Origin: an uncultured Pelagibacteraceae bacterium
GTDB lineage: Bacteria; Pseudomonadota; Alphaproteobacteria; Pelagibacterales; Pelagibacteraceae
Direction: 5' to 3'
Length of the DNA stretch: 64,000 bases
Assembly (NCBI GenBank): GCA_902557995.1
Contig: CACECL010000001.1
Location: 62,001-126,000, forward strand
Shown here: piece after piece, positions 1 to 64,000 of the stretch
Numbering within the stretch: position 1 is the first letter of the stretch
How the letters are laid out: the number at the start of each line of letters is the position of its first letter
Notes under the pieces: model-generated
What the model was told of the DNA's origin: nothing
Seen by the model: only the letters and a program-made list of their open reading frames with translations
Database searches by the model: none
Translations under genes and position numbers: made by a program

Positions 1-1404
1 CAAGTTTATGAAGCTCTAGTTCAAAGAGGTTTGGATATGAAAATCGGACCTGCTTTAGCAACAAAGTGGAGAGCAATTGATCCAAATAATTGGGAATTTA
101 CATTAAGAAAAGGTGTAAAATTTTCTGATGGTTCTAATATGACATCAGAAGATGTCGTATTTAGCATATTAAGAGCTAAACAAAGAACATCGGATTTTAA
201 AGAGTACATAAGCACTATATCAGGAGTTAAAGCGGTTGGTGATCACTCTGTTATGATTACAACAAGTAAACCTAATCCTATTCTGTTAAATCAACTCTCA
301 AATATTTTTATCATGTCAAAAGCATGGTCAGAGAAAAATTTTGCGATGGCTCCACAAAATTGGGATGCAGGGCAAGAAACATTTTCAGCTACAAATGCTT
401 TAGGAACTGGACCTTTTAAAATTACTTTAAGAGAGCCAAACACTAAAACTGTGTTTAAAAGAAATAAACACTGGTGGGGTGAAATGAAAGATAAGAGTGT
501 AACTCAAATTGAATTACTTCCAATTAAAAATGCAGCAACTAGAGTTGCAGCATTGTTATCTGGAGAAATTGACATAGTTACAGATGCACCTGTTCAGGAT
601 TTAAAAAGAATTGGTTCTTCTTCAGGTCACAAAGTTGAAAGCACAGCACAAATGCGTACAATTTTCTTAGGAATGGATCAAGCAGCTGACAAGTTAAGAA
701 CAGGTAACACAGGTGATAACCCATTTAAGAAAAAAGAGGTAAGACAAGCTCTTTATCAAGCAATTGATATAGAAGCGATCAAGAAAAAAGTTATGAGAGG
801 TTTAAGTGAGCCAGCTGGAATTATAACTTTTCCAGGTGTAAATGGTTACACTAAGGATCTTGATAAAAGATTACCTTACGATGTCAATGCCGCAAAAAAA
901 CTTTTAGCTGATGCAGGATATCCTAATGGTTTTGATGTTGAGCTGAGATGTCCAAATGACAGATATGTTAACGATGAAGCAATTTGCACAGCTGTTGTTG
1001 GAATGTTAGGTAAAATTGGAGTTAATGTTAATTTATTTGCTCAAACTAAAAGCAAGCACTTCAAAGAGCTAAAAGATAATCAGGGTGATTTCTATATGCT
1101 AGGATGGGGTGTTCCTACACTAGATAGTCATTATGTATTTCATTATTTGTATGAGTCAGGTGCTAGCTGGAATAAAGTTAACTTTAGTAACGCAGACGTA
1201 GATGCTGCAATTAGAGTCATGGAAGGTGAAGTTGATTTAGACAAAAGAAATGCGGCAATAGCAAAAGCTTGGAAAATTGTAAAAGATGATATTTCATATC
1301 TTCCTTTACACCACCAAGTAATTTCTTGGGCATCTAAGAGCAATGTTAATGTTCCTATCAGACCAAATAACGAACCGTTATTTAGGACTGCTAGTTTTAA
1401 CTAA
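1..1404 (+). CDS. Peptide-type ABC transporter substrate-binding protein (SBP_bac_5), 5' end outside window
   Basis: Periplasmic solute receptor of the family 5 (DppA/OppA) type, feeding the permeases and ATPase that follow. The frame is open from base 1 and reads into the family hallmark VYEALVQRG shortly before the first internal ATG, so the real start and signal peptide lie upstream of the window. About 467 residues are visible. Typical family features are the FTLRKGVKFSDGS stretch, the GTGPFK motif near residue 138 and the RQALYQAID motif near residue 250. Family members bind peptides, nickel, heme or glutathione; the substrate cannot be told from sequence. A strong hairpin follows the stop codon. 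The identification of the family is secure; the ligand is unknown. Confidence 0.9.
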   Translation, partial: QVYEALVQRGLDMKIGPALATKWRAIDPNNWEFTLRKGVKFSDGSNMTSEDVVFSILRAKQRTSDFKEYISTISGVKAVGDHSVMITTSKPNPILLNQLSNIFIMSKAWSEKNFAMAPQNWDAGQETFSATNALGTGPFKITLREPNTKTVFKRNKHWWGEMKDKSVTQIELLPIKNAATRVAALLSGEIDIVTDAPVQDLKRIGSSSGHKVESTAQMRTIFLGMDQAADKLRTGNTGDNPFKKKEVRQALYQAIDIEAIKKKVMRGLSEPAGIITFPGVNGYTKDLDKRLPYDVNAAKKLLADAGYPNGFDVELRCPNDRYVNDEAICTAVVGMLGKIGVNVNLFAQTKSKHFKELKDNQGDFYMLGWGVPTLDSHYVFHYLYESGASWNKVNFSNADVDAAIRVMEGEVDLDKRNAAIAKAWKIVKDDISYLPLHHQVISWASKSNVNVPIRPNNEPLFRTASFN

Positions 1405-1416
1405 TCAAAAATTATT

Positions 1417-1446
1417 ACAAGCCCTTTAAAACTTTAAAGGGCTTGT
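1417..1446 (+). terminator. Perfect hairpin between binding protein and permease genes
   Basis: The arms ACAAGCCCTTTAAA (1417-1430) and TTTAAAGGGCTTGT (1433-1446) are perfect complements, 14 bp with a nominal 2-nt loop. There is no T-run on the 3' side in the plus direction, so it is more likely an mRNA-stabilising or partial-termination structure than a full terminator. It sits 12 nt after the binding-protein stop and 20 nt before the permease start. Confidence 0.6.
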
Positions 1447-1465
1447 AAGTTCAAACTTTCACAAA

Positions 1466-2449
1466 TTGATAAAATATTTTTTTAAAAGGCTGTTTCAATC
1501 TGCTTTGGTGATGCTGGTTGTCGCCTTTGTGTCTTTCTCATTATTCAATTTTGTTGGAGATCCAATTAATAACATGGTTGGAGAAGAAACTTCTGACGAG
1601 GAAAGAGCAGAATTGAGAGAAACATTAGGCTTGATGGATCCAATACATGTTCAATTTTCGAGATTTATAGTTAATGCTTCAAAAGGTGAGTTTGGAATTT
1701 CATATCAATTAAGAAGACCTGTTTCAGAATTAATAGTTGAAAGATTGCCAGCAACTATTGAACTTGTGGTTATTTCAGCACTAATTGCACTTATAACCGG
1801 TACATTATTGGGAGTTTATACAGGTATAAATCGAAAAGGTTTTTTAAGTGATTTTGTTTTAGCCATTTCCTTGTTGGGGGTTTCACTCCCCACATTTGTA
1901 ATTGGTATATTATTTATATATTTGTTTGCAGTAATCTTAGGAATATTACCTTCTTTTGGAAGAGGAGAAGTTATTGATTTAGGTTTTTGGACTACAGGTT
2001 TTTTATCAGCTTCAGGACTTAAAGCAATTATACTTCCTTCAGTAACATTAAGTCTTTTCCAAATGACTTATATTATCAGACTTGTGCGAGCAGAAATGAT
2101 GGAAATACTACAAACAGATTATATTAAATTTGCACGTGCTCGAGGCATTAGTGAAAATAGTATTAAATATAAACATGCATTAAAAAATGGATTAATTCCT
2201 GTAATAACTATAGCAGGAATAAATATTGGAACACTAATTGCATTTTCAATCATTACTGAAACCGTTTTTCAGTGGCCTGGAATGGGTTTCTTATTTATTC
2301 AAGCAGTTCAATTCGTTGATATACCAATTATGTCAGCTTATTTAGTATTTATAGCTTTTGTTTTCGTGATGATAAATTTTATAGTTGATATTCTTTATTA
2401 TCTAATTGATCCAAGAATAAGAGTTAAAGGAGACACTGCAAGTGGATAA
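1466..2449 (+). CDS. Peptide-type ABC transporter permease, DppB family
   Basis: Inner-membrane permease of 327 residues, the usual length for DppB/OppB. The N-terminus has the family layout of one membrane segment (residues about 9-30) followed by a periplasmic stretch. Then come five hydrophobic segments and the ATPase-docking EAA-type loop, seen as DYIKFARARGI near residue 216. The start is TTG at 1466 because no ATG or GTG in frame precedes the conserved N-terminal KYFFKRLFQS sequence. The gene lies between the hairpin at 1417-1446 and the DppC-type gene, with which it overlaps by 8 nt. It works as a heterodimer with that partner. Confidence 0.88.
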   Translation: MIKYFFKRLFQSALVMLVVAFVSFSLFNFVGDPINNMVGEETSDEERAELRETLGLMDPIHVQFSRFIVNASKGEFGISYQLRRPVSELIVERLPATIELVVISALIALITGTLLGVYTGINRKGFLSDFVLAISLLGVSLPTFVIGILFIYLFAVILGILPSFGRGEVIDLGFWTTGFLSASGLKAIILPSVTLSLFQMTYIIRLVRAEMMEILQTDYIKFARARGISENSIKYKHALKNGLIPVITIAGINIGTLIAFSIITETVFQWPGMGFLFIQAVQFVDIPIMSAYLVFIAFVFVMINFIVDILYYLIDPRIRVKGDTASG

Positions 2450-3371
2450 CAAATTTTTAAGTACTTGGGAAAGAATAAAAGATAGTGATATTTATCATAG
2501 CTTTATTAAATCTCCTACTGCAATTGTATCATCTACTATTTTGTTTATAATTTTTTTCTGCTCTTTCTTTGTTGAGCTGATAACACCTTACAATCCTTTT
2601 GATCCATCCTCTCTTTCACTGATGGATGCATTCACACCACCATCATGGACAGAAGATGGTCTTACTAAATTTATTTTAGGCACCGATGGACAAGGAAGAG
2701 ATATGCTATCGACAATTTTGTATGGATGTAGGATTTCTTTAATTGTAGGTTTTTCTGCGATAATTTTTAGTTTAATCCTTGGAGTTGGATTGGGATTAAC
2801 AGCTGGATTTTTTGGAGGAAAATATGAAATGATAGTAATGAGGTTAACTGATGTTCAATTAACAGTACCAAGTATTTTGATGGCATTGTTAGTTGACGGA
2901 ATAGCAAGAGGATTAATTTCAAGAGAAATGCATGATGAAATGGCAATTTATGTTTTAATATTTGCAATCGGGATTTCAGAATGGCCACAATTTGCAAGAG
3001 TTTCTAGAGCTGCAACTTTGGTAGAAAAAAATAAAGATTATATCTCAGCATCAACAATAATTGGGGTTTCAAATATTATTATTATGTTTAAACATATTTT
3101 ACCAAATATTTTAAGACCGGTATTAGTAATTGGAACTATTGGTTTAGCTCTTGCTATTTTAGCTGAGTCTACTTTAAGTTTTTTAGGAGTTGGCGTACCT
3201 CCAACAACACCTTCTTTAGGGACATTGATAAGACTTGGTAATGATTTTTTATTTTCAGGAGAATGGTGGATAACTTTTTTCCCAGCAATTTTCTTAGTTA
3301 TTTTAGCATTTTCAATAAATTTATTAGGGGATTGGATGAGAGATACTTTGAATCCAAAATTAAAAAAATGA
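2442..3371 (+). CDS. Peptide-type ABC transporter permease, DppC family
   Basis: Second inner-membrane permease of the peptide-type importer, 309 residues, the usual DppC/OppC length. It has an N-terminal cytoplasmic segment, a first membrane helix at about residues 26-48, and the LGTDGQGRDMLSTILYG motif typical of the family near residue 80. The ATPase-docking loop (DYISASTIIGVS) is near residue 195. It starts with GTG inside the end of the upstream gene, preceded by a good Shine-Dalgarno (AAAGGAG at 2426-2432). Its stop overlaps the ATG of the ATPase gene (ATGA), so the operon is translationally coupled. Confidence 0.88.
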   Translation: MDNKFLSTWERIKDSDIYHSFIKSPTAIVSSTILFIIFFCSFFVELITPYNPFDPSSLSLMDAFTPPSWTEDGLTKFILGTDGQGRDMLSTILYGCRISLIVGFSAIIFSLILGVGLGLTAGFFGGKYEMIVMRLTDVQLTVPSILMALLVDGIARGLISREMHDEMAIYVLIFAIGISEWPQFARVSRAATLVEKNKDYISASTIIGVSNIIIMFKHILPNILRPVLVIGTIGLALAILAESTLSFLGVGVPPTTPSLGTLIRLGNDFLFSGEWWITFFPAIFLVILAFSINLLGDWMRDTLNPKLKK

Positions 3372-5050
3372 CATTTTTAAAAATAAATAATCTTAGCGTT
3401 GATTATCAAATGAGAAAAGAAATAGTATATGCTGCTAAGAATGTAAGTATTGAGGTTAACAAAGGTGAAATTTTAGGATTAGTTGGAGAGTCTGGATCAG
3501 GAAAAAGTACAGTAGGAAACGCTATTATAAATTTAATTGATGAACCAGGTAAGGTTTCTAGTGGCTCAGTCATTTTGGGCGATCTTAACATTTATGAAAA
3601 TCCTGAAAGTATTGTTAAATATAGAGGAAATAAAATTGGATTGATATTTCAAGATCCTCAAACTTCACTTAACCCAATTCTTACAGTGGGTGAACAGTTA
3701 ATTGAAACAATTCAAACTCATCTTAAATTAAGTAAAGAGCAAGCTAAAAATAAATCTATAAATTTATTAAGAGAGGTTGGTATAAAAGATGCAGAAGCAA
3801 GATTTGATAACTATCCTCACCAATTCTCAGGTGGAATGAGACAGCGAGTAGTAATTTCTTTAGCTCTATGTTGCGAGCCAGAATTGTTAATTGCAGATGA
3901 GCCAACAACAGCATTAGATGTATCAATTCAATCTCAAATTTTAGAACTTATTAAAAAATTAACAAAAGAAAGAAATCTTGCAGTTATCTTAATCACTCAT
4001 GACATGGGAGTAATAGCTGAGACAGCTGATCGTGTAGCAGTTATGAAAAGTGGTAATTTGGTTGAAATCGGTGAAACCAAAAAAATATTAACCAATCCAC
4101 ATGAAAATTATACCAAAAGTTTAGTAAGTTCAGTTCCACCAACTAATAAAAAAATTTCAAGATTTGTAATAGTTGAAAAAGAAAACAATAATAATAAAGA
4201 AAATAATATTAAGATATTAAATAGATGGTCAAAGAAAGAAATTGTAAAGCAAGATTTAGTAGAAGTAAAAAATCTAAATAAAAGTTTTGATGATAATTTT
4301 TTTACAGAAAATTCTAAAAATTCTGTGATGGCTGTTAATGATGTTTCATTTGAAATAAAAGAAGGCGAATCTTTTGGCTTAGTAGGAGAAAGTGGGAGTG
4401 GAAAATCTACAATTGCTAAAATGATTGTAAATTTATTCAAACCTACTTCTGGCGATATTTTCTTTGACAAAGTTTGTATAACAAAAATTAAACAGAGATC
4501 TGAATTAATGAAATTTAGAAAACAAATTCAAATGATATTTCAAGATCCTTATTCTTCACTTAATGGGAGATTAAAAGTAAAAGATATAATTGCAGAACCA
4601 ATTATACTTCACAATCCATCTATATCTTCTATAGATTTAAATAATTATATTTATGATTTACTGGAATCTGTGGAATTAACTCAAAAATCTGCAGATCGAT
4701 ATCCACATGAATTTTCAGGTGGACAGAGACAGAGAATATCAATTGCAAGAGCACTTGCTACACAACCAAGACTTTTAGTTTGTGATGAACCTACCTCTGC
4801 CTTGGACGTAAGTATCCAAGCCCAAATATTAAATTTACTTAAAGATCTTCAAGAACAATTAAATTTAACAATTTTGTTTATAAGTCACGATCTACCTGTT
4901 GTTAGACAAATGTGCGATAGGATTGGAGTCTTAAAAGATGGCAAATTATGTGAAGTTTCAAACTCTGAGGATTTATTTTTAAAACCAATACATGAATATA
5001 CAAAAGAACTTTTGCGGTTAATGCCTAAAATTGAGTCTATTTATAATTAA
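3368..5050 (+). CDS. Fused double ATPase of the peptide-type ABC importer (DppD-DppF fusion)
   Basis: Cytoplasmic energising subunit of 560 residues with two complete nucleotide-binding domains in one chain, as in GsiA/YejF-type proteins. Domain 1 has Walker [10 protein letters not shown] at residues 40-48, the signature FSGGMRQRV near 153 and Walker [11 protein letters not shown] near 177. Domain 2 repeats these near residues 340, 449 ([10 protein letters not shown]) and 475 (CDEPTSALD). Each is followed by an oligopeptide/dipeptide C-terminal extension (HEYTKELL at the end). I place the start at the ATG overlapping the permease stop rather than at an in-frame ATG 105 nt upstream, because the upstream codons lie inside the permease and match nothing in the family. 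Confidence 0.9.
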
Positions 5051-5102
5051 ATATTCGTAAGCCTAAAATGGTCCATTAAAAATAATAATTTTACTAATTA
5101 TT

Positions 5103-5130
5103 TTGCAATCTCTCTCATAGATTGTATTAT
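5103..5130 (+). promoter_or_regulatory. Possible promoter of the leuA-mre operon
   Basis: TTGCAA (5103-5108) and TATTAT (5125-5130) are spaced by 16 nt and end 21 nt before the leuA ATG. A short inverted repeat (CAATCT/AGATTG) lies between and over these boxes. AT-rich DNA makes chance matches common, so support is modest. Confidence 0.3.
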
Positions 5131-5151
5131 AGATTTTCTAAAATTTAAGTT

Positions 5152-7757
<2,606 letters not shown>

Positions 7758-7762
7758 AAAAA

Positions 7763-8611
7763 ATGGCTACTGGCAGAGATGATTTTGTAATTGCCATTAG
7801 GTCAGCTTTTTTAAAAAAAAAAGATAAACAAAAATTTTCTTTACTAACTTTAATTGTTTTATCAATTTTTGTAATTGTTCTAAGTAATTTTAATTTTAAA
7901 GCAATACAATTTGTTAAATTAGGAATTAATGAAGTAATTTATAGATCATCTCATATTGCGTCAATCCCAGAAAATAAATTCAAAGAAATAACTTTAAAAT
8001 TTAAATCACATATAGATTTATATGAAAGTCATCAGAAAGAATTGATTAAAATAGAAAATTCTGACCAACTTAAATTACAAAATGAGTTTTTAATTGCAGA
8101 AAATGAAAAGCTTAGAGAGTTGCTTGACGAAAGTATAAATTCACAAGAAATATTTGCTAGAGTTTTAATTGATAAAGACAGTCCATATTTAAAATCAGTA
8201 GTATTAAATAAAGGCACAAAAGATAAAGTAAAAATTGGAATGGCTGTAATTGATGATGTTTATCTAGTTGGCCAAATAATTGAAGTAAATTATACTAATT
8301 CAAGGGCATTACTATTGTCTGATCTTAATAGTAAAATACCATCTGTATTAGAGCCAGATGATATACAGGCTGTAATTTCTGGTACAGGAAGTGATTTTGG
8401 AAAAATTGAACATACTCAAGAAGAATTTAGAGAAGATTTTAAAAACAAAGAAATTTTTGCTTACACCTCAGGTCTTGGTGGTTTATTCAAACCCGGTATA
8501 CCAATAGGAAAAATTAATGACATATCAGAAGGAAAAGTTAATTTTTTTTCTGATTTTACACAACTCAACTATGTAAAAATAGTTTCTTATAAAATAGTTG
8601 GAGAAGAATAA
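7763..8611 (+). CDS. mreC: Rod-shape-determining protein MreC
   Basis: Membrane-anchored periplasmic scaffold of the elongasome, 282 residues. One N-terminal membrane segment (about residues 24-43) is followed by a charged coiled coil (about 65-125) and the beta-rich MreC core, recognisable by VLNKGTKDKVKIGMAV near residue 150 and by GIPIGKI near the end. It is weakly conserved in sequence but placed canonically between mreB and mreD. Its stop overlaps the mreD ATG by one base. The MreC call rests on both domain layout and synteny. Confidence 0.9.
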   Translation: MATGRDDFVIAIRSAFLKKKDKQKFSLLTLIVLSIFVIVLSNFNFKAIQFVKLGINEVIYRSSHIASIPENKFKEITLKFKSHIDLYESHQKELIKIENSDQLKLQNEFLIAENEKLRELLDESINSQEIFARVLIDKDSPYLKSVVLNKGTKDKVKIGMAVIDDVYLVGQIIEVNYTNSRALLLSDLNSKIPSVLEPDDIQAVISGTGSDFGKIEHTQEEFREDFKNKEIFAYTSGLGGLFKPGIPIGKINDISEGKVNFFSDFTQLNYVKIVSYKIVGEE

Positions 8612-9129
8612 TGTCATCACTTAATAAAAGTCCTTTTTTAAAAATATTTTTATCCTATCTACCATTTATAATGTTATATTTTTCTGTATTTAATGAATTT
8701 GATTTTAATTACTTAAAACTTGATTATTTTGCTTTTAATTTTGCTCATCTATTAATTTTCTTTTGGACTTTAAGAAATCCTGATCAATTAGGTTATCTAG
8801 CAATCTTTTTTGCAGGTATAATTAATGATGTTGTAATAGGTATACCAATAGGAATTAGTAGTTTTTGTTACCTTATTCTTTGCTCGGTAACAGCTTATAT
8901 AAGAAATATTACTTTAACTCCAAACTTTATGAAGGACTGGATATCATTATTATTCACAATCTTATTAATAAATTCAATTCAAGTAATTATTTTAGATTTA
9001 GTCTTTTTAATTAAAGTTGATTACACTAATTATTTAATTAACTCTGGATTTACTGTTTTATTTTATCCAATATTTTTTTTATTTTTTAATTTTTTAAACG
9101 AAAGAATTTCATATCAAACAAATGATTAG
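8611..9129 (+). CDS. mreD: Rod-shape-determining protein MreD
   Basis: Small polytopic inner-membrane protein of 172 residues with about five hydrophobic segments and very few charged residues between them. This is the expected form of MreD. Weak sequence conservation is usual in this family; the motif around IINDVVIGIPIGISS (residues 70-84) fits the MreD consensus (D-x(4)-P-x-G). It lies between mreC and mrdA, overlapping mreC by one base and the PBP2 gene by eight. The role is as partner of MreC in the elongation complex. Confidence 0.85.
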   Translation: MSSLNKSPFLKIFLSYLPFIMLYFSVFNEFDFNYLKLDYFAFNFAHLLIFFWTLRNPDQLGYLAIFFAGIINDVVIGIPIGISSFCYLILCSVTAYIRNITLTPNFMKDWISLLFTILLINSIQVIILDLVFLIKVDYTNYLINSGFTVLFYPIFFLFFNFLNERISYQTND

Positions 9130-11044
9130 ATCTAATTCAGGAATAAGAAAAACTGATGTAATCAATAGAAGGATGTTCATAATTGGAGCAGCAAAAATAG
9201 TAATTTTTGTTGGTATTATAGCTCGTTTGTTTTCTTTACAGATAAATGAAAATAAAAAATATTTAACACTTTCAGATAAAAATAGAATTAGAGAGTGGAA
9301 ACTTCCACCTACTAGAGGAAATATAGTTGATTATTTTGGAAATGTAATTGCAGGAAATTTAAAAGTTTATCAACTACACATAATTCCAGAGCAAGTTGAA
9401 AATTTCAATTATTTATTAGTTAGATTAAAAAATCTCTTAGATCTAAGTGACAAAAGAATTGCAAGAATAAATAAATTAAAAAAAGAGCTAAAGCCGTGGG
9501 ATAGCATAATAGTTTCTGAAAATTTAAGCTGGAGTCAATTTGTAAAAATTAATAATTATTTATACGATCTTGTAGGTGTAAAACCCGTAATGACAATCTC
9601 CAGAAACTATCCATTTAATGATGTATACACTCATGTTCTTGGATATGTGAGTCAACCAAATGAACAAGAAATTTTAGATAATCAAATCATCCAAGAAAGA
9701 TTTGTACCAGGAATGAAAATTGGGAAACTAGGCTTAGAGAAAAGACTTGAAAATCATTTAATAGGAACAAATGCCATCCAAAGATATGAAGTAAATGCTT
9801 ACGGTAAAAGAATTAATCAACTTGAACATCAAAAAGGTAAGCAAGGATCAAAAATACGTTTAACTGTAGATACAGAAATACAAAAAGCTTGTGGAGAATT
9901 GTTGAAAGAAAAGGCAGGATCTATTAGCGTAATGGATATTTATACTGGAGATATAATAGCAATGTATTCATCTCCATCCTATAATCCAAATTTATTTTTA
10001 TTCGGAATAAGTCAAGATGAGTGGCAATTAATTAGAAACAACCCATTAAAACCACTAATAAACAAAACTCTTTCGGGTCTATACTCACCGGGTTCAACAA
10101 TAAAACCTATCGTTGCTCTTTCAGCTTTAGAAAACAACGTAATAGATACAAAGTTTAAAGTAAAATGCACAGGAAAAATGGAGCTGTATGGACAAACATT
10201 TCACTGCTGGAAGGAAAAAGGACATGGTTGGGTAAGTTTAAAAAATGCCATGAAGCAATCGTGTGATACATATTTTTATGAGGTTGCTAGGTTATTAGGT
10301 GTTGACAGATTAAACATTACAGCTGAAAAGTTTGGTTTAGGTAAAAAAGTACTTGGTGATTATTTTGATACTGAAAAAAAAGGATTATTTCCTAACACAG
10401 TATGGAAAAAAAATAATCTTGGGAAGGGTTGGGTATTAGGTGAGACTTTAATAACAGGTATTGGTCAAGGCTATATACAAACAACTCCATTACAACTTTG
10501 TATGATGACTGCACAAATTGCAAACGGAGGCTTTGCTGTAAAACCGAAAATCATTGTGGATAGTAATCCAATTTCTTATGAAGATGCAAAACAATCAATG
10601 GAGAGTGGGTTATTATTTGATACTGATTCTGAGAAATTATTAGACAAAAAATTATTTAAAAACCAAAAAAATATTAAGATTGTTCAAGAAGCCATGTTTG
10701 CTTCAACTAATGAAAGATTTGGAACTTCTTATAAATCAAGAATTGATGATCCTAAATATCAATTTGCAGGAAAAACAGGAACAGCTCAGGTAAAAAGAAT
10801 TAGCAAAAGGGAGAGGGAATTGGATTTAGAATTAGAGCAAATACCATACAAAGATAGAGATCATGCTTTATATGTTGCTTATGGCCCATATGTTGAACCG
10901 AGATATGCCCTTAGTATAATTGTTGAGCATGGTGGTTCCGGAAGTAAGGCGGCAGCACCAATTGCAAAAAAATTATTTAAATTGATCATCGACAGACATG
11001 ATTTAAGAAATAAACAATCAAATTTTGAGAGGATTACTGTTTAA
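9122..11044 (+). CDS. mrdA: Penicillin-binding protein 2, elongation-specific transpeptidase
   Basis: Class B PBP that crosslinks peptidoglycan during cell elongation, 640 residues. It has a cytoplasmic N-terminus and a single membrane anchor at about residues 18-40. The PBP dimerisation domain follows, containing the LPPTRGNIVD motif near residue 60. The transpeptidase domain carries the catalytic serine in SPGSTIKP (about residue 325), the second motif SCD near 379 and the third motif KTGTAQ near 550. It overlaps mreD by 8 nt and is followed immediately by rodA, its glycosyltransferase partner. Confidence 0.95.
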   Translation: MIRSNSGIRKTDVINRRMFIIGAAKIVIFVGIIARLFSLQINENKKYLTLSDKNRIREWKLPPTRGNIVDYFGNVIAGNLKVYQLHIIPEQVENFNYLLVRLKNLLDLSDKRIARINKLKKELKPWDSIIVSENLSWSQFVKINNYLYDLVGVKPVMTISRNYPFNDVYTHVLGYVSQPNEQEILDNQIIQERFVPGMKIGKLGLEKRLENHLIGTNAIQRYEVNAYGKRINQLEHQKGKQGSKIRLTVDTEIQKACGELLKEKAGSISVMDIYTGDIIAMYSSPSYNPNLFLFGISQDEWQLIRNNPLKPLINKTLSGLYSPGSTIKPIVALSALENNVIDTKFKVKCTGKMELYGQTFHCWKEKGHGWVSLKNAMKQSCDTYFYEVARLLGVDRLNITAEKFGLGKKVLGDYFDTEKKGLFPNTVWKKNNLGKGWVLGETLITGIGQGYIQTTPLQLCMMTAQIANGGFAVKPKIIVDSNPISYEDAKQSMESGLLFDTDSEKLLDKKLFKNQKNIKIVQEAMFASTNERFGTSYKSRIDDPKYQFAGKTGTAQVKRISKRERELDLELEQIPYKDRDHALYVAYGPYVEPRYALSIIVEHGGSGSKAAAPIAKKLFKLIIDRHDLRNKQSNFERITV

Positions 11045-12169
11045 ATGTTTCAGCATGATAGATTGAATAATGAGATTACATTATTTCAAAAAATAAAAAA
11101 CCTAGACTATATATTATTGATTTCTGTAATTCTTCTTTCAGTATTAAGTGTTTTTGTTATGTATTCTACAGATGGTGGTGAAATACTTTTTCATACAAAA
11201 AATCATTTTGTAAAACTTGCAGTTTTTTTTCCTTTAATGATTTTTGTAGCTTTCTTTAATATAAAATTTTGGCACAACTTTTCTTATATAATTTATTTTA
11301 TAGTAATTCTTCTTTTAATTTATGTTTCATTTTTTGGAATTAAGTCATCTGGATCACAAAGATGGATGGATCTATATTTATTTGTACTGCAACCATCAGA
11401 ACTAATGAAGGTTGCAATAATAATGTGTTTAGCGAAATATTATCATAGATTAAAAATAGAAAATGTTAATTCATTTACTAGTATAACTATTGTGTTATCG
11501 ATCATAATAATACCAATTATTTTCGTTATTGCTCAACCCGATCTTGGTACTTCAATATTAATTGCTTTGAGTGGACTAATTATTTTGTGGTTAGGAGGTA
11601 TGAAAATTAAATATTTTATTTACTCATTTATTACTTTTTTAATTTCTCTGCCGTTTATAATCTCATTCCTTAAACCATATCAAAAATTAAGAATATTAAC
11701 TTTTTTAGATCCAGATAGAGACCCATTGGGCGCTGGATACCAAATTATACAGTCAAAAATAGCTATTGGTTCTGGTGGCCTTAATGGAAAAGGTTTTTTA
11801 AAAGGAACTCAGAGCTATTTGGATTTTTTACCCGAAAAACATACGGATTTTATATTTACTTTATTTTCAGAAGAGTTTGGTTTTATAGGCTCAGTTGGTC
11901 TTTTGATATTATACTCAATAATAATTTTTAGAATCGTAAGAATAGGAGCTATTTCGAGAAGTAATTTTGCAAGACTTTTTTGTTTTGGTTATGCTTTTGC
12001 AATCTTTATTTATATTGTGGTAAACTTATCTATGGTTTTGGGTCTGCTACCTATAGTTGGTTCTCCATTACCTATCATGTCGTATGGAGGATCTTCTATG
12101 TTAGCCACTATGATTGGATTTGGTATTGTATTGAGTGCAAAAATTAATCATAAACAAATGATTGCATAA
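11045..12169 (+). CDS. rodA: Peptidoglycan glycosyltransferase RodA (SEDS family)
   Basis: Polytopic inner-membrane enzyme that polymerises lipid II for the elongasome with PBP2. It has 374 residues and about ten hydrophobic segments. SEDS hallmarks are visible: LQPSELMK near residue 118, AQPDLGTS near 165, the periplasmic loop with GAGYQIIQSKIAIGSGG around 232-248, FTLFSEEFGFIGS near 275 and LPIMSYGGSS near 344. The start codon follows the mrdA stop with no gap. It is the last gene of the leuA-mre run; no terminator is visible after it. Confidence 0.95.
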   Translation: MFQHDRLNNEITLFQKIKNLDYILLISVILLSVLSVFVMYSTDGGEILFHTKNHFVKLAVFFPLMIFVAFFNIKFWHNFSYIIYFIVILLLIYVSFFGIKSSGSQRWMDLYLFVLQPSELMKVAIIMCLAKYYHRLKIENVNSFTSITIVLSIIIIPIIFVIAQPDLGTSILIALSGLIILWLGGMKIKYFIYSFITFLISLPFIISFLKPYQKLRILTFLDPDRDPLGAGYQIIQSKIAIGSGGLNGKGFLKGTQSYLDFLPEKHTDFIFTLFSEEFGFIGSVGLLILYSIIIFRIVRIGAISRSNFARLFCFGYAFAIFIYIVVNLSMVLGLLPIVGSPLPIMSYGGSSMLATMIGFGIVLSAKINHKQMIA

Positions 12170-12212
12170 TTTGTCACTCTGAAAATTTAATATTTACTTG
12201 TATAACAATTTT

Positions 12213-13454
12213 ATGAATAAAAATCTTAAAGTAGGAATAGTTGGAGCAGGTATTCAAGGTGTATCTAATGCTTTGTTTCTTCAAAAAAAAGGTTTCGATG
12301 TAACTATTTTTGACAGAGATAACCCAGGTAGCCAAGCCGCCTCTTATGGTAATGCAGGTCACTTTTCACCTTATGCCTCTCTTTCTTTAAACAGAACTGA
12401 TGTTTTAGCAGATGTACCGGCTATGTTGCTTAGTTCTTCAGGTCCACTTGCTTTAAAATGGAATTATGTTCCTAAAATGATTCCATGGTTTATAAAATTT
12501 ATAATGAATACCACTAAAAAAAAGATGATGCATACAGCTAAAAATATGCACCAAATTTTAGATCTAGCTTTACCTGCATATGATGAATTATTTGAAGAGA
12601 TAGACCTTGAAGGTTTAGTTGAAAACAAAGGAATCCTTTATATATGGAATGATAAAGATTTAAAAAGTAGAGAACTAGAAATTAAAGTTAGAAATGAATT
12701 AGGTGTTGAACAACAATTGGTCACTAAAGCCGAAATACACGATCTTGAACCACATATTAAACCATTTTATCATGCAGGCGTTTATTATCCTTATGCAAGA
12801 CATGCAAGAAATCCGAAAAGAATTCTTTTAAAACTATTTGATTTATTTTTGCAAAAAGGTGGCAAATTTAACAAAATAAATATCAAAGATATTAGTTTTG
12901 ATGAAGAAAAACCAGTTTTTAAAACTGAAACTCATAGTTACGTTTTTGATAAAGCAGTAATAGCTTGTGGAGCTTTTTCAAAAAAATTAACAGATAATCT
13001 TGGCGAAAAAATACCATTAGATACAGAGCGTGGATATCATGTTCATTTCAAAAATTGTGATCATTTATTAAGTAGACCCGTAATATTTTCAAACCGTGGA
13101 TTTGGAATTACACCGATGGAACAAGGTTTAAGAGTAGTCGGAACTGTAGAATTTGGTGGATTAGATAATCCATTATCTAAATCAAGAGTTAAAAATTTGA
13201 TAAATAACGCAAAATATATGCTTGGTGATTTACCTGAGCATGAGGATGAGTGGCTAGGATTCAGACCAACTTTACCAGATTTTTTACCTGTTATGGGACC
13301 ATCAAAAAATCATAAAAATATTTATTATTGTTTTGGGCATCATCATTTAGGATGGACTTTAGGTCCAATTTCTGGAAAGATTGTTTCAGGGATGATAGCG
13401 AACGAAAATACAAATCTAGATTTAAAACCTTATAGTTCGCTTAGATTTAGTTAA
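12213..13454 (+). CDS. FAD-dependent amino-acid dehydrogenase/oxidase (DadA-like, DAO family)
   Basis: Flavoenzyme of 413 residues predicted to oxidise an amine or D-amino acid to the imine/keto acid. The N-terminal Rossmann fold has VGIVGAGIQGVSNALFL (residues 7-23) and an acidic end to the second strand (FDRDNPGSQAASYGNAG), as in DadA. The C-terminal part has the flavin-contacting FGHHHLGWTLGP motif. I start at ATG 12213; an earlier in-frame TTG adds only MYNNF, without family support. It begins a six-gene operon; the next gene starts immediately after its stop. D-amino acid dehydrogenase is the best guess; glycine oxidase or another secondary-amine substrate is possible. Confidence 0.82.
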   Translation: MNKNLKVGIVGAGIQGVSNALFLQKKGFDVTIFDRDNPGSQAASYGNAGHFSPYASLSLNRTDVLADVPAMLLSSSGPLALKWNYVPKMIPWFIKFIMNTTKKKMMHTAKNMHQILDLALPAYDELFEEIDLEGLVENKGILYIWNDKDLKSRELEIKVRNELGVEQQLVTKAEIHDLEPHIKPFYHAGVYYPYARHARNPKRILLKLFDLFLQKGGKFNKINIKDISFDEEKPVFKTETHSYVFDKAVIACGAFSKKLTDNLGEKIPLDTERGYHVHFKNCDHLLSRPVIFSNRGFGITPMEQGLRVVGTVEFGGLDNPLSKSRVKNLINNAKYMLGDLPEHEDEWLGFRPTLPDFLPVMGPSKNHKNIYYCFGHHHLGWTLGPISGKIVSGMIANENTNLDLKPYSSLRFS

Positions 13455-14357
13455 GTGACTAAAGATAATAATTTTTTAGCTTATTTATATCTATTTTTAA
13501 CAGTAACTTTCTGGGCAGGAAATTTTGTAGTAGGTAAACTTGCAAGTTTTTATGAAGTTCCACCTTTTTCACTAAATTTTTACCGATGGCTTTTCGCTTG
13601 GTTAATTTTAGCACCTTTTACAATTCCTGAAATATTAGAGAAAAGAAATTATATAATTAAAAACTATAAGCTTTTTATTATTTTGGGAGTTACTAGTATT
13701 ACAGTATTTAATTCAATTGTTTATTATTCATTAAATTTTACTCAGGTGATTAGTGGAGTTTTAATGATTTCAACGATACCTGTGATGATAATGTTGTTTT
13801 CATCAATTTTAAAAATTGAAAAGACAAATATTTTTCAAATTATAGGGGTAGCGTTTTCTTTTGCTGGTGTAATTGTGATTATTACAAAAGCAAATATTGA
13901 GATATTAAAAAGTTTAGATTTCAATAAAGGTGATATTACAATGGTGATAGCAATGTTTTCATGGGCTTTATATTCTACATTGTTAAAGGGGAAACAATAT
14001 GAGTTAACCCAAATATCATTACTTCAAGTAGTAATTACTTTTGGTTTAATATTTTTGATACCAGTTTATTTTATTGAATATCAAATTGGCTTCAGAATTA
14101 ATTTAGAATTACCTTTTATTTTAATTCTATCTTACGTAGTTTTGTTTCCAGGTTTGGCATCTTTTATTTTATGGATAAAAGGAATATCTATGATTGGTGC
14201 TAATCGTTCTGGTGTTTTTTTACATCTAATGCCAATTCTGAGCGCAATAATGGCGATGATTTTTTTTAGTGAAAAATTTATGTTTTATCATATTTTAGGC
14301 GCTTGTTTTATTATTACAGGAATATTGTTATCAAATAAGAAAGTTAAAAATGCTTAA
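13455..14357 (+). CDS. EamA-family (DMT) membrane transporter
   Basis: Ten-helix drug/metabolite transporter of 300 residues with two EamA repeats, the first at about residues 8-140 and the second at about 155-295. The first repeat shows the family FWAGNFVVGK motif, and the second shows MFSWALYSTLLKG. The start is GTG directly after the stop of the amino-acid dehydrogenase gene, and the end overlaps the next gene by 8 nt. Family members commonly export amino acids and related metabolites. Here export or uptake of a substrate of the operon's enzymes is an inference from context only. Confidence 0.85.
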   Translation: MTKDNNFLAYLYLFLTVTFWAGNFVVGKLASFYEVPPFSLNFYRWLFAWLILAPFTIPEILEKRNYIIKNYKLFIILGVTSITVFNSIVYYSLNFTQVISGVLMISTIPVMIMLFSSILKIEKTNIFQIIGVAFSFAGVIVIITKANIEILKSLDFNKGDITMVIAMFSWALYSTLLKGKQYELTQISLLQVVITFGLIFLIPVYFIEYQIGFRINLELPFILILSYVVLFPGLASFILWIKGISMIGANRSGVFLHLMPILSAIMAMIFFSEKFMFYHILGACFIITGILLSNKKVKNA

Positions 14358-15300
14358 AGTTGCTATTTTAGATGATTACCAAAACGTTGCTCAACAGTTT
14401 GTAGATTTAGAAAAACTATCTGGGAAATATGAGTTTAAGATTTTTAGTGAACCTTTTTTAGATGAAGCAGATGCAATTGATCAGTTAGCTGATTTCGAAG
14501 CCTTATTAATTATGAGAGAAAGAACTCCAATTACAAAAAATTTAATTGATAATTTAAATGAATTAAAATTTGTAATCACCAGTGGATTACGAAATAAATC
14601 TATTGATTTAGAGGCTGCAAAGAAAAGAAAAATTATAGTTTGTGGTACAGATATCAATCTAAACCCAACACCTGAATTAACTTGGGCACTAATTCTTGGT
14701 TTAGCTAGAAATTTTAAGGAAGAGTTTGATAATATGTACCAAGGTTATTGGCAAACAACTATAGGTGTAGAATTAAAAGGAAAAATCTTAGGATTAATTG
14801 GTCTAGGCAGAGTAGGTACAGAAGTTGCAAAAATTGGAAAAGCATTTGGAATGCAAGTAATGGCTTGGAGTGAAAACTTGAGCTTAGACAAGTGTAAAGA
14901 ATTAGATGTGCTCCCTTGTAGTAAAGACGACTTAATTATAAATTCTGATGTACTGTCAATTCACGTTCAAGGAGGTGAAAGATACAAAGATTGTATTACC
15001 ATAAAAGAATTTGATAAAATGAAAAAAACAGCATTTTTGATTAATACTTCTAGAGGACCCATTGTTAATGAAGATGATTTAATTATTGCTTTATCAACTA
15101 ATGTAATTGCTGGTGCAGGAATTGATGTATATGAAAAAGAGCCTTTACCTGAGAATAATAAGCTTAGATTTTTACCAAATGCATTGCTTACTCCTCATAT
15201 AGGCTATGTAACAGCTGAAAATTATAGCATTTTTTATAACCAAATGATTGAAGGACTAGAGGCTTGTGTAAATGGAAAGCCTATCAGAGTTCTAGAGTAA
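14350..15300 (+). CDS. D-isomer-specific 2-hydroxyacid dehydrogenase family protein
   Basis: NAD-dependent oxidoreductase of 316 residues, related to phosphoglycerate dehydrogenase. The nucleotide-binding motif is GLIGLGRVGTEVAKI near residue 154. The catalytic Arg is in NTSRGPIVNE near 235, the Glu in GIDVYEKEP near 263, and the His in LTPHIGY near 282. It lacks the C-terminal ACT domain, so it is probably not the regulated serine-pathway enzyme. It overlaps the EamA gene by 8 nt and is followed 2 nt later by a deacetylase-family gene. The substrate is not determinable. Confidence 0.85.
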   Translation: MLKVAILDDYQNVAQQFVDLEKLSGKYEFKIFSEPFLDEADAIDQLADFEALLIMRERTPITKNLIDNLNELKFVITSGLRNKSIDLEAAKKRKIIVCGTDINLNPTPELTWALILGLARNFKEEFDNMYQGYWQTTIGVELKGKILGLIGLGRVGTEVAKIGKAFGMQVMAWSENLSLDKCKELDVLPCSKDDLIINSDVLSIHVQGGERYKDCITIKEFDKMKKTAFLINTSRGPIVNEDDLIIALSTNVIAGAGIDVYEKEPLPENNKLRFLPNALLTPHIGYVTAENYSIFYNQMIEGLEACVNGKPIRVLE

Positions 15301-15302
15301 AA

Positions 15303-16202
15303 ATGGATCTCCCTGTTGTTAATCACGAGGATTATTTTGCTAAAATTGGTGATGATCACAAATTTCCAATTAATAAATTTGGAGAACTAGCAAACTACTT
15401 AATCCAAAATAAAATAGTAAAAAAATTTCACAAACCATTACCTTGCTCATTTGAAACGTTAAGTTATGCACATTCAAAAAATTATATTTTAGATATTCAA
15501 AACAAAACTTTAAGTAAAGAGGGAGTAAAAAAAATCGGATTTCCACTTGTAGATAGTGTTGTGCAAAGATCTTTAGTTGCTACAGGTGGAACTGTGCTAG
15601 CATCTAAACTTGCAATAAATTATGGAATCTCATGTAATACCGCGGGTGGTAGTCACCACGCAAGTTATGATGGAGGTGCAGGTTATTGTGTATTTAATGA
15701 TGTTGCTGTTGGGTCACATTATTTACTTAATAGAGGTCTAGCTAATAAAATTTTAATCGTTGATTTAGATGTTCATCAAGGAAATGGTAATTCAGAAATT
15801 TTTAAAGATAATAGAAGTGTTTTTACGTTTAGCATGCATTCAAAAACCAATTATCCAGCAAAGAAATCAAATAGCAATTTAGATGTAGAACTTGAGGACA
15901 ACTTAGAGGATGATGCTTATATAAAGACTCTCAAACATTATTTAAAAGAACTTAATCAAGAAAATTTTGATTTTGTTTTTTATATTGCTGGCGTAGATAT
16001 TCATTTTAATGACCGATTAGGAAAATTAAAAATCTCTGACGAGGGCATTCAATTAAGAGATGAACTTGTGGTAGAAAACTTTTTTTCTAGACGAATACCA
16101 TTTTGTGGGGTTTTGGGTGGTGGTTATAATAAAGATTTTAATAAACTTGTTGAATTACATTCAATGTTACATCAATCTTGTGCTAAATATATAAGTTTAT
16201 GA
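15303..16202 (+). CDS. Histone-deacetylase-superfamily amidohydrolase
   Basis: Zinc-dependent deacetylase-fold protein of 299 residues, close to the compact class IV-like bacterial members. Visible active-site elements are the paired histidines GGSHHAS (His118, His119), the zinc ligands in VDLDVHQGNG (Asp156, His158), a third Asp in AGVDIH near 231, and the transition-state Tyr in GGGYN near 277. Bacterial relatives remove acetyl groups from polyamines or other small amides, or act on protein lysines. I use ATG 15303; the 13-codon upstream extension lies inside the preceding gene. Its place beside an amino-acid dehydrogenase suggests a small acylated amine substrate, which is inference. Confidence 0.85.
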   Translation: MDLPVVNHEDYFAKIGDDHKFPINKFGELANYLIQNKIVKKFHKPLPCSFETLSYAHSKNYILDIQNKTLSKEGVKKIGFPLVDSVVQRSLVATGGTVLASKLAINYGISCNTAGGSHHASYDGGAGYCVFNDVAVGSHYLLNRGLANKILIVDLDVHQGNGNSEIFKDNRSVFTFSMHSKTNYPAKKSNSNLDVELEDNLEDDAYIKTLKHYLKELNQENFDFVFYIAGVDIHFNDRLGKLKISDEGIQLRDELVVENFFSRRIPFCGVLGGGYNKDFNKLVELHSMLHQSCAKYISL

Positions 16203-16573
16203 CAAAAAAAATAAATCCAAATTTAACTGCTGAGCAAAAACTAATTTTATTTGAGGAAGGCACTGAACGTGCTGGATCAAGTGAACTTAATCATGAAAAA
16301 AGGGAAGGAAGTTTTCATTGTGCAAACTGTGGAGAAAAATTATTTGACTCGAAAACGAAATATGAGAGTGGATCAGGTTGGCCTTCTTTTTATGAGTCTC
16401 TACCAGATGTATTTGAAACAAAAACAGATCACTATTTAGGTTACGCAAGAACCGAATATCATTGTAAAAAATGTGGCGGACATCATGGTCATATATTTGA
16501 AGATGGTCCTAAACCAACCGGAAAGAGATTTTGCAATAATGGAGTATGTTTAGTTTTTAAACCAAAGAGCTAA
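16199..16573 (+). CDS. msrB: Peptide-methionine (R)-S-oxide reductase MsrB
   Basis: Cytoplasmic repair enzyme of 124 residues that reduces methionine-R-sulfoxide. The zinc site is formed by Cys41/Cys44 (CANCGEKLF) and Cys89/Cys92 (CKKCGGHHGH). The catalytic Cys112 is in RFCNNG. The GSGWPSF motif near residue 58 is also typical. It overlaps the deacetylase-family gene by four bases (ATGA) and is followed by the DUF1479 gene after 5 nt. Confidence 0.96.
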   Translation: MTKKINPNLTAEQKLILFEEGTERAGSSELNHEKREGSFHCANCGEKLFDSKTKYESGSGWPSFYESLPDVFETKTDHYLGYARTEYHCKKCGGHHGHIFEDGPKPTGKRFCNNGVCLVFKPKS

Positions 16574-16578
16574 ATTTA

Positions 16579-17811
16579 ATGTTTAAAGATATTGATATAA
16601 AGGCAATTAAAAAAGAATTAAGAAATTTTTCAAAAAATTACATAGAAAATTTTAATAAAATAGAAAAATTTGTAAAATCTGAAATAGATGAAATTTTAAC
16701 TCTTAAAAAAAACAATAAATCTATAATTCCTGAGATAAGTTTTAATCAGATAGATCAGGAAAATATTCAAGAAATAAGCAATATTAAAAAAAGAGGCTGT
16801 GTAATTATCCGTGATGTTTTTGATGACAAAATGATACAGAATTTGAATGAGAAATTAGAGAAATACATCGATGAAAATAATTATTATGAGGATCAAAAAA
16901 AAAAATCTAATTTAGATAAATATTTTAGTGACTTACAGTCTGCAAAACCTCAAATTTATGGTCTTTATTGGTCAAGAGCGCAGATTGAAATTAGACACTC
17001 AGAGCGAATGGCTAAAGTAAAAAAATGGCTTAATAATCTTTGGATTTATGAAAACTCTGAATATAAAGTTTTTGATCCAAATAAAGAATTATCTTATGCA
17101 GATAGAGTAAGAAGAAGAGAGCCAGGGGATGATACTTTGGGACTTTCTCCTCATTGTGATGCTGGATCAATTGAAAGATGGACTGACAGTTATTATCAAA
17201 AAATTTATAGAGATATTTTTTCTGACAACTTTGAAAAATATAATCCATTTGAAGCAAAGTATAGAGATAGAACAATAGAGTTCGAGTCTCCTGCAGTTGC
17301 ACATGTATTTAGAACATTTCAAGGATGGACTGCTTTAACAGAGCAAGGACCAAGTGACGGAACTTTACAATTAATACCTATTGCTAAAGGAATTGCTTAT
17401 GTTTTAACCAGAGCATTACTAGATGATGTTGAAGAAAATGAATTGTGCGGATCAAAACTTGGTAGAGCTTTATCAGTAAATAAAGATTATCATTCATTAC
17501 TGTTAAAAGGTTTAGTTTCAATTCCAAAAATGAAGCCAGGTGACACTGTTTGGTGGCATCCGGATGTTGTTCATGCCGTTGAAGACAAGCATTCAGGAAA
17601 AAATTATTCAAATGTTGTTTACGTTGGTGCAACGCCTTATTGTAAAAAAAATCTAGATTATACATTAAAACAATCAAAAAAATTTTTGGAAGGAAAGAGT
17701 CCACCAGATTTTGCGTCTGAAGATTATGAAATTAACTATAAAGATAGAGTTAAATTAAAAGATTTAAACTCTTTAGCTAAGAAACAATTAGCTTTAGAAG
17801 AATGGAATTAA
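16579..17811 (+). CDS. DUF1479 (YbiU-like) putative Fe(II)/2-oxoglutarate oxygenase
   Basis: Protein of 410 residues of the DUF1479 family. A charged N-terminal helical region (about 1-60) precedes KKRGCVIIRDVF, the usual entry to the cupin core. The probable iron triad is His192 and Asp194 in SPHCDAGS, and His332 in HPDVVHAVED. RTFQGWTALTEQGPSDGTL and PGDTVWWHPD are strong family signatures. The substrate of the family is unknown to me. It is the last gene of the six-gene operon and converges on grxC, with the two stop codons overlapping. Confidence 0.85.
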   Translation: MFKDIDIKAIKKELRNFSKNYIENFNKIEKFVKSEIDEILTLKKNNKSIIPEISFNQIDQENIQEISNIKKRGCVIIRDVFDDKMIQNLNEKLEKYIDENNYYEDQKKKSNLDKYFSDLQSAKPQIYGLYWSRAQIEIRHSERMAKVKKWLNNLWIYENSEYKVFDPNKELSYADRVRRREPGDDTLGLSPHCDAGSIERWTDSYYQKIYRDIFSDNFEKYNPFEAKYRDRTIEFESPAVAHVFRTFQGWTALTEQGPSDGTLQLIPIAKGIAYVLTRALLDDVEENELCGSKLGRALSVNKDYHSLLLKGLVSIPKMKPGDTVWWHPDVVHAVEDKHSGKNYSNVVYVGATPYCKKNLDYTLKQSKKFLEGKSPPDFASEDYEINYKDRVKLKDLNSLAKKQLALEEWN

Positions 17812-18065
17812 TTATTTAAAAGATCTTGAAGTTTATTTTCTTTTTCTAATGCTCTTACTTCATCATAACCACCAATATGCTGGTTATCAAAAAAAATTTG
17901 TGGAATAGTTCTTTTTCCATTAGCTTTTTTAATCATTTCATCCATTGCTCCATCAACTTTTGAAATATCAATTTCATTATAAGGCGCATTATTTCTAGCT
18001 AATAATCTTTTTGCAGCCTCACAATAATTACATAGCGGACCTGTATACATGGTAATTTTTTTCAT
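17808..18065 (-). CDS. grxC: Glutaredoxin 3
   Basis: Small thiol oxidoreductase of 85 residues. The redox motif is CNYC (Cys12, Cys15) after the first beta strand, and the cis-proline and glutathione-binding part is TIPQIFFDNQHIGGYDE. It lies 3 nt downstream of a TIGR03643-type gene in the same direction. Its 3' end overlaps the stop of the convergent DUF1479 gene by 4 nt, with no terminator between. Confidence 0.94.
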   Translation of the reverse strand: MKKITMYTGPLCNYCEAAKRLLARNNAPYNEIDISKVDGAMDEMIKKANGKRTIPQIFFDNQHIGGYDEVRALEKENKLQDLLNN

Positions 18066-18068
18066 TAA

Positions 18069-18365
18069 CTATAGATAGTCACCTTTTTTAATTTTACTAG
18101 CTATTTCTTTTCTAGAATATTCAAATTTTTTTCGATGTTTTATACTTTTTTGGTTTACTCTTTTTCTCCATAACCTGAAAGATGATGGTTTTAGAGATCT
18201 TCGCATAATTTTAATTACATCAGATTCTTTCTTCCCTGTTTTTTTTTCAATTTCCTCGAAAGTGATCCTATCTGCCCAGGCTGCCCAAATGATCCAATCC
18301 GGATCGTCCATTTTGGGCTCAGGATTTTTGACTCTTGTAATTGGTCTGTGACCTTTTTTTTTCAT
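18069..18365 (-). CDS. TIGR03643 family protein (uncharacterised)
   Basis: Basic protein of 98 residues with the pattern DDPDWIIWAAWADRITFEEIEKKTG near residue 21 and MRRSLKPSSFRLWRKRV near 49, as in the TIGR03643 family found in marine and other proteobacteria. The middle looks like a small helix-turn-helix, consistent with nucleic-acid binding, but no function is known to me. It is co-directional with grxC. The intergenic region on its 5' side carries the LysE leader on the other strand. Confidence 0.75.
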   Translation of the reverse strand: MKKKGHRPITRVKNPEPKMDDPDWIIWAAWADRITFEEIEKKTGKKESDVIKIMRRSLKPSSFRLWRKRVNQKSIKHRKKFEYSRKEIASKIKKGDYL

Positions 18366-18416
18366 AAATCCTTTATATTTGAAAAAAATATTTAATGCAT
18401 TTTTTTTAGCCTTTGA

Positions 18417-18475
18417 TATTATGTTTCAGATAGTCCTTCTTAGCCATCTTTAGCTCCCGGTTTTTAAGGACTATC
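18417..18475 (+). promoter_or_regulatory. Promoter -10 and structured leader hairpin sequestering the LysE ribosome-binding site
   Basis: A -10-like TATTAT (18417-18422) is placed so that transcription would begin near 18429, exactly at the first base of a long hairpin. The outer stem is GATAGTCCTT (18429-18438) with AAGGACTATC (18466-18475), ten perfect pairs. An inner stem AGCC/GGTT (18443-18446 with 18459-18462) closes a 12-nt loop containing AGCTCCC. The 3' arm includes AAGGA, the only Shine-Dalgarno candidate before the ATG at 18483, so folding would hide it. No named riboswitch class is recognised. Confidence 0.5.
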
Positions 18476-18482
18476 CTTTTAT

Positions 18483-19097
18483 ATGCTCCCCCTAGATTTT
18501 ATACTTTATCTACAGATAATTATTTTTTTATTTATTACACCCGGAACTCCCAGGATTGTAATTATCTCTTATTCAATGAATTATGGAGTCGGAAAATGTA
18601 TATGGTCTGCTTTAGGTGATGTAACAGCAAATTTGATTCAAGCAACTTTAGTTATTTTTGTCATTGGATCTTTTTTTTCAGAGAACTCAATCATACTTAA
18701 TGCGTTTAAATGGATTGGAATAATTTATTTATTATATTTAGCTTATGATATTTATAAATCTCGACCAAAAAGTATTTCAAGCGAAGGAGAAATAGAAAAA
18801 AGTAACTTATCTTTTTTTAGAGATGGTTTTTTAGTTGCAGGTACAAGCCCTAAGGCTTGGATGTTTTTTCCTTTTATTTTTCCTCAATTTATTGACTTTA
18901 ATTCTAATTTATTGGTTCAATTTGCAATTTTAATTACAACTTACATCGTTTTAGATTTTTTATCTTTGATTGGTTATGCAATGCTCGCACAAAAATTAAT
19001 AAAGTGGATAACTGCTAATCCAAAAACAATTAATACAATTTCTGCGAGTGTTTTAGTAATTATTGCCGTAATAATTGTTGTAACTCAACAATATTAA
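18483..19097 (+). CDS. LysE/RhtB-family amino-acid exporter
   Basis: Inner-membrane exporter of 204 residues with about six hydrophobic segments. It has the family's N-terminal FITPGTPRIVIISYSMNYG motif (residues 17-35; consensus PGP becomes PGT here) and a central conserved AGTSPKAWMFF (residues 119-129; consensus NPKA). Exporters of this family remove excess lysine, threonine, homoserine or similar amino acids. The gene stands alone between a minus-strand pair and the next operon. Translation is probably controlled by the hairpin immediately upstream, which contains its Shine-Dalgarno. Confidence 0.85.
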   Translation: MLPLDFILYLQIIIFLFITPGTPRIVIISYSMNYGVGKCIWSALGDVTANLIQATLVIFVIGSFFSENSIILNAFKWIGIIYLLYLAYDIYKSRPKSISSEGEIEKSNLSFFRDGFLVAGTSPKAWMFFPFIFPQFIDFNSNLLVQFAILITTYIVLDFLSLIGYAMLAQKLIKWITANPKTINTISASVLVIIAVIIVVTQQY

Positions 19098-19120
19098 TTA
19101 GATTTGGCCTTTATTGCCAC

Positions 19121-19149
19121 TTGCATAAAATAAAATTTCTTTATTTAAT
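19121..19149 (+). promoter_or_regulatory. Possible promoter for the binding-protein gene at 19184
   Basis: TTGCAT (19121-19126) and TTTAAT (19144-19149) are separated by 17 nt and lie 34 nt before the ATG. A good Shine-Dalgarno (AAAGAGGAAAT) precedes the start. The boxes are weak matches in AT-rich DNA. Confidence 0.3.
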
Positions 19150-19183
19150 CATTACATAATTAATTAATTAAAGAGGAAATAAA

Positions 19184-20422
19184 ATGAGATTAAATAAAAT
19201 AATTTTAAGTTTTGTTTCTGCATTAGTAATTTTATTCTCAACTTCAGTTGCATCATTTGCAAAAGTTGTTGGTGACAAAATTATTTTAGGTGCTGCTATT
19301 TCCCTAACTGGTAAATACTCATCTAATGGTGTTCATACTCAAAATGGTTATAACATGGCCGTTGACAGAATTAACAGCATGGGTGGTGTTAAAGTGGGTG
19401 GAAAGACTTACAAGTTTGACATTATTTATTACGATGATGAATCAAACCCTAAGAGAGCCGCACAACTTGCAGAAAGATTAATATCACAAGATGGTGTTGA
19501 GTTTATGCTTGGCCCTTACAGTTCTGGTTTAACTAAAGCGATTGCACCAGTAACTGAAAAATATGGTGTTCCAATGGTTGAAGCAAATGGTGCATCTAGA
19601 TCTTTGTTTACAAAAGGTTACAAATATCTATTTGCTGTATTAGCTCCGGCTAACTTATATCTTGATGTTGCTATCGAAACAGCGGTTGAGTTAAATGGTG
19701 GAAAACCAGTAAGAATTGCACAAGCATTTGAACAAGATGCATTCTCACAAGACGTTAGATTAGGTATTTTAGATGCTGCAGAAAGAACTGGTTCTAAAAT
19801 CATAATCGACGATAAATTACCTAAAGAGCTAAATGATATGGCTGCTACTTTGGTTAAAGTAAAACAAATGAAACCAGATGTACTTGTCGTGTCAGGCCAC
19901 ACAAAAGGCGCGTTAACTGCGATCAGACAAATTGCTGAAATGAAAGTTGATGTTCCTATGTTGGCTATGACTCACTGTGATGCTGCAAAGCTATCTAAAC
20001 AGCATGGTAAAAATTCACAGTATGCACTTTGTGCTTCTCAATGGCACAAGTCATTAACTTATAAAGATGACTTCTTTAAAGATGGTATGACTTATGCGGC
20101 AGACTTTGAGAAAGAGTTTGGATACGATCCACCTTACCAATCTGCTGAGTCTTCAGCTGCTTTATTGGTGTTCAAAGATGCATTTGAAAGAGCTAATTCT
20201 TTCGATCAAAAGAAAGTAAGAGATGCTCTTGCAGCTACGAATATGCAAACATTCTATGGAAATATCAAATTTGCACCTGGCGGTCAGAACGTTGACAAGC
20301 CAATGGTACTTTTCCAAGTAATGTGTGATGCTTCAGGAAGTTGTGAAAACAAAGTTGTTGCTCCATTAAAATGGGCTTCTGCTAAGTTGATTCATCCAAT
20401 TCCTAAGTGGTCAGAAAGATAA
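19184..20422 (+). CDS. Branched-chain/amide-type ABC transporter substrate-binding protein (LivK-like)
   Basis: Periplasmic receptor of 412 residues from the type I binding-protein family (Peripla_BP_6). A signal peptide ends near residue 26 (SVASFA). The mature start IILGAAISLTGKYSSNG and the LAERLISQDGVEFMLGPYSSG region near 92-112 are typical. The clear Shine-Dalgarno and the terminator hairpin behind it suggest high expression. It is followed by a full set of two permeases and two ATPases. The ligand could be branched-chain or other amino acids, amides or urea; the sequence does not decide. Confidence 0.88.
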   Translation: MRLNKIILSFVSALVILFSTSVASFAKVVGDKIILGAAISLTGKYSSNGVHTQNGYNMAVDRINSMGGVKVGGKTYKFDIIYYDDESNPKRAAQLAERLISQDGVEFMLGPYSSGLTKAIAPVTEKYGVPMVEANGASRSLFTKGYKYLFAVLAPANLYLDVAIETAVELNGGKPVRIAQAFEQDAFSQDVRLGILDAAERTGSKIIIDDKLPKELNDMAATLVKVKQMKPDVLVVSGHTKGALTAIRQIAEMKVDVPMLAMTHCDAAKLSKQHGKNSQYALCASQWHKSLTYKDDFFKDGMTYAADFEKEFGYDPPYQSAESSAALLVFKDAFERANSFDQKKVRDALAATNMQTFYGNIKFAPGGQNVDKPMVLFQVMCDASGSCENKVVAPLKWASAKLIHPIPKWSER

Positions 20423-20433
20423 AATAAAATACT

Positions 20434-20464
20434 AAAGCCCCCTAGTCATAGGGGGCTTTTTTTT
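20434..20464 (+). terminator. Rho-independent-type hairpin after the binding-protein gene
   Basis: AAAGCCCCCTA (20434-20444) pairs perfectly with TAGGGGGCTTT (20449-20459) around a GTCA loop and is followed by a T-run to 20464. It lies 11 nt after the binding-protein stop and 22 nt before the first permease gene, so it should reduce read-through into the membrane components. Confidence 0.85.
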
Positions 20465-20486
20465 ATATAACCCAAAAATACTTTTT

Positions 20487-21380
20487 ATGGATTTTCTTGT
20501 ATTTCAATATCCTATGATAACTCTTCAAGCTTGCTTGGATGGTATTTTGCTAGGAGTTTTGTTTGCATTGATTGCATATGGAATGGCACTTCAATGGGGT
20601 GTGATGAATATAATTAACATTGCACAAGGAGATCTTGTAATTTTAGGAGGATACATTGCATACTTTATGTATCTCTATGGTATTCATCCAGCATGGGGAG
20701 TAATTGTTGCGCCAGTAATAATGTACTTTGTTGGTATAGCGATTTACAAACTCGTAATTAACAAAGTAGTAGATAGAGATCTATTTATCTCTATTTTAGC
20801 TACATTTGGAATAAGTATTCTTTTCATGCAATTAATGAATTTTGCATTTGGTGCAGACGTAGTACTTGCAAATTCTGGTTATGGAACAACTATGTTATTT
20901 GATAATAACGTTGTGTTACCAAATTCAAAAATATTTTCAGCGTTTATTAGTATTGTATTTGCAGTTTGTTTGGTTATTTACATGAAAAAATCAAAGCTAG
21001 GACGTGCAATTAGAGCTACAGCTCAAAATGCAAGAGCTGCAAAGATTTTAGGTGTCGATACAGAAAAAGTTTATGCCGCAACATTTGGAATAAATGCTGC
21101 TCTTTGTGGTGTTGCTGGTGCTTTGATATCTATAACCTTCACAATTCATCCTTACATGGGATTGCCCTACACAATTAGATCTTTCATGATCGTAATTGTT
21201 GCAGGATTAGGAAACTTACCTGGTGTAGCAATGTCGGGAATGGGATTAGGAGTATTTGAAGAATTTGCAGATTATATACTGGGTACAGAATTTAGAATTG
21301 GTTCAGTATTTTTATTATTAGTGTTAATCCTAGTTTATAGAAGATTTAAACTTTCAAGAAAAAGAGAATATTTAAAGTAA
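20487..21380 (+). CDS. livH: Branched-chain-type ABC transporter permease (LivH family)
   Basis: Inner-membrane permease of 297 residues. It has about eight hydrophobic segments and the family motif GVMNIINIAQGDLVILGGY near residue 35. The ATPase-coupling loop is RAIRATAQNARAAKILGVD near residue 173, and the GAGALI-like sequence near 210 is also conserved. It begins 22 nt after the terminator hairpin with no obvious Shine-Dalgarno. The gene is followed by the LivM, LivG and LivF partners in the canonical order. Confidence 0.9.
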   Translation: MDFLVFQYPMITLQACLDGILLGVLFALIAYGMALQWGVMNIINIAQGDLVILGGYIAYFMYLYGIHPAWGVIVAPVIMYFVGIAIYKLVINKVVDRDLFISILATFGISILFMQLMNFAFGADVVLANSGYGTTMLFDNNVVLPNSKIFSAFISIVFAVCLVIYMKKSKLGRAIRATAQNARAAKILGVDTEKVYAATFGINAALCGVAGALISITFTIHPYMGLPYTIRSFMIVIVAGLGNLPGVAMSGMGLGVFEEFADYILGTEFRIGSVFLLLVLILVYRRFKLSRKREYLK

Positions 21381-21394
21381 GATTGAGATGAAAA

Positions 21395-22444
21395 ATGAAT
21401 AAGAATTTTGTTTTATATGCTGCAATCTTAATATTTGGATTAGCTGCCCCTTTTATATTTCCTGCCTTTAAAGTTCAGCTATCTATCCTTTGTGTTTTAA
21501 TAGTTCTTGCTACTACTTGGAACATCCAAGGTGGGGAGATGGGCTATAATTCATTTGGAAATATATTATTTTATGGATTAGGAATGTACCTATGCGCTTC
21601 TGTTCAAGTTGGAATGTTTTTTCCATTAGCTGAATGGACGGAGAGTGGAGGGGAAAAAACATTTGTTCATACTCCAACACAGTTTTTTCAAGGTATGGCA
21701 GTTGGACTAGTCGTAGCTGCTGTAGTTCCAACTATTGTAGCTGGTTTGATAGGATATTCTATTCTTGGGCTTAGAGGACATTATTTTGCAATTTGTACAT
21801 TAGGTTTAGGTGTAGCTGCGGGTGAAATTTCTGGTGGAATAGAAATTATTGGAGCAGGTCAAGGCTTTACTACACCACCTTTTCCAAATGTTGGCAGCTT
21901 AGAAGCAAGGGGGGAGTTTTTCTATTTCTTAAGCTTCTTCACATTAGTGCTCACATTCATCGCGGTTCGTTCAATCTATTCTACAAGATTTAAATTAATA
22001 CTTAACGCTATTAGAGATAATGAGGATAAAGCTGAAGCAATGGGTATTGAAACAATGAAGTATAAAATTATTGGCTGGATGATCTCAGCTTTCTTCTGTG
22101 GATTGGCAGGAGGAATAATGGGTGGCTTAGTTGGATACATCGATTCAACAGATGTTGCATTTGACGGAAGAGAGATGGGAGTATTCATGGTTCTGATGGC
22201 AATACTTGGAGGTAAAGGAACTCTTTGGGGCCCAATTATTGGTGCAACTATATTTCACATTTTTAAAGAAGGCTTTTGGACATTCTTTTTGGGTTGGCAG
22301 TATGTTGCTCTAGGAGTTTTGATTGTTGTAATTGTGATTTATTTCCCAGAAGGAATTATGGGATGGCTTAGGGAAAAATATCCAGAGCGATTTGGTGAAG
22401 TAGTTGATGAAAAAGATCGTAAAGCACAGGTAGAACTTAAATGA
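21395..22444 (+). CDS. livM: Branched-chain-type ABC transporter permease (LivM family)
   Basis: Second permease of the importer, 349 residues. Family signs are ATTWNIQGGEMGYNSFG near residue 39, the coupling loop AIRDNEDKAEAMGIET near 203 and LGGKGTLWGPIIGA near 268. A periplasmic loop around residues 75-95 (TESGGEKTFVHTPTQFF) is somewhat longer than in E. coli LivM. Its last four bases overlap the ATPase gene (ATGA), so the subunits are translationally coupled. Confidence 0.9.
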   Translation: MNKNFVLYAAILIFGLAAPFIFPAFKVQLSILCVLIVLATTWNIQGGEMGYNSFGNILFYGLGMYLCASVQVGMFFPLAEWTESGGEKTFVHTPTQFFQGMAVGLVVAAVVPTIVAGLIGYSILGLRGHYFAICTLGLGVAAGEISGGIEIIGAGQGFTTPPFPNVGSLEARGEFFYFLSFFTLVLTFIAVRSIYSTRFKLILNAIRDNEDKAEAMGIETMKYKIIGWMISAFFCGLAGGIMGGLVGYIDSTDVAFDGREMGVFMVLMAILGGKGTLWGPIIGATIFHIFKEGFWTFFLGWQYVALGVLIVVIVIYFPEGIMGWLREKYPERFGEVVDEKDRKAQVELK

Positions 22445-23181
22445 GTATTTTAGAAGTTAGCAATGTAAGTAAATCTTTTGGTGGTGTTAAAGCTAACGTT
22501 GATATTTCAATGAATGTTGAAAAAGGGAAGATAGTTGGATTGATTGGACCAAATGGTTCAGGAAAAACTACATTATTTAATTCGATTGTAGGAACTTACC
22601 CAATCGATAATGGATCTATTAAATTTAATGGAAAAGAAGTTTCTGAGTTACCAGTCCCTGTAATTGCTAAGTTAGGATTATTGAGAACTTTTCAGCAAAC
22701 AAGAATTTATGGAAAGCTTAATTGTATAGAAAATATGCTTATTAGTCATAAGGGTAGTGACGCAGATTTAATGAAAATATTTTCAAAGATTCCAAAAGAA
22801 TTATCAGATAAAGCTGAAAATTTATTAAATTTTGTGGGATTATATCAAAAAAGAAAGCTAAGAGCTGGAGATTTATCTTTTGGTCAACAAAAATTACTGG
22901 AGCTTGCTATGGCATTAATGAATGAACCTGAGATGTTATTACTTGACGAGCCTACAGCTGGGATTAATCCAACACTAATAAATGGTATTATTGATAGATT
23001 AGTTAAAGTTAACCAAGATTTTGGAATAACTCTTTTGGTTATTGAGCACAACATGAGAGTCATTATGCAACTAGCAGAGAATATTTTCTGTTTAGCTCAT
23101 GGTAAAATGTTAGCCAATGGATCACCAGATGAAATTAAAAATGATAAACGTGTCATTGACGCGTATTTAGGAGCTCAATAA
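22441..23181 (+). CDS. livG: Branched-chain-type ABC transporter ATPase (LivG family)
   Basis: Cytoplasmic ATPase of 246 residues. Walker A is GPNGSGKTT at about residues 36-44, the Q-loop lies in LLRTFQQTRIYG, the signature is LSFGQQKLLELA near 142, and Walker B is MLLLDEPTAGINP near 162. The LivG-type ending (VIDAYLGAQ) is present. It overlaps the permease gene by four bases and the next ATPase gene by one, and pairs with that ATPase as a heterodimer. Confidence 0.92.
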   Translation: MSILEVSNVSKSFGGVKANVDISMNVEKGKIVGLIGPNGSGKTTLFNSIVGTYPIDNGSIKFNGKEVSELPVPVIAKLGLLRTFQQTRIYGKLNCIENMLISHKGSDADLMKIFSKIPKELSDKAENLLNFVGLYQKRKLRAGDLSFGQQKLLELAMALMNEPEMLLLDEPTAGINPTLINGIIDRLVKVNQDFGITLLVIEHNMRVIMQLAENIFCLAHGKMLANGSPDEIKNDKRVIDAYLGAQ

Positions 23182-23966
23182 TGTCTAACCAATATGAAGT
23201 ATTAGGAAAAGCTCCGACACCAGATGATTTAAAAAAATTATCTCCAAACGAAGTCCATTTAACTATTAAAAATTTAAATGCAGGTTATGGAAAAATGGAA
23301 ATTTTACATAACTTTGATTTATTCGTAAATAAAGCTCAGTCTTTATGTTTAATTGGACCTAATGGTGCAGGTAAATCTACAATTCTTCATTCAATTTATG
23401 GTTTTACAAATATTTTTTCTGGTCAAATAGAACTTGAAGGAAAAGAAATTACAAATCTTACCCCAGCAGAAAAGTTAAAGTCAGTTGGTATAGCTTATAT
23501 ATTGCAAGATAACTCTGTATTTCCAGATATGACAGTAGAAGAAAACTTATTAATGGGAGGATATATAAAAGAAAAAACAGACGAGTCATATGAAGAGGCT
23601 GAAAGAATTTTTGAAAAGTATGAAAGGTTAAGAAATAGAAGAAACCAACCAGCAAAAGTTTTATCTGGTGGGGAGAGAAGATTGCTAGAAATATCTAGAG
23701 CATTAGTTATGAAACCTTCAGTACTTTTAGTAGACGAACCGTCAATTGGACTTGAACCCAGATATATTGAGATGGTTTTTGAAATATTAAGAGATCTTCA
23801 ACAAAATGAAAAAAAAACAATCATTCTAGTAGAGCAAAATGCCAAAAAAGGATTGGAGTTTGCAGATATAGGATACGTTTTAGTATCTGGGCAAACTGCA
23901 ATTGCAGGTAAAGGAGACGATTTACTTCAAAATCCTGATGTTGGTAGACTGTTCCTAGGTGGATAA
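23181..23966 (+). CDS. livF: Branched-chain-type ABC transporter ATPase (LivF family)
   Basis: Second ATPase of the importer, 261 residues. It carries an N-terminal extension of about 28 residues (to KLSPNEVHLTI) before the usual LivF core. Walker A is GPNGAGKST, the signature is LSGGERRLLEISRAL near 158 and Walker B is LLVDEPSIGLEP near 180. The protein ends with the LivF-type LFLGG. It overlaps its neighbours on both sides by one base, including azlC downstream, so the AzlCD pair belongs to the same transcript. Confidence 0.92.
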   Translation: MSNQYEVLGKAPTPDDLKKLSPNEVHLTIKNLNAGYGKMEILHNFDLFVNKAQSLCLIGPNGAGKSTILHSIYGFTNIFSGQIELEGKEITNLTPAEKLKSVGIAYILQDNSVFPDMTVEENLLMGGYIKEKTDESYEEAERIFEKYERLRNRRNQPAKVLSGGERRLLEISRALVMKPSVLLVDEPSIGLEPRYIEMVFEILRDLQQNEKKTIILVEQNAKKGLEFADIGYVLVSGQTAIAGKGDDLLQNPDVGRLFLGG

Positions 23967-24670
23967 TGATTAATAAAAATTTTTTCTTTAAAGGATATAG
24001 ATCTATATTTACTCATGATAGTCCAGCTATAGCTCTTACTTGTTGCTTTATAGCAATTGGTGCTCTCTTTAAAAATTTAGGTTTTAATATTCAGGAAAGT
24101 ATTTTTTCAACTGTTTTAACTTATGCTTTACCAGGTTCATTAGTAATGGCAGAGTCAATGTTGATTGGAGCATCTTTATTAAATATTTTTCTAGCAGTTT
24201 GGTTTGTAAATGCTCGACTTTATCCAATGGCTGTATCTTTATTTCCATTAATGATGCACAAATCTCAACCTAAGTGGAAGTATTACTTTTCTTGTCATTT
24301 TATTGCTGTTTCAGCATGGTTAATCATGAAAAGCAATTATAAGAAAATTCCAAAAGAATATAGGATTGATTATTGGATTGGAATTGGAAGTGCAACAGTA
24401 AGTGTATCTGTTATTGGAACATTTATAGGTTTTTATTTTTCAGAATTCATGAATAAAGATATGATGATTGGATTGGCAATTCTTAATCCAGTATATTTTT
24501 TATGTATGATGGTTGGAGCGTCAAAAACTATACAAGTTACATTATCTGTCTTACTTGGAATAATTTTAGGACCAATTATTTATTTATTTTCACCTGAATG
24601 GTCAATTCTGTCAGCAGGTGTAATCGGTGGAACTATAGCCTACTTAGTTGGAGAGTTTAATGTCAGCTAA
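23966..24670 (+). CDS. azlC: AzlC-family branched-chain amino-acid exporter, large subunit
   Basis: Integral membrane protein of 234 residues with the AzlC pattern: an N-terminal helix, ALPGSLVMAESMLIGAS near residue 51, NARLYPMAVSLFPLM near 79 and a long hydrophobic C-terminal half. AzlC and AzlD form an exporter for branched-chain amino acids in characterised cases. It begins on the last base of the LivF-type gene and overlaps azlD by 11 nt. Placing an exporter in an uptake operon suggests overflow control of the imported amino acid or of a by-product; this is inference. Confidence 0.82.
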   Translation: MINKNFFFKGYRSIFTHDSPAIALTCCFIAIGALFKNLGFNIQESIFSTVLTYALPGSLVMAESMLIGASLLNIFLAVWFVNARLYPMAVSLFPLMMHKSQPKWKYYFSCHFIAVSAWLIMKSNYKKIPKEYRIDYWIGIGSATVSVSVIGTFIGFYFSEFMNKDMMIGLAILNPVYFLCMMVGASKTIQVTLSVLLGIILGPIIYLFSPEWSILSAGVIGGTIAYLVGEFNVS

Positions 24671-24983
24671 TATTGTTTATGCAATTTTAGTTACATCTCT
24701 TGCTACATTTTTGTCTAGATTTTTAGGTGCTCTGACTTCTCAAGGTATTAAGGAAACATCAAAACTTTTTAAGTGGTTTAATTGTTTAGCCTATGCAACT
24801 TTAGCAGCATTAATAACAAGAACCATAATTTTTCCTGCTGGCGTATTAATAGAAGCTAGTTATTACAGTAGATCAATTGTTGTATTTTTATCTTTGTTTG
24901 TTTTTTTTATTTCTAAGAAAAACTTTGTTTATCCTACAATTTTCTCAGCTATTTGTATGGCAATAATTAACAATTATATCTGA
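24660..24983 (+). CDS. azlD: AzlD-family exporter, small subunit
   Basis: Membrane protein of 107 residues with about four hydrophobic segments, and the AzlD-like LATFLSRFLGAL near residue 13 and FNCLAYATLAALITR near 39. I choose ATG 24660 over an in-frame TTG 12 nt upstream, because the ATG gives the usual length and AT-rich overlaps of this size are common in this genome. It is the last gene of the transporter operon; 39 nt of AT-rich DNA separate it from the next gene. Confidence 0.8.
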   Translation: MSANIVYAILVTSLATFLSRFLGALTSQGIKETSKLFKWFNCLAYATLAALITRTIIFPAGVLIEASYYSRSIVVFLSLFVFFISKKNFVYPTIFSAICMAIINNYI

Positions 24984-25022
24984 TTAAATTGATTTATAAA
25001 ATAAGTTAAAATAAAATTTAGT

Positions 25023-25934
25023 ATGCAAAAAATTATCGGCATAGACATTCAAAAACACGATAAATCAGATAGGATTATAAAAATTAGTTTAGAAAATGAT
25101 ATTATAGATAAATTAATTTTCCCTTTTAATAAATTTGATTTAACAGCATTAGAGCTAAAACCATTTACAAGATTTACTTTAGCTAAAAGTTTAGATGATT
25201 TAACAAATAATAAGCTAAGCGAATTAATGAACTCAATTATTAGAGATAGATCTACAGGTTGCTTTATTATTGGACCAAAAAATATAACTCCAAAAATTAA
25301 TGATACATTTTTAGTTAAATTATCAACTGCAATAGCTCATCTAATTGGTGTGCCCAATCATGATGCCATGGCAGGAAAATATTATGCTCGTTTTCATGTT
25401 AAACATGAAGATAGTAGTGACTCTTATTTAAGGAAAGCTTATAGGAATATGGACCTTCATACAGATGGAACATATGTTAAAGATATAACCGATTGGTTAA
25501 TTATGACAAAAATTGATGAGCAAAATGTTGAAGGTGGTGAAACAGCCATGTTGCATCTTGATGACTGGGAACATTGTAATGATTTATATAATGATCCAGT
25601 AGGAAGACAGAATTTTGTTTGGGGATCACCGAAAAGTAAAAATATTGATTACAAGGTAGAGCACCCAGTTTTTTCGACTGATAAAGAGGGAAGACCAACG
25701 ATATCTTATATAGATCAATTTCCAGAACCTCAAAATATGGAACAAGGTAATTTTTTACAAAGATTATCTGATGGATTAGAGGAAAGTAAAAATAAAATAA
25801 TTACGAAATTACCTGTTGGATTCTCTGTGATTGCAAATAATTATTTCTGGCTTCATGGAAGAAAACCTTTCAAAGAAAACAAGGAATTAAGCAGAGAATT
25901 ACTAAGAATTAGAGGTTCTTTTTTTGTTAATTAA
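25023..25934 (+). CDS. glaH: Glutarate 2-hydroxylase (CsiD/GlaH family Fe(II)/2-oxoglutarate oxygenase)
   Basis: Hydroxylates glutarate to L-2-hydroxyglutarate in the E. coli lysine/glutarate route. The 303 residues align along their length with remembered E. coli CsiD: KLSTAIAHLIGVPNHDAMAG, YYARFHVKHEDSSDSYLR, LIMTKIDEQNVEGG and LHLDDWEH are near-identical blocks. The iron triad is His146 and Asp148 (LHTDGTYV) with His278 (FWLHGR), and the 2-oxoglutarate-binding Arg is at 295 or 297. No L-2-hydroxyglutarate oxidase gene lies nearby, unlike in E. coli. It is flanked by two Liv-type transport systems and a ProC-like reductase. Confidence 0.88.
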   Translation: MQKIIGIDIQKHDKSDRIIKISLENDIIDKLIFPFNKFDLTALELKPFTRFTLAKSLDDLTNNKLSELMNSIIRDRSTGCFIIGPKNITPKINDTFLVKLSTAIAHLIGVPNHDAMAGKYYARFHVKHEDSSDSYLRKAYRNMDLHTDGTYVKDITDWLIMTKIDEQNVEGGETAMLHLDDWEHCNDLYNDPVGRQNFVWGSPKSKNIDYKVEHPVFSTDKEGRPTISYIDQFPEPQNMEQGNFLQRLSDGLEESKNKIITKLPVGFSVIANNYFWLHGRKPFKENKELSRELLRIRGSFFVN

Positions 25935-25966
25935 TTCAATATAATCAATATAAAGTATCCAAAATT

Positions 25967-26734
25967 ATGAATTTAGGTTTTATTGGTACTGGAAAAATTG
26001 CAGCTTCAGTGATTACTGGAATATGTAAATCAAAAATTTCTTACAAGAAAATTATTATTTCTCCAAGAAATAAAAAAATAGCTCTTGGTTTAAAAAGAAA
26101 GTTTAAAAAAATAGTTATTGCAAAAAATAATCAACAAATTGTAGATCAATCTAATTGGGTATTTTTATCTGTTACACCTACTGTTGGTGAAAAAATTATT
26201 AAAGATTTAAAATTTAAATCGACCCAAACGGTTGTTAGTTTTATTTCGACAATTACTTTATCTCAATTAAAAAAAGCAATTAAAGTAAAAGCAAAAATTG
26301 TAAGAGCAATACCACTGCCTCCAATTTCATTAAAGAAAGGTCCTGTACCTATTTGTCCCCCTAATTCAAAAGTTAAAGCGTTTTTCAATAACTTAGGCAC
26401 AACTGTAGAAATTAAGAATGAAAAATCGTCTATAAATTTTTGGTCAACCTCTGGCATGATGGCACCTTTTTATGAGATTTTGAGAGTAATGACTGATTGG
26501 TTGGTAAAAAGAGGGGTAAAAAGAAATAATGCTCAAAAATATATTACTTCTTTATTTTTAGCTTTATCTGAAGATGCTGTAGTAAATTCAAAAGAAAATT
26601 TAAAGAATTTAGTAAAAGAGTCTCAAACGCCAAAAGGTTTAAACGAACAAGGTGTGAAAGAATTAACTAAAGCTGGATTTTATAGATCTCTAGAAAGAAC
26701 ATTAAATAGTATTCACAGAAGACTTAACAAATAA
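25967..26734 (+). CDS. Pyrroline-5-carboxylate reductase-like NAD(P)-binding protein
   Basis: Protein of 255 residues in the ProC superfamily. The dinucleotide fold starts with LGFIGTGKIAASVITGI (residues 3-19), and the dimerisation domain ends with SQTPKGLNEQGVKELTKAGF. True ProC enzymes have TSPGGTT at this point, so it is a divergent paralogue and may reduce a different cyclic imine or act on another substrate. The sequence is unusually lysine-rich. It lies 32 nt after glaH and 5 nt before the second Liv-type ATPase, so it is probably co-transcribed with the transporter. Confidence 0.72.
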   Translation: MNLGFIGTGKIAASVITGICKSKISYKKIIISPRNKKIALGLKRKFKKIVIAKNNQQIVDQSNWVFLSVTPTVGEKIIKDLKFKSTQTVVSFISTITLSQLKKAIKVKAKIVRAIPLPPISLKKGPVPICPPNSKVKAFFNNLGTTVEIKNEKSSINFWSTSGMMAPFYEILRVMTDWLVKRGVKRNNAQKYITSLFLALSEDAVVNSKENLKNLVKESQTPKGLNEQGVKELTKAGFYRSLERTLNSIHRRLNK

Positions 26735-26739
26735 ATCAA

Positions 26740-27528
26740 ATGTCTGAAAATATTTTAGAGATTAATAATTTAAGTAAATATTTTGGTGGATTAGCTGCAG
26801 TTGCAGATTGTTCAATAAAAGTTAAAAGAGGAACTATCACTGGTATCATTGGGCCTAATGGATCTGGTAAAACAACTTTATTTAATTTAATTGCTGGAAA
26901 CTTAAAATCCTCTGGTGGTAATGTTGTTTTTGATGATGAAAATATTACAGATGTTCCATCTTATGAATTATTTTCTAAAGGGTTGTTAAGAACATTTCAA
27001 ATTGCACATGAGTTTTCAAATTTATCTGTTTTAGAAAATTTAATGATGGTTCCAGGAAATCAATCTGGAGAAAAAATAATGACAGCATTATTTAAACCAG
27101 GTTTAGTTGCACAAGAAGAGGCTGTGGTTAAAGAAAAAGCGAAAGAAGTTGTTGAATTTTTAAATTTAGGACATTTATCAAATGAGCTTGCTGGAAATCT
27201 TTCAGGCGGACAAAAGAAATTATTAGAACTTGGAAGAACTATGATGGTTGATGCAAAATTAGTATTATTAGATGAAGTAGGGGCTGGAGTTAACAGAACT
27301 TTGTTAAAAGATCTTGGAACTGCAATAGAAAAGTTAAATAAAGAAAAAGGTTATACTTTTTGTATGATTGAACATGATATGGATTTTATTGGAAGATTGT
27401 GTGATCCAGTGATTGTAATGGCTGAGGGGTCAGTATTATTTGAAGGAAGTGTTGAAGAAGCAAAAAAAGACGAGAAAGTTATCGAAAGCTATCTTGGAAG
27501 AGGATCAAAATTAAAGGATAAAAATTAA
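26740..27528 (+). CDS. livG: Liv-type ABC transporter ATPase (LivG family), second system
   Basis: Cytoplasmic ATPase of 262 residues. Walker A is GPNGSGKTT near residue 37, the signature LSGGQKKLLELGRTM is near 157 and Walker B is LVLLDEVGAGVN near 180, where the usual Pro after DE is Val. It starts 5 nt after the ProC-like gene and overlaps the next ATPase gene by one base (TAATG). The gene order here is G-F-H-M with no binding protein at the head, unlike the first system. Confidence 0.9.
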   Translation: MSENILEINNLSKYFGGLAAVADCSIKVKRGTITGIIGPNGSGKTTLFNLIAGNLKSSGGNVVFDDENITDVPSYELFSKGLLRTFQIAHEFSNLSVLENLMMVPGNQSGEKIMTALFKPGLVAQEEAVVKEKAKEVVEFLNLGHLSNELAGNLSGGQKKLLELGRTMMVDAKLVLLDEVGAGVNRTLLKDLGTAIEKLNKEKGYTFCMIEHDMDFIGRLCDPVIVMAEGSVLFEGSVEEAKKDEKVIESYLGRGSKLKDKN

Positions 27529-28235
27529 TGGCATATTTTGAAGGAATAGAAATGACAGGTGGTTATGGTAATGGTCCTGACATTATTAGTTCGTGTTCAG
27601 TAAATGTTAATAAAGGTGAAATAGTTTCTATTTTAGGTCCTAATGGAGCTGGTAAATCAACAGCCATGAAAGCAATGTTGGGATTGCTGAATTTAAAGTC
27701 TGGATCAGTAAAGATTGATGGTAAGGATATTTCAAAATTATCTCCTCAAGACCGTGTTAAGCAAGGTATTTCTTTTGTGCCACAGACTAAAAATGTTTTT
27801 GCAGGGATGACTGTTGAAGAAAATTTAGAAATGGGTGCATTTCTTGTTGAGGATGAAATCAAAAATATAATTGAGGAAATTTATGAACTATTTCCAATTT
27901 TAAGAGAGAAAAGAAATCAGTTGGTTGGTGAACTTTCTGGAGGTCAAAGACAACAAGTAGCTCTAGGTCGAGCTTTAATGATTAAACCCACTGTTTTAAT
28001 GTTAGACGAGCCAACTGCCGGTGTATCACCAATTGTGATGGACGAATTATTTGATCACATTGTAAAAGTAAAAAGGACAAACGTTGCTATCTTAATGGTA
28101 GAACAAAATGCAAAACAAGCCTTAAGCATTTCAGATAGAGGCTATGTATTAGTGACTGGAGAAAATCGTTATTCAGGAACTGGAAAAGAGTTATTAGACG
28201 ATCCAAGAGTAAGAAGCTCTTTTTTGGGAGGGTAA
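27528..28235 (+). CDS. livF: Liv-type ABC transporter ATPase (LivF family), second system
   Basis: ATPase of 235 residues, standard LivF length without the N-terminal extension seen in the paralogue at 23181. Walker A is GPNGAGKST near residue 37, the signature LSGGQRQQVALGRAL is near 139, Walker B LMLDEPTAGVSP is near 161 and the C-terminus is SSFLGG. A strong Shine-Dalgarno for the next gene is embedded in its last codons. Confidence 0.92.
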   Translation: MAYFEGIEMTGGYGNGPDIISSCSVNVNKGEIVSILGPNGAGKSTAMKAMLGLLNLKSGSVKIDGKDISKLSPQDRVKQGISFVPQTKNVFAGMTVEENLEMGAFLVEDEIKNIIEEIYELFPILREKRNQLVGELSGGQRQQVALGRALMIKPTVLMLDEPTAGVSPIVMDELFDHIVKVKRTNVAILMVEQNAKQALSISDRGYVLVTGENRYSGTGKELLDDPRVRSSFLGG

Positions 28236-28236
28236 T

Positions 28237-29247
28237 ATGGATTTTATAAATGCAATAATTCTTTTATTAAATTATATTTTCATTCCTGCATTAACTTATG
28301 GTTCTCAGTTAGCACTGGGTGCAATATTTGTAACACTTATTTATGGAATTTTACGATTTGCAAACTTCGCAACTGGTGACATGATGTCTTTTGGAACCAT
28401 GGCAACGATTTTATTTACATGGTATTTTCAATCTTTAGGTGTTTCTTTAGGTGTTTTACCTACTGCTTTATTAGCTATCCCATTTGGAATAATTTTCATG
28501 ATTCTTTACATGCTTTTAATAGATAAATTTGTATTCAAATATTATAGACATCAGAAAAGCCCTCCAGTTCAGTTTGCAATGGTAAGTATTGGTGTAATGT
28601 TTATAACTCAAGCGGTGGTAAGAATTATAATTGGGCCTGGTGACAGAAGATTTTTTGATGGAGAAAAATTTATTATTAAAGCCCGTGAATTTAAAGAGAT
28701 GACGGGTTTAAATGAAGGTCTTGCATTAAAATCAACTCAAGTAATTACTATTTTTGTAACAATAGTTTTAGTTTCTTTATTATTTTGGTTTTTAAATAGA
28801 ACCAAAACTGGAAAAAGTATGAAAGCTTATTCTGATAATGAAGATCTTGCTTTATTATCAGGTATTGATCCAAAAAAAATTGTTTTAGTTACTTGGATAA
28901 TTGCTGGAATTTTAGCTACAATAGGTGGAGCATTGTATGGTTTAGATAAAAGTTTTAAACCGTTTACTTATTTTAACAATATGCTTCCAATTTTTGCTGC
29001 TGCAATTGTTGGAGGAATTGGAAACCCATTTGGAGCTTTTTTAGGCGGATATGTAATTGCTTTTTCTGAAATACTGCTCACTTACGCATATAAAAAATTC
29101 TTTATGTATATTTTACCAGAAAGTATGGAGCCAAATAGTTTGGTTCAGTTACTATCTACTGATTACAAGTTTGCAGTCTCGTTCTCTATTCTTGTAATTG
29201 TTTTAATTTATCGACCTTCGGGAATATTTAAGGGGAAAGTATTGTGA
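28237..29247 (+). CDS. livH: Liv-type ABC transporter permease (LivH family), second system
   Basis: Inner-membrane permease of 336 residues, longer than the LivH at 20487. It has the family motif LRFANFATGDMMSFG near residue 41, a coupling loop MKAYSDNEDLALLSGID near 190, and a periplasmic insertion around residues 127-160 (GPGDRRFFDGEKFIIKAREF). The start is 2 nt after the LivF stop. The end overlaps the LivM gene by four bases (GTGA). Confidence 0.9.
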   Translation: MDFINAIILLLNYIFIPALTYGSQLALGAIFVTLIYGILRFANFATGDMMSFGTMATILFTWYFQSLGVSLGVLPTALLAIPFGIIFMILYMLLIDKFVFKYYRHQKSPPVQFAMVSIGVMFITQAVVRIIIGPGDRRFFDGEKFIIKAREFKEMTGLNEGLALKSTQVITIFVTIVLVSLLFWFLNRTKTGKSMKAYSDNEDLALLSGIDPKKIVLVTWIIAGILATIGGALYGLDKSFKPFTYFNNMLPIFAAAIVGGIGNPFGAFLGGYVIAFSEILLTYAYKKFFMYILPESMEPNSLVQLLSTDYKFAVSFSILVIVLIYRPSGIFKGKVL

Positions 29248-30614
29248 GAAAAAACCTAAATGTAATTGCAGCCTACAGCATAATGATGGTGCTTATTCTA
29301 ATGGTTGGTATATTTCAATCTTGGAATATAGCTTTATCAATATTTAATCTTTGTTTGATTTCTGCAGTGATGACAATGGGTGCAAATATTCAATGGGGAT
29401 ATGCCGGTTTAATTAATTTTGGAATTATGGGCTATACTGCTTTAGGTGGTTTAGCTGCGGTATTGATATCTGTTGATCCTGTTCAAGAAGCTTGGAGGGC
29501 AGGAGGTTTCGACATTCTAATGTCGTTATGGCTTATAGTTGTAATGGTATTAGTTATACGCTTTATTTTAAAAAGATTTGAAAAATCAAAAATCAGAACA
29601 TACAGCATAGCTGCAATAATAATTTCAGGTATTTTACTTATTAGATTTTCTGCAGAGCCTGGCATAGAAGCTATTGAAGCAGTTGATCCTGCTAAAACTG
29701 GTTTCCTGGGGGGATTTGGATTACCAATTATATTTTCTTGGATAGTTGGAGCTCTTTTTGCAGGGGGTTTAGCATTTATAGTTGGAAAAGTTGCACTTGG
29801 TCTTAGAGCGGATTATTTAGCAATTGCCACTTTACTTATATCTGAAATTGTTATTGCAATTATTAAACACGAGGATTGGCTCACAAGAGGGGTTAAAAAT
29901 GTTATTGGATTAAAAAGACCTGCACCTTATGAAGTAGATCTTCAAACAACTGATTGGTTTATAAACTTAGTTGAAAAGTTTAATTCAGGAAAATTAAGTG
30001 TAATTGAGAATTTAGCTGATAGACAAGCTGCTTTAAACCAACTTGTTATTGAAGGTTCTTCAGTATTTGTAAAACTGTGTTATTCAGGGTTATTTTTAGT
30101 AGTAGTAATTATTCTTTTAATTTTAACTCAAAAAGCTCTTTATTCTCCCTGGGGAAGAATGATGAGAGCAATAAGAGATAATGAGGAAGCTGCAAATGCA
30201 ATGGGTAAAAATGTTGTTAAGCAACATTTATTAATTTTTATTTTAGGTTCAGCTATAGTTGGAATTGCTGGTGCTATGTTGGTTACACAAGATGGTCTAT
30301 TTACACCAGGAAGTTATAGACCCATGAGATATACATTCTTAATTTGGGTGATGGTAATTGTTGGAGGAAGTGGAAATAACTTTGGGGCAATTTTAGGAGG
30401 ATTTGTTGTTTGGTTCTTATGGATTGAAGCTGCACCAATATCATTATTCTTAATAAACTTTTTCACTGCGGGAATTCCTGAAACAAATGCACTTAAAGCT
30501 CACTTAATAGAAAGTGTTCCTTATTTCAGATTTTTACTGATGGGATTAGGATTATTGTTTATAATGAGGTATCGACCTAAAGGTATACTTCCAGAAAAAA
30601 TAGAAATAAAGTAA
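29244..30614 (+). CDS. livM: Liv-type ABC transporter permease (LivM family), second system, long form
   Basis: Permease of 456 residues, about 100 longer than the LivM at 21395. The core motifs NIQWGYAGLINFGIMGYTALGG (residues 48-69, quoted in part) and MMRAIRDNEEAANAMG near 306 are clear. Extra length comes from two charged inserts, about residues 105-155 and 212-275, the latter with a predicted external helix (KRPAPYEVDLQTTDWFINL). It starts with GTG overlapping the LivH stop. Five bases after its stop begins a 23-codon ORF. Confidence 0.88.
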   Translation: MRKNLNVIAAYSIMMVLILMVGIFQSWNIALSIFNLCLISAVMTMGANIQWGYAGLINFGIMGYTALGGLAAVLISVDPVQEAWRAGGFDILMSLWLIVVMVLVIRFILKRFEKSKIRTYSIAAIIISGILLIRFSAEPGIEAIEAVDPAKTGFLGGFGLPIIFSWIVGALFAGGLAFIVGKVALGLRADYLAIATLLISEIVIAIIKHEDWLTRGVKNVIGLKRPAPYEVDLQTTDWFINLVEKFNSGKLSVIENLADRQAALNQLVIEGSSVFVKLCYSGLFLVVVIILLILTQKALYSPWGRMMRAIRDNEEAANAMGKNVVKQHLLIFILGSAIVGIAGAMLVTQDGLFTPGSYRPMRYTFLIWVMVIVGGSGNNFGAILGGFVVWFLWIEAAPISLFLINFFTAGIPETNALKAHLIESVPYFRFLLMGLGLLFIMRYRPKGILPEKIEIK

Positions 30615-30619
30615 ACATA

Positions 30620-30691
30620 ATGAAATATATTATATTAGGTGCTGCTGCTGCTTGGGCTTTGTATATGGCTGATAAGTATTTATTCTTTTAA
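30620..30691 (+). CDS. Candidate 23-residue small membrane protein
   Basis: An ATG ORF of 23 codons fits exactly between two genes: it begins 5 nt after the LivM stop and its TAA shares one base with the ATG of the MFS gene. The peptide is one hydrophobic helix with a positive N-terminus (MKYIILGAAAA) and a DKY near the C-terminal end, a plausible single-pass membrane protein. It could be a subunit of the transporter, a leader for coupled translation of the MFS gene, or chance. No Shine-Dalgarno is evident. Confidence 0.45.
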   Translation: MKYIILGAAAAWALYMADKYLFF

Positions 30692-31860
30692 TGAATAAAA
30701 ATCTTTCGTTACTTATATTAAGCCAGATTTTCGCTTTTACAGCTGCACCGGTCACCGTTTTTTTAAGCGGTATAATTGGTTCAAAATTTAGTCCAATAAA
30801 ATCTTTAGCTACTCTTCCAATGGCTTTGTCAGTTGTTGGAATTGCCTTATTCGCTTTTTTTGCTGCAAAGTTAATGAGTATAATTGGACGAAAATTAGGT
30901 TTTATTTATGCATCAGTAGGTACAAGCTTTGCATCTCTTTTAACTGCGTACTCTATAATAATAGAAAGCTTTATCTTATATAATTTGGGATGCTTTTTAA
31001 TTGGTGGAGGAATAGCTTTCAGTCATCAATATCGTTTTGCAGCAGTCGAGGTTGTAGATAAAGATTACGCACCAAAAGCAATTTCTATCATTTTGTTAGC
31101 GGGAATAGGTTCGGCATTTATTGGTCCAAATATTGCAAACATTGCGAAAGAATTTATTTCAGATCATATGTATGCAGGTTCTTATCTTGCACTTGCCATT
31201 TTATCTATCTCATCAACAATATTTTTAATTTTTTATCAGGAACCAAAAATGATATCTAGTAATCAATATAAAACTGGAAGAAGTTTTTTTAAGCTTATCT
31301 CTCAACCTAGATTTCTACAGGCACTCATAGCTTCAGCTTTTGCCTATGCTGTAATGACTTTTTTAATGACAGCAACTCCTATAAGTATGCATCTGATGGA
31401 GAAAATAAGTTTAAGCAAGACTGGATTTGTTATTCAGCTTCATATAGCAGCCATGTTTTTACCTTCACTAGTTACAGGAAATTTAATTAAACGGTTTGGT
31501 CATAGTAAAATAATGTATTTGGGAGTTTTATTGTTTTTAGTCACAATTATTACCAGTTTATTTGAACAGAATTATATTAACTATATGGTTGCTCTTATTT
31601 TCCTGGGGCTAGGGTGGAATTTTTTATTCATTTCAGGAACAAGCTTACTTGTTTTATGTTACAGAGAAGAAGAAAAATTTAGAGCTCAAGGGTATAATGA
31701 TTTAATTGTTTATTCTATACAAGCATTAGCCAGTTTGTCTGCTGGAGTATTTCTTAGCTTAACTAGCTGGAAAACTATGAATTTAATATGTCTGATTTTT
31801 CTAATTATCATAGCTCTATCTACCATAAGAGCTGATTTAAAAAAAAACCCCAGTAATTAA
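30691..31860 (+). CDS. Major facilitator superfamily transporter
   Basis: Twelve-helix carrier of 389 residues, low in charge apart from the central loop near residues 185-200. The loop between helices 2 and 3 has the MFS-like AAKLMSIIGRKLGFIYAS near residue 58, and a matching second-half loop is NLIKRFGHSKIMYLG near 268. The start overlaps the small ORF by one base, linking it to the second Liv operon. A bidirectional terminator coincides with its stop codon. The substrate and direction are unknown. Confidence 0.82.
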   Translation: MNKNLSLLILSQIFAFTAAPVTVFLSGIIGSKFSPIKSLATLPMALSVVGIALFAFFAAKLMSIIGRKLGFIYASVGTSFASLLTAYSIIIESFILYNLGCFLIGGGIAFSHQYRFAAVEVVDKDYAPKAISIILLAGIGSAFIGPNIANIAKEFISDHMYAGSYLALAILSISSTIFLIFYQEPKMISSNQYKTGRSFFKLISQPRFLQALIASAFAYAVMTFLMTATPISMHLMEKISLSKTGFVIQLHIAAMFLPSLVTGNLIKRFGHSKIMYLGVLLFLVTIITSLFEQNYINYMVALIFLGLGWNFLFISGTSLLVLCYREEEKFRAQGYNDLIVYSIQALASLSAGVFLSLTSWKTMNLICLIFLIIIALSTIRADLKKNPSN

Positions 31861-31876
31861 ATTACTGGGGTTTTTT
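31842..31876. terminator. Bidirectional terminator between convergent MFS and binding-protein genes
   Basis: AAAAAACCCCAGTAATT (31842-31858) pairs with AATTACTGGGGTTTTTT (31860-31876), giving a GC-rich stem core with an A-run before and a T-run after. It therefore works as an intrinsic terminator on both strands. It overlaps the last codons of the MFS gene and lies 17 nt downstream of the minus-strand binding-protein stop. Confidence 0.85.
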
Positions 31877-31892
31877 GAATTAAGATAAAAAA

Positions 31893-33074
31893 TTATCTTT
31901 GTTTTTTAGTTTTGAATTTTCCGCCTTTAACTTCTTGTTCTAAGAAAGAACCTTCAGCTTCACCAACATCAGTAAAAGTTACTCCAGTAGCACCTTCGTA
32001 ATTTATCTTTTTACCTTTTGCTAATAAATCTAAACCTTTCTTAAGCTCACCTGGATAAATTTTAGTTCCAGGAGCGTTAGCAACATCCATTACATGTTTT
32101 GCAATAGATGCTCTGTCAGCAGAGTTACCTGCTTGCATTGCAAGAACGATTAAAGCAGCTGCATCGTAAGATTCACCTGTGTAAGGACCAGAAGCTTCTA
32201 CACCTCCAGCTTTTGCAACATCAGCAAATATACCTGCACCTTTACCAGTAGAACCTGGTAATGATCCAAATGATTTGCTTAAATCTTTTCCGAATGCATC
32301 AACTAAAGATTGACCAATCATACCATCTGATAAAATAAATCTATCAAAAGCACCAGAGTCTAAAGAAGCTTGAATAATTCCTTTTCCTCCTTGGTCAAGA
32401 TAACCAATAACTGCTACAGCATCACCACCAGCAGAAGCAAGAGTTGCTACCTCAGATGAGTAATCTGCTTTTCCATCTTCGTGAGCAGTTACAGTTGTAA
32501 CTTTAATACCATGAGCTTCAACTGCCGCTTTATATACATCAGCTAAACCTTTACCATAGTCATTGTTAGTATAAGTGATTGCAACACTTTTTACTTTTCT
32601 ATCTTTAGTTATGTCAGCTAAAATTTGACCACCTCTAGCATCTGATGGAGCAGTTCTAAAGAAGTACCCTTTATCATCTAGAGTTGTTAATCCTGGAGAA
32701 GTTGCAGAAGGTGAAATCATAACTACACCATTTGGTACTGCAACGTTAGTTGCAATAGCACCAGTTACACCTGAACAGTCTGCTCCCATGATTGCAGCTA
32801 CACCACCTGAAATTAAACCTTCAGCTGCAGCTGTTGCCGCTGCTGAGTCAACGCAAGTTGAGTCTGCTCTTACTGGCTCAATTTTTTTTCCACCTAATAG
32901 TGAACCTGAATCAGAAGCTTCTTTAAACGCAAGCTCTGCAGATGCAGCCATAGCTGGAGTTAGAGATTCAATAGGACCAGTGAATCCTAAGATGATCCCC
33001 ATTTTAATATCTGCCATTACTTTTGTTCCAAAAATAGAAACAAACATAAAAGCAGCGATAAATAGTTTTCTCAT
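31893..33074 (-). CDS. Branched-chain/amide-type ABC substrate-binding protein, probable receptor for the second Liv system
   Basis: Periplasmic binding protein of 393 residues (Peripla_BP_6 type). A signal peptide MRKLFIAAFMFVSIFGTKVMA precedes the mature MGIILGFTGPIESL; AEGLISGGVAAIMGADCSG near 85 and the YTNNDYGKGLADVY stretch are typical. I start at 33074, where AAGAGGAAG precedes ATG at good spacing; an 8-codon extension upstream would destroy the signal peptide. The transporter genes 26740-30614 lack a receptor, so this convergent gene is its likely partner. It is comparatively G+C-rich, alanine-rich and codon-optimised, as expected for an abundant protein. Confidence 0.88.
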   Translation of the reverse strand: MRKLFIAAFMFVSIFGTKVMADIKMGIILGFTGPIESLTPAMAASAELAFKEASDSGSLLGGKKIEPVRADSTCVDSAAATAAAEGLISGGVAAIMGADCSGVTGAIATNVAVPNGVVMISPSATSPGLTTLDDKGYFFRTAPSDARGGQILADITKDRKVKSVAITYTNNDYGKGLADVYKAAVEAHGIKVTTVTAHEDGKADYSSEVATLASAGGDAVAVIGYLDQGGKGIIQASLDSGAFDRFILSDGMIGQSLVDAFGKDLSKSFGSLPGSTGKGAGIFADVAKAGGVEASGPYTGESYDAAALIVLAMQAGNSADRASIAKHVMDVANAPGTKIYPGELKKGLDLLAKGKKINYEGATGVTFTDVGEAEGSFLEQEVKGGKFKTKKQR

Positions 33075-33087
33075 TATCTTCCTCTTT

Positions 33088-33099
33088 ATTGTTAACAAT
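33088..33099. promoter_or_regulatory. Palindrome upstream of the binding-protein gene
   Basis: ATTGTTAACAAT is a perfect 12-bp palindrome 13 nt before the ATG of the minus-strand binding-protein gene, immediately upstream of its Shine-Dalgarno. It could be an operator or a chance AT-rich symmetry. Confidence 0.25.
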
Positions 33100-33181
33100 T
33101 TATAAAAGCCAATTTAAGTATGAATACAATTAATATTCAATGACAAAATTATCCTATTTTATAGAGGTTAATTGCTAGTGA

Positions 33182-34663
33182 TTATCTTATTGAGAAAGGG
33201 TCTAGAGAAGGTTCGTCAGATGTATAGAACCATGTTGTTTTTACTCTTGTATAGTCTTTAATTGAGTCAATTCCTGCTTCTTTACCATATCCGCTATCCT
33301 TGATACCTCCAAAAGGAGCAGAAGGTGAAATTAATCTATAAGTATTTACAAATGTTATTCCTGCCCTAATTGCTTTTGAAACTCTCATGCCTCTTGATAG
33401 ATTATTTGTATAAACCCCAGATGATAATCCATATTGATTATCATTCATTTTTGAAATTACTTCCTCCTCTGTATCAAATTTCATTACTGATAATACAGGT
33501 CCAAATAATTCGTTTTCTGCTACAGGCAGATTATGATTGTCACATTCAATAATTGTTGGGGGAAAGTAATACCCTTTATTTGAAAAAGAATGTCTTTTAC
33601 CTCCACACTTAATTTTTCCACCTTGATCAATTGTCTCTTTAATATTTTTTTCTATTACTTCCAATTGTTTAAAATTACTTAAAGGTCCCATCTCTGTTTC
33701 TGGATCCATTGGTGCTCCAATTTTTATTTTTGATGCACGATTTGAAAGCTTATTTAAAAATTCATCGTAAATTCCTTTTTGCAAATAAAGTCTTGATCCT
33801 GCTATACAACTTTGTCCACTTGCACCGAATATACCTGCAGTAATTCCATTTATTGCATTTTCTTGTTCTGCATCATCAAATACTGCAACAGGGCTTTTTC
33901 CACCTAATTCCAAACTTACTTCAGATAAATTTTCAGCAGAGTTTCTAATTATATGTCTCGCTGTTTCAGGACCTCCAGTAAATGCAACTTTTTCAACTAG
34001 ATTGTGCGTAGTTAAACTTTTACCACAAGGATCCCCAAATCCAGTAATGACATTTACTACACCTTTAGGGATACCAGTTTTTTCAACCAATTTTGCAAAT
34101 TCAAATAAAACAGCAGGGGCAAGTTCAGAGGATTTAATTACAACTGTGTTACCCATTGCAAGTGCTGGTGCAACTTTAGTAGCAGTTAAAAACATTTGTG
34201 AATTCCAAGGAATTATTGCAGCTATGACACCTATAGGTATTCTAGTTGTTATTGCTTGAACATTAGGTTTATCTATTGGCAAAACTGTTCCTTCAACTTT
34301 ATCTGCCAAACCAGCATAATAGTCGTAATATTCTGCTATATAAACTGCTTGTTTTTTTGTTTCTCTATAAAGTTTTCCAGTATCAATTGTTTCTATTTCT
34401 CCTAGCATTTCTGCATTCTTTCTCAATTGATCTCCAATAGCTCTTAAGTATTTAGCTCTTTCTCTAGGAAGTAGCTTCGGCCATTCTCCCTCAAATGCTT
34501 TTTGAGCAGCTTTAACTGCATTATCAACATCTTTAGCACTTGCTTCTGGAACAACTGCCCATGGCTCATTATGTTCTGGATTTAAAGTTTCAAATGTTTT
34601 TTTACTTTCAGAGTCTACCCACTCACCATTAATAAACATTTTATATTGTTTAAGTTTACTCAT
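33182..34663 (-). CDS. NAD(P)-dependent aldehyde dehydrogenase
   Basis: Oxidises an aldehyde to the acid; about 493 residues, typical for the superfamily. The oxyanion Asn is in IPWNSQMF near 158, the catalytic Glu in SLELGGKSPVAVF near 260, and the nucleophilic Cys in GASGQSCIAGSRLYL near 293. The start is ATG 34663, overlapping the hydrolase gene by 8 nt; an earlier in-frame TTG adds three residues. It is the last gene of a five-gene minus-strand operon with a flavin monooxygenase, a ThDP enzyme, an AA_synth protein and a hydrolase. The aldehyde substrate is unknown. Confidence 0.9.
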   Translation of the reverse strand: MSKLKQYKMFINGEWVDSESKKTFETLNPEHNEPWAVVPEASAKDVDNAVKAAQKAFEGEWPKLLPRERAKYLRAIGDQLRKNAEMLGEIETIDTGKLYRETKKQAVYIAEYYDYYAGLADKVEGTVLPIDKPNVQAITTRIPIGVIAAIIPWNSQMFLTATKVAPALAMGNTVVIKSSELAPAVLFEFAKLVEKTGIPKGVVNVITGFGDPCGKSLTTHNLVEKVAFTGGPETARHIIRNSAENLSEVSLELGGKSPVAVFDDAEQENAINGITAGIFGASGQSCIAGSRLYLQKGIYDEFLNKLSNRASKIKIGAPMDPETEMGPLSNFKQLEVIEKNIKETIDQGGKIKCGGKRHSFSNKGYYFPPTIIECDNHNLPVAENELFGPVLSVMKFDTEEEVISKMNDNQYGLSSGVYTNNLSRGMRVSKAIRAGITFVNTYRLISPSAPFGGIKDSGYGKEAGIDSIKDYTRVKTTWFYTSDEPSLDPFSIR

Positions 34664-35441
34664 TTGATCCAATAAAGTTTTTGATCGATAAATTTACATC
34701 ATCAGCACACTCAATACCACAAAGATGTTTTCCATCTTTAATGATCTTTAATTGACTTTTAGAGATTAAAGCATTCAATTCTTGAGACATTTTCACAGTT
34801 GAGCCAATGTCGTATTCACCTGTCATAACTAGCGTATTAGCTTTAATTTTATTAAAATCTTCATCATTTTTATGATTAACGAATAGCTCATAAACCCTTA
34901 GAAAATTATTCATGTTATTTGCAGACAAAATTGAACTTATTTTTTCATATGTTTCCGGATTATTTTCTAAATATTTATCAGTAAACCATCTCTTTAACGC
35001 TTGCTTTGAAAGTTTTAATTCTTGTTTTGCTTGTTCAAACCTTTGATTAACAATTTTTTGTTGTTCCTCAGTTCTTTTATAAATAGAGCATAGAAGAGTT
35101 AAAGTATGTAATCGTTCATTATGTTTTGTTGCAAAATTTCGTGCAATTAAAGATCCTATAGAAAAACCTACAAGGTGTATTTTTTTAATATTAAGATGGT
35201 TCAAAAGTTCTATTAGTTGGTCAGAAAAATCATCAAAACTTATTTGCTTATTTTCTAATGAGGATTTTCCATGACCTAAAATGTCATATGCAATAGTTGA
35301 ATGATAATTAAAAAATTCAAGCTGAGGCTGCCATATTTCATGAGTAAGGCCAACACCATGCACAAATACTATTGGAACATCTTGATCCTTTTTATTGAAT
35401 AAGTAATAAGTTCCTGATGCAGTAGTTCCCGTCGTCATCAA
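34656..35441 (-). CDS. Alpha/beta hydrolase
   Basis: Hydrolase of 261 residues. The oxyanion-hole region is VFVHGVGLTHEIWQPQ (residues 25-40), and the nucleophile elbow is LVGFSIGSLIARNFA with Ser94. The acid is probably in MTGEYDIGST near residue 214, and the catalytic His in IKDGKHLCGIE near 240. A lid-like helical insert covers about residues 115-190. The family includes enol-lactone hydrolases, N-formylmaleamate deformylase and haloperoxidase-like esterases, all seen in ring-degrading pathways. The start lies 3 nt after the AA_synth stop, in a coupled operon. Confidence 0.85.
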   Translation of the reverse strand: MMTTGTTASGTYYLFNKKDQDVPIVFVHGVGLTHEIWQPQLEFFNYHSTIAYDILGHGKSSLENKQISFDDFSDQLIELLNHLNIKKIHLVGFSIGSLIARNFATKHNERLHTLTLLCSIYKRTEEQQKIVNQRFEQAKQELKLSKQALKRWFTDKYLENNPETYEKISSILSANNMNNFLRVYELFVNHKNDEDFNKIKANTLVMTGEYDIGSTVKMSQELNALISKSQLKIIKDGKHLCGIECADDVNLSIKNFIGSNE

Positions 35442-35444
35442 GAA

Positions 35445-36032
35445 TTATTTTGGCTTGATACCCATTTCTTTCATGTCTTGATATCTGTCACCAGTTCTTG
35501 CATGTGCTCTACCACTTGATGCCCCACCAATTGCAATAACAACCTCATCATCGAAGGGCGCATCATGAATAGTAAATTCATGAGTTAGGTAATATGGTCT
35601 CAATCCAGAATCTGTTTTATGCATCATAGGAATTGCAATTTTTGATCCAGCAGGTCCTCTTGTATTTGTAAAACTTAAATAGGAAGTTCCACCAACAGCA
35701 TCTCTAAATTTATTACCAAACCTTAAAGTGTGAATAAAAGCTGAAGCATGTTCTATTTCACCGTTCAGTCCAACTACACCTGCTTTGCCATATGCTAATA
35801 TTTTTTCAGGTGATCCTATTTCTTTAATCAATTCTGGAACAAGTAAATCACCTAGCTTTGGCGCAAGATCTAAAATAGTTGGTCTAAGATCTTCAACAAA
35901 ACCTTGACCATGCCATGGATTTTTAAACACTGCAGCTACTGATACCATTAAAACCGGTTCTTTCGCTTCTTTACCACCTTCAATAAAAGTTTTGTCTACA
36001 AATTTAGTAAATTTTCTTAATTCTAATTTCAT
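35445..36032 (-). CDS. AA_synth (PF06684) family protein
   Basis: Protein of 195 residues with the family features: KEPVLMVSVAAVFKNPW near residue 25, AYGKAGVVGLNGEIEHASA near 100, RGPAGSKIAIPMMHK near 144 and DEVVIAIGGASSGRAHAR near 181. The family was named amino acid synthesis, but I know of no proven reaction. Members are often encoded beside hydrolases and flavin monooxygenases, as here. It overlaps the ThDP-enzyme gene by four bases and precedes the hydrolase by three. Confidence 0.82.
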   Translation of the reverse strand: MKLELRKFTKFVDKTFIEGGKEAKEPVLMVSVAAVFKNPWHGQGFVEDLRPTILDLAPKLGDLLVPELIKEIGSPEKILAYGKAGVVGLNGEIEHASAFIHTLRFGNKFRDAVGGTSYLSFTNTRGPAGSKIAIPMMHKTDSGLRPYYLTHEFTIHDAPFDDEVVIAIGGASSGRAHARTGDRYQDMKEMGIKPK

Positions 36033-37732
36033 TTTTTTATTCTATGTTTGAAACTATCTCTTCTAAAACTGTATAATGCTTTTGGATCTACATCAACATC
36101 TATCACAGATGGCTTATTAGATTTAATTGCTGCTCTTACAGCTTCGCTAATCTCAGAAATTTTTTTTACTTTAAAACCTTTTGCACCATAAAGTTCTGCA
36201 ACTTTATCAAAGGATGGACTGGTAATATCTGCACCTAAATATCTTTTTCCAAAAAAATCTTTTTGGTAAGCTTTTTCAGCACCCCAACTTTTATTGTTCA
36301 TCACAATAGTTGTCGTATTAATCCCATATTCAACAGCAGTGCTCAATTCAGATATTGTCATGCCAAAACCCCCATCACCCATAAGACTAACAACGCTTTT
36401 TTTAGGCTTAGCAACTTTGACTCCAAGACCACATGCAAAAGAAAAACCAACTAAACCAAAATCCAATGGAGTAAATAATGAAGGAGGATCATAATATTCT
36501 AAAGCATCTGTAGCCTGCAAGCATAACGTTCCAGCATCTAGAGTAATTGCTGAGTTTGTTGGTAGCACTTTTCTTAATTGTTTAAATAGTCCTTTTGGTT
36601 GTATAGGAAAATTTGGACCCAAATTTTCTTTATTTCTATTTATCAAATATTCTTTTCTCTCTTTTAAATAAGAGTTAGTCCAATTTTTAACATTTAATTC
36701 AATCTTCTCTTTTTTAATCTCTTCGTAGAGTTGTTTAGTTGCAGTTGCAGCATCCGCGTGTATCTTTACTTTTACAGGAAAATATTTTCCAAGCATTGTT
36801 TTTTCTAGTTCAATTTGAATTATCTTTGCTTGTTTATTTATATTTTCATAGGAGTAAAAAGTTGAATTAAACCCTAAACGTGTTCCAATTGCTAAAATGA
36901 CATCTGCATTCTTAACTAATCTTGATGCTACAGGATTTCCTCTTGGACCCATTTGTCCCGCATTTAATTTATGATCAAATGGAATTGCATCCCCATGACC
37001 TGCTGCTGTAACAATAGGTAAATTGCATAGCTCAGCTAATTTTATTACCTCTTTATATTTAGAATTATACTTTATTCCAGCACCAACAATAATTACTGAA
37101 CATTTTGAGGACCCAATTAATTTTGCAGCTTTTTTGATATTTTCCTTATTTCCTTTTTGTTTGCTCTCATTTGTGAATGATTGTTTTTTAGTATTAATAT
37201 TATAGGAGTTTGAAGCTGCTAATATATTTCTTGGTAAATTTACACAAACTGGTCCTTTTCTAGGTTTCATTGCTAAATTAAAAGCATCACTCATAATTTT
37301 TGGAATTATTTTTGAATTTTTTATAGTCCAAGTTTTTTTTGTAATAGGTTTAAACAAAGACTGTTGATCTAAACCTTGAAATGCATCTTCCATTTTATCT
37401 TTAGTTGAATACGAACCTGCAATTGCAACAACTGGAGAAAAAGCTGCTTTTGCTTGAGCAACTCCTGTAACTAAATTAGTAGCACCAGGTCCGTTTTGTC
37501 CCGCAATAATTACCCCGGGTCTATTGGATGCTCTTGCATAACCATCAGCCATATGTGTGCCAGTTCTTTCGTCTCTGACACCAATAAATTTTATACTTTT
37601 CTCATGATAAAGAGCATCAAACATTTCCATTGTTGCTGAACCAATAAGTCCAAAAACATGCTTTACTCTCTCTTTTTTTAATGATTGAACAGCAGCTTGT
37701 CCGCCGCTAATTCTTTTTCGTCTTTTATTCAC
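36029..37732 (-). CDS. Thiamine-diphosphate enzyme, acetolactate-synthase-like
   Basis: ThDP enzyme of 567 residues in the acetolactate synthase/benzoylformate decarboxylase superfamily. The N-terminal Pyr domain has the activating Glu in FIGVRDERTGTHMADGYARA near residue 55. The central Rossmann domain spans about 200-335, and the C-terminal ThDP motif is GDGGFGMTISE followed by NNKSWG near 450-480. It differs from IlvB in the motif end (NNKSW rather than NNxxLG) and lacks an adjacent small subunit, so it is unlikely to be biosynthetic. The start is GTG overlapping the monooxygenase gene. The likely reaction is decarboxylation or carboligation of a 2-oxoacid. Confidence 0.85.
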   Translation of the reverse strand: MNKRRKRISGGQAAVQSLKKERVKHVFGLIGSATMEMFDALYHEKSIKFIGVRDERTGTHMADGYARASNRPGVIIAGQNGPGATNLVTGVAQAKAAFSPVVAIAGSYSTKDKMEDAFQGLDQQSLFKPITKKTWTIKNSKIIPKIMSDAFNLAMKPRKGPVCVNLPRNILAASNSYNINTKKQSFTNESKQKGNKENIKKAAKLIGSSKCSVIIVGAGIKYNSKYKEVIKLAELCNLPIVTAAGHGDAIPFDHKLNAGQMGPRGNPVASRLVKNADVILAIGTRLGFNSTFYSYENINKQAKIIQIELEKTMLGKYFPVKVKIHADAATATKQLYEEIKKEKIELNVKNWTNSYLKERKEYLINRNKENLGPNFPIQPKGLFKQLRKVLPTNSAITLDAGTLCLQATDALEYYDPPSLFTPLDFGLVGFSFACGLGVKVAKPKKSVVSLMGDGGFGMTISELSTAVEYGINTTTIVMNNKSWGAEKAYQKDFFGKRYLGADITSPSFDKVAELYGAKGFKVKKISEISEAVRAAIKSNKPSVIDVDVDPKALYSFRRDSFKHRIKK

Positions 37733-38898
37733 GAAACTTTTTTTACTTCAGTATCAAAATCATCTTGGAAGTGAGGCATAACTTTCTCTGTGAAAAGTTT
37801 TATACTTTTCATACAATCTTTATGCTTCACACCTGGAAAATTAGACCAAACTTGTAAATTTTGTAAATTGAGTTCAGATTTTAATTCATGAATTTTATCA
37901 ATTACATATTCGGGTGTTCCAAATAACATGTTTCTTTTATGTAAAAATTCATAATTTAATAAATCTAATTTACCTTTTGTCTCTGGTAATTCTTCACCTG
38001 GATCCATATGATTCCCTAAACCTCTCCAATGGCAAACCCATCTCATATAATTTACCATATGTTCACCAGCCTTCTCTTTTGCTTCTTCCATCGTATCTGC
38101 AACAAACATATCTCTCACAAGTGAAACACCTTCACCAAGTGGTATATTTTTCTTTGTTACTTCTGATCTTTTATTTTTATAAGCTTCAAATTTTGGCTTC
38201 AAAGCTTTTACAGTTGGTATCCACATGATAACATTGATGTTATTTTCAGCGGCCCACTCAATCGATCTAATTCCATCAACCACTTGATGAATTGGAGGAT
38301 GTGGCTGTTGATATGGCTGTGGAACAACACTAATTTTTTTCATAGTACTGTCTTCCATATTCATAAATTCTTCACTAGGAGGACTCATATCATGCTGCCA
38401 GACATAATTTGGCGAAGGATAAGTATAAAATTCTCCTTGATGACTGAAAAATTTTTCACTCCATGCTTTTTTTAATACTTCTAAAGTTTCAGCAAATAAT
38501 CTGAAATTTTTAGCCTGATCTTTTAAATCAGCCTCTTTGTTTAAATTTATTGCTTCTCTACCATAGATTCCTCTTGCTACACCCACTTCAACTCTTCCTT
38601 TAGACAATTGATCTAAGGTAGCAATATCTTCAGCTAATCTAATTGGATTGTGAAAGGTAATAACGTTTGCTGCCTGACCTATTCTAATATTTTTCGTTCT
38701 AGCAGCTGCATCTGCACCCATCATCAATGGATTAGTACAAGATTCCATTCCCTCATGATTAAAGTGATGTTCTGTAAACCAAATTGAATTCCATTTATTT
38801 TGATCACAGTATTCTGTGATTTCTTTAGTCTCATCTAACAACTGATGATAAGGTTTGTGTGTCCAGTTTGTGGTGTTACAAAAATAACCAAATTTCAT
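37729..38898 (-). CDS. LLM-class (luciferase-like) flavin-dependent monooxygenase
   Basis: FMN-dependent oxygenase-fold protein of 389 residues in the bacterial luciferase-like family. Recognisable parts are WFTEHHFNHEGMESCTNPL near residue 41, IRIGQAANVITFHNPIRLAEDIATLD around 72-97 (in part), and LSKGRVEVGVARGIYGREA near 100. I place the start at the ATG behind AAAGGAGG (minus strand, 38910-38903), not at an in-frame codon 42 nt upstream. First gene of the five-gene operon, so probably the initiating oxygenation step. Relatives open pyridine, nitrogen-heterocycle or chelate substrates; light production is not implied. Confidence 0.85.
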   Translation of the reverse strand: MKFGYFCNTTNWTHKPYHQLLDETKEITEYCDQNKWNSIWFTEHHFNHEGMESCTNPLMMGADAAARTKNIRIGQAANVITFHNPIRLAEDIATLDQLSKGRVEVGVARGIYGREAINLNKEADLKDQAKNFRLFAETLEVLKKAWSEKFFSHQGEFYTYPSPNYVWQHDMSPPSEEFMNMEDSTMKKISVVPQPYQQPHPPIHQVVDGIRSIEWAAENNINVIMWIPTVKALKPKFEAYKNKRSEVTKKNIPLGEGVSLVRDMFVADTMEEAKEKAGEHMVNYMRWVCHWRGLGNHMDPGEELPETKGKLDLLNYEFLHKRNMLFGTPEYVIDKIHELKSELNLQNLQVWSNFPGVKHKDCMKSIKLFTEKVMPHFQDDFDTEVKKVS

Positions 38899-38906
38899 AA
38901 AGCCTC

Positions 38907-38999
38907 CTTTAAAAGTTAATTTAAAGACGACCGATCCCACTTTCGTAAATCTATGAATTTATCGACGAGTTATGTATCGCTTTATATCCAAACATTATA
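38907..38999 (-). promoter_or_regulatory. Promoter -10 and hairpin leader of the monooxygenase operon
   Basis: On the minus strand TATAAT (38999-38994) would start a leader of about 90 nt. Its 3' part forms CTTTAAA/TTTAAAG (38926-38920 with 38913-38907), which includes the AAAG of the Shine-Dalgarno. The middle holds a second possible stem (around 38941-38962) and is less AT-rich than its surroundings. A regulated leader is possible; no known class is recognised. Confidence 0.3.
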
Positions 39000-39003
39000 A
39001 TTA

Positions 39004-39972
39004 CTAACGCTGATATTCAATAAATTTCTTTAAAGATTTATTAAGAAATTTTTCATAAATTTCACCGTTATTTTTGAATTTACTACCATTCAAAAATGAT
39101 TTGTTCATTTTGAAATCATAGGAAGGTTCAAAGAAAAAAGGAACAGACAGTCTCTTACTTTTATTCCATAAAACTCTGTGATTTGTTGCTTTAAATTTAC
39201 CTTTGCTTAGAAACTCTAATGCCCTTCCCGTATTTACTACTAAAGCATTTTTGTTGAATGGTACATCATACCATTTTTTGTTTTTTCTATTTTGCACTTG
39301 CAATCCACCTTTTCTATCTTGATAGAGAACTGTAAATATTCCACTATCAACATGTGTTTCACATCCAAGAGCAACCCCATCTTGTTTTGATATTTCCACT
39401 GGTTTTGTTTGGTTAGGGTAATAATTAAATCTTAATGTGCTTAATGTTTTTAATCTTGAAAAAGCTTTACCAGAAATATCAGGATTTTTTTTATTAAGTT
39501 TTATTACACTTTTAAACAATGTCTCACTCAATCTATAAATTTTATCAAAATATTTGTTTAAAATGCTTATTGAGCTTTTATTTAAACATTTCCCTAGATT
39601 AAGATGCTCTATGTATTGATTGTTTAGATTTGACGAATATTTTTTAGTTACCTTTAAATCACCTATATCTAAACCTTCTTTTCCATTTACATCATTAGGA
39701 AAATATCCTCTATATAGATTTTTATTTTTTTTATTCCATTTTTTGGGTGCTAATTTCCTCTTTTTGTTATCTGGTAAATTAAAAAATTTATTTCCCACCC
39801 CACATGTTTTTTTAATTACTTTTAAATTAATTCCATGACCTGTAATTTGAAAAAAACCAACTTTGATACAAGCTCTTTCAATTTCTTTAATTGTTTTAAA
39901 TGCTCTCTGAGTTTCAAAATTATTTTTAATTAGTGAAGATATATTGATGGTTGGTATATATGTTTTAGTCAT
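39004..39972 (-). CDS. Isopenicillin-N-synthase-family Fe(II)/2-oxoglutarate oxygenase
   Basis: Cytoplasmic oxygenase of 322 residues. The N-terminal DIOX_N domain has IERACIKVGFFQITGHGI near residue 30. The 2OG-FeII core has the iron ligands in CETHVDSGIFTVLYQD near 206-220 and in ATNHRVLW near 266, with the cosubstrate Arg in RLSVPFFFEPS near 276. It overlaps the EamA gene upstream by four bases. Family members oxidise diverse small molecules and nucleobases; no substrate can be assigned. Very AT-rich and lysine/asparagine-rich. Confidence 0.85.
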   Translation of the reverse strand: MTKTYIPTINISSLIKNNFETQRAFKTIKEIERACIKVGFFQITGHGINLKVIKKTCGVGNKFFNLPDNKKRKLAPKKWNKKNKNLYRGYFPNDVNGKEGLDIGDLKVTKKYSSNLNNQYIEHLNLGKCLNKSSISILNKYFDKIYRLSETLFKSVIKLNKKNPDISGKAFSRLKTLSTLRFNYYPNQTKPVEISKQDGVALGCETHVDSGIFTVLYQDRKGGLQVQNRKNKKWYDVPFNKNALVVNTGRALEFLSKGKFKATNHRVLWNKSKRLSVPFFFEPSYDFKMNKSFLNGSKFKNNGEIYEKFLNKSLKKFIEYQR

Positions 39973-40922
39973 CTTCTTACTGGTGTTTCTGTTGCAATAT
40001 ATTGATCTCTAGCTTTTTCTCTAAAGTAAATATAAATTCCAGCAGTTATTATACACGCAACTCCAAACAATGTTCTACCAGATGGAATTTCATTAAATAA
40101 AAAATATCCAGGTATCATAGACATTATAATTAATGAATATTCAAACAGAGAAACTACAGAAGGAGAAGCAACAATGTAAGCTGAAAATATACAAAGAAAT
40201 GCAATAGAGGCAACAAAACCAAAAAATAAGATAAATTTCCAAGTATATTCAATATTTGAAAACCATTCTCTAAAAATAAACTGCGTAGTTGGATCAAAGT
40301 CTGAGCTATTTAATTGTCCATTTCCCATGAACAAATAAATCAGACCACATAAAATTAGTGCTATTAAATAAAAATAAAATAATTGAGTATTCACGTCATC
40401 TTTATCAGACGTATATTTTGTTATGGTCATTGATGCTGCGTAAAAAAAAGCACATAATACTGGAAGCAAACTTTTGTATTCAAAGTCAGAAAAGTTTGGG
40501 TCTAGCACAATAAAAACTCCTATGAAACCAAATACAATTGCTGACCATCTTCTTATTCCAATAAATTCTTTCAAAAAAAATTTAGCAAAAATAGATACAA
40601 AAAAAGGACAAGAAAAAAATAAGGCATTTGCAGTTGCTAGTGGCATGTAAGTAAGAGAAATAAAGAAAGCTGAAAACGCTAAAAAGTGAAGAACAACTCT
40701 AATAATTGTCCAAACAGGATAATAAGTTTTTAGTGAAACTTTCTGATTTCTAAATTTTATGTAACTAAAAAGTAAAATAGCTGCAACAAAATATCTTCCA
40801 AAAAAGATTTCATAAAGTGAGGCTTTTTCAAAAATATATTTAATTAAAGAGTCCTGCATCGCAAATAATGTCATTGCAATGATTATTAAAATAATACCTT
40901 TAGAATTATTATCTTTTGTCAT
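39969..40922 (-). CDS. EamA-family (DMT) transporter, tandem copy B
   Basis: Ten-helix membrane transporter of 317 residues with two EamA repeats. The first repeat opens with IAMTLFAMQDSLIKYIFE, and ITLTYMPLATANALFF-like sequence lies near residue 85. It is the downstream member of a tandem pair; both copies share the FAKFFLKEFIGIRRWSA region, an external FIFREWF motif near 216 and the ending REKA(R/Q)(D/N)Q-x-IATE. It overlaps the oxygenase gene by four bases and follows its paralogue with no gap. Confidence 0.85.
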   Translation of the reverse strand: MTKDNNSKGIILIIIAMTLFAMQDSLIKYIFEKASLYEIFFGRYFVAAILLFSYIKFRNQKVSLKTYYPVWTIIRVVLHFLAFSAFFISLTYMPLATANALFFSCPFFVSIFAKFFLKEFIGIRRWSAIVFGFIGVFIVLDPNFSDFEYKSLLPVLCAFFYAASMTITKYTSDKDDVNTQLFYFYLIALILCGLIYLFMGNGQLNSSDFDPTTQFIFREWFSNIEYTWKFILFFGFVASIAFLCIFSAYIVASPSVVSLFEYSLIIMSMIPGYFLFNEIPSGRTLFGVACIITAGIYIYFREKARDQYIATETPVRR

Positions 40923-41873
40923 TTATCTAAGAGGTTTTTCAGTAGCAATAGATTGATTTTGTGCTTTTTCACGCATAAAAATATAAATACCACTTGATAC
41001 TATTATTAAAATTCCAATCACTGTATTTAATGAAGGAATTTCATCAAAATATAACCATCCTACAAGTGGTGACCAAAATAATATTGAATATTCAAAAGGT
41101 GAAACAACAGCTGGAGAAGCTATACTGTAAGCAGTAAATAAAAAAAGAAATGCAAGAGTTGCTGTAACTCCAGTTGCAACCATTAAAAGAATATTAGAGT
41201 TAAAATCAACAAACCATTCCCTAAATATAAATTGAGAAGCTGGATGATCCGAATTGTTATATTGACCATCACCAATAATAAAATAAAAAATTATGCTAAT
41301 AATTATTGCGCCAATATAAAATGTAAATGTTTGTGTATAAACACTATCCTTATCAGATGTTTTTTTAATTATTATCATAGATAATGAGTAACAAAGCGCA
41401 CATAAAATAGGTAATAAGCTTAAATAGTTAAAATTACTAAAATCAGGATTTAATGTTACATAAACTCCAATAAATCCAACAACCACAGCAGACCATCTTC
41501 TTAATCCTATTTCTTCTTTTAAAAACAAATGAGCGAATATTGTAATTAAAAATGGTGTAACAAAAAATAAAGCTGTTGCAGTACCAAGCGGTAATACAGT
41601 CAAAGAAACATAAAAAGAACTGAAACCAAAGAAAAAAAGTATTACACGGGTAAAAGTTAAAAGAGGATATTGGCTTTTAAATACTATTGGTTTTTTTGTA
41701 ATTATTAAAAATAATAAAATAAGCACAAAACTTACCACTGTTCTAATTAAGTAAATTTCATAAAGAGAAACAAAATTATAAATATGCTTCATAATTCCGT
41801 CCTGGACAGAAAAAACTATCATAGCAATCAATATGAAGACTATTCCTTTAGGATTATTGTTTTGAGCGCTCAT
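40923..41873 (-). CDS. EamA-family (DMT) transporter, tandem copy A
   Basis: Transporter of 316 residues, paralogous to the next gene. Matching landmarks are IAMIVFSVQDGIMKHIYN at the N-terminus, LKEEIGLRRWSAVVVGFIGVY near residue 122 and the FIFREWFVDF motif near 217. The common ending RE-K-A-Q-N-Q-S-IATEKPLR shows recent duplication. It is the first gene of a three-gene minus-strand operon and is divergent from the ureohydrolase gene, 63 nt away. Confidence 0.85.
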   Translation of the reverse strand: MSAQNNNPKGIVFILIAMIVFSVQDGIMKHIYNFVSLYEIYLIRTVVSFVLILLFLIITKKPIVFKSQYPLLTFTRVILFFFGFSSFYVSLTVLPLGTATALFFVTPFLITIFAHLFLKEEIGLRRWSAVVVGFIGVYVTLNPDFSNFNYLSLLPILCALCYSLSMIIIKKTSDKDSVYTQTFTFYIGAIIISIIFYFIIGDGQYNNSDHPASQFIFREWFVDFNSNILLMVATGVTATLAFLFLFTAYSIASPAVVSPFEYSILFWSPLVGWLYFDEIPSLNTVIGILIIVSSGIYIFMREKAQNQSIATEKPLR

Positions 41874-41936
41874 TTATGCTCTATATCAAAAAAGAATATG
41901 TTTTAAAATTTATTAAATTTGTGCCATATTTAATTT

Positions 41937-42923
41937 ATGATTTCTGAAGAAGATAAAATAATGATGGAAACCCTATATTGGTGGGGTATTCCAACTTTAT
42001 TTAGGTGCAAAAATGATCCAGATCCTAAGAATTGTGACATTGCACTAGTTGGTGTTCCTCATAGCACAGGAAATGGAACTACAGAAAGAGATCAACATTT
42101 AGGGCCAAGAGCAGTTAGAAATATTTCTGCAATGTTGAGACGATCTCACTTTGATTACAAAATTGATCCTTGGAAAGAAAATAAAATTCACGATTTAGGA
42201 GATGTTCCTTTTCCAGAAGCTAATGATAATGAAAAATGTATAGAGAGAATTTCAGCATTTTATGATCATATTGAACAAGCTGAAAAGCCAGTTGTTTCAA
42301 TTGGTGGAGATCACTCAGTAACTGGTGGAATTGTTCAAAGTTTAGCTAAAAAAAATTCAAAATTAACTAAAGGAAAAAAAATAACATTTCTTCATTTTGA
42401 TGCCCACACAGATTGTTTTGAAAAATTAGATCATTTTTTAGGTGCAAAAAAATCAGCAGCACATTGGGCTTCTTATTTAGTTAAACAAGGGAATGTTGAT
42501 CCACACACAAGTACTCAGATAGGTATAAGAGGAAATCCAAGAACATTAGATTGGTTACAGGCGAGTTACGATATTGGTTATCAAGTAATTACAATGGATG
42601 AATATAGAGAATGGGGTCATGAAAAATGTGTGAAAATGATTTTAGATAGACTAGGTGACAATCCAATTTATGTTACCTTCGATTTAGATTGTTTAGATCC
42701 AACAGTAGCTCCAGGAGTAGCAAATATAGAACCTGCATATAAAGGATTTAATATGGATGAGGCAAGAAAACTTATTCAATGTTTAAAAGGAAAAAATGTT
42801 ATTGGTGGTGATGTTGCTTGTTTAATGCCAACAAAAGATAGTCCAAATCAAATTACAGCAATGGTTGCAGCTTCTATAATGTTTGAAATTATTTGTTTAA
42901 TTTCAGTTTATCGTAACAAGTAA
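41937..42923 (+). CDS. Agmatinase/ureohydrolase-family protein
   Basis: Binuclear manganese hydrolase of 328 residues in the arginase/agmatinase family. All six metal ligands are present: His126 (GGDHS), Asp155, His157 and Asp159 (DAHTD), Asp249 and Asp251 (FDLDCLDP). The agmatinase-like LGPRAVR near residue 55 supports a guanidino substrate, possibly agmatine, guanidinobutyrate or guanidinopropionate; formimidoylglutamate is less likely. The gene is alone on the plus strand. Its stop lies 2 nt from the stop of the convergent GMC gene, with no terminator between. Confidence 0.88.
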   Translation: MISEEDKIMMETLYWWGIPTLFRCKNDPDPKNCDIALVGVPHSTGNGTTERDQHLGPRAVRNISAMLRRSHFDYKIDPWKENKIHDLGDVPFPEANDNEKCIERISAFYDHIEQAEKPVVSIGGDHSVTGGIVQSLAKKNSKLTKGKKITFLHFDAHTDCFEKLDHFLGAKKSAAHWASYLVKQGNVDPHTSTQIGIRGNPRTLDWLQASYDIGYQVITMDEYREWGHEKCVKMILDRLGDNPIYVTFDLDCLDPTVAPGVANIEPAYKGFNMDEARKLIQCLKGKNVIGGDVACLMPTKDSPNQITAMVAASIMFEIICLISVYRNK

Positions 42924-42925
42924 TT

Positions 42926-44506
42926 TTAATTTAAAATAAATTCGGATGCTCTTTCAGCAATCATTAATGTTGGAGCGTTAAGGTTTCCACTTGTAATTTC
43001 AGGCATTACAGACGCATCAACTACTCTTAGATTTTCAACACCATGAACTTTTAGTTTTTGATCTACAACAGCCATATTGTCTACTCCCATTTTTAAAGTA
43101 CAAGATGGGTGGTAAGCAGTCTCAGCTTTAGATCTGATGTATTCTTCGAATACCTTATTAGTTTGGGCATGTTCTCCTGGTCCAATTTCTTTTCCTGCAA
43201 AAGGCTTCAAAGAGTCTTGTCCTAAAATTTTTCTAGCTACATGAATACATTCTATTGTTTGTTTTAAATCATCCTCATGTTCTAGATAATTAAATTGAAT
43301 TTTTGGATAATCATAAGGGTTTGAGCTGTTTAAAGTTATATGACCTCTACTTTTTGGATGGTTTGGACTTGCATGTAACTGGTAACCATGCCTATCTGGA
43401 TCAACTAATCCATGATCGATTACAAAGGCAGGAAAAAAATGAAATTGAATATTTGGATACTCTCTTTCTGGAGACGATTTACAAAATCCTCCAGCTTCCA
43501 AGAAAGAAGTAGAACAAGGACCACTTCTATTCAAAAACCATTGAATTCCAATTCTAACCATATTTAACTTATTAACGTATGAGTATAAGGTGTCTTTAGT
43601 TTTACATTCTTGCTGAACATAAGTTTCTAAGTGATCTTGTAAGTTTTTTCCAACACCCTCTAAGTTATGAACAACATCAATTCCTTTATCTTTTAAGTGT
43701 TGGCTTGGACCAATTCCAGAAAGCATTAGTAATTGCGGTGAATTAATTGCACCTCCACTTAAAATTACTTCTTTATTGGCATAAATCTTTTCGACTTTAT
43801 TTTTTATTTTTACTTCAATTCCAATTGCTTTTTTTCCATCAAAAATAATTCTTTCAACAAAAGCTTCTGTAAATACTTTAAGGTTTTTTCTTTTTTTAGC
43901 AGGATTTAAATAATACTTAGATACACTTGCTCTCTCTCCTTTATGGATAGTAACATCGTACATTCCAAAACCTTCTTGTTCTTTACCATTCATGTCGTTG
44001 TTTATTTTATAACCAGCTTCACCAGCTGAATCGACAAATGCTTTGAATAAAGGGTTTTTATTTTTAGATTGGTTTACTGGAAGTATTCCACTGCCACCCC
44101 GATATTCATTTTCTCCTTCTGACCATGTTTCAATTTTTTTAAAATAGGGAAGAACTTTTTCATAAGACCAATCTTCCAATCCAAATGATGCCCATCTTTG
44201 ATAATCATTCGGATTACCTCTTACGAATACCATTCCATTATGCGCAGAACATCCACCAATCATTTTTCCTCTAGGACAGAATAATCTTCTGTTATGCAAG
44301 TGAGGTTCTGGTTCTGAATAATATTTGTAGTTATACTTTGGATCATGCATTGTGTATAAAATCGCAAGTGGCATGTTGACTTTCCAGATATCACTGGGTT
44401 TCCCAGCTTCAAATATTGCTACATTGTTTTGATCATTTTCTGTTAATCGATTTGCAAGTACACAGCCTGCACTTCCAGCGCCAATGATTAAATAATCGAA
44501 ATTCAT
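42926..44506 (-). CDS. GMC-family FAD oxidoreductase, choline-dehydrogenase-like
   Basis: Flavoprotein of 526 residues, closely resembling BetA over its length. FAD binding is by YLIIGAGSAGCVLANRL (residues 5-21). The GMC signatures are RGKMIGGCSAHNGMVFVRGN near 88-107 and GGAINSPQLLMLSGIGP near 255. The catalytic His is in ETAYHPSCTLKMG near 468 and the conserved Asn is in GNLNAPT near 511. It may oxidise choline or another alcohol carrying a quaternary ammonium group. It is the last gene of an operon with a thioesterase, a TauD-type and an HD oxygenase, overlapping the latter by four bases. The exact substrate is inferred from context. Confidence 0.86.
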   Translation of the reverse strand: MNFDYLIIGAGSAGCVLANRLTENDQNNVAIFEAGKPSDIWKVNMPLAILYTMHDPKYNYKYYSEPEPHLHNRRLFCPRGKMIGGCSAHNGMVFVRGNPNDYQRWASFGLEDWSYEKVLPYFKKIETWSEGENEYRGGSGILPVNQSKNKNPLFKAFVDSAGEAGYKINNDMNGKEQEGFGMYDVTIHKGERASVSKYYLNPAKKRKNLKVFTEAFVERIIFDGKKAIGIEVKIKNKVEKIYANKEVILSGGAINSPQLLMLSGIGPSQHLKDKGIDVVHNLEGVGKNLQDHLETYVQQECKTKDTLYSYVNKLNMVRIGIQWFLNRSGPCSTSFLEAGGFCKSSPEREYPNIQFHFFPAFVIDHGLVDPDRHGYQLHASPNHPKSRGHITLNSSNPYDYPKIQFNYLEHEDDLKQTIECIHVARKILGQDSLKPFAGKEIGPGEHAQTNKVFEEYIRSKAETAYHPSCTLKMGVDNMAVVDQKLKVHGVENLRVVDASVMPEITSGNLNAPTLMIAERASEFILN

Positions 44507-45039
44507 ATAAGTTTTGAACTTAACAACTTTTCATAGTCATGAATAGATTTCATTTTTATGTCAGTTCTTTTAGCGGCTTCGTCAAACTTTCTGACTAGAA
44601 TTGATGGCTTAAAGTAAGATTTATTCTCAAACTTTTTACTTTCTTTGTCATTTAAAACTCCGCCTTGTAATTTGAGGCTTATTTTTGACGCATCTGATAA
44701 AAAATCAAAATATATTTTGTCTCGAGCCAAATAACGTTTAGCCAAAACATGGTATTTAATTGGCTCAACAATTTTTTGTCCAAAAAATTTTTTTAAATAC
44801 TGATATCCAATATTTTCATGCTCTCCATCTAATTTATTTTTAACTAATTCTTCAGGATCTTCTAAAAGAAAATGACCATAGTCATGAAGTAAACATGCAC
44901 AAATTAAATCATCATTACATTTAGCTTTTTCAGCAAGCATTGCTGACTGAATCATATGTTCTGACATAGTTACTTTCTCACCAATGTACAAAGATTTGTT
45001 ATTTATAAAATTTGAAATGATTTTATAAATTATTTTCAT
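44503..45039 (-). CDS. PhnZ/TmpB-like HD-domain diiron oxygenase
   Basis: Protein of 178 residues in the HD superfamily, matching the small mixed-valent diiron oxygenases. Metal ligands expected from PhnZ are all present: His28, His52-Asp53 (LLHDYGHF), His74 (DGEHENIGYQYL), His97 (YHVLAKRYL) and Asp153. Tyr18 and Glu21 (LYIGE) match the Tyr/Glu pair that marks the phosphonate-cleaving subgroup, and Lys101 is kept. PhnZ splits 2-amino-1-hydroxyethylphosphonate to glycine and phosphate; TmpB makes glycine betaine from the trimethyl analogue. It sits directly after a TauD-family gene, as such enzymes pair with a hydroxylase. Cleavage of a C-P or C-C bond is inferred. Confidence 0.75.
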   Translation of the reverse strand: MKIIYKIISNFINNKSLYIGEKVTMSEHMIQSAMLAEKAKCNDDLICACLLHDYGHFLLEDPEELVKNKLDGEHENIGYQYLKKFFGQKIVEPIKYHVLAKRYLARDKIYFDFLSDASKISLKLQGGVLNDKESKKFENKSYFKPSILVRKFDEAAKRTDIKMKSIHDYEKLLSSKLI

Positions 45040-45042
45040 TTA

Positions 45043-45873
45043 TTATTGTGGATGATCCCCTTCAACAGCTATACGATCCATTACTCTTTCAAAACCAAGC
45101 CCTTTATTTGGATAAAAATCAGCAATAGCATAATGCTGAACACTTCTATTATCCCAAATAGCCACTGCATTTTCGGTCCATTTAAATCTACAGGTAAGAT
45201 CTAATCTTGCCTGATGTTCAAATAAATAATTTAATATCTCTTTACTTTCTTCTTTGTCCATACCAACAATTTCTTTTGTGTAAGTCCAATTTACAAAAAG
45301 AATTTTTTTGCCTGTTTCTGGATGAGTTCTTAAAATTGGATGAGTGTTTGAGTATTCATCCATATTTCCATTACTTTGCATTGCTTTATATTTATCAAGG
45401 AAAAACCCACCTCCAAGTGAAGAATGAACTGCTTTTTTATTTTTAATTTTATTTTTTATCTCTTCTTCTAGGGTCTCCCACGCAAGTTCCATGTTTGAGA
45501 AAACAGTATCTCCTCCAACTGGTGGAATTTTAATTGATTTTAAAATTACAGCTTTAGTTGGTTTTTCGTTATAGCTAACATCTGAATGCCAACCTTCACC
45601 CCATTGTGTTTTTTCTTCAGGCTTTTTAATTATTCTTATTATTTCAGGGAATTCACTTAAACCTCTTACATAAGCATGTGTTTCTAATGGTCCAAATTTT
45701 GAAGCTAGAGCAACATGTTGTTCTGATGTCAAAGGTTGATTTCGAAAAAAAATAACTTTGTGTTCTAATAATAAGTTATTTATTTTTTTAAAATTTTCAT
45801 CTGAAACGTCAGTCAAGTCAATTCCACTTATTTCAGCACCCAATGCTCCTGATAATAATTTTATATCAATCAT
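45043..45873 (-). CDS. TauD/TfdA-family Fe(II)/2-oxoglutarate dioxygenase
   Basis: Dioxygenase of 276 residues, the standard TauD length. The iron triad is His96 and Asp98 (WHSDVSY) with His247 (SVQHYAIADF); the 2-oxoglutarate Arg is in GFERVMDR near 263-267. The N-terminal GAEISGIDLTD and FFRNQPLTSEQH are family hallmarks. It overlaps the thioesterase gene by four bases and lies 3 nt before the HD-oxygenase gene. Taurine desulfonation is possible, but pairing with a PhnZ-like HD enzyme suggests alpha-hydroxylation of a substrate that the HD enzyme then cleaves. Confidence 0.88.
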   Translation of the reverse strand: MIDIKLLSGALGAEISGIDLTDVSDENFKKINNLLLEHKVIFFRNQPLTSEQHVALASKFGPLETHAYVRGLSEFPEIIRIIKKPEEKTQWGEGWHSDVSYNEKPTKAVILKSIKIPPVGGDTVFSNMELAWETLEEEIKNKIKNKKAVHSSLGGGFFLDKYKAMQSNGNMDEYSNTHPILRTHPETGKKILFVNWTYTKEIVGMDKEESKEILNYLFEHQARLDLTCRFKWTENAVAIWDNRSVQHYAIADFYPNKGLGFERVMDRIAVEGDHPQ

Positions 45874-46337
45874 TTTTTAAGTTTTCCAATAATGGATAAA
45901 TTGTCAGAATTAAATTCATTTTTATTTTCATTTATAAAGTCATCCATAATTTTAATTTTTTCATCTTCAAATTCTGTAACTTTTCTTTTACTTAGATCAA
46001 TATAAAGCGCTAACATTTCAATAGTTGCTGATAATTTTTTTGATGATTTTTCAATCATTTCCATCTTGAAATGTAATCTCTTCTTATCATGATCAAAGAA
46101 GGTTAAAACAATTTCAACTTCATCTCCCTCTTTAACTTCACCATCATATGTAGTGTGAGTTTCAACAACCATGGTACTTCTTTGGGTATTCTTTGCAGAT
46201 TTTTCACCCATCTTAAATTTTTCTAGAATTATCTCCCAAGTTTGATCGAAAACTAAGACATAGTAAGCCATGTTCATATGATTATTATAATCAGTCCATT
46301 CTTTTTTGATTGCTTGGTTTGTTATGTGAAAAGACAT
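45870..46337 (-). CDS. Hot-dog thioesterase, probable betainyl-CoA thioesterase of carnitine catabolism
   Basis: Single hot-dog domain of 155 residues. The 4HBT-type start is EWTDYNNHMNMAYYVLVFD (residues 13-31), and the core ends in a VETHTTYDGEVKEGDEVEI strand pair. The same domain is fused to the C-terminus of L-carnitine dehydrogenase in several rhizobia, where it hydrolyses betainyl-CoA to glycine betaine. Here it is a separate gene, divergent from the dehydrocarnitine-cleavage and carnitine-dehydrogenase genes, 47 nt apart. It heads the TauD-HD-GMC operon. The thioesterase fold is clear; the betainyl-CoA substrate comes from context. Confidence 0.8.
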   Translation of the reverse strand: MSFHITNQAIKKEWTDYNNHMNMAYYVLVFDQTWEIILEKFKMGEKSAKNTQRSTMVVETHTTYDGEVKEGDEVEIVLTFFDHDKKRLHFKMEMIEKSSKKLSATIEMLALYIDLSKRKVTEFEDEKIKIMDDFINENKNEFNSDNLSIIGKLKK

Positions 46338-46359
46338 TTTTTTATTCCCTCGTCCTTTT

Positions 46360-46365
46360 TATAAT
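46360..46365 (+). promoter_or_regulatory. -10 box in the divergent carnitine promoter region
   Basis: A perfect TATAAT lies 19 nt before the ATG of the BKACE gene, in a 47-bp divergent gap. No clear -35 box precedes it. The short 5' end leaves room for only a minimal leader, so regulation by a protein at overlapping divergent promoters is likely. Confidence 0.4.
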
Positions 46366-46384
46366 AGTATAAATCTTACTTAAA

Positions 46385-47272
46385 ATGAACAACAAGGTAT
46401 TCATATCATGTGCTGTGACGGGGTCAGGAGATACCGCAAGTAAGCATCCAGATTTACCAAAAACACCAGAACAAATTGCTACAGCATCAATTGAAGCTGC
46501 AAAAGCTGGAGCTGCTATTGCTCATATTCATGTGAGGGAGGAAGATGGAACTCCAAGTAGAAGATTAGAATTATATAAAGAGGTAATCGACAGAATTAGA
46601 TCAAGTGATACAGATGTAATATTAAATTTAACAACAGGTATGGGGGGTGATCTTGATATTGGACAAGGTAAAAATCCTTTAGATTTTGGTCCTATGACTG
46701 ATATGGCAAATGTAATGGAAAGAATTGCAAATGCTGAACAATTTCTCCCAGAAATTTGTACTCTAGATGCAGGTACTTTAAATTTTGGTGATAGCTCAGT
46801 AATCACAGTTAATACACCAAATGATTTAAGAAAAGCAGCAAAGAAATTAAAAGAGATAAAAGTTAAGCCAGAAATAGAAGCTTTTGATTTAGGAAACATG
46901 TGGTTTGGTGCGCAACTATATAAAGAAGGGTTATTAAGTGATCCACCGATGTTTCAAATGTGTTTAGGAATTCCATGGGGAGCACCTGCTACAACATTAG
47001 CTATGCAAGCCATGAAAGATATAATGCCAAAAGAAGGTGTTTGGTCAGGGTTTGCAATTTCAAAAAATGAAATGCCATTTGTTGCTCAAACTGTTTTGAT
47101 GGGAGGTAACCCAAGAGTCGGTTTAGAGGATAATTTATATTTATCTAAAGGTAAATTAGCTACTAATGCTCAATTAGTAGAAAAAGCTGTAAGAATAATA
47201 GATGAACTTGGATATACCCCAATGACACCAGCAGAAACTAGAGAAAAATTAAAACTTGTTAAACACAAGTAA
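46385..47272 (+). CDS. cdhC: Dehydrocarnitine cleavage enzyme (BKACE family, DUF849)
   Basis: Zinc-dependent beta-keto acid cleavage enzyme of 295 residues. It transfers the betaine part of 3-dehydrocarnitine to acetyl-CoA, giving acetoacetate and betainyl-CoA. The metal-binding His47 and His49 are in AIAHIHVRE. LNLTTGMGGDLDIGQG near 80, CTLDAGTLNFGD near 123, PEIEAFDLGNMWF near 160 and LCLGIPWGAPATT near 188 match the carnitine-pathway subgroup as I remember P. aeruginosa CdhC. It overlaps the carnitine dehydrogenase gene by one base, which supports the substrate strongly. Confidence 0.88.
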   Translation: MNNKVFISCAVTGSGDTASKHPDLPKTPEQIATASIEAAKAGAAIAHIHVREEDGTPSRRLELYKEVIDRIRSSDTDVILNLTTGMGGDLDIGQGKNPLDFGPMTDMANVMERIANAEQFLPEICTLDAGTLNFGDSSVITVNTPNDLRKAAKKLKEIKVKPEIEAFDLGNMWFGAQLYKEGLLSDPPMFQMCLGIPWGAPATTLAMQAMKDIMPKEGVWSGFAISKNEMPFVAQTVLMGGNPRVGLEDNLYLSKGKLATNAQLVEKAVRIIDELGYTPMTPAETREKLKLVKHK

Positions 47273-48213
47273 TGTCATCAATTAAAAAAGTTGCAATAAT
47301 TGGAACTGGGGTAATCGGAGCAGGGTGGATCATACGTTGTTTGGCTCATAACAAAATTGTTTATGCATTTGATAAAGACATCAAGTTAAAAAATAATTTA
47401 TTATTAGAAATAAAAAGAACTTGGCCATTTGTAAAAAAACTATTTAATAAAAAAAAATTAAATCTAAATAATTTTCATTTTTTTACCTCAATAGAACAAA
47501 CGTTAAAAAACGCAGATTTTATTCAGGAATGTGCAACTGAAAACTATTCTTTAAAAACTAAATTGATGAGCACCATTGGAAAATTTGCAAAATCTAACTC
47601 AATAATTGCTTCAAGCTCATCGGGTTTGTTACCAACGAGAATTTATTCAAGATGTAAAAATCCAGAAAGAGGAATAATTGGACATCCATTTAATCCTGTT
47701 TATTTATTGCCTGCAGTAGAAATTGTTCCAGGCAAAAGAACCTCAAAAAAAAATTTAAATTTGGCTAAAAAATTTTATAAATCAATTTCTATGAAACCAA
47801 TTATGGTTAAAAATGAATTACCTGGATATTTGTCTGACAGATTACAAGAAGCTTTATGGAGGGAAGGGCTACATATTATTAATGAGGGATATGCAACTAC
47901 GGAAGAATTAGATAGAGCAATTGAAGATGGCCCAGGATTAAGATGGTCTTTGATGGGTACATTTTTAACCTTTCATCTTGCTGGAGGAAAAACTGGAATG
48001 AAACATATGTTGGAACAATTTGGACCTGCTTTAAAATTACCATGGACTAAATTAAAGGCCCCTAAGTTATCAAAAAAATTATCTTCTAGACTTATTTCAG
48101 GAACATCAAAACAGGCTAAAGGTAAATCGATTGCAATGATATCTAATATAAGAGACCAGTATTTAGTTGATATTCAAAAATTAAGAAAGAAATATGAAAA
48201 AAAACTTAGGTAA
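47272..48213 (+). CDS. lcdH: L-carnitine dehydrogenase
   Basis: NAD-dependent oxidation of L-carnitine to 3-dehydrocarnitine. The protein has 313 residues with a 3-hydroxyacyl-CoA-dehydrogenase fold: nucleotide motif VAIIGTGVIGAGWIIR (residues 7-22), acidic ECATEN near 85, SSSSGLLPTRIY near 112, GHPFNPVYLLPAVEIVPG near 135 and PGYLSDRLQEALWREGLH near 180. The LRWSLMGTFLTFHLAGG and MLEQFGPALKLPW blocks are specific to the carnitine enzyme and not to true acyl-CoA dehydrogenases. The fused thioesterase of some relatives is absent and encoded separately at 45870. The gene converges on the SDR gene with 1 nt between stops. Confidence 0.9.
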   Translation: MSSIKKVAIIGTGVIGAGWIIRCLAHNKIVYAFDKDIKLKNNLLLEIKRTWPFVKKLFNKKKLNLNNFHFFTSIEQTLKNADFIQECATENYSLKTKLMSTIGKFAKSNSIIASSSSGLLPTRIYSRCKNPERGIIGHPFNPVYLLPAVEIVPGKRTSKKNLNLAKKFYKSISMKPIMVKNELPGYLSDRLQEALWREGLHIINEGYATTEELDRAIEDGPGLRWSLMGTFLTFHLAGGKTGMKHMLEQFGPALKLPWTKLKAPKLSKKLSSRLISGTSKQAKGKSIAMISNIRDQYLVDIQKLRKKYEKKLR

Positions 48214-48214
48214 A

Positions 48215-49003
48215 TTAATCATTTCTTTCAGTGTGACCATCTACAGAAATTACCTGCCCTGATACCTTACTTGAATCGTCTGAAATTAAAAATGCGCACA
48301 TCTTTCCTATATCTTCTTCAAGAACCCATTTTTTCATTGAACTCATTGAAATAAATTCTTTTTCAACTGTTTTAGAGGAAACTTTTGTAAATTTTGCTTT
48401 ATCTCTTATTACTCTTTTCATTCTTTCACCTTTTATTGAACCAGGGCAAACTGCATTAACTCTTATGTTGAATTTCCCAAGTTCCATTGCCAAAGTTTTG
48501 GTAATTCCAATGATTGCCCATTTGCTTGCTGCATAAGGGGATCTTAAAGGAAAACCTAGTATACCAGCAGTTGATGAAATATTTATTATTGATCCATTTC
48601 TAGACTTTTTAATTAAAGGTATGGCTTTCTTAGTAAAATAAAAATGACTATTAACATCTACTTGAATGGTTCTTTCCCAATCCTCAGATTTAAGTTTTTC
48701 TAGTGACCCGATTGGTCCAGCAATTCCAACATTATTTATTAAAGCATCGATTTTTTTTGTTTTCTTATTTATTTTTTTAAATAAATCTGAAACTTGATTT
48801 TCATCTGAGGCATCACATGCATAGGAGAACAATCTTTTATTTTTTAAAGGATGTTTATTAAGTTTATTTAAAGATTTAGTGTCAATATCACAAAGATAAA
48901 CATATGCTCCACGTGCAAGACATAATTTAGCTGTAGCTAAACCTATCCCAGACGCTCCTGCAGAAATTATTATTTTTTTATTCTTTAATGATTGGTTAAC
49001 CAT
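48215..49003 (-). CDS. Short-chain dehydrogenase/reductase
   Basis: Classical SDR of 262 residues. Cofactor motif is SAGASGIGLATAKL (residues 14-27), with an Asp after the second strand (YLCDIDT) favouring NAD. NNVGIAGP near 89 and the catalytic Ser-Tyr-Lys are seen as NISSTAG and YAASKWA near 157-161. VCPGSIKGERMKRV and the C-terminal SGQVISVDGHTERND complete the fold. It starts 3 nt after the proV stop and so belongs to the betaine transporter operon. It may act on a hydroxylated quaternary amine or on 3-hydroxybutyrate released from carnitine; neither is proven. Confidence 0.85.
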   Translation of the reverse strand: MVNQSLKNKKIIISAGASGIGLATAKLCLARGAYVYLCDIDTKSLNKLNKHPLKNKRLFSYACDASDENQVSDLFKKINKKTKKIDALINNVGIAGPIGSLEKLKSEDWERTIQVDVNSHFYFTKKAIPLIKKSRNGSIINISSTAGILGFPLRSPYAASKWAIIGITKTLAMELGKFNIRVNAVCPGSIKGERMKRVIRDKAKFTKVSSKTVEKEFISMSSMKKWVLEEDIGKMCAFLISDDSSKVSGQVISVDGHTERND

Positions 49004-49006
49004 TAA

Positions 49007-50032
49007 TTAAGATTTTGTTAGTGATGTCTGTAGTTCTTTATTTGATATATAACCTTTTACATTTCCACTTTTATCAACAACCTCACAGTTTGAATTTGAA
49101 CAAACAATTTGAGGTAAAAATTCTTCTATAAATTGATCTTCATTAACTTTTATTAAATTAGATTTATCAATATCATTAGCTTCCTCTGTTTTTTTCATAA
49201 CTACTTTGGCTTTAATTACTTTTGCTCTATTTACATCTTTAACGAATGCTTTCACATAATCATCTGCTGGGTTCATTATAATATCTACTGGCGTTCCTAC
49301 TTGAACTAACTTACCAGCATTTAATATTCCAATATGATCCCCAAGTCTTAATGATTCATCTAAATCATGAGTAATAAATACGATTGTTTTTTTCAATTCT
49401 GATTGAAGATCAAGTAATTGTTTTTGCATATCACTTCTAATTAAAGGATCTAATGCACTAAAAGCTTCATCCATTAACATTATATCACTATCTGTAGCTA
49501 AAGCTCTTGCTAAACCTACACGCTGTTGCATACCACCTGATAATTGATTAGGAAATTGATTTTCAAAACCAGTTAAGCCAACAGCTTCAATTTTTTCCAT
49601 AGCAGTTCTATCTCTTTCATCCTCAGGTTTACCCTGCATTTCCAAACCATAACCAACATTTTGCAAAACAGTTTTGTGAGGAAATAAACCAAATCTTTGA
49701 AATACCATGCTCATTTTATGTCTTCTAAAATCAATGAGCTGTTCTTTATTGAATGACATTACATTTGTTCCTTCAACTAAAATTTCCCCATCAGTTGGAT
49801 CAATCAGTCTGTTAAGATGTCTAATTAGTGTAGATTTTCCTGATCCTGAAAGACCCATACATACAAACGTTTCGCCTTCCTCAATATTCAATGAAACATT
49901 ATCAAGTCCAACTGTATGTCCGGTTTGTTCTAAAACCTCTTCTTTGTTGGCACCATCTTTTACCATCGGCATTACAGACTGAGGATTGTTTCCAAAAATT
50001 TTGTAAACATTTTTAATCTCTATTTTAGACAT
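49007..50032 (-). CDS. proV: Glycine betaine/proline-type ABC transporter ATPase
   Basis: ATPase of 341 residues, ProV/OpuAA type. The family's N-terminal YKIFGNNPQ and MVKDGANKEEVLEQTGHTVGLD precede Walker A GLSGSGKST near residue 59. Signature LSGGMQQRVGLARAL is near 164 and Walker B LMDEAFSALDP near 187. The C-terminus contains a CBS-like region from about residue 275 (SNLIKVNEDQFIEEFLPQI), shorter than the usual two CBS repeats and possibly an ionic-strength sensor remnant. It overlaps proW by one base. Confidence 0.92.
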   Translation of the reverse strand: MSKIEIKNVYKIFGNNPQSVMPMVKDGANKEEVLEQTGHTVGLDNVSLNIEEGETFVCMGLSGSGKSTLIRHLNRLIDPTDGEILVEGTNVMSFNKEQLIDFRRHKMSMVFQRFGLFPHKTVLQNVGYGLEMQGKPEDERDRTAMEKIEAVGLTGFENQFPNQLSGGMQQRVGLARALATDSDIMLMDEAFSALDPLIRSDMQKQLLDLQSELKKTIVFITHDLDESLRLGDHIGILNAGKLVQVGTPVDIIMNPADDYVKAFVKDVNRAKVIKAKVVMKKTEEANDIDKSNLIKVNEDQFIEEFLPQIVCSNSNCEVVDKSGNVKGYISNKELQTSLTKS

Positions 50033-51057
50033 TATTTACCTTTCTTTTTTTCTGGAGCTCGTCTTTCTTGTAAAGTTTCTCCGTAAGATTGAGTTATTCT
50101 ATCAAGCACGATAGCTAAAAGCACTATCGCAATTCCTGCTTCTGCAGCTCTTCCAACATTTAGCTGCTGTAAACCTAGCAGAACTTCATCACCTAAACCT
50201 CTTGTTCCAATCATTGATGCTATAACCACCATAGATAAAGCCATCATTGTACATTGGTTTATACCTTGCATAATATTGGGTAAAGCTAATGGCATTTGTA
50301 CACCCCATAATTTTTGTTTTTTACTTGCACCAAATGCATCTGCTGCTTCAATTACCTCTTTATCTACAAGTCTTATTCCTAGATCTGTTAGTCTGACCAA
50401 AGGAGGTACTGCATAAATAAATGTAGCAATAATTGCTGGAACAGCACCTAATCCAAAAAGCATTATTCCAGGAATTAAATATACAAATGCTGGAATGGTT
50501 TGCATTAAGTCAAGAACTGGGAGTATTTTGTTTCTTATCCTTTCAGCTCTAGACATTAAAATTCCGACAGGCATTCCAAATACCAAACAAAGAAAAATAC
50601 TTATTAACATGATGGCTGTGGTTTCGATTGCTTTTTGCCAAAATATTGGATGTAAGAAGCCAATAAAGAAAGTGCAAAAACCAACAAATACAGTTGTTCT
50701 TATTTTTCTTCCACTTGCAAAATAAGCTATAACTGTAACCCCTAACACTACAGCTGGCCATGGAGCTAATATTAAAAAATTTTTTAAAGCCATCAGCATT
50801 GCTAGTAAAAAATTATTTATTGCTTCAAAAATAAAACCATAAGTTTCATTTAATTTTTTAAAACCAACATTTATCCACTTCATTAATGGAAGGTCTAACC
50901 ATTTGGGCCATTTTTGTAGCCAAGAAAAATCGTTTAGTAATTCACCTACATTTTCTGGCTTTCTTTTTGAAGAGCTATAACTAATTATTAGTAGCCAAAC
51001 AAAAAAGACTAAAAGACCTATATTAAAAAATAGTTTTTTATTTTTTTTTATATCCAT
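50032..51057 (-). CDS. proW: Glycine betaine/proline-type ABC transporter permease
   Basis: Inner-membrane permease of 341 residues in the ProW/OpuAB family. Six or seven hydrophobic segments follow a long N-terminal part containing WLDLPLMKWINVGFKKLNETYG. Family signatures are FGMPVGILMSRAERIR near 187, PVLDLMQTIPAFVYLIP near 208 and IEAADAFGASKKQKLW (ATPase docking) near 265. I start at the ATG at 51057. An upstream TTG-initiated extension would read through a hairpin and a 20-bp tandem repeat, whose period is not a multiple of three. Confidence 0.9.
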   Translation of the reverse strand: MDIKKNKKLFFNIGLLVFFVWLLIISYSSSKRKPENVGELLNDFSWLQKWPKWLDLPLMKWINVGFKKLNETYGFIFEAINNFLLAMLMALKNFLILAPWPAVVLGVTVIAYFASGRKIRTTVFVGFCTFFIGFLHPIFWQKAIETTAIMLISIFLCLVFGMPVGILMSRAERIRNKILPVLDLMQTIPAFVYLIPGIMLFGLGAVPAIIATFIYAVPPLVRLTDLGIRLVDKEVIEAADAFGASKKQKLWGVQMPLALPNIMQGINQCTMMALSMVVIASMIGTRGLGDEVLLGLQQLNVGRAAEAGIAIVLLAIVLDRITQSYGETLQERRAPEKKKGK

Positions 51058-51063
51058 TAGATG

Positions 51064-51103
51064 AATTTTTAATCTTAATAATAAATTTTTAATCTTAATA
51101 ATA
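51064..51103. repeat. Perfect 20-bp tandem duplication between proX and proW
   Basis: The unit AATTTTTAATCTTAATAATA occurs twice in direct tandem (51064-51083 and 51084-51103) without mismatch. It fills the spacer between the post-proX hairpin and the proW start codon. It has no coding sense. It may be slippage-generated, may set spacing for translation or may hold an RNA-binding site. Confidence 0.9.
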
Positions 51104-51129
51104 AAAGAGCCCTCGAAAAAGGGCTCTTT
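51104..51129 (-). terminator. Hairpin after the betaine-binding-protein gene
   Basis: AAAGAGCCCT (51104-51113) and AGGGCTCTTT (51120-51129) form a ten-pair stem with a 6-nt loop. In the minus direction it lies 17 nt after the proX stop and is followed by a T-rich but interrupted tract. Partial termination or 3'-end protection of the proX message before proW is likely. Confidence 0.7.
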
Positions 51130-51146
51130 CAAAATTTAATTATAGA

Positions 51147-52163
51147 TTACAACGCAGCAGTAACTTTAGAAGCTACATCAGCTGGAACCCAGCTTTTCCA
51201 CATTGATTCTGTTTTTAAAAACTCCTTAGCAGTTAATTCCATGTCACCATCCGACTCATCTTCGTAGAATGCCAACATTTTGTTAACGGTAGCTGTTGGA
51301 ATAGTGTATTTCTTTAAAAACTCAGTTTCAGCTGGGTGAGCTTTTGCCCAATCAGTTAAAACAGATTTTGTTAAAGCCATATCTCTATATTCACAAGCAC
51401 AACTTTTTTTATAAGCATCAGGACCGTTTGCTTTAATATCTTCTACAACTGCAGACATTTTATTCCAGCAATCAGAATCAAAAGCAGGTTCACTTAGTCT
51501 AACAAGGTCAACTTTTCCCATTAAACCAGTTGGTGCCCAGTAGTAAGTAAAGATAGGTTTTTTCTTAGCGAAAGCACCAGCAATAGCAGCATCTAATGCA
51601 CCACCAGAACCTGGGTCAAAGTTAGTATAGTATTTATCTAAACCATACTCTATTTGTTTAACCATGTTAACTGTGTAACAAGTCCAACCAGAAATACAGC
51701 TAGTCATTCTACCTTTAGATGGATCTTCAGGATCTTTAAATAGCGCAGCTATTTTTGGATCTTTCATATCTTCTACAGATTTTAAGTTGTATTTATCAGC
51801 TGTTGCCTTATCAACATAAAACGCTTGTTGAGAGTCTGGTGTGTTCACTCCAATATTTTGAATTGTACCAGCTTGTTCATGTGGCTCGTAGTTAGCAATA
51901 ATATTGTCATACCAAACTTCAGTAATAACATCTAACTGCTTATCATAGTGTGCAGCCATGATAGGTGTAGTACTTCCTTTAGTTACTGAAACCTCACAAC
52001 CATAGCCTTTTTCAAGAATAAACTGAGTGATAGCAGTATGAATGTTTGCACTACTCCAGTCGAAATCTCCCAATCTAGCCTTACAGTCACCTGCATTAGC
52101 ATTACTAACAACTAAAGATGATAAAAGGAAAATTGAGATAGTTAATCTTTTTAAAAACTTCAT
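51147..52163 (-). CDS. proX: Glycine betaine-type ABC substrate-binding protein (OpuAC family)
   Basis: Periplasmic receptor of 338 residues. A signal peptide MKFLKRLTISIFLLSSLVVSNANA precedes the mature protein (shown in two halves: MKFLKRLTISIF and LLSSLVVSNANA). The OpuAC fold shows WSSANIHTAITQFILEKGYG near 36 and several Trp/Tyr residues suitable for a quaternary-amine aromatic box (EVWYDNI, YYWAPTG, SGWTCYT). Paired cysteines are present. A good Shine-Dalgarno (AAGGAG) precedes the ATG. It is the first gene of proX-proW-proV-SDR and probably binds glycine betaine, carnitine or relatives. Confidence 0.92.
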   Translation of the reverse strand: MKFLKRLTISIFLLSSLVVSNANAGDCKARLGDFDWSSANIHTAITQFILEKGYGCEVSVTKGSTTPIMAAHYDKQLDVITEVWYDNIIANYEPHEQAGTIQNIGVNTPDSQQAFYVDKATADKYNLKSVEDMKDPKIAALFKDPEDPSKGRMTSCISGWTCYTVNMVKQIEYGLDKYYTNFDPGSGGALDAAIAGAFAKKKPIFTYYWAPTGLMGKVDLVRLSEPAFDSDCWNKMSAVVEDIKANGPDAYKKSCACEYRDMALTKSVLTDWAKAHPAETEFLKKYTIPTATVNKMLAFYEDESDGDMELTAKEFLKTESMWKSWVPADVASKVTAAL

Positions 52164-52238
52164 TAAATTATCTCCTTAAGGTTAAGTTTTAATTTGAAGA
52201 TTTAATAATGAATAAAGACAAAAAACAAGTCTTGAATC

Positions 52239-52244
52239 TATAAT
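52239..52244 (+). promoter_or_regulatory. -10 box in the proX/GBB-dioxygenase divergent region
   Basis: A TATAAT lies 50 nt before the GTG start of the dioxygenase gene in a 131-bp divergent gap. A small inverted repeat (AAGAC/GTCTT around 52215-52233) lies just upstream. Divergent arrangement suggests joint control of uptake and hydroxylation. Confidence 0.35.
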
Positions 52245-52294
52245 ACAACCCATAATTGAGTTGATTTGGATATCCATTTATATAAAGATTAAGA

Positions 52295-53425
52295 GTGAGT
52301 GCAATTTCTAAACTTGAAAAAAATTCTACTTATCTAAAAGTTATTTGGAGTGATGGCGAAGAGAGCAAATTCAATTATCTTTGGTTGAGAGATAATTGTC
52401 CAACAGCTCATGACAAAGACTCAAGACATCGAATGTTTAATATATTGAATGTATCACAAAATATTAATCCAAAAAAATATTCTCTAAGTGCAGACGGAAA
52501 ATTAGAGATTGAATGGAGTGAAGGAGATCATACAAGTTATTATGACCCTAAATGGCTAAGAGAAAATTGTTATACTTTAAAACATAAACAAAAGTATATT
52601 TCTCCCTATAAACTTTGGGACAGTTCACTTGAAAAAAATTTAAAGTCTATTCAAATTGATCATGACGAAATTATAAGTTCTGATGACGGATTAATTAAAT
52701 GGTTGAGACTTTTGCATCACACCGGGATAGCAATAGTGAAGAATGCACCAGTTGAAAAAAATTCAGGATTAAATGTATTAAATCGAATAAGTCATACTCG
52801 TGAAACATTTTTTAAAACACCTTTTGAAGTAATTAACATTCCAAAACCAAATAATTCGGCATACACAGCTCATGCATTGAGAAATCATATGGATTTACCT
52901 TGGTTTGAAAATCCTCCAGGATATCAATTTTTACATTGTTTGGTAAATTCTGCAAAAGGAGGAGACTCTTCTGCAGTTGATGCTTTTGCAGTGGCAGACT
53001 ATTTAAGAAAAAATGAAAAGGAAACTTTTGATATTTTAGTTAATACTCCATTGAAATTTAGAGATAAAGATTATACCCAAGAAGCAATTAGAAGTGTTCA
53101 TGGAACAGCAATTTCACTTACAAAAGATGGAGATTATAATGATATTCGATACAGTATTGCAACTTTAGATGCACTTGATTGCCACCCAGATGTAATGGAT
53201 TCAATTTATAAAGCACATCATCGATTTGGTAATCTGTTACATGACACTAAATTTCAAATTAATTTTAGATTAGAGCCAGGTGATATTTTTTCATTTAATA
53301 ACAGAAGACTGCTACACGGCAGAACGGAATTTGATCCAAACTCAGGACACAGGCACCTTCAAGGTTATTATATGGATAGGGACGAAATAATTGGTAGATT
53401 AAATTATCTTAAGCAACAATTATAA
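52295..53425 (+). CDS. Gamma-butyrobetaine dioxygenase-like Fe(II)/2-oxoglutarate enzyme
   Basis: Protein of 376 residues with the two-domain layout of gamma-butyrobetaine hydroxylase: an N-terminal DUF971 domain (about 1-100, FNYLWLRDNCP) and a TauD-type core. The iron triad is His198 and Asp200 (NHMDLPWF) and His341 (LLHGRTEF); QFLHCLVNSAKGGDSSAVDAF and the HLQGYYMDRDEI end match the family closely. Of the three N-terminal zinc cysteines of characterised enzymes only Cys35 remains, so the zinc site is lost. It probably makes L-carnitine for the neighbouring carnitine dehydrogenase; a TmpA-like hydroxylase of trimethylaminoethylphosphonate is the main alternative. Start GTG at 52295. Confidence 0.82.
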   Translation: MSAISKLEKNSTYLKVIWSDGEESKFNYLWLRDNCPTAHDKDSRHRMFNILNVSQNINPKKYSLSADGKLEIEWSEGDHTSYYDPKWLRENCYTLKHKQKYISPYKLWDSSLEKNLKSIQIDHDEIISSDDGLIKWLRLLHHTGIAIVKNAPVEKNSGLNVLNRISHTRETFFKTPFEVINIPKPNNSAYTAHALRNHMDLPWFENPPGYQFLHCLVNSAKGGDSSAVDAFAVADYLRKNEKETFDILVNTPLKFRDKDYTQEAIRSVHGTAISLTKDGDYNDIRYSIATLDALDCHPDVMDSIYKAHHRFGNLLHDTKFQINFRLEPGDIFSFNNRRLLHGRTEFDPNSGHRHLQGYYMDRDEIIGRLNYLKQQL

Positions 53426-54058
53426 GTTTTCGAATATAAGATTATTGTTTTTATATTTTTTGAATTCAGAATTATTTTTAATTGTATAAAAATATTTTTT
53501 AATCTTTAGTTTCTGAATTTTTTTGTTTTTGATGTATGATTTATCAAGAATAAAGCAATCTATATTTTTAATTATTGATTTTTTTACTATTGATTTCACA
53601 GATGTTGGTGGTGAAAAAGATAAACCCACTTTTATTTTATTATTTAGTTTTAAAAGATTAAAAATATTTTGATGTTTAAACGAAATAAATACACATTTTG
53701 AATATTTAGATGTTTCATTAATTAGTTTTTTAAGCAATTTTGTTGAGAATTTGGGTTTAATTTCAATAAATAAATAGAATTTATTTTTTGATATCTTTAA
53801 TAAATCTTGGAGTAGGGGAATTGGTTTATTTTGTTTGAGACTTAATTCTTTTAACTGTTCATAATTTAAGTTTTTAATACTTTGTTTTTTTTTGAAAATC
53901 CTTGTTAAAGTAAAGTCGTGATAACAAACAAATTTATTATCTTTAGTTGCATGTAAATCAGTTTCTATTCCAAATCCTTTTTTAAATGATTGTTTAAATG
54001 AATTTAAAAGGTTTTCTTTATATTTTTTGTTTACAATCCCACGATGGATTAAGTGCAT
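53420..54058 (-). CDS. Glycerophosphodiester phosphodiesterase family protein
   Basis: Hydrolyses glycerophosphodiesters to glycerol-3-phosphate and an alcohol such as choline or ethanolamine. It has 212 residues, short for the family but complete: active-site HRG near residue 5, metal-binding GIETDLHATKDNKFVCYHD (residues 29-47) and FIEIKPK near 96. No signal peptide, so it acts in the cytoplasm. The composition is extremely rich in Lys, Asn and Ile. It follows the aldehyde dehydrogenase gene by 6 nt, and its 3' end overlaps that of the convergent dioxygenase gene by 6 nt. Confidence 0.85.
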   Translation of the reverse strand: MHLIHRGIVNKKYKENLLNSFKQSFKKGFGIETDLHATKDNKFVCYHDFTLTRIFKKKQSIKNLNYEQLKELSLKQNKPIPLLQDLLKISKNKFYLFIEIKPKFSTKLLKKLINETSKYSKCVFISFKHQNIFNLLKLNNKIKVGLSFSPPTSVKSIVKKSIIKNIDCFILDKSYIKNKKIQKLKIKKYFYTIKNNSEFKKYKNNNLIFENL

Positions 54059-54064
54059 AAATTT

Positions 54065-55495
54065 TTATTTCCATCCAGTAACAGTTTTAACTTCTAGATA
54101 CTCATCAAGACCCCAAACTCCACCCTCTCTACCATTTCCTGATTGTCTATAACCTCCGAAAGGGGTTCCGGCATCAGCTGCATTGCCATTAATATAAACA
54201 CAACCAGATCTTAATTTTCTAGCAACTCTATGAGCTTTTTCTTTATCTTCTGTTTGTAAATAATTCCCCAAACCATAAGAAGTATCGTTAACAATGTTTA
54301 CCGCTTCGTCTTCAGTTTCAAATGGAATAATAGATAGAACTGGACCAAAGATTTCTTCTTTTGCTATTCTCATGTCGTTTGTAACATTTGTAAAAATTGT
54401 TGGTTTTATAAAGTAACCTTTATTTAATCCATTAGGTAACTCTGGACCACCGGCTGCTAACGTTGCTCCTTCTGATATTCCACTTTCAATTAAGTTAATG
54501 ATCTTGTTATATTGAGTTTTTGAAATTACAGGACCTATATGATCTCCTTTCTTTGAAGCTTGATCTACTTTTATTTTATTTGCTTCATCAACTGCCTCTT
54601 CAACTGCTCTTTTGTAGATAGATTTTTCAACCAACATTCTTGTTGGTGCATCACAAGATTGACCAGAATTACTCATAACATTTCTAATGCCATCACGAAC
54701 AGCATTTTTGTAACTATCTGCGAAAACTATATTTCCACCTTTGCCTCCAAGCTCTAAACAAACTCTTTTAATTGTTTCGGCAGCATTTTTTGAAATAAGT
54801 CTTCCAGCACGAGTTGATCCAGTAAAAGAAACCATATCAATATCAGGATGACTAGATATTTGTGTTCCAACACCTGCACCATCACCATTTACTAAATTAA
54901 ATACACCCTTAGGAAATCCAACCTCATCAATCATTTCAGCGAACAACATCCCAGAAATAGGAGCTATCTCTGATGGTTTAAGTATCATTGTACACCCTGT
55001 TGCAAATGCAGGGACAACTTTTAGTGCTATTTGGTTTATTGGCCAATTCCATGGAGTAATTAATCCACATACTCCAATTGGTTCATAACAAATATGATTG
55101 TTAGATTTTTGGTCGAAGTGTTCTTCAAAATTAAATTCTTTCAACCTTAAAATAAAATCTTCTAAATGTGCTTGTCCCGATCCAGTTTGAACATCAGTAG
55201 CCCAATCCATTGGAGCTCCCATTTCTAGTGAAATAGCTTCTGCCATTTCTCCAAATCTTTTTTTATAAACTACTAATAATTTTTCCAGCAAATCCAATCT
55301 TTCTTCTTTGCTAGTTTCTTTCCAGGTTTCAAATGCAGTTTTTGCAGCTCTAACTGCGTTATCAGTGTCTTTTTTTGAACCTAATGAAATAATTGCACAA
55401 GGATCTTCATTACAAGGATTGATTACCTCAAAATCATTTTTTTCTACTGGGTCAACCCATTTTCCATTTATGTAAAATTTTCTTTTATCTAACAT
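54065..55495 (-). CDS. NAD(P)-dependent aldehyde dehydrogenase
   Basis: Aldehyde dehydrogenase of 476 residues. Features are LITPWNWPINQIALKVVPA near 138, the catalytic Glu in VCLELGGKGGNIVFAD near 245, the nucleophile in SNSGQSCDAPTRMLV near 280 and PFGGYRQSGNGREGG near the end. It lies 21 nt after a beta-hydroxyacid dehydrogenase gene and 6 nt before the GDPD gene. It could oxidise betaine aldehyde or a semialdehyde; the sequence alone does not decide. It is only distantly similar to the other aldehyde dehydrogenase at 33182. Confidence 0.9.
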   Translation of the reverse strand: MLDKRKFYINGKWVDPVEKNDFEVINPCNEDPCAIISLGSKKDTDNAVRAAKTAFETWKETSKEERLDLLEKLLVVYKKRFGEMAEAISLEMGAPMDWATDVQTGSGQAHLEDFILRLKEFNFEEHFDQKSNNHICYEPIGVCGLITPWNWPINQIALKVVPAFATGCTMILKPSEIAPISGMLFAEMIDEVGFPKGVFNLVNGDGAGVGTQISSHPDIDMVSFTGSTRAGRLISKNAAETIKRVCLELGGKGGNIVFADSYKNAVRDGIRNVMSNSGQSCDAPTRMLVEKSIYKRAVEEAVDEANKIKVDQASKKGDHIGPVISKTQYNKIINLIESGISEGATLAAGGPELPNGLNKGYFIKPTIFTNVTNDMRIAKEEIFGPVLSIIPFETEDEAVNIVNDTSYGLGNYLQTEDKEKAHRVARKLRSGCVYINGNAADAGTPFGGYRQSGNGREGGVWGLDEYLEVKTVTGWK

Positions 55496-55516
55496 TTATT
55501 AATCTTAACATATTAA

Positions 55517-56458
55517 TTAAATTTCATAGCCTTTTTCTTCTGGTTCATTATCCACAAGCTCATCAGGAAAACCATCGGCTCTAAAATCAATTTTATTTAA
55601 ATCTTCCATTCTTTTTACAATCATTGATGACCATGCTCTTGGACCATATTTTTTTTGTCCATCTTTAAATATCTCAACTATCTTTGGAGAAATCTCTAAT
55701 GGAACATTTAATTTCTTTGCTAGATTATCGAATAAGCCAGTATCTTTTAGAACAAGATCCATTGTAAAATTAATATTATAAGAACCATTTAAAATAACCT
55801 GACTTTCTGTTTCATGAACAAATGAGTTTCCAGATGAAACTGCAATACCCTTAAATGTTTTAGCTAAATCTAAATTTGATTTTTTTGCAACAGTCCATGC
55901 TTCACCTAATGCTACCAAATGAACTGATGCTAAATAATTTGTTATGACTTTAAGAACTGATGCACTACCTAATTCTCCAGTATGTAATACCTTTCTACCC
56001 ATTATAGTTAAGGCTGGTAAAATTTTTTCGAAAGCTTTTCTTTCTCCACCTACAAATATAGCAATATTACCTGTGGCCGCTCTATGACATCCTCCACTAA
56101 CAGGTCCATCTAGTGGGATAGCTTTTTTTGCTATCACCTTATTTCCAAGTCTTTTAACTTCATTCTCATCCGTTGTGCTCATTTCTAACCAAATTTTATT
56201 TTCTGATAAACCATTTAAAATTCCATCTTCACTCTCCATAACTTCTGCAGAAACTTCAGGTGAAGGAAGAGAAGTAATAATTAAATCAGATTGTTCTGCT
56301 AATTCTTTAGAAGACTTTGCAATTTTAGCTCCATGCTTTTTAAATGAATTTGTTAAACCTTCATCTATATCTTTAACAGTAACATCAAAATTATTTCTTA
56401 ATAAACTTCCAGCAAGTTTACCGCCCACATTTCCTAATCCGATAAAACCTATTTTCAT
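55517..56458 (-). CDS. Beta-hydroxyacid dehydrogenase (3-hydroxyisobutyrate dehydrogenase family)
   Basis: NAD(P)-dependent dehydrogenase of 313 residues. The nucleotide motif is IGFIGLGNVGGKLAGSL (residues 3-19), the substrate-binding signature DGPVSGGCHRAATGNIAIFVGG near 119, and the catalytic Lys in LKVITNYLASVHLVALGEAW near 170. The C-terminal helical domain has DLVLKDTGLFDNLAKKLNVP. Substrates in this family include 3-hydroxyisobutyrate, tartronate semialdehyde and other short hydroxyacids. It overlaps the EamA gene upstream by four bases and is coupled to an aldehyde dehydrogenase downstream, as in valine or propionate-type routes. Confidence 0.87.
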   Translation of the reverse strand: MKIGFIGLGNVGGKLAGSLLRNNFDVTVKDIDEGLTNSFKKHGAKIAKSSKELAEQSDLIITSLPSPEVSAEVMESEDGILNGLSENKIWLEMSTTDENEVKRLGNKVIAKKAIPLDGPVSGGCHRAATGNIAIFVGGERKAFEKILPALTIMGRKVLHTGELGSASVLKVITNYLASVHLVALGEAWTVAKKSNLDLAKTFKGIAVSSGNSFVHETESQVILNGSYNINFTMDLVLKDTGLFDNLAKKLNVPLEISPKIVEIFKDGQKKYGPRAWSSMIVKRMEDLNKIDFRADGFPDELVDNEPEEKGYEI

Positions 56459-57327
56459 TTTATTTCCTCTTCTTTTTTATTTTTTGTAAATACAATTAAA
56501 ATTACACCCACTATTATTATTACGCCCCCAATAAATAATTCTGGAGTTGGTTTTTCACCTAAAAGGAAAATTGCAGCTAACAATCCTGTTGGAGGGATAC
56601 CCATAGTAACAATAGGAAGAACTTTATAAAGTGGGTTGTTTTTTAAAACATAATAGAAACAACCGTAAGTAATTGGTTGCATAATGAAACCAATATAAAT
56701 TGCAATAATCCAATGATCAACTTTGGCATTAGTTAAATAATTAATTGTATTCCCATCTATTATTGCAGACAGCATAACTAAAACTGGTCCCGAGAATAAC
56801 GCTAACCAAGCAACTAAAGCTAATGGATTTATTTCTTTACTTAAAGGTTTAACCATAACTTGTCCAAGAGCCCATACAGCAGATCCTAAAATAGTAAGAC
56901 CAATTCCAATAAATTTTCCATCTAGGTTTGGAGATCCAGTTAAAATATAAACACCTACAAAAGCAATGGCTATTCCAATCAAAGCTCTAATAGTAGGTTT
57001 TTCTTTAAGCATAAAGTAAGCAAAAATAACTCCAAATGGAACTTCTGTTTGAACTAAAAGAACTGCTGCGGAAGCATCAATTAAGTCTAGCCCAGAATAA
57101 GTAATGCTGTATTGCAAAGTATTAGCCACTAATGATGCAGCAAATATTCTTTTTAGATATCCTTTAGGAATTGGAAACCACCAAATTAATAATGATGCAG
57201 CAAACATAAATCTTATACCCATTAAAAGAATAGGAGGAAAAGACTCAAAAGCAGGCTTTGCTATTACAAAACCAAAGCCTAAAAAAATAGGCACAAGAGA
57301 AGCAACAAAAGTATCTTTTATATTCAT
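56455..57327 (-). CDS. EamA-family (DMT) transporter
   Basis: Ten-helix transporter of 290 residues with two EamA repeats, the first opening with FLGFGFVIAKPAFESFPPILLMGIR. The second repeat has GSAVWALGQVMVKPLSKEINPLALVAW near 150. It is not especially close to the tandem EamA pair at 39969-41873. First gene of the four-gene operon EamA, hydroxyacid dehydrogenase, aldehyde dehydrogenase and GDPD. It is divergent from the EutA-like gene, 57 nt away. Confidence 0.85.
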   Translation of the reverse strand: MNIKDTFVASLVPIFLGFGFVIAKPAFESFPPILLMGIRFMFAASLLIWWFPIPKGYLKRIFAASLVANTLQYSITYSGLDLIDASAAVLLVQTEVPFGVIFAYFMLKEKPTIRALIGIAIAFVGVYILTGSPNLDGKFIGIGLTILGSAVWALGQVMVKPLSKEINPLALVAWLALFSGPVLVMLSAIIDGNTINYLTNAKVDHWIIAIYIGFIMQPITYGCFYYVLKNNPLYKVLPIVTMGIPPTGLLAAIFLLGEKPTPELFIGGVIIIVGVILIVFTKNKKEEEIK

Positions 57328-57384
57328 GCCTATTTTAATATTAATGATTATTAAAGAACTTGTGATATATTCACTTTTTAAAAT

Positions 57385-58131
57385 ATGAATTCAACAAAAA
57401 TAGATCCAAAGTTTATTGGCCAAGCCAATCCAAGAGTAGGCTTAATTGCGCTTGCAAGTGACTTTATGATTGAAAAAGATTTCATTAATGTGATTAAAAA
57501 TAGAAAAATCGACTTCTTTGTAAATCGTATTGAGTGCTACAACCCTCTCACGAAAGAAAACCTCATTAAAATGTCTGATAAAATCACTGAGGTTACAAAA
57601 GACATTCTGCCAGATCAAGATTTGGATTGTATAGTTTATGGATGTACTTCGGGGACTATTGCAGCTGGTCATGACTCAATAGAAAAAAAAGTCAAAGTCG
57701 CAAAGCCTATGGCAGAAGTTTCAACTCCTAGCACTGCAGCTATTAAAGCGTTAAAGAAATTAAATATTAAGAAAGTTTCAATTTTTACACCATATAGCAA
57801 AAAATTAAATGATGATGTTTTAGATTATTTTAAAAGCGAAAGTTTTGAAGTTACTTCAAATTCATATTTTGATATTCAAGATGATTATGACATTGGAAAA
57901 GTTGATCAAGATTATTTGTATGAAGTATTATCAAAAATAGACTTGAATGGAGCAGATGCTTTATTTGTTTCATGCACTGCTTTACCAGTTCTAGAAATTA
58001 TAGATAAATTAGAAAAAAAATTAAATACAATAGTTTTATCTAGTAATCAGGCTTTAATTTGGGATACCCTTGTAAAAATTAAAAAAAATAATTCAGTTGA
58101 AGGGTTTGGAAAATTATTCCAAGTAAATTGA
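57385..58131 (+). CDS. Asp/Glu racemase-superfamily protein, maleate isomerase/EutA-like
   Basis: Protein of 248 residues in the aspartate/glutamate racemase fold. One catalytic Cys is in DCIVYGCTSGTIAAG near residue 81 and the other is in DALFVSCTALPVLEII near 195, the paired pattern of maleate cis-trans isomerases and EutA. It overlaps the next gene, an ectoine-hydrolase-like M24 protein, by four bases. EutA next to EutD is a known pair in ectoine utilisation operons, but EutB, EutC and EutE are missing here. A role on a related amide or betaine is possible. Confidence 0.82.
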   Translation: MNSTKIDPKFIGQANPRVGLIALASDFMIEKDFINVIKNRKIDFFVNRIECYNPLTKENLIKMSDKITEVTKDILPDQDLDCIVYGCTSGTIAAGHDSIEKKVKVAKPMAEVSTPSTAAIKALKKLNIKKVSIFTPYSKKLNDDVLDYFKSESFEVTSNSYFDIQDDYDIGKVDQDYLYEVLSKIDLNGADALFVSCTALPVLEIIDKLEKKLNTIVLSSNQALIWDTLVKIKKNNSVEGFGKLFQVN

Positions 58132-59300
58132 TGTCATTTAGTAAAGAAGAATACAAACAAAGATTAAAAAAAGTTCAAAAAATGATGCAGGAAAAAGGCA
58201 TCGAACTTTTAATTTCACACGATACTAATAATATGAATTATTTAACAGGTTATGATGCATGGTCCTTTTATTATGCTCAATGTGCTATTGTTCATGTAGA
58301 TGCAGATGAACCTTTATGTTTTGTAAGAGCACAGGATGCTGGTGGTGCGTATATTACAACTTACTTAAAAAACGAAAGTGTTATTGTTTACGATGAAAAT
58401 TACATTCATAAATGGCCGAAACATCCTTATGATTATTTAGTTGAAATAATTAAAGAGAGAAAGTGGGACAAACTAAATATTGGTGTTGAAATGGATGCCC
58501 ATTATTTTACTGCATTCTGTTATGAAAAAATTAAACAGGGATTACCAAACGCACAAATAAAGGATAGTGATCGTTTAGTTAATTGGGCAAGGTTGGTTAA
58601 ATCTGATGCTGAAATTGATTATATGAAATCTGCTGCAAAAATATCAGAAAAAGGAATGAAAACTGCAATGGAAGTAATTAAACCAGGTGTTAGACAGTGT
58701 GATGCAGTAGGTGAAATTCAAAAAACATTATTTTATGGTACAGAGAAATTTGGTGGTGAATATTCTAGTATTGCAACTTTACTTCCTACAGGAAAAGGAA
58801 CTTCAGCTTCACATTTAACAGCAACTCAAGACAAATTTGTAGAAGGAGAGGCTACAATTATTGAATTATCTGGAGTTTTTAAGAGATACCATGCTCCAAT
58901 GGCTAGAACAGTTCTGCTAGGAAAACCTAATCAATTAAAGATTGATACAATGAATAAAACTATCGAAGCACTAAATGCTGGAATTAGTGCAATCAAACCT
59001 GGAAATACAGCAGATGATGTTGCCCAAGCTTTTTGGAAAATTCTAGATAAGTATGGAATAGAAAAAAAATCTCGAACAGGTTATTCAATAGGAATTGGTT
59101 ATCCTCCTGATTGGGGCGAACACACTCTTAATATTTATAAGGGAGATATGACAGTTTTAGAACCTAATGTTTGCTTTCATATGATAGCAGTGATGCAGTT
59201 CGGTGATTGGGGCGTTGAAGCATCTGAAGCTATAAGAGTTACAGAGAATGGATCAGAATTGTTCTGTAATTTTCCAAAAGAGCTTCATATAAAGAGTTAA
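58128..59300 (+). CDS. M24-family hydrolase, ectoine hydrolase (DoeA/EutD)-like
   Basis: Creatinase-type pita-bread enzyme of 390 residues. An N-terminal domain contains ISHDTNNMNYLTGYDAWSFYYAQ near residue 29, and the catalytic domain starts about residue 160. In place of the two aspartate metal ligands of aminopeptidases there is IIELSGVFKRYHAPMARTVLLG (positions about 244-265, shown in part: ELSGVFKRYHAPMART), typical of the non-peptidase DoeA/creatinase group. The His in WGEHTLNI and the Glu in LEPNVCFHM remain. The likely reaction is hydrolysis of a C-N bond in a small cyclic or guanidino compound such as ectoine. It precedes a polyamine/opine-type ABC transporter by 45 nt. Confidence 0.78.
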   Translation: MMSFSKEEYKQRLKKVQKMMQEKGIELLISHDTNNMNYLTGYDAWSFYYAQCAIVHVDADEPLCFVRAQDAGGAYITTYLKNESVIVYDENYIHKWPKHPYDYLVEIIKERKWDKLNIGVEMDAHYFTAFCYEKIKQGLPNAQIKDSDRLVNWARLVKSDAEIDYMKSAAKISEKGMKTAMEVIKPGVRQCDAVGEIQKTLFYGTEKFGGEYSSIATLLPTGKGTSASHLTATQDKFVEGEATIIELSGVFKRYHAPMARTVLLGKPNQLKIDTMNKTIEALNAGISAIKPGNTADDVAQAFWKILDKYGIEKKSRTGYSIGIGYPPDWGEHTLNIYKGDMTVLEPNVCFHMIAVMQFGDWGVEASEAIRVTENGSELFCNFPKELHIKS

Positions 59301-59345
59301 TTAGCTATTGAAATCTATTTACACAAATGTTTTATATTCATCTTT

Positions 59346-60431
59346 ATGTCTAAAAATCCAGAGTTTGTTAAATTTGATAAAGTAGATAAAAGTTATGATG
59401 GTAAGGTTCTTGTCGTCAAAGATCTTCAATTAGATATTGCAGAAGGTGAATTCATAACTATGCTTGGTCCATCTGGTTCAGGTAAGACAACTTGTTTAAT
59501 GATGTTAGCTGGTTTTGAAACGCCAACTCACGGTGAAATATTATTAGATGGAAATATAATTTCGAATATTCCTCCACATAAAAGAGGGATCGGAATGGTT
59601 TTCCAAAACTATGCATTGTTTCCACATATGACAGTTTATGAAAATTTAGCTTTTCCATTAAGAGTAAGAAAAGTTGAAAAAGATGAAATAGATAAAAAAG
59701 TTGATAAAGCATTATCGATGGTTTCATTAAGTGGTTTCGAAACTAGAATGCCTGCTCAACTTTCTGGTGGTCAGCAACAAAGGGTAGCAGTTGCAAGAGC
59801 CCTAGTATTTGACCCTGCAGTTGTTTTAATGGACGAACCTCTTGGAGCACTAGATAAAAATTTAAGAGAAAGCATGCAATATGAGATAAAACATATTCAT
59901 GAAAGTATTGGTGTAACAGTTGTATATGTAACTCATGATCAAAGTGAGGCATTAACTATGTCAAACAGGATTGCAGTATTTAATGATGGAAAAGTTCAAC
60001 AACTTTCAAATCCTGCTGAACTTTATGAGAAGCCAGTAAATTCTTTTGTCGCTGAGTTTATTGGGGAAAATAATACTTTTAATGGAGAGGTAATTGATAT
60101 TGCTAAAGACAAATGCAAAGTTAAATTAGAAAATTCAGAAATACTAGCTAATCCAATTTCTGTTAAGTCTAAAGGTGAGAAAACAACAGTCTCATTAAGG
60201 CCTGAAAGAGCATTAATAAATCCAACCGACAAAATGGATAACATGTTTACTGGGAAGATTGAGGAAGTAATCTACCACGGTGATCATACAAGAGTTAGAT
60301 TAAATCTTTTAGGAAGTTCTGAGTTTATTCTTAAAGTTCCTAACAGCACATCCAATTTAGAATTAAAAGTTAGTCAAGACATAAATATTGGGTGGAATAG
60401 TGTTGATGCTAGAGCATTAGATCCAAAATAA
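59346..60431 (+). CDS. PotA-type ABC transporter ATPase
   Basis: ATPase of 361 residues. Walker A is GPSGSGKTT near residue 42, signature LSGGQQQRVAVARAL near 140, Walker B VLMDEPLGALDKN near 162 and the H-loop in VTHDQSEALTMS. The C-terminal third is a TOBE-type regulatory domain (from about residue 280). This is the layout of polyamine, iron and opine-type importers. It lies between the M24 hydrolase and the binding-protein gene, and the coordinates leave no Shine-Dalgarno visible before the ATG. The substrate of the system is unknown. Confidence 0.9.
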   Translation: MSKNPEFVKFDKVDKSYDGKVLVVKDLQLDIAEGEFITMLGPSGSGKTTCLMMLAGFETPTHGEILLDGNIISNIPPHKRGIGMVFQNYALFPHMTVYENLAFPLRVRKVEKDEIDKKVDKALSMVSLSGFETRMPAQLSGGQQQRVAVARALVFDPAVVLMDEPLGALDKNLRESMQYEIKHIHESIGVTVVYVTHDQSEALTMSNRIAVFNDGKVQQLSNPAELYEKPVNSFVAEFIGENNTFNGEVIDIAKDKCKVKLENSEILANPISVKSKGEKTTVSLRPERALINPTDKMDNMFTGKIEEVIYHGDHTRVRLNLLGSSEFILKVPNSTSNLELKVSQDINIGWNSVDARALDPK

Positions 60432-60445
60432 TTTCAATTAAAAAT

Positions 60446-60464
60446 ATGTATATCTAATATACAT
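60446..60464. promoter_or_regulatory. Inverted repeat downstream of the PotA-type gene
   Basis: ATGTATATCTAATATACAT has 8-bp arms around CTA and begins 15 nt after the ATPase stop. It could be an operator for the promoter just downstream, or a weak transcript end. There is a short T-run behind it. Confidence 0.35.
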
Positions 60465-60484
60465 TTTAAAGACAAAATCAGCTG

Positions 60485-60538
60485 TTGACTTCACTTTGGC
60501 TATTTGTTGTACTTTTACTTATATAAATTAATTTATAT
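60485..60538 (+). promoter_or_regulatory. Promoter and palindromic operator candidate before the PotD-type gene
   Basis: TTGACT (60485-60490) and TGTACT (60508-60513) are spaced by 17 nt. Directly downstream, ATATAAATTAATTTATAT (60521-60538) is a perfect 18-bp palindrome covering the expected transcription start region. A GGAGG Shine-Dalgarno follows at 60551-60555. A regulated internal promoter for the abundant binding protein is plausible. Confidence 0.4.
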
Positions 60539-60559
60539 CAACGTTTAAACGGAGGAATA

Positions 60560-61681
60560 ATGAGAAAAATAAGTAAACTATTACTAGCTCTTTCTTTTGT
60601 TGTATCTCTAACTTCTTCAGCCTTTGCTGTTACAGTAGCATCATGGGGTGGAGCTTACACAGAGTCTCAAAAGCTTGGGTATGGTGATCCTACTGCTAAA
60701 GCACTCGGAGTAGAAATCAACTGGGTTGACTATTCTGGTGGTTTATCAGAAATCAAAGCACAAAAAGAAGCGGGTGCTATCACTTGGGATATCATAGACT
60801 TATTTGCATTCGATACTATTAACGGATGTGATGAAGGTTTATTTGTTAAATTTGATTTTGACAAAGACTTCCCAGCAGCACCAGATGGAACTCCTGCAAG
60901 TGAAGACTTCTTCACAGGAATGCCAAGCGAATGTGCTGTAGGAAACATTTTGTATTCTTGGAACTATGCGTTCGACACTAGGGTATTTAGCGGTAAAGAG
61001 CCTACAACTATCAAAGATTTCTTTGATACTAAAAAGTTTCCTGGAAAAAGAGCAATCTACAAAAGTGCTTTAACTAACCTTGAAATCGCTTTAGCTGCTG
61101 ATGGAGTTAAAATGGGTAAAGGTGGTGACAGACTTTATAGATTCATGGAAGAAAAAGATGGATACATCGATAGAGCAATGAACAAAATTAAAGCTCTTTG
61201 CCAAGATCCAAATGGAGGATGTGTATTCTGGTCTGCAGGTGCTCAACCACCTGAATTATTAGTTGCAGGTGAAGTTGTAATGGCAACAGGTTGGAATGGA
61301 AGATTCTTCAACGCTGAAATTGGTGAAGGTGCTCCTATTAAACAAGTATGGGATGGTCAAGGTTTAGACTACGAATATTTCGCACTTGTTGATGGTGGTC
61401 CAGACCAAGAGAATGCTATGAAAGCTTTAGCTATGATGACTAACACTGAAATGTTAGCTGGTAGTGCAAAATACATTGCATACGCTCCATGGAGAAAATC
61501 TTCTCTTGAAATAATCAAAGCTGGTGAGCCTTGGTATAAAGATGGTAAAACTGAAATGATGCCTCAAATGCCAACAGCTCCTGCTAACACTAAAAATTAC
61601 TTTTTAGTTGACCCATTCTTCTGGGCCGATTATGGAACAGAAATTGGTGAGAAGTGGGAAGCAATGAAAGCAGGTCTATAA
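60560..61681 (+). CDS. PotD/spermidine-putrescine-type ABC substrate-binding protein
   Basis: Periplasmic receptor of 373 residues (SBP_bac_8 type). A signal peptide ends near residue 23 (TSSAFA). The mature start is VTVASWGGAYTESQKLGYG, followed by DIIDLFAFDTINGCDEGLF near 65 and NILYSWNYAFDTRVF near 130. A cysteine pair (near 71 and 126) may form a disulfide. GGAGG precedes the ATG by good spacing, and codons are more C/G-ending than in neighbours, as for an abundant protein. Ligands in this family include polyamines, opines, GABA and choline-like compounds. Confidence 0.88.
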   Translation: MRKISKLLLALSFVVSLTSSAFAVTVASWGGAYTESQKLGYGDPTAKALGVEINWVDYSGGLSEIKAQKEAGAITWDIIDLFAFDTINGCDEGLFVKFDFDKDFPAAPDGTPASEDFFTGMPSECAVGNILYSWNYAFDTRVFSGKEPTTIKDFFDTKKFPGKRAIYKSALTNLEIALAADGVKMGKGGDRLYRFMEEKDGYIDRAMNKIKALCQDPNGGCVFWSAGAQPPELLVAGEVVMATGWNGRFFNAEIGEGAPIKQVWDGQGLDYEYFALVDGGPDQENAMKALAMMTNTEMLAGSAKYIAYAPWRKSSLEIIKAGEPWYKDGKTEMMPQMPTAPANTKNYFLVDPFFWADYGTEIGEKWEAMKAGL

Positions 61682-61716
61682 TTTCAGTTTTAAACACTGA
61701 ATTTATATAATATATT

Positions 61717-61749
61717 TAGGGCGGTTATTTATAACCGCCCTATTTTTTT
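61717..61749 (+). terminator. Strong terminator hairpin after the PotD-type gene
   Basis: TAGGGCGGTTAT (61717-61728) pairs with ATAACCGCCCTA (61731-61742) and is followed by seven T residues that run directly into the permease ATG at 61750. The permease therefore has no Shine-Dalgarno and depends on read-through of the hairpin. Confidence 0.88.
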
Positions 61750-63012
61750 ATGAGCTCTGAAACAAAACAAATTTTAACAACTGACGGAATACCTCTAGAG
61801 GTCAGTTTAAAAAAAGCAGAAAAGAAGAATAAGATAAAAGCATTTCTTCTAGTAGCTCCTTTATTATTATTTTTAATCATCACTTATATATTTCCGATTG
61901 GAGAAATGTTTACTAGAAGTATTGATGACAAAATGATTACTAATATGCTTCCAAAAACATTTAAGGAAATGGAAAGTTGGGATGGTCAAGAGCTACCACC
62001 AGAAGAAGTTTTTTCTGCTTTTTATTATGATTATAAAGCACTTGTTGAAAAACAAGAACATGGAAAACTTGGTCAACGATTAAATAAAGAAAAAAACGGC
62101 TTTAATTCAACAACCAAAAGACTGTTTAGAAATATTAAAAGAAAAAAAATTGATGAGTCTATAAGTATCAAAGAACAAATAATTAAAGTACACCCAAATT
62201 GGAACAAGGTAGAGTATTGGCAGGCGATCAAAAGAACTGCACCACCTTACACTTTAGCAAAATACCTTAAAGGTATGGACATGTATTACGCTCCAGATGG
62301 AAGCATTGTTCAAGTGGATGAAGATAGAAGAATTCATAGAATTCTTTGGCTCAGAACACTAGAAATTGCGTTTTTTGTAACTTTATTTTGTTTTTTAATG
62401 GGATATCCAATAGCTCACTTATTGGCTACACTACCAATGAAGTATTCAAATCTGTTGATGATTTGTGTTCTTCTTCCATTTTGGACTTCATTATTAGTTA
62501 GAACCGCAAGTTGGATGATTTTGCTACAACAACAAGGGGTCGTTAATGATTTCTTTGTAATGATAGGATTAGTTGCAGACGATAATAGACCGGAAATGAT
62601 GTACAACAAAGTTGGAACTTACGTGGCCATGACACAAATATTATTGCCTTTTATGGTTCTTCCACTTTACAGTGTTATGAAAACAATCTCACCTAGTTTA
62701 ATGAGAGCAGGAAAATCTTTAGGAGGAACTCCTTTCGTCGCATTTTGGAAGGTTTATTTCCCATTAACTATTCCAGGTATAGGAGCAGGATGTTTGTTAG
62801 TATTTATTTTGGCGATTGGATATTACATTACTCCAGCATTAGTAGGTGGAGCATCTGGGACTTTAATAAGTAATCAAATTGCATTCCATATGAAACAAAC
62901 TTTAGATTGGAGCTTTGCTTCTGCGATGGGATTAATGTTGTTAACTGGAGTTTTAGTCATTTATTGGATTTATAATAAACTAGTTGGAGTAGATAATATT
63001 AAATTAGGATAA
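61750..63012 (+). CDS. PotB-type ABC transporter permease with long periplasmic insert
   Basis: Inner-membrane permease of 420 residues, against about 280 for PotB. A first membrane helix at about 32-52 is followed by a charged region of about 140 residues (55-195). The core then resumes at LEIAFFVTLFCFLMGYPIAHLLATLP. The ATPase-docking loop is RAGKSLGGTPFVAFWKVYFPLTIPG near 317-341 (quoted in part: GKSLGGTPFVAFWKVY). The long first loop has few hydrophobic residues and ends near PDGSIVQVDEDRRIHR. The ATG follows the terminator T-run directly. Confidence 0.87.
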   Translation: MSSETKQILTTDGIPLEVSLKKAEKKNKIKAFLLVAPLLLFLIITYIFPIGEMFTRSIDDKMITNMLPKTFKEMESWDGQELPPEEVFSAFYYDYKALVEKQEHGKLGQRLNKEKNGFNSTTKRLFRNIKRKKIDESISIKEQIIKVHPNWNKVEYWQAIKRTAPPYTLAKYLKGMDMYYAPDGSIVQVDEDRRIHRILWLRTLEIAFFVTLFCFLMGYPIAHLLATLPMKYSNLLMICVLLPFWTSLLVRTASWMILLQQQGVVNDFFVMIGLVADDNRPEMMYNKVGTYVAMTQILLPFMVLPLYSVMKTISPSLMRAGKSLGGTPFVAFWKVYFPLTIPGIGAGCLLVFILAIGYYITPALVGGASGTLISNQIAFHMKQTLDWSFASAMGLMLLTGVLVIYWIYNKLVGVDNIKLG

Positions 63013-63014
63013 AT

Positions 63015-63869
63015 ATGGCATTACCAAGTTATACAGAAACGCGTTATAGAATTTGGCATTACGTTTATCTAGCTATTTGTTCATTTGTGTTTTTCTTTTT
63101 AATTGCACCACTATTTGTAATATTTCCATTATCTTTTAACGCTGAAGAATTTTTAGTCTTTTCTGAGGGAATGAAAAATCTTGATCCTGATGCTTTTTCT
63201 TTAAGATGGTACAAGGATATGGTCTATGGAACTAAAAACCCGTGGGGATTAGCTGCAAAAAATAGTTTTATAATTGCAATATTTGCAACTATTGGTTCAA
63301 TAATTTTGGGTACTTTGGCTGCTTTAGGATTGAGTAGTAGGCACATGCCTTATAAAGGAATTATAATGGCCACTCTTATTTCTCCAATGATTGTTCCATT
63401 AATTATATCAGGTGTTGCAATATTTTTCTTTATGGCAAAAGTAGGTTTAGCAGCAACGCATACAGGAATAGTTTTTGCTCATATAATACTAGGAACTCCA
63501 TTTGTTGTAATTACTGTAACTGCAACACTATCTGGATTTGATCATAGTGTAACAAGAGCCGCAGCAAGTTTAGGTAGTAACCCTGTAAACACATTTATGA
63601 AAATAACTCTTCCATTGATATTACCTGGTGTAATTTCAGGAGGATTGTTTGCCTTTGTGACATCTTTTGATGAAGTTGTGGTGGTGTTATTCCTGGCAGG
63701 TTTAGAGAATACAACTATTCCAATACAAATGTGGACAGGTTTAAGAGAACAGTTGAGCCCGACAATTCTTGCAGTAGCAACCTGTTTAATTCTTTTATCA
63801 ACTTTAATTCTTGTAACTGCTGAATTATTAAGAAGAAGATCTGAAAGATTAAGAGGAATAAATAGATAA
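63015..63869 (+). CDS. PotC-type ABC transporter permease
   Basis: Second inner-membrane permease of 284 residues, the usual PotC length, with six hydrophobic segments. The conserved region around APLFVIFPLSFNAEEFL near residue 31 and the SLRWYKDM motif near 64 are typical. The docking loop is RAAASLGSNPVNTFMKITLP near 179. It starts 2 nt after the PotB-type stop. It completes the transporter that begins at 59346. Confidence 0.9.
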   Translation: MALPSYTETRYRIWHYVYLAICSFVFFFLIAPLFVIFPLSFNAEEFLVFSEGMKNLDPDAFSLRWYKDMVYGTKNPWGLAAKNSFIIAIFATIGSIILGTLAALGLSSRHMPYKGIIMATLISPMIVPLIISGVAIFFFMAKVGLAATHTGIVFAHIILGTPFVVITVTATLSGFDHSVTRAAASLGSNPVNTFMKITLPLILPGVISGGLFAFVTSFDEVVVVLFLAGLENTTIPIQMWTGLREQLSPTILAVATCLILLSTLILVTAELLRRRSERLRGINR

Positions 63870-63905
63870 TTTACCCAAATAATTTATTCATATATAGAAG
63901 TTATT

Positions 63906-64000
63906 ATGGAAATTAAAAAAGTTGTAGTTATTGGCTCTGGTACAATGGGTAGTGGTATAGCGGCCCACTTATGTAATGCAGGTGTACCAGTTACCCTTTT
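63906..64000 (+). CDS. 3-hydroxyacyl-CoA dehydrogenase-type protein, 3' end outside window
   Basis: The first 31 codons are visible. They read as a Rossmann start with VVVIGSGTMGSGIAAHLCNAG, the NAD-binding motif typical of FadB/PaaH-type 3-hydroxyacyl-CoA dehydrogenases. It begins 36 nt after the PotC-type stop. Nothing beyond the nucleotide-binding motif can be judged. Confidence 0.7.
   Translation, partial: MEIKKVVVIGSGTMGSGIAAHLCNAGVPVTL

Follow-up and report, generated by a model that had tools for sequence, protein, structure and literature searches.

A TauD-class dioxygenase beside a predicted PhnZ/TmpB-type HD oxygenase in a carnitine/betaine island of SAR11 bacteria

Introduction

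The closest described counterparts of the locus analysed here are two pairs of a hydroxylase and an HD oxygenase. TmpA and TmpB of Leisingera caerulea convert trimethylaminoethylphosphonate to glycine betaine and phosphate, and PhnY, a PhyH-type enzyme, acts with PhnZ to turn 2-aminoethylphosphonate into glycine and phosphate.

PhnZ and TmpB share a signature that consists of the ligands H...HD...H...H...D and a YxxE motif (available part of PMC8177086). Taurine is bound by His70 and Arg270 in E. coli TauD, where Asp94, Asn95 and Ser158 position its amine (PMC9304159, accessible sections). For Arctic SAR11, a glycine betaine island with ABC genes, BBOX(1), BBOX(2), carnitine dehydrogenase, BKACE, thioesterase and choline dehydrogenase was described in the available part of PMC12421898. 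An HD protein is absent from the 17 genes listed there, and the main text never uses the terms 'HD domain' or 'phosphonate'. In the accessible text of PMC9381506, PhnZ is treated as a 2-aminoethylphosphonate enzyme and the Pelagibacterales account for 45% of the marine phnZ sequences. A TauD-HD pair was found neither in the island section of PMC12421898 nor in that portion of PMC9381506. Likewise, the available parts of the reviews PMC8177086 and PMC10574752 describe no HD oxygenase with a TauD-proper partner, and 'TauD' occurs 0 times in either main text.

Results

Gene layout of the island

The window, which is the whole stretch of 64,000 nt that was analysed, belongs to a genome of 0.99 Mb that is 77% complete. 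Its relevant genes are compiled in Table 1. On the minus strand, the thioesterase, TauD, HD and GMC genes follow each other in this order; TauD and HD are separated by 3 nt, and the two outer junctions are overlaps of 4 nt. The four genes are presumably co-transcribed. The ORF coordinates bear out the adjacency of the TauD and HD genes, 3 nt apart, that was reported in the first-pass annotation. The carnitine/betaine setting described there was recovered as well, with the BKACE, the L-carnitine dehydrogenase-like protein, the thioesterase, the three-gene ABC transporter and the GBBH-like enzyme all present.

Table 1. Genes of the carnitine/betaine island in the window (scores in bits).
Feature	Position	Strand	Basis
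GMC oxidoreductase, choline-dehydrogenase-like	42926..44506	-	NF002550 748.9, above cut-off 605
PhnZ/TmpB-type HD protein, 178 aa	44503..45039	-	family profiles, PDB matches, fold
TauD-class Fe(II)/2OG dioxygenase, 276 aa	45043..45873	-	PF02668 204.6
4HBT thioesterase, likely betainyl-CoA thioesterase (carnitine breakdown)	45870..46337	-	PF13279; first of four packed genes
BKACE	46385..47272	+	PF05853 310.5
L-carnitine dehydrogenase-like	47272..48213	+	NF005471 352.4, below cut-off 414
SDR oxidoreductase of the island	48215..49003	-	NF009466 222.8, cut-off 222
ProV/ProW/ProX-like betaine-type ABC transporter, three ORFs	49007..52163	-	named from sequence reading and the matching island of PMC12421898 (available part)
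GBBH-like dioxygenase with GBBH-like N-terminal domain	52295..53425	+	TIGR02409 319.5, below cut-off 414.75; PF06155

Several carnitine/betaine neighbours of the TauD-HD pair score below the cut-offs of their curated families. The GMC protein reaches 680.9 with TIGR01810 (betA; cut-off 732.1), and the GBBH-like dioxygenase reaches 273.1 with the TmpA model NF049936 (cut-off 400). The thioesterase matches residues 346-477 of the carnitine 3-dehydrogenase model NF005716 with 65.8 bits (cut-off 592). Because this is the C-terminal part of a bifunctional carnitine dehydrogenase, the gene fits carnitine breakdown and not a phosphonate step. The SDR oxidoreductase is retained in many SAR11 islands.

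Adjoining the island (35445-39972), the window carries ALS-like and LLM-like genes, small conserved ORFs and a 2OG oxygenase (PF03171, 39004-39972) next to two EamA-like transporters. This gene order is largely preserved in other SAR11 genomes.

The HD protein

The ligand set H...HD...H...H...D is complete in the HD protein (His28, His52, Asp53, His74, His97 and Asp153) and the YxxE loop is present as Tyr18 and Glu21. The six diiron ligands and the Tyr/Glu pair noted at first reading were therefore confirmed, and they are the same set as given for PhnZ and TmpB in the available text of PMC8177086. Tyr18 and Glu21 are each kept in 106 of 107 alignment rows; the ligands, Lys101, Ser118, Gln125 and Arg150 are present in all or all but two of them.

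Among PDB sequences, the protein matched TmpB (8.2e-31) and PhnZ (3.7e-27), and a profile search of the PDB matched these two only. The identity is 43% to TmpB, the nearest PDB sequence, and 34% to PhnZ. The structure model, from a set of 16 sequences picked from the HD loci, has the PhnZ/TmpB fold. By its PDB matches and modelled fold, the protein groups with the diiron HD oxygenases and not with phosphohydrolases. It is predicted to be a mixed-valent diiron C-P-cleaving oxygenase of the PhnZ/TmpB type. The scores with the curated models were below the cut-offs for TIGR03276 (Phn-HD; 162.9, cut-off 214.6), NF049941 (TmpB; 154.1, cut-off 300) and NF052439 (136.1, cut-off 300). A true TmpB locus (L055) is also under the TIGR03276 cut-off, with 203.8.

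Positions 24, 25 and 29 are T, M and M in PDB TmpB and N, Q and S in PhnZ, and the window protein reads as TmpB. T24 together with M29 was found in 34 of 34 loci tagged with TauD and/or GMC, in 23 of 33 loci with a TmpA-type neighbour and in 4 of 37 others, which is a trend and not a test since the rows are related. The 104 HD loci include at least two duplicates (L121 repeats the genes of L055, and L116 those of L070).

In the HD tree, which was calculated without the window's own loci L001, L005 and L078 and the HD2 loci L031-L034, the window-type proteins formed one clade of 40 rows (SH-aLRT 99). It comprises 35 rows, including the window, and a sister group of five rows (support 83). A grouping of this clade with PDB TmpB was not recovered, on a backbone of low support (43).

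SAR11 has at least two HD types. A different HD oxygenase type, about 40% identical to the window HD, lies near PhnE (over its cut-off) and PhnD-type transporter genes (L169 9551-15085), and genome G732 has both types. In a second SAR11 pair (L053 10824-12475, L031, L032), a dioxygenase of the TmpA/GBBH group (333.9 bits to TmpA, cut-off 400) overlaps a shorter HD protein with a PhnZ match over about 40 residues only.

The TauD-class dioxygenase

The iron triad His96, Asp98 and His247 of the TauD protein is intact, with the numbering given earlier being correct. The score with the taurine dioxygenase model NF007104 was 232.2 (cut-off 313). The TmpA model NF049936 gave no match at 0.001, and PF02668 was the sole domain, a GBBH-like N-terminal domain not being found. 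The idea that a TauD-type partner is new has to be read narrowly. What sets this enzyme apart is its short, TauD-proper build, and not the Pfam TauD domain as such, which GBBH/TmpA-group enzymes also carry, including the GBBH-like enzyme of the window and enzyme X described below.

The window TauD is 36% identical to E. coli TauD and resembles it in the Fe triad, the 2OG Arg and Thr, and His70, Val102 and Arg270 (E. coli numbering). The triad and the 2OG Arg are those of the NF007104 family, whereas the amine-side residues Tyr73, Asp94 and Asn95 are absent. Among 25 distinct SAR11 TauDs from HD genomes, the positions His70, Val102, Thr126, Arg266 and Arg270 are kept in all, and Tyr73, Asp94, Asn95, Phe104 and Phe206 are Val, Trp, Gly, Tyr and Tyr in all. 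At the position of Glu204, 22 have Trp and the other 3 have Ser. In 19 outside relatives, Gly95 was found 19 times, Phe or Trp at position 94 17 times, Val102 four times, Tyr206 once and Trp204 in none. The loss of the amine anchor is therefore a trait of a wider group, and the local set consists of Val102 and Tyr206, in most cases together with Trp204. The TauD tree was built without 16 of these 19 relatives and without five duplicate rows. Aromatic residues of DfmD, BBOX and TmpA could hold the trimethyl group (PMC9296572, part of the text), and by analogy those of the SAR11 TauD may do the same.

In two genomes the TauD gene is in two pieces with a stop (G073:C5:844-1664 and G745:C5:48384-49206), which is either a pseudogene or a sequencing error.

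Conservation of the neighbourhood and partner exchange

The neighbourhood survey covered 80 named loci, the best 80 of 269 HD relatives; the near relatives are Pelagibacteraceae, Pelagibacterales or Candidatus Pelagibacter. The order TauD-HD-GMC was identified in 76 of these best 80 loci, so that the pair, which might have been dissociated in all related genomes, is kept across SAR11. Together with the PDB matches of HD, this retained order goes beyond chance. Of the remaining four, two have thioesterase-HD-GMC without TauD and two end at a contig edge beside HD. Within the fetched stretch of the same 80 loci, BKACE was present in 63 and the thioesterase in 77. A GMC orthologue (at least 72% identity) was found in 38 of 40 HD genomes. 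BHMT-like and DMGDH-like genes precede TauD in some SAR11 genomes. Further cassettes, with a CitE/RipC-like lyase or a class II aldolase, occur between BKACE and the thioesterase (L166 9427-10284; L279 6882-7604). The gene list of the Arctic island (available part of PMC12421898) matches locus L279, which lacks HD and has TauD at the place of BBOX(2).

Across 197 genomes of the family, both genes were found in 18, HD only in 5, TauD only in 10 and neither in 164 (Fisher 2e-14, kinship ignored). With TauD counted at 65% identity or more, it is present in 28 genomes, five of them with pieces, and HD in 23. The pairing is not obligatory, with HD absent in 10 of the 28 TauD genomes and TauD absent in 5 of the 23 HD genomes of this sample. 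In eight of the ten HD-less genomes, TauD is intact and still occupies this slot of the island, immediately ahead of GMC; in G178 it lies elsewhere, and G126 is cut at the contig end. The nine full-length TauDs of these genomes keep all catalytic residues, have Ser at 204 in seven cases and fall in more than one place in the TauD tree. Only two of these ten genomes carry the second SAR11 HD type. Thioesterase-HD-GMC without TauD was found in five HD genomes, which belong to a single clade.

A TauD orthologue, in some cases in pieces, was identified in 32 of 40 HD genomes. The other eight are G069, G123, G684, G729, G659, G042, G082 and G006. Enzyme X is a TmpA/trimethyllysine-dioxygenase-like protein encoded beside pyruvate dehydrogenase genes (L159 9081-10175, L160, L161); it occurs in six of the 40 genomes, namely the five TauD-less thioesterase-HD-GMC genomes and G043. 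TmpA or enzyme X was found in 7 of the 8 TauD-less genomes (TmpA in 2, X in 5) versus 5 of the 32 TauD-bearing ones (TmpA in 4, X in 1; Fisher 0.0003, kinship ignored). Since all five X genomes fall into a single HD clade, this amounts to two or three independent cases. In the sister HD group, the HD gene is divergent from TmpA in G042 and G082 (533.6 and 541.7 bits, cut-off 400). G057 and G130 have HD at the locus of the sister group without TmpA and a displaced TauD, which lies between a DMGDH-like gene and GMC in G057 and at a contig end in G130. Four genomes hold TauD, HD and TmpA together, so TauD does not simply replace TmpA.

TmpA over the cut-off is present in only 6 of the 40 HD genomes, and all 40 have either TmpA or TmpA-group enzymes under its cut-off (GBBH and others). 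The best match of the window genome (G000, 77% complete) has 273 bits. A phosphonate-type binding protein over the cut-off was found in only 5 of the 40, so uptake of phosphonate probably takes another route.

The HD family outside SAR11

Outside the order, the flanks of 58 HD-family loci (56 distinct; about 1.5 kb, three shorter) gave no TauD match, and a TmpA-type neighbour was present in 31. In two non-SAR11 alphaproteobacterial genomes (G1008 and G923; L178 and L179), TmpA-TmpB stand directly before GBBH-, BKACE- and carnitine-dehydrogenase-like genes. Judged by its genes, this arrangement is a classical TmpA-TmpB pair inside a carnitine operon.

Discussion

We give an even chance to the reading that TauD-proper and HD of SAR11 are a variant of the hydroxylase-plus-HD-oxygenase pathway of C-P cleavage that serves the supply of glycine betaine. 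TauD would hydroxylate carbon 1 of 2-trimethylaminoethylphosphonate, and the HD protein would then cleave the C-P bond of the hydroxylated product to phosphate and glycine betaine. GMC would likely convert choline to glycine betaine, as a separate branch to the same product, and BKACE, dehydrogenase and thioesterase would likely do so from carnitine as another branch. In some other SAR11 genomes, the products of the BHMT- and DMGDH-like genes that adjoin the trio could use this glycine betaine. The substrate, which step comes first and the substitution of TauD for TmpA are our inferences.

Compared with TmpA/TmpB of L. caerulea, the SAR11 pair is alike in its combination of a 2OG hydroxylase with an HD protein, the HD ligands, YxxE, the predicted fold, T24/M25/M29 and the betaine setting. 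It differs in that the hydroxylase is TauD-proper and not TmpA, and its HD protein stays below the TmpB cut-off. With PhnY/PhnZ it shares the HD fold, the ligands and the two-enzyme logic; the residues 24, 25 and 29 and the type of hydroxylase partner differ. The TmpB-type residues by the first ligand, the sister HD beside TmpA and TmpA-TmpB before carnitine genes in two non-SAR11 genomes point to a TmpB-like role. The original suggestion, in which a phosphonate or betaine-like substrate is turned into glycine betaine, is partly supported by this role and loses the part of the thioesterase. Several observations run counter to the C-P cleavage reading: the pairing is not obligatory, four genomes combine TauD, HD and TmpA, HD scores below the TmpB cut-off, the HD clade was not placed with PDB TmpB in a tree with a poorly supported backbone, few HD genomes have a phosphonate-type binding protein, and amine-anchor loss with an aromatic residue at 94 is common in other TauD-family proteins.

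Alternatively, TauD and HD may work in parallel, which we regard as rather unlikely. TauD would hydroxylate a sulfonate betaine, e.g. N,N,N-trimethyltaurine, next to the sulfur to give sulfite and betaine aldehyde, which GMC could oxidise, and the substrate of HD would come from a hydroxylase of the TmpA/GBBH family. Consistent with this model are the eight island slots that have TauD-GMC but no HD, the five genomes with HD-GMC but no TauD, the retained anion clamp of a sulfonate enzyme in TauD and the TmpA or TmpA-group enzymes of all 40 HD genomes. It is at odds with the usual position of TauD directly before HD, the strong co-occurrence and the scarcity of true TmpA (6 of 40), and a narrow literature search found no microbial breakdown of trimethyltaurine in print. 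The parallel model keeps its weight because a strict pathway leaves a dead-end product in the HD-less TauD genomes, unless another enzyme takes it, and because of the four genomes with TauD, HD and TmpA.

It is improbable that the same two steps act on another phosphonate, i.e. 2-aminoethylphosphonate, its mono- or dimethyl forms or methylphosphonate, with glycine, methylated glycines or formate as products. In its favour, the HD protein scores almost as high with the PhnZ and HMP-type models as with TmpB, and the available part of PMC10574752 describes PhnZ-type pathways on such substrates; the TmpB-like residues 24, 25 and 29, the higher identity to TmpB and the location among carnitine/betaine genes argue against it. 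Still less probable is a reaction analogous to that of MIOX on myo-inositol, in which TauD would introduce a hydroxyl group into a betaine without phosphorus and HD would break one of its C-C bonds. The YxxE loop, present in the window HD, is missing from MIOX (PMC8177086, partial text), and the residues common to HD, PhnZ and TmpB are invariant. That the HD protein is an ordinary phosphohydrolase, in the island by chance, is hardly credible, even though Pfam gives the HD domain only and one source calls relatives 'predicted HD phosphohydrolase'.

In its widest form, the C-P cleavage reading would make a retooled taurine-dioxygenase scaffold a hydroxylase for quaternary-ammonium phosphonates that is interchangeable with TmpA around a shared HD protein. 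Beyond scavenging phosphate, phosphonate breakdown would then supply glycine betaine as a branch of the carnitine island, a proposal we put forward tentatively and below an even chance.

Among the heterotrophs of the surface ocean, SAR11 is the most abundant group (PMC12636525, in the part available). If the HD protein makes glycine betaine from a trimethylated phosphonate, marine phnZ counts may be partly misassigned or, with HD scoring below the TIGR03276 cut-off, partly blind to it, and betaine and one-carbon metabolism would draw directly on a C-P source.
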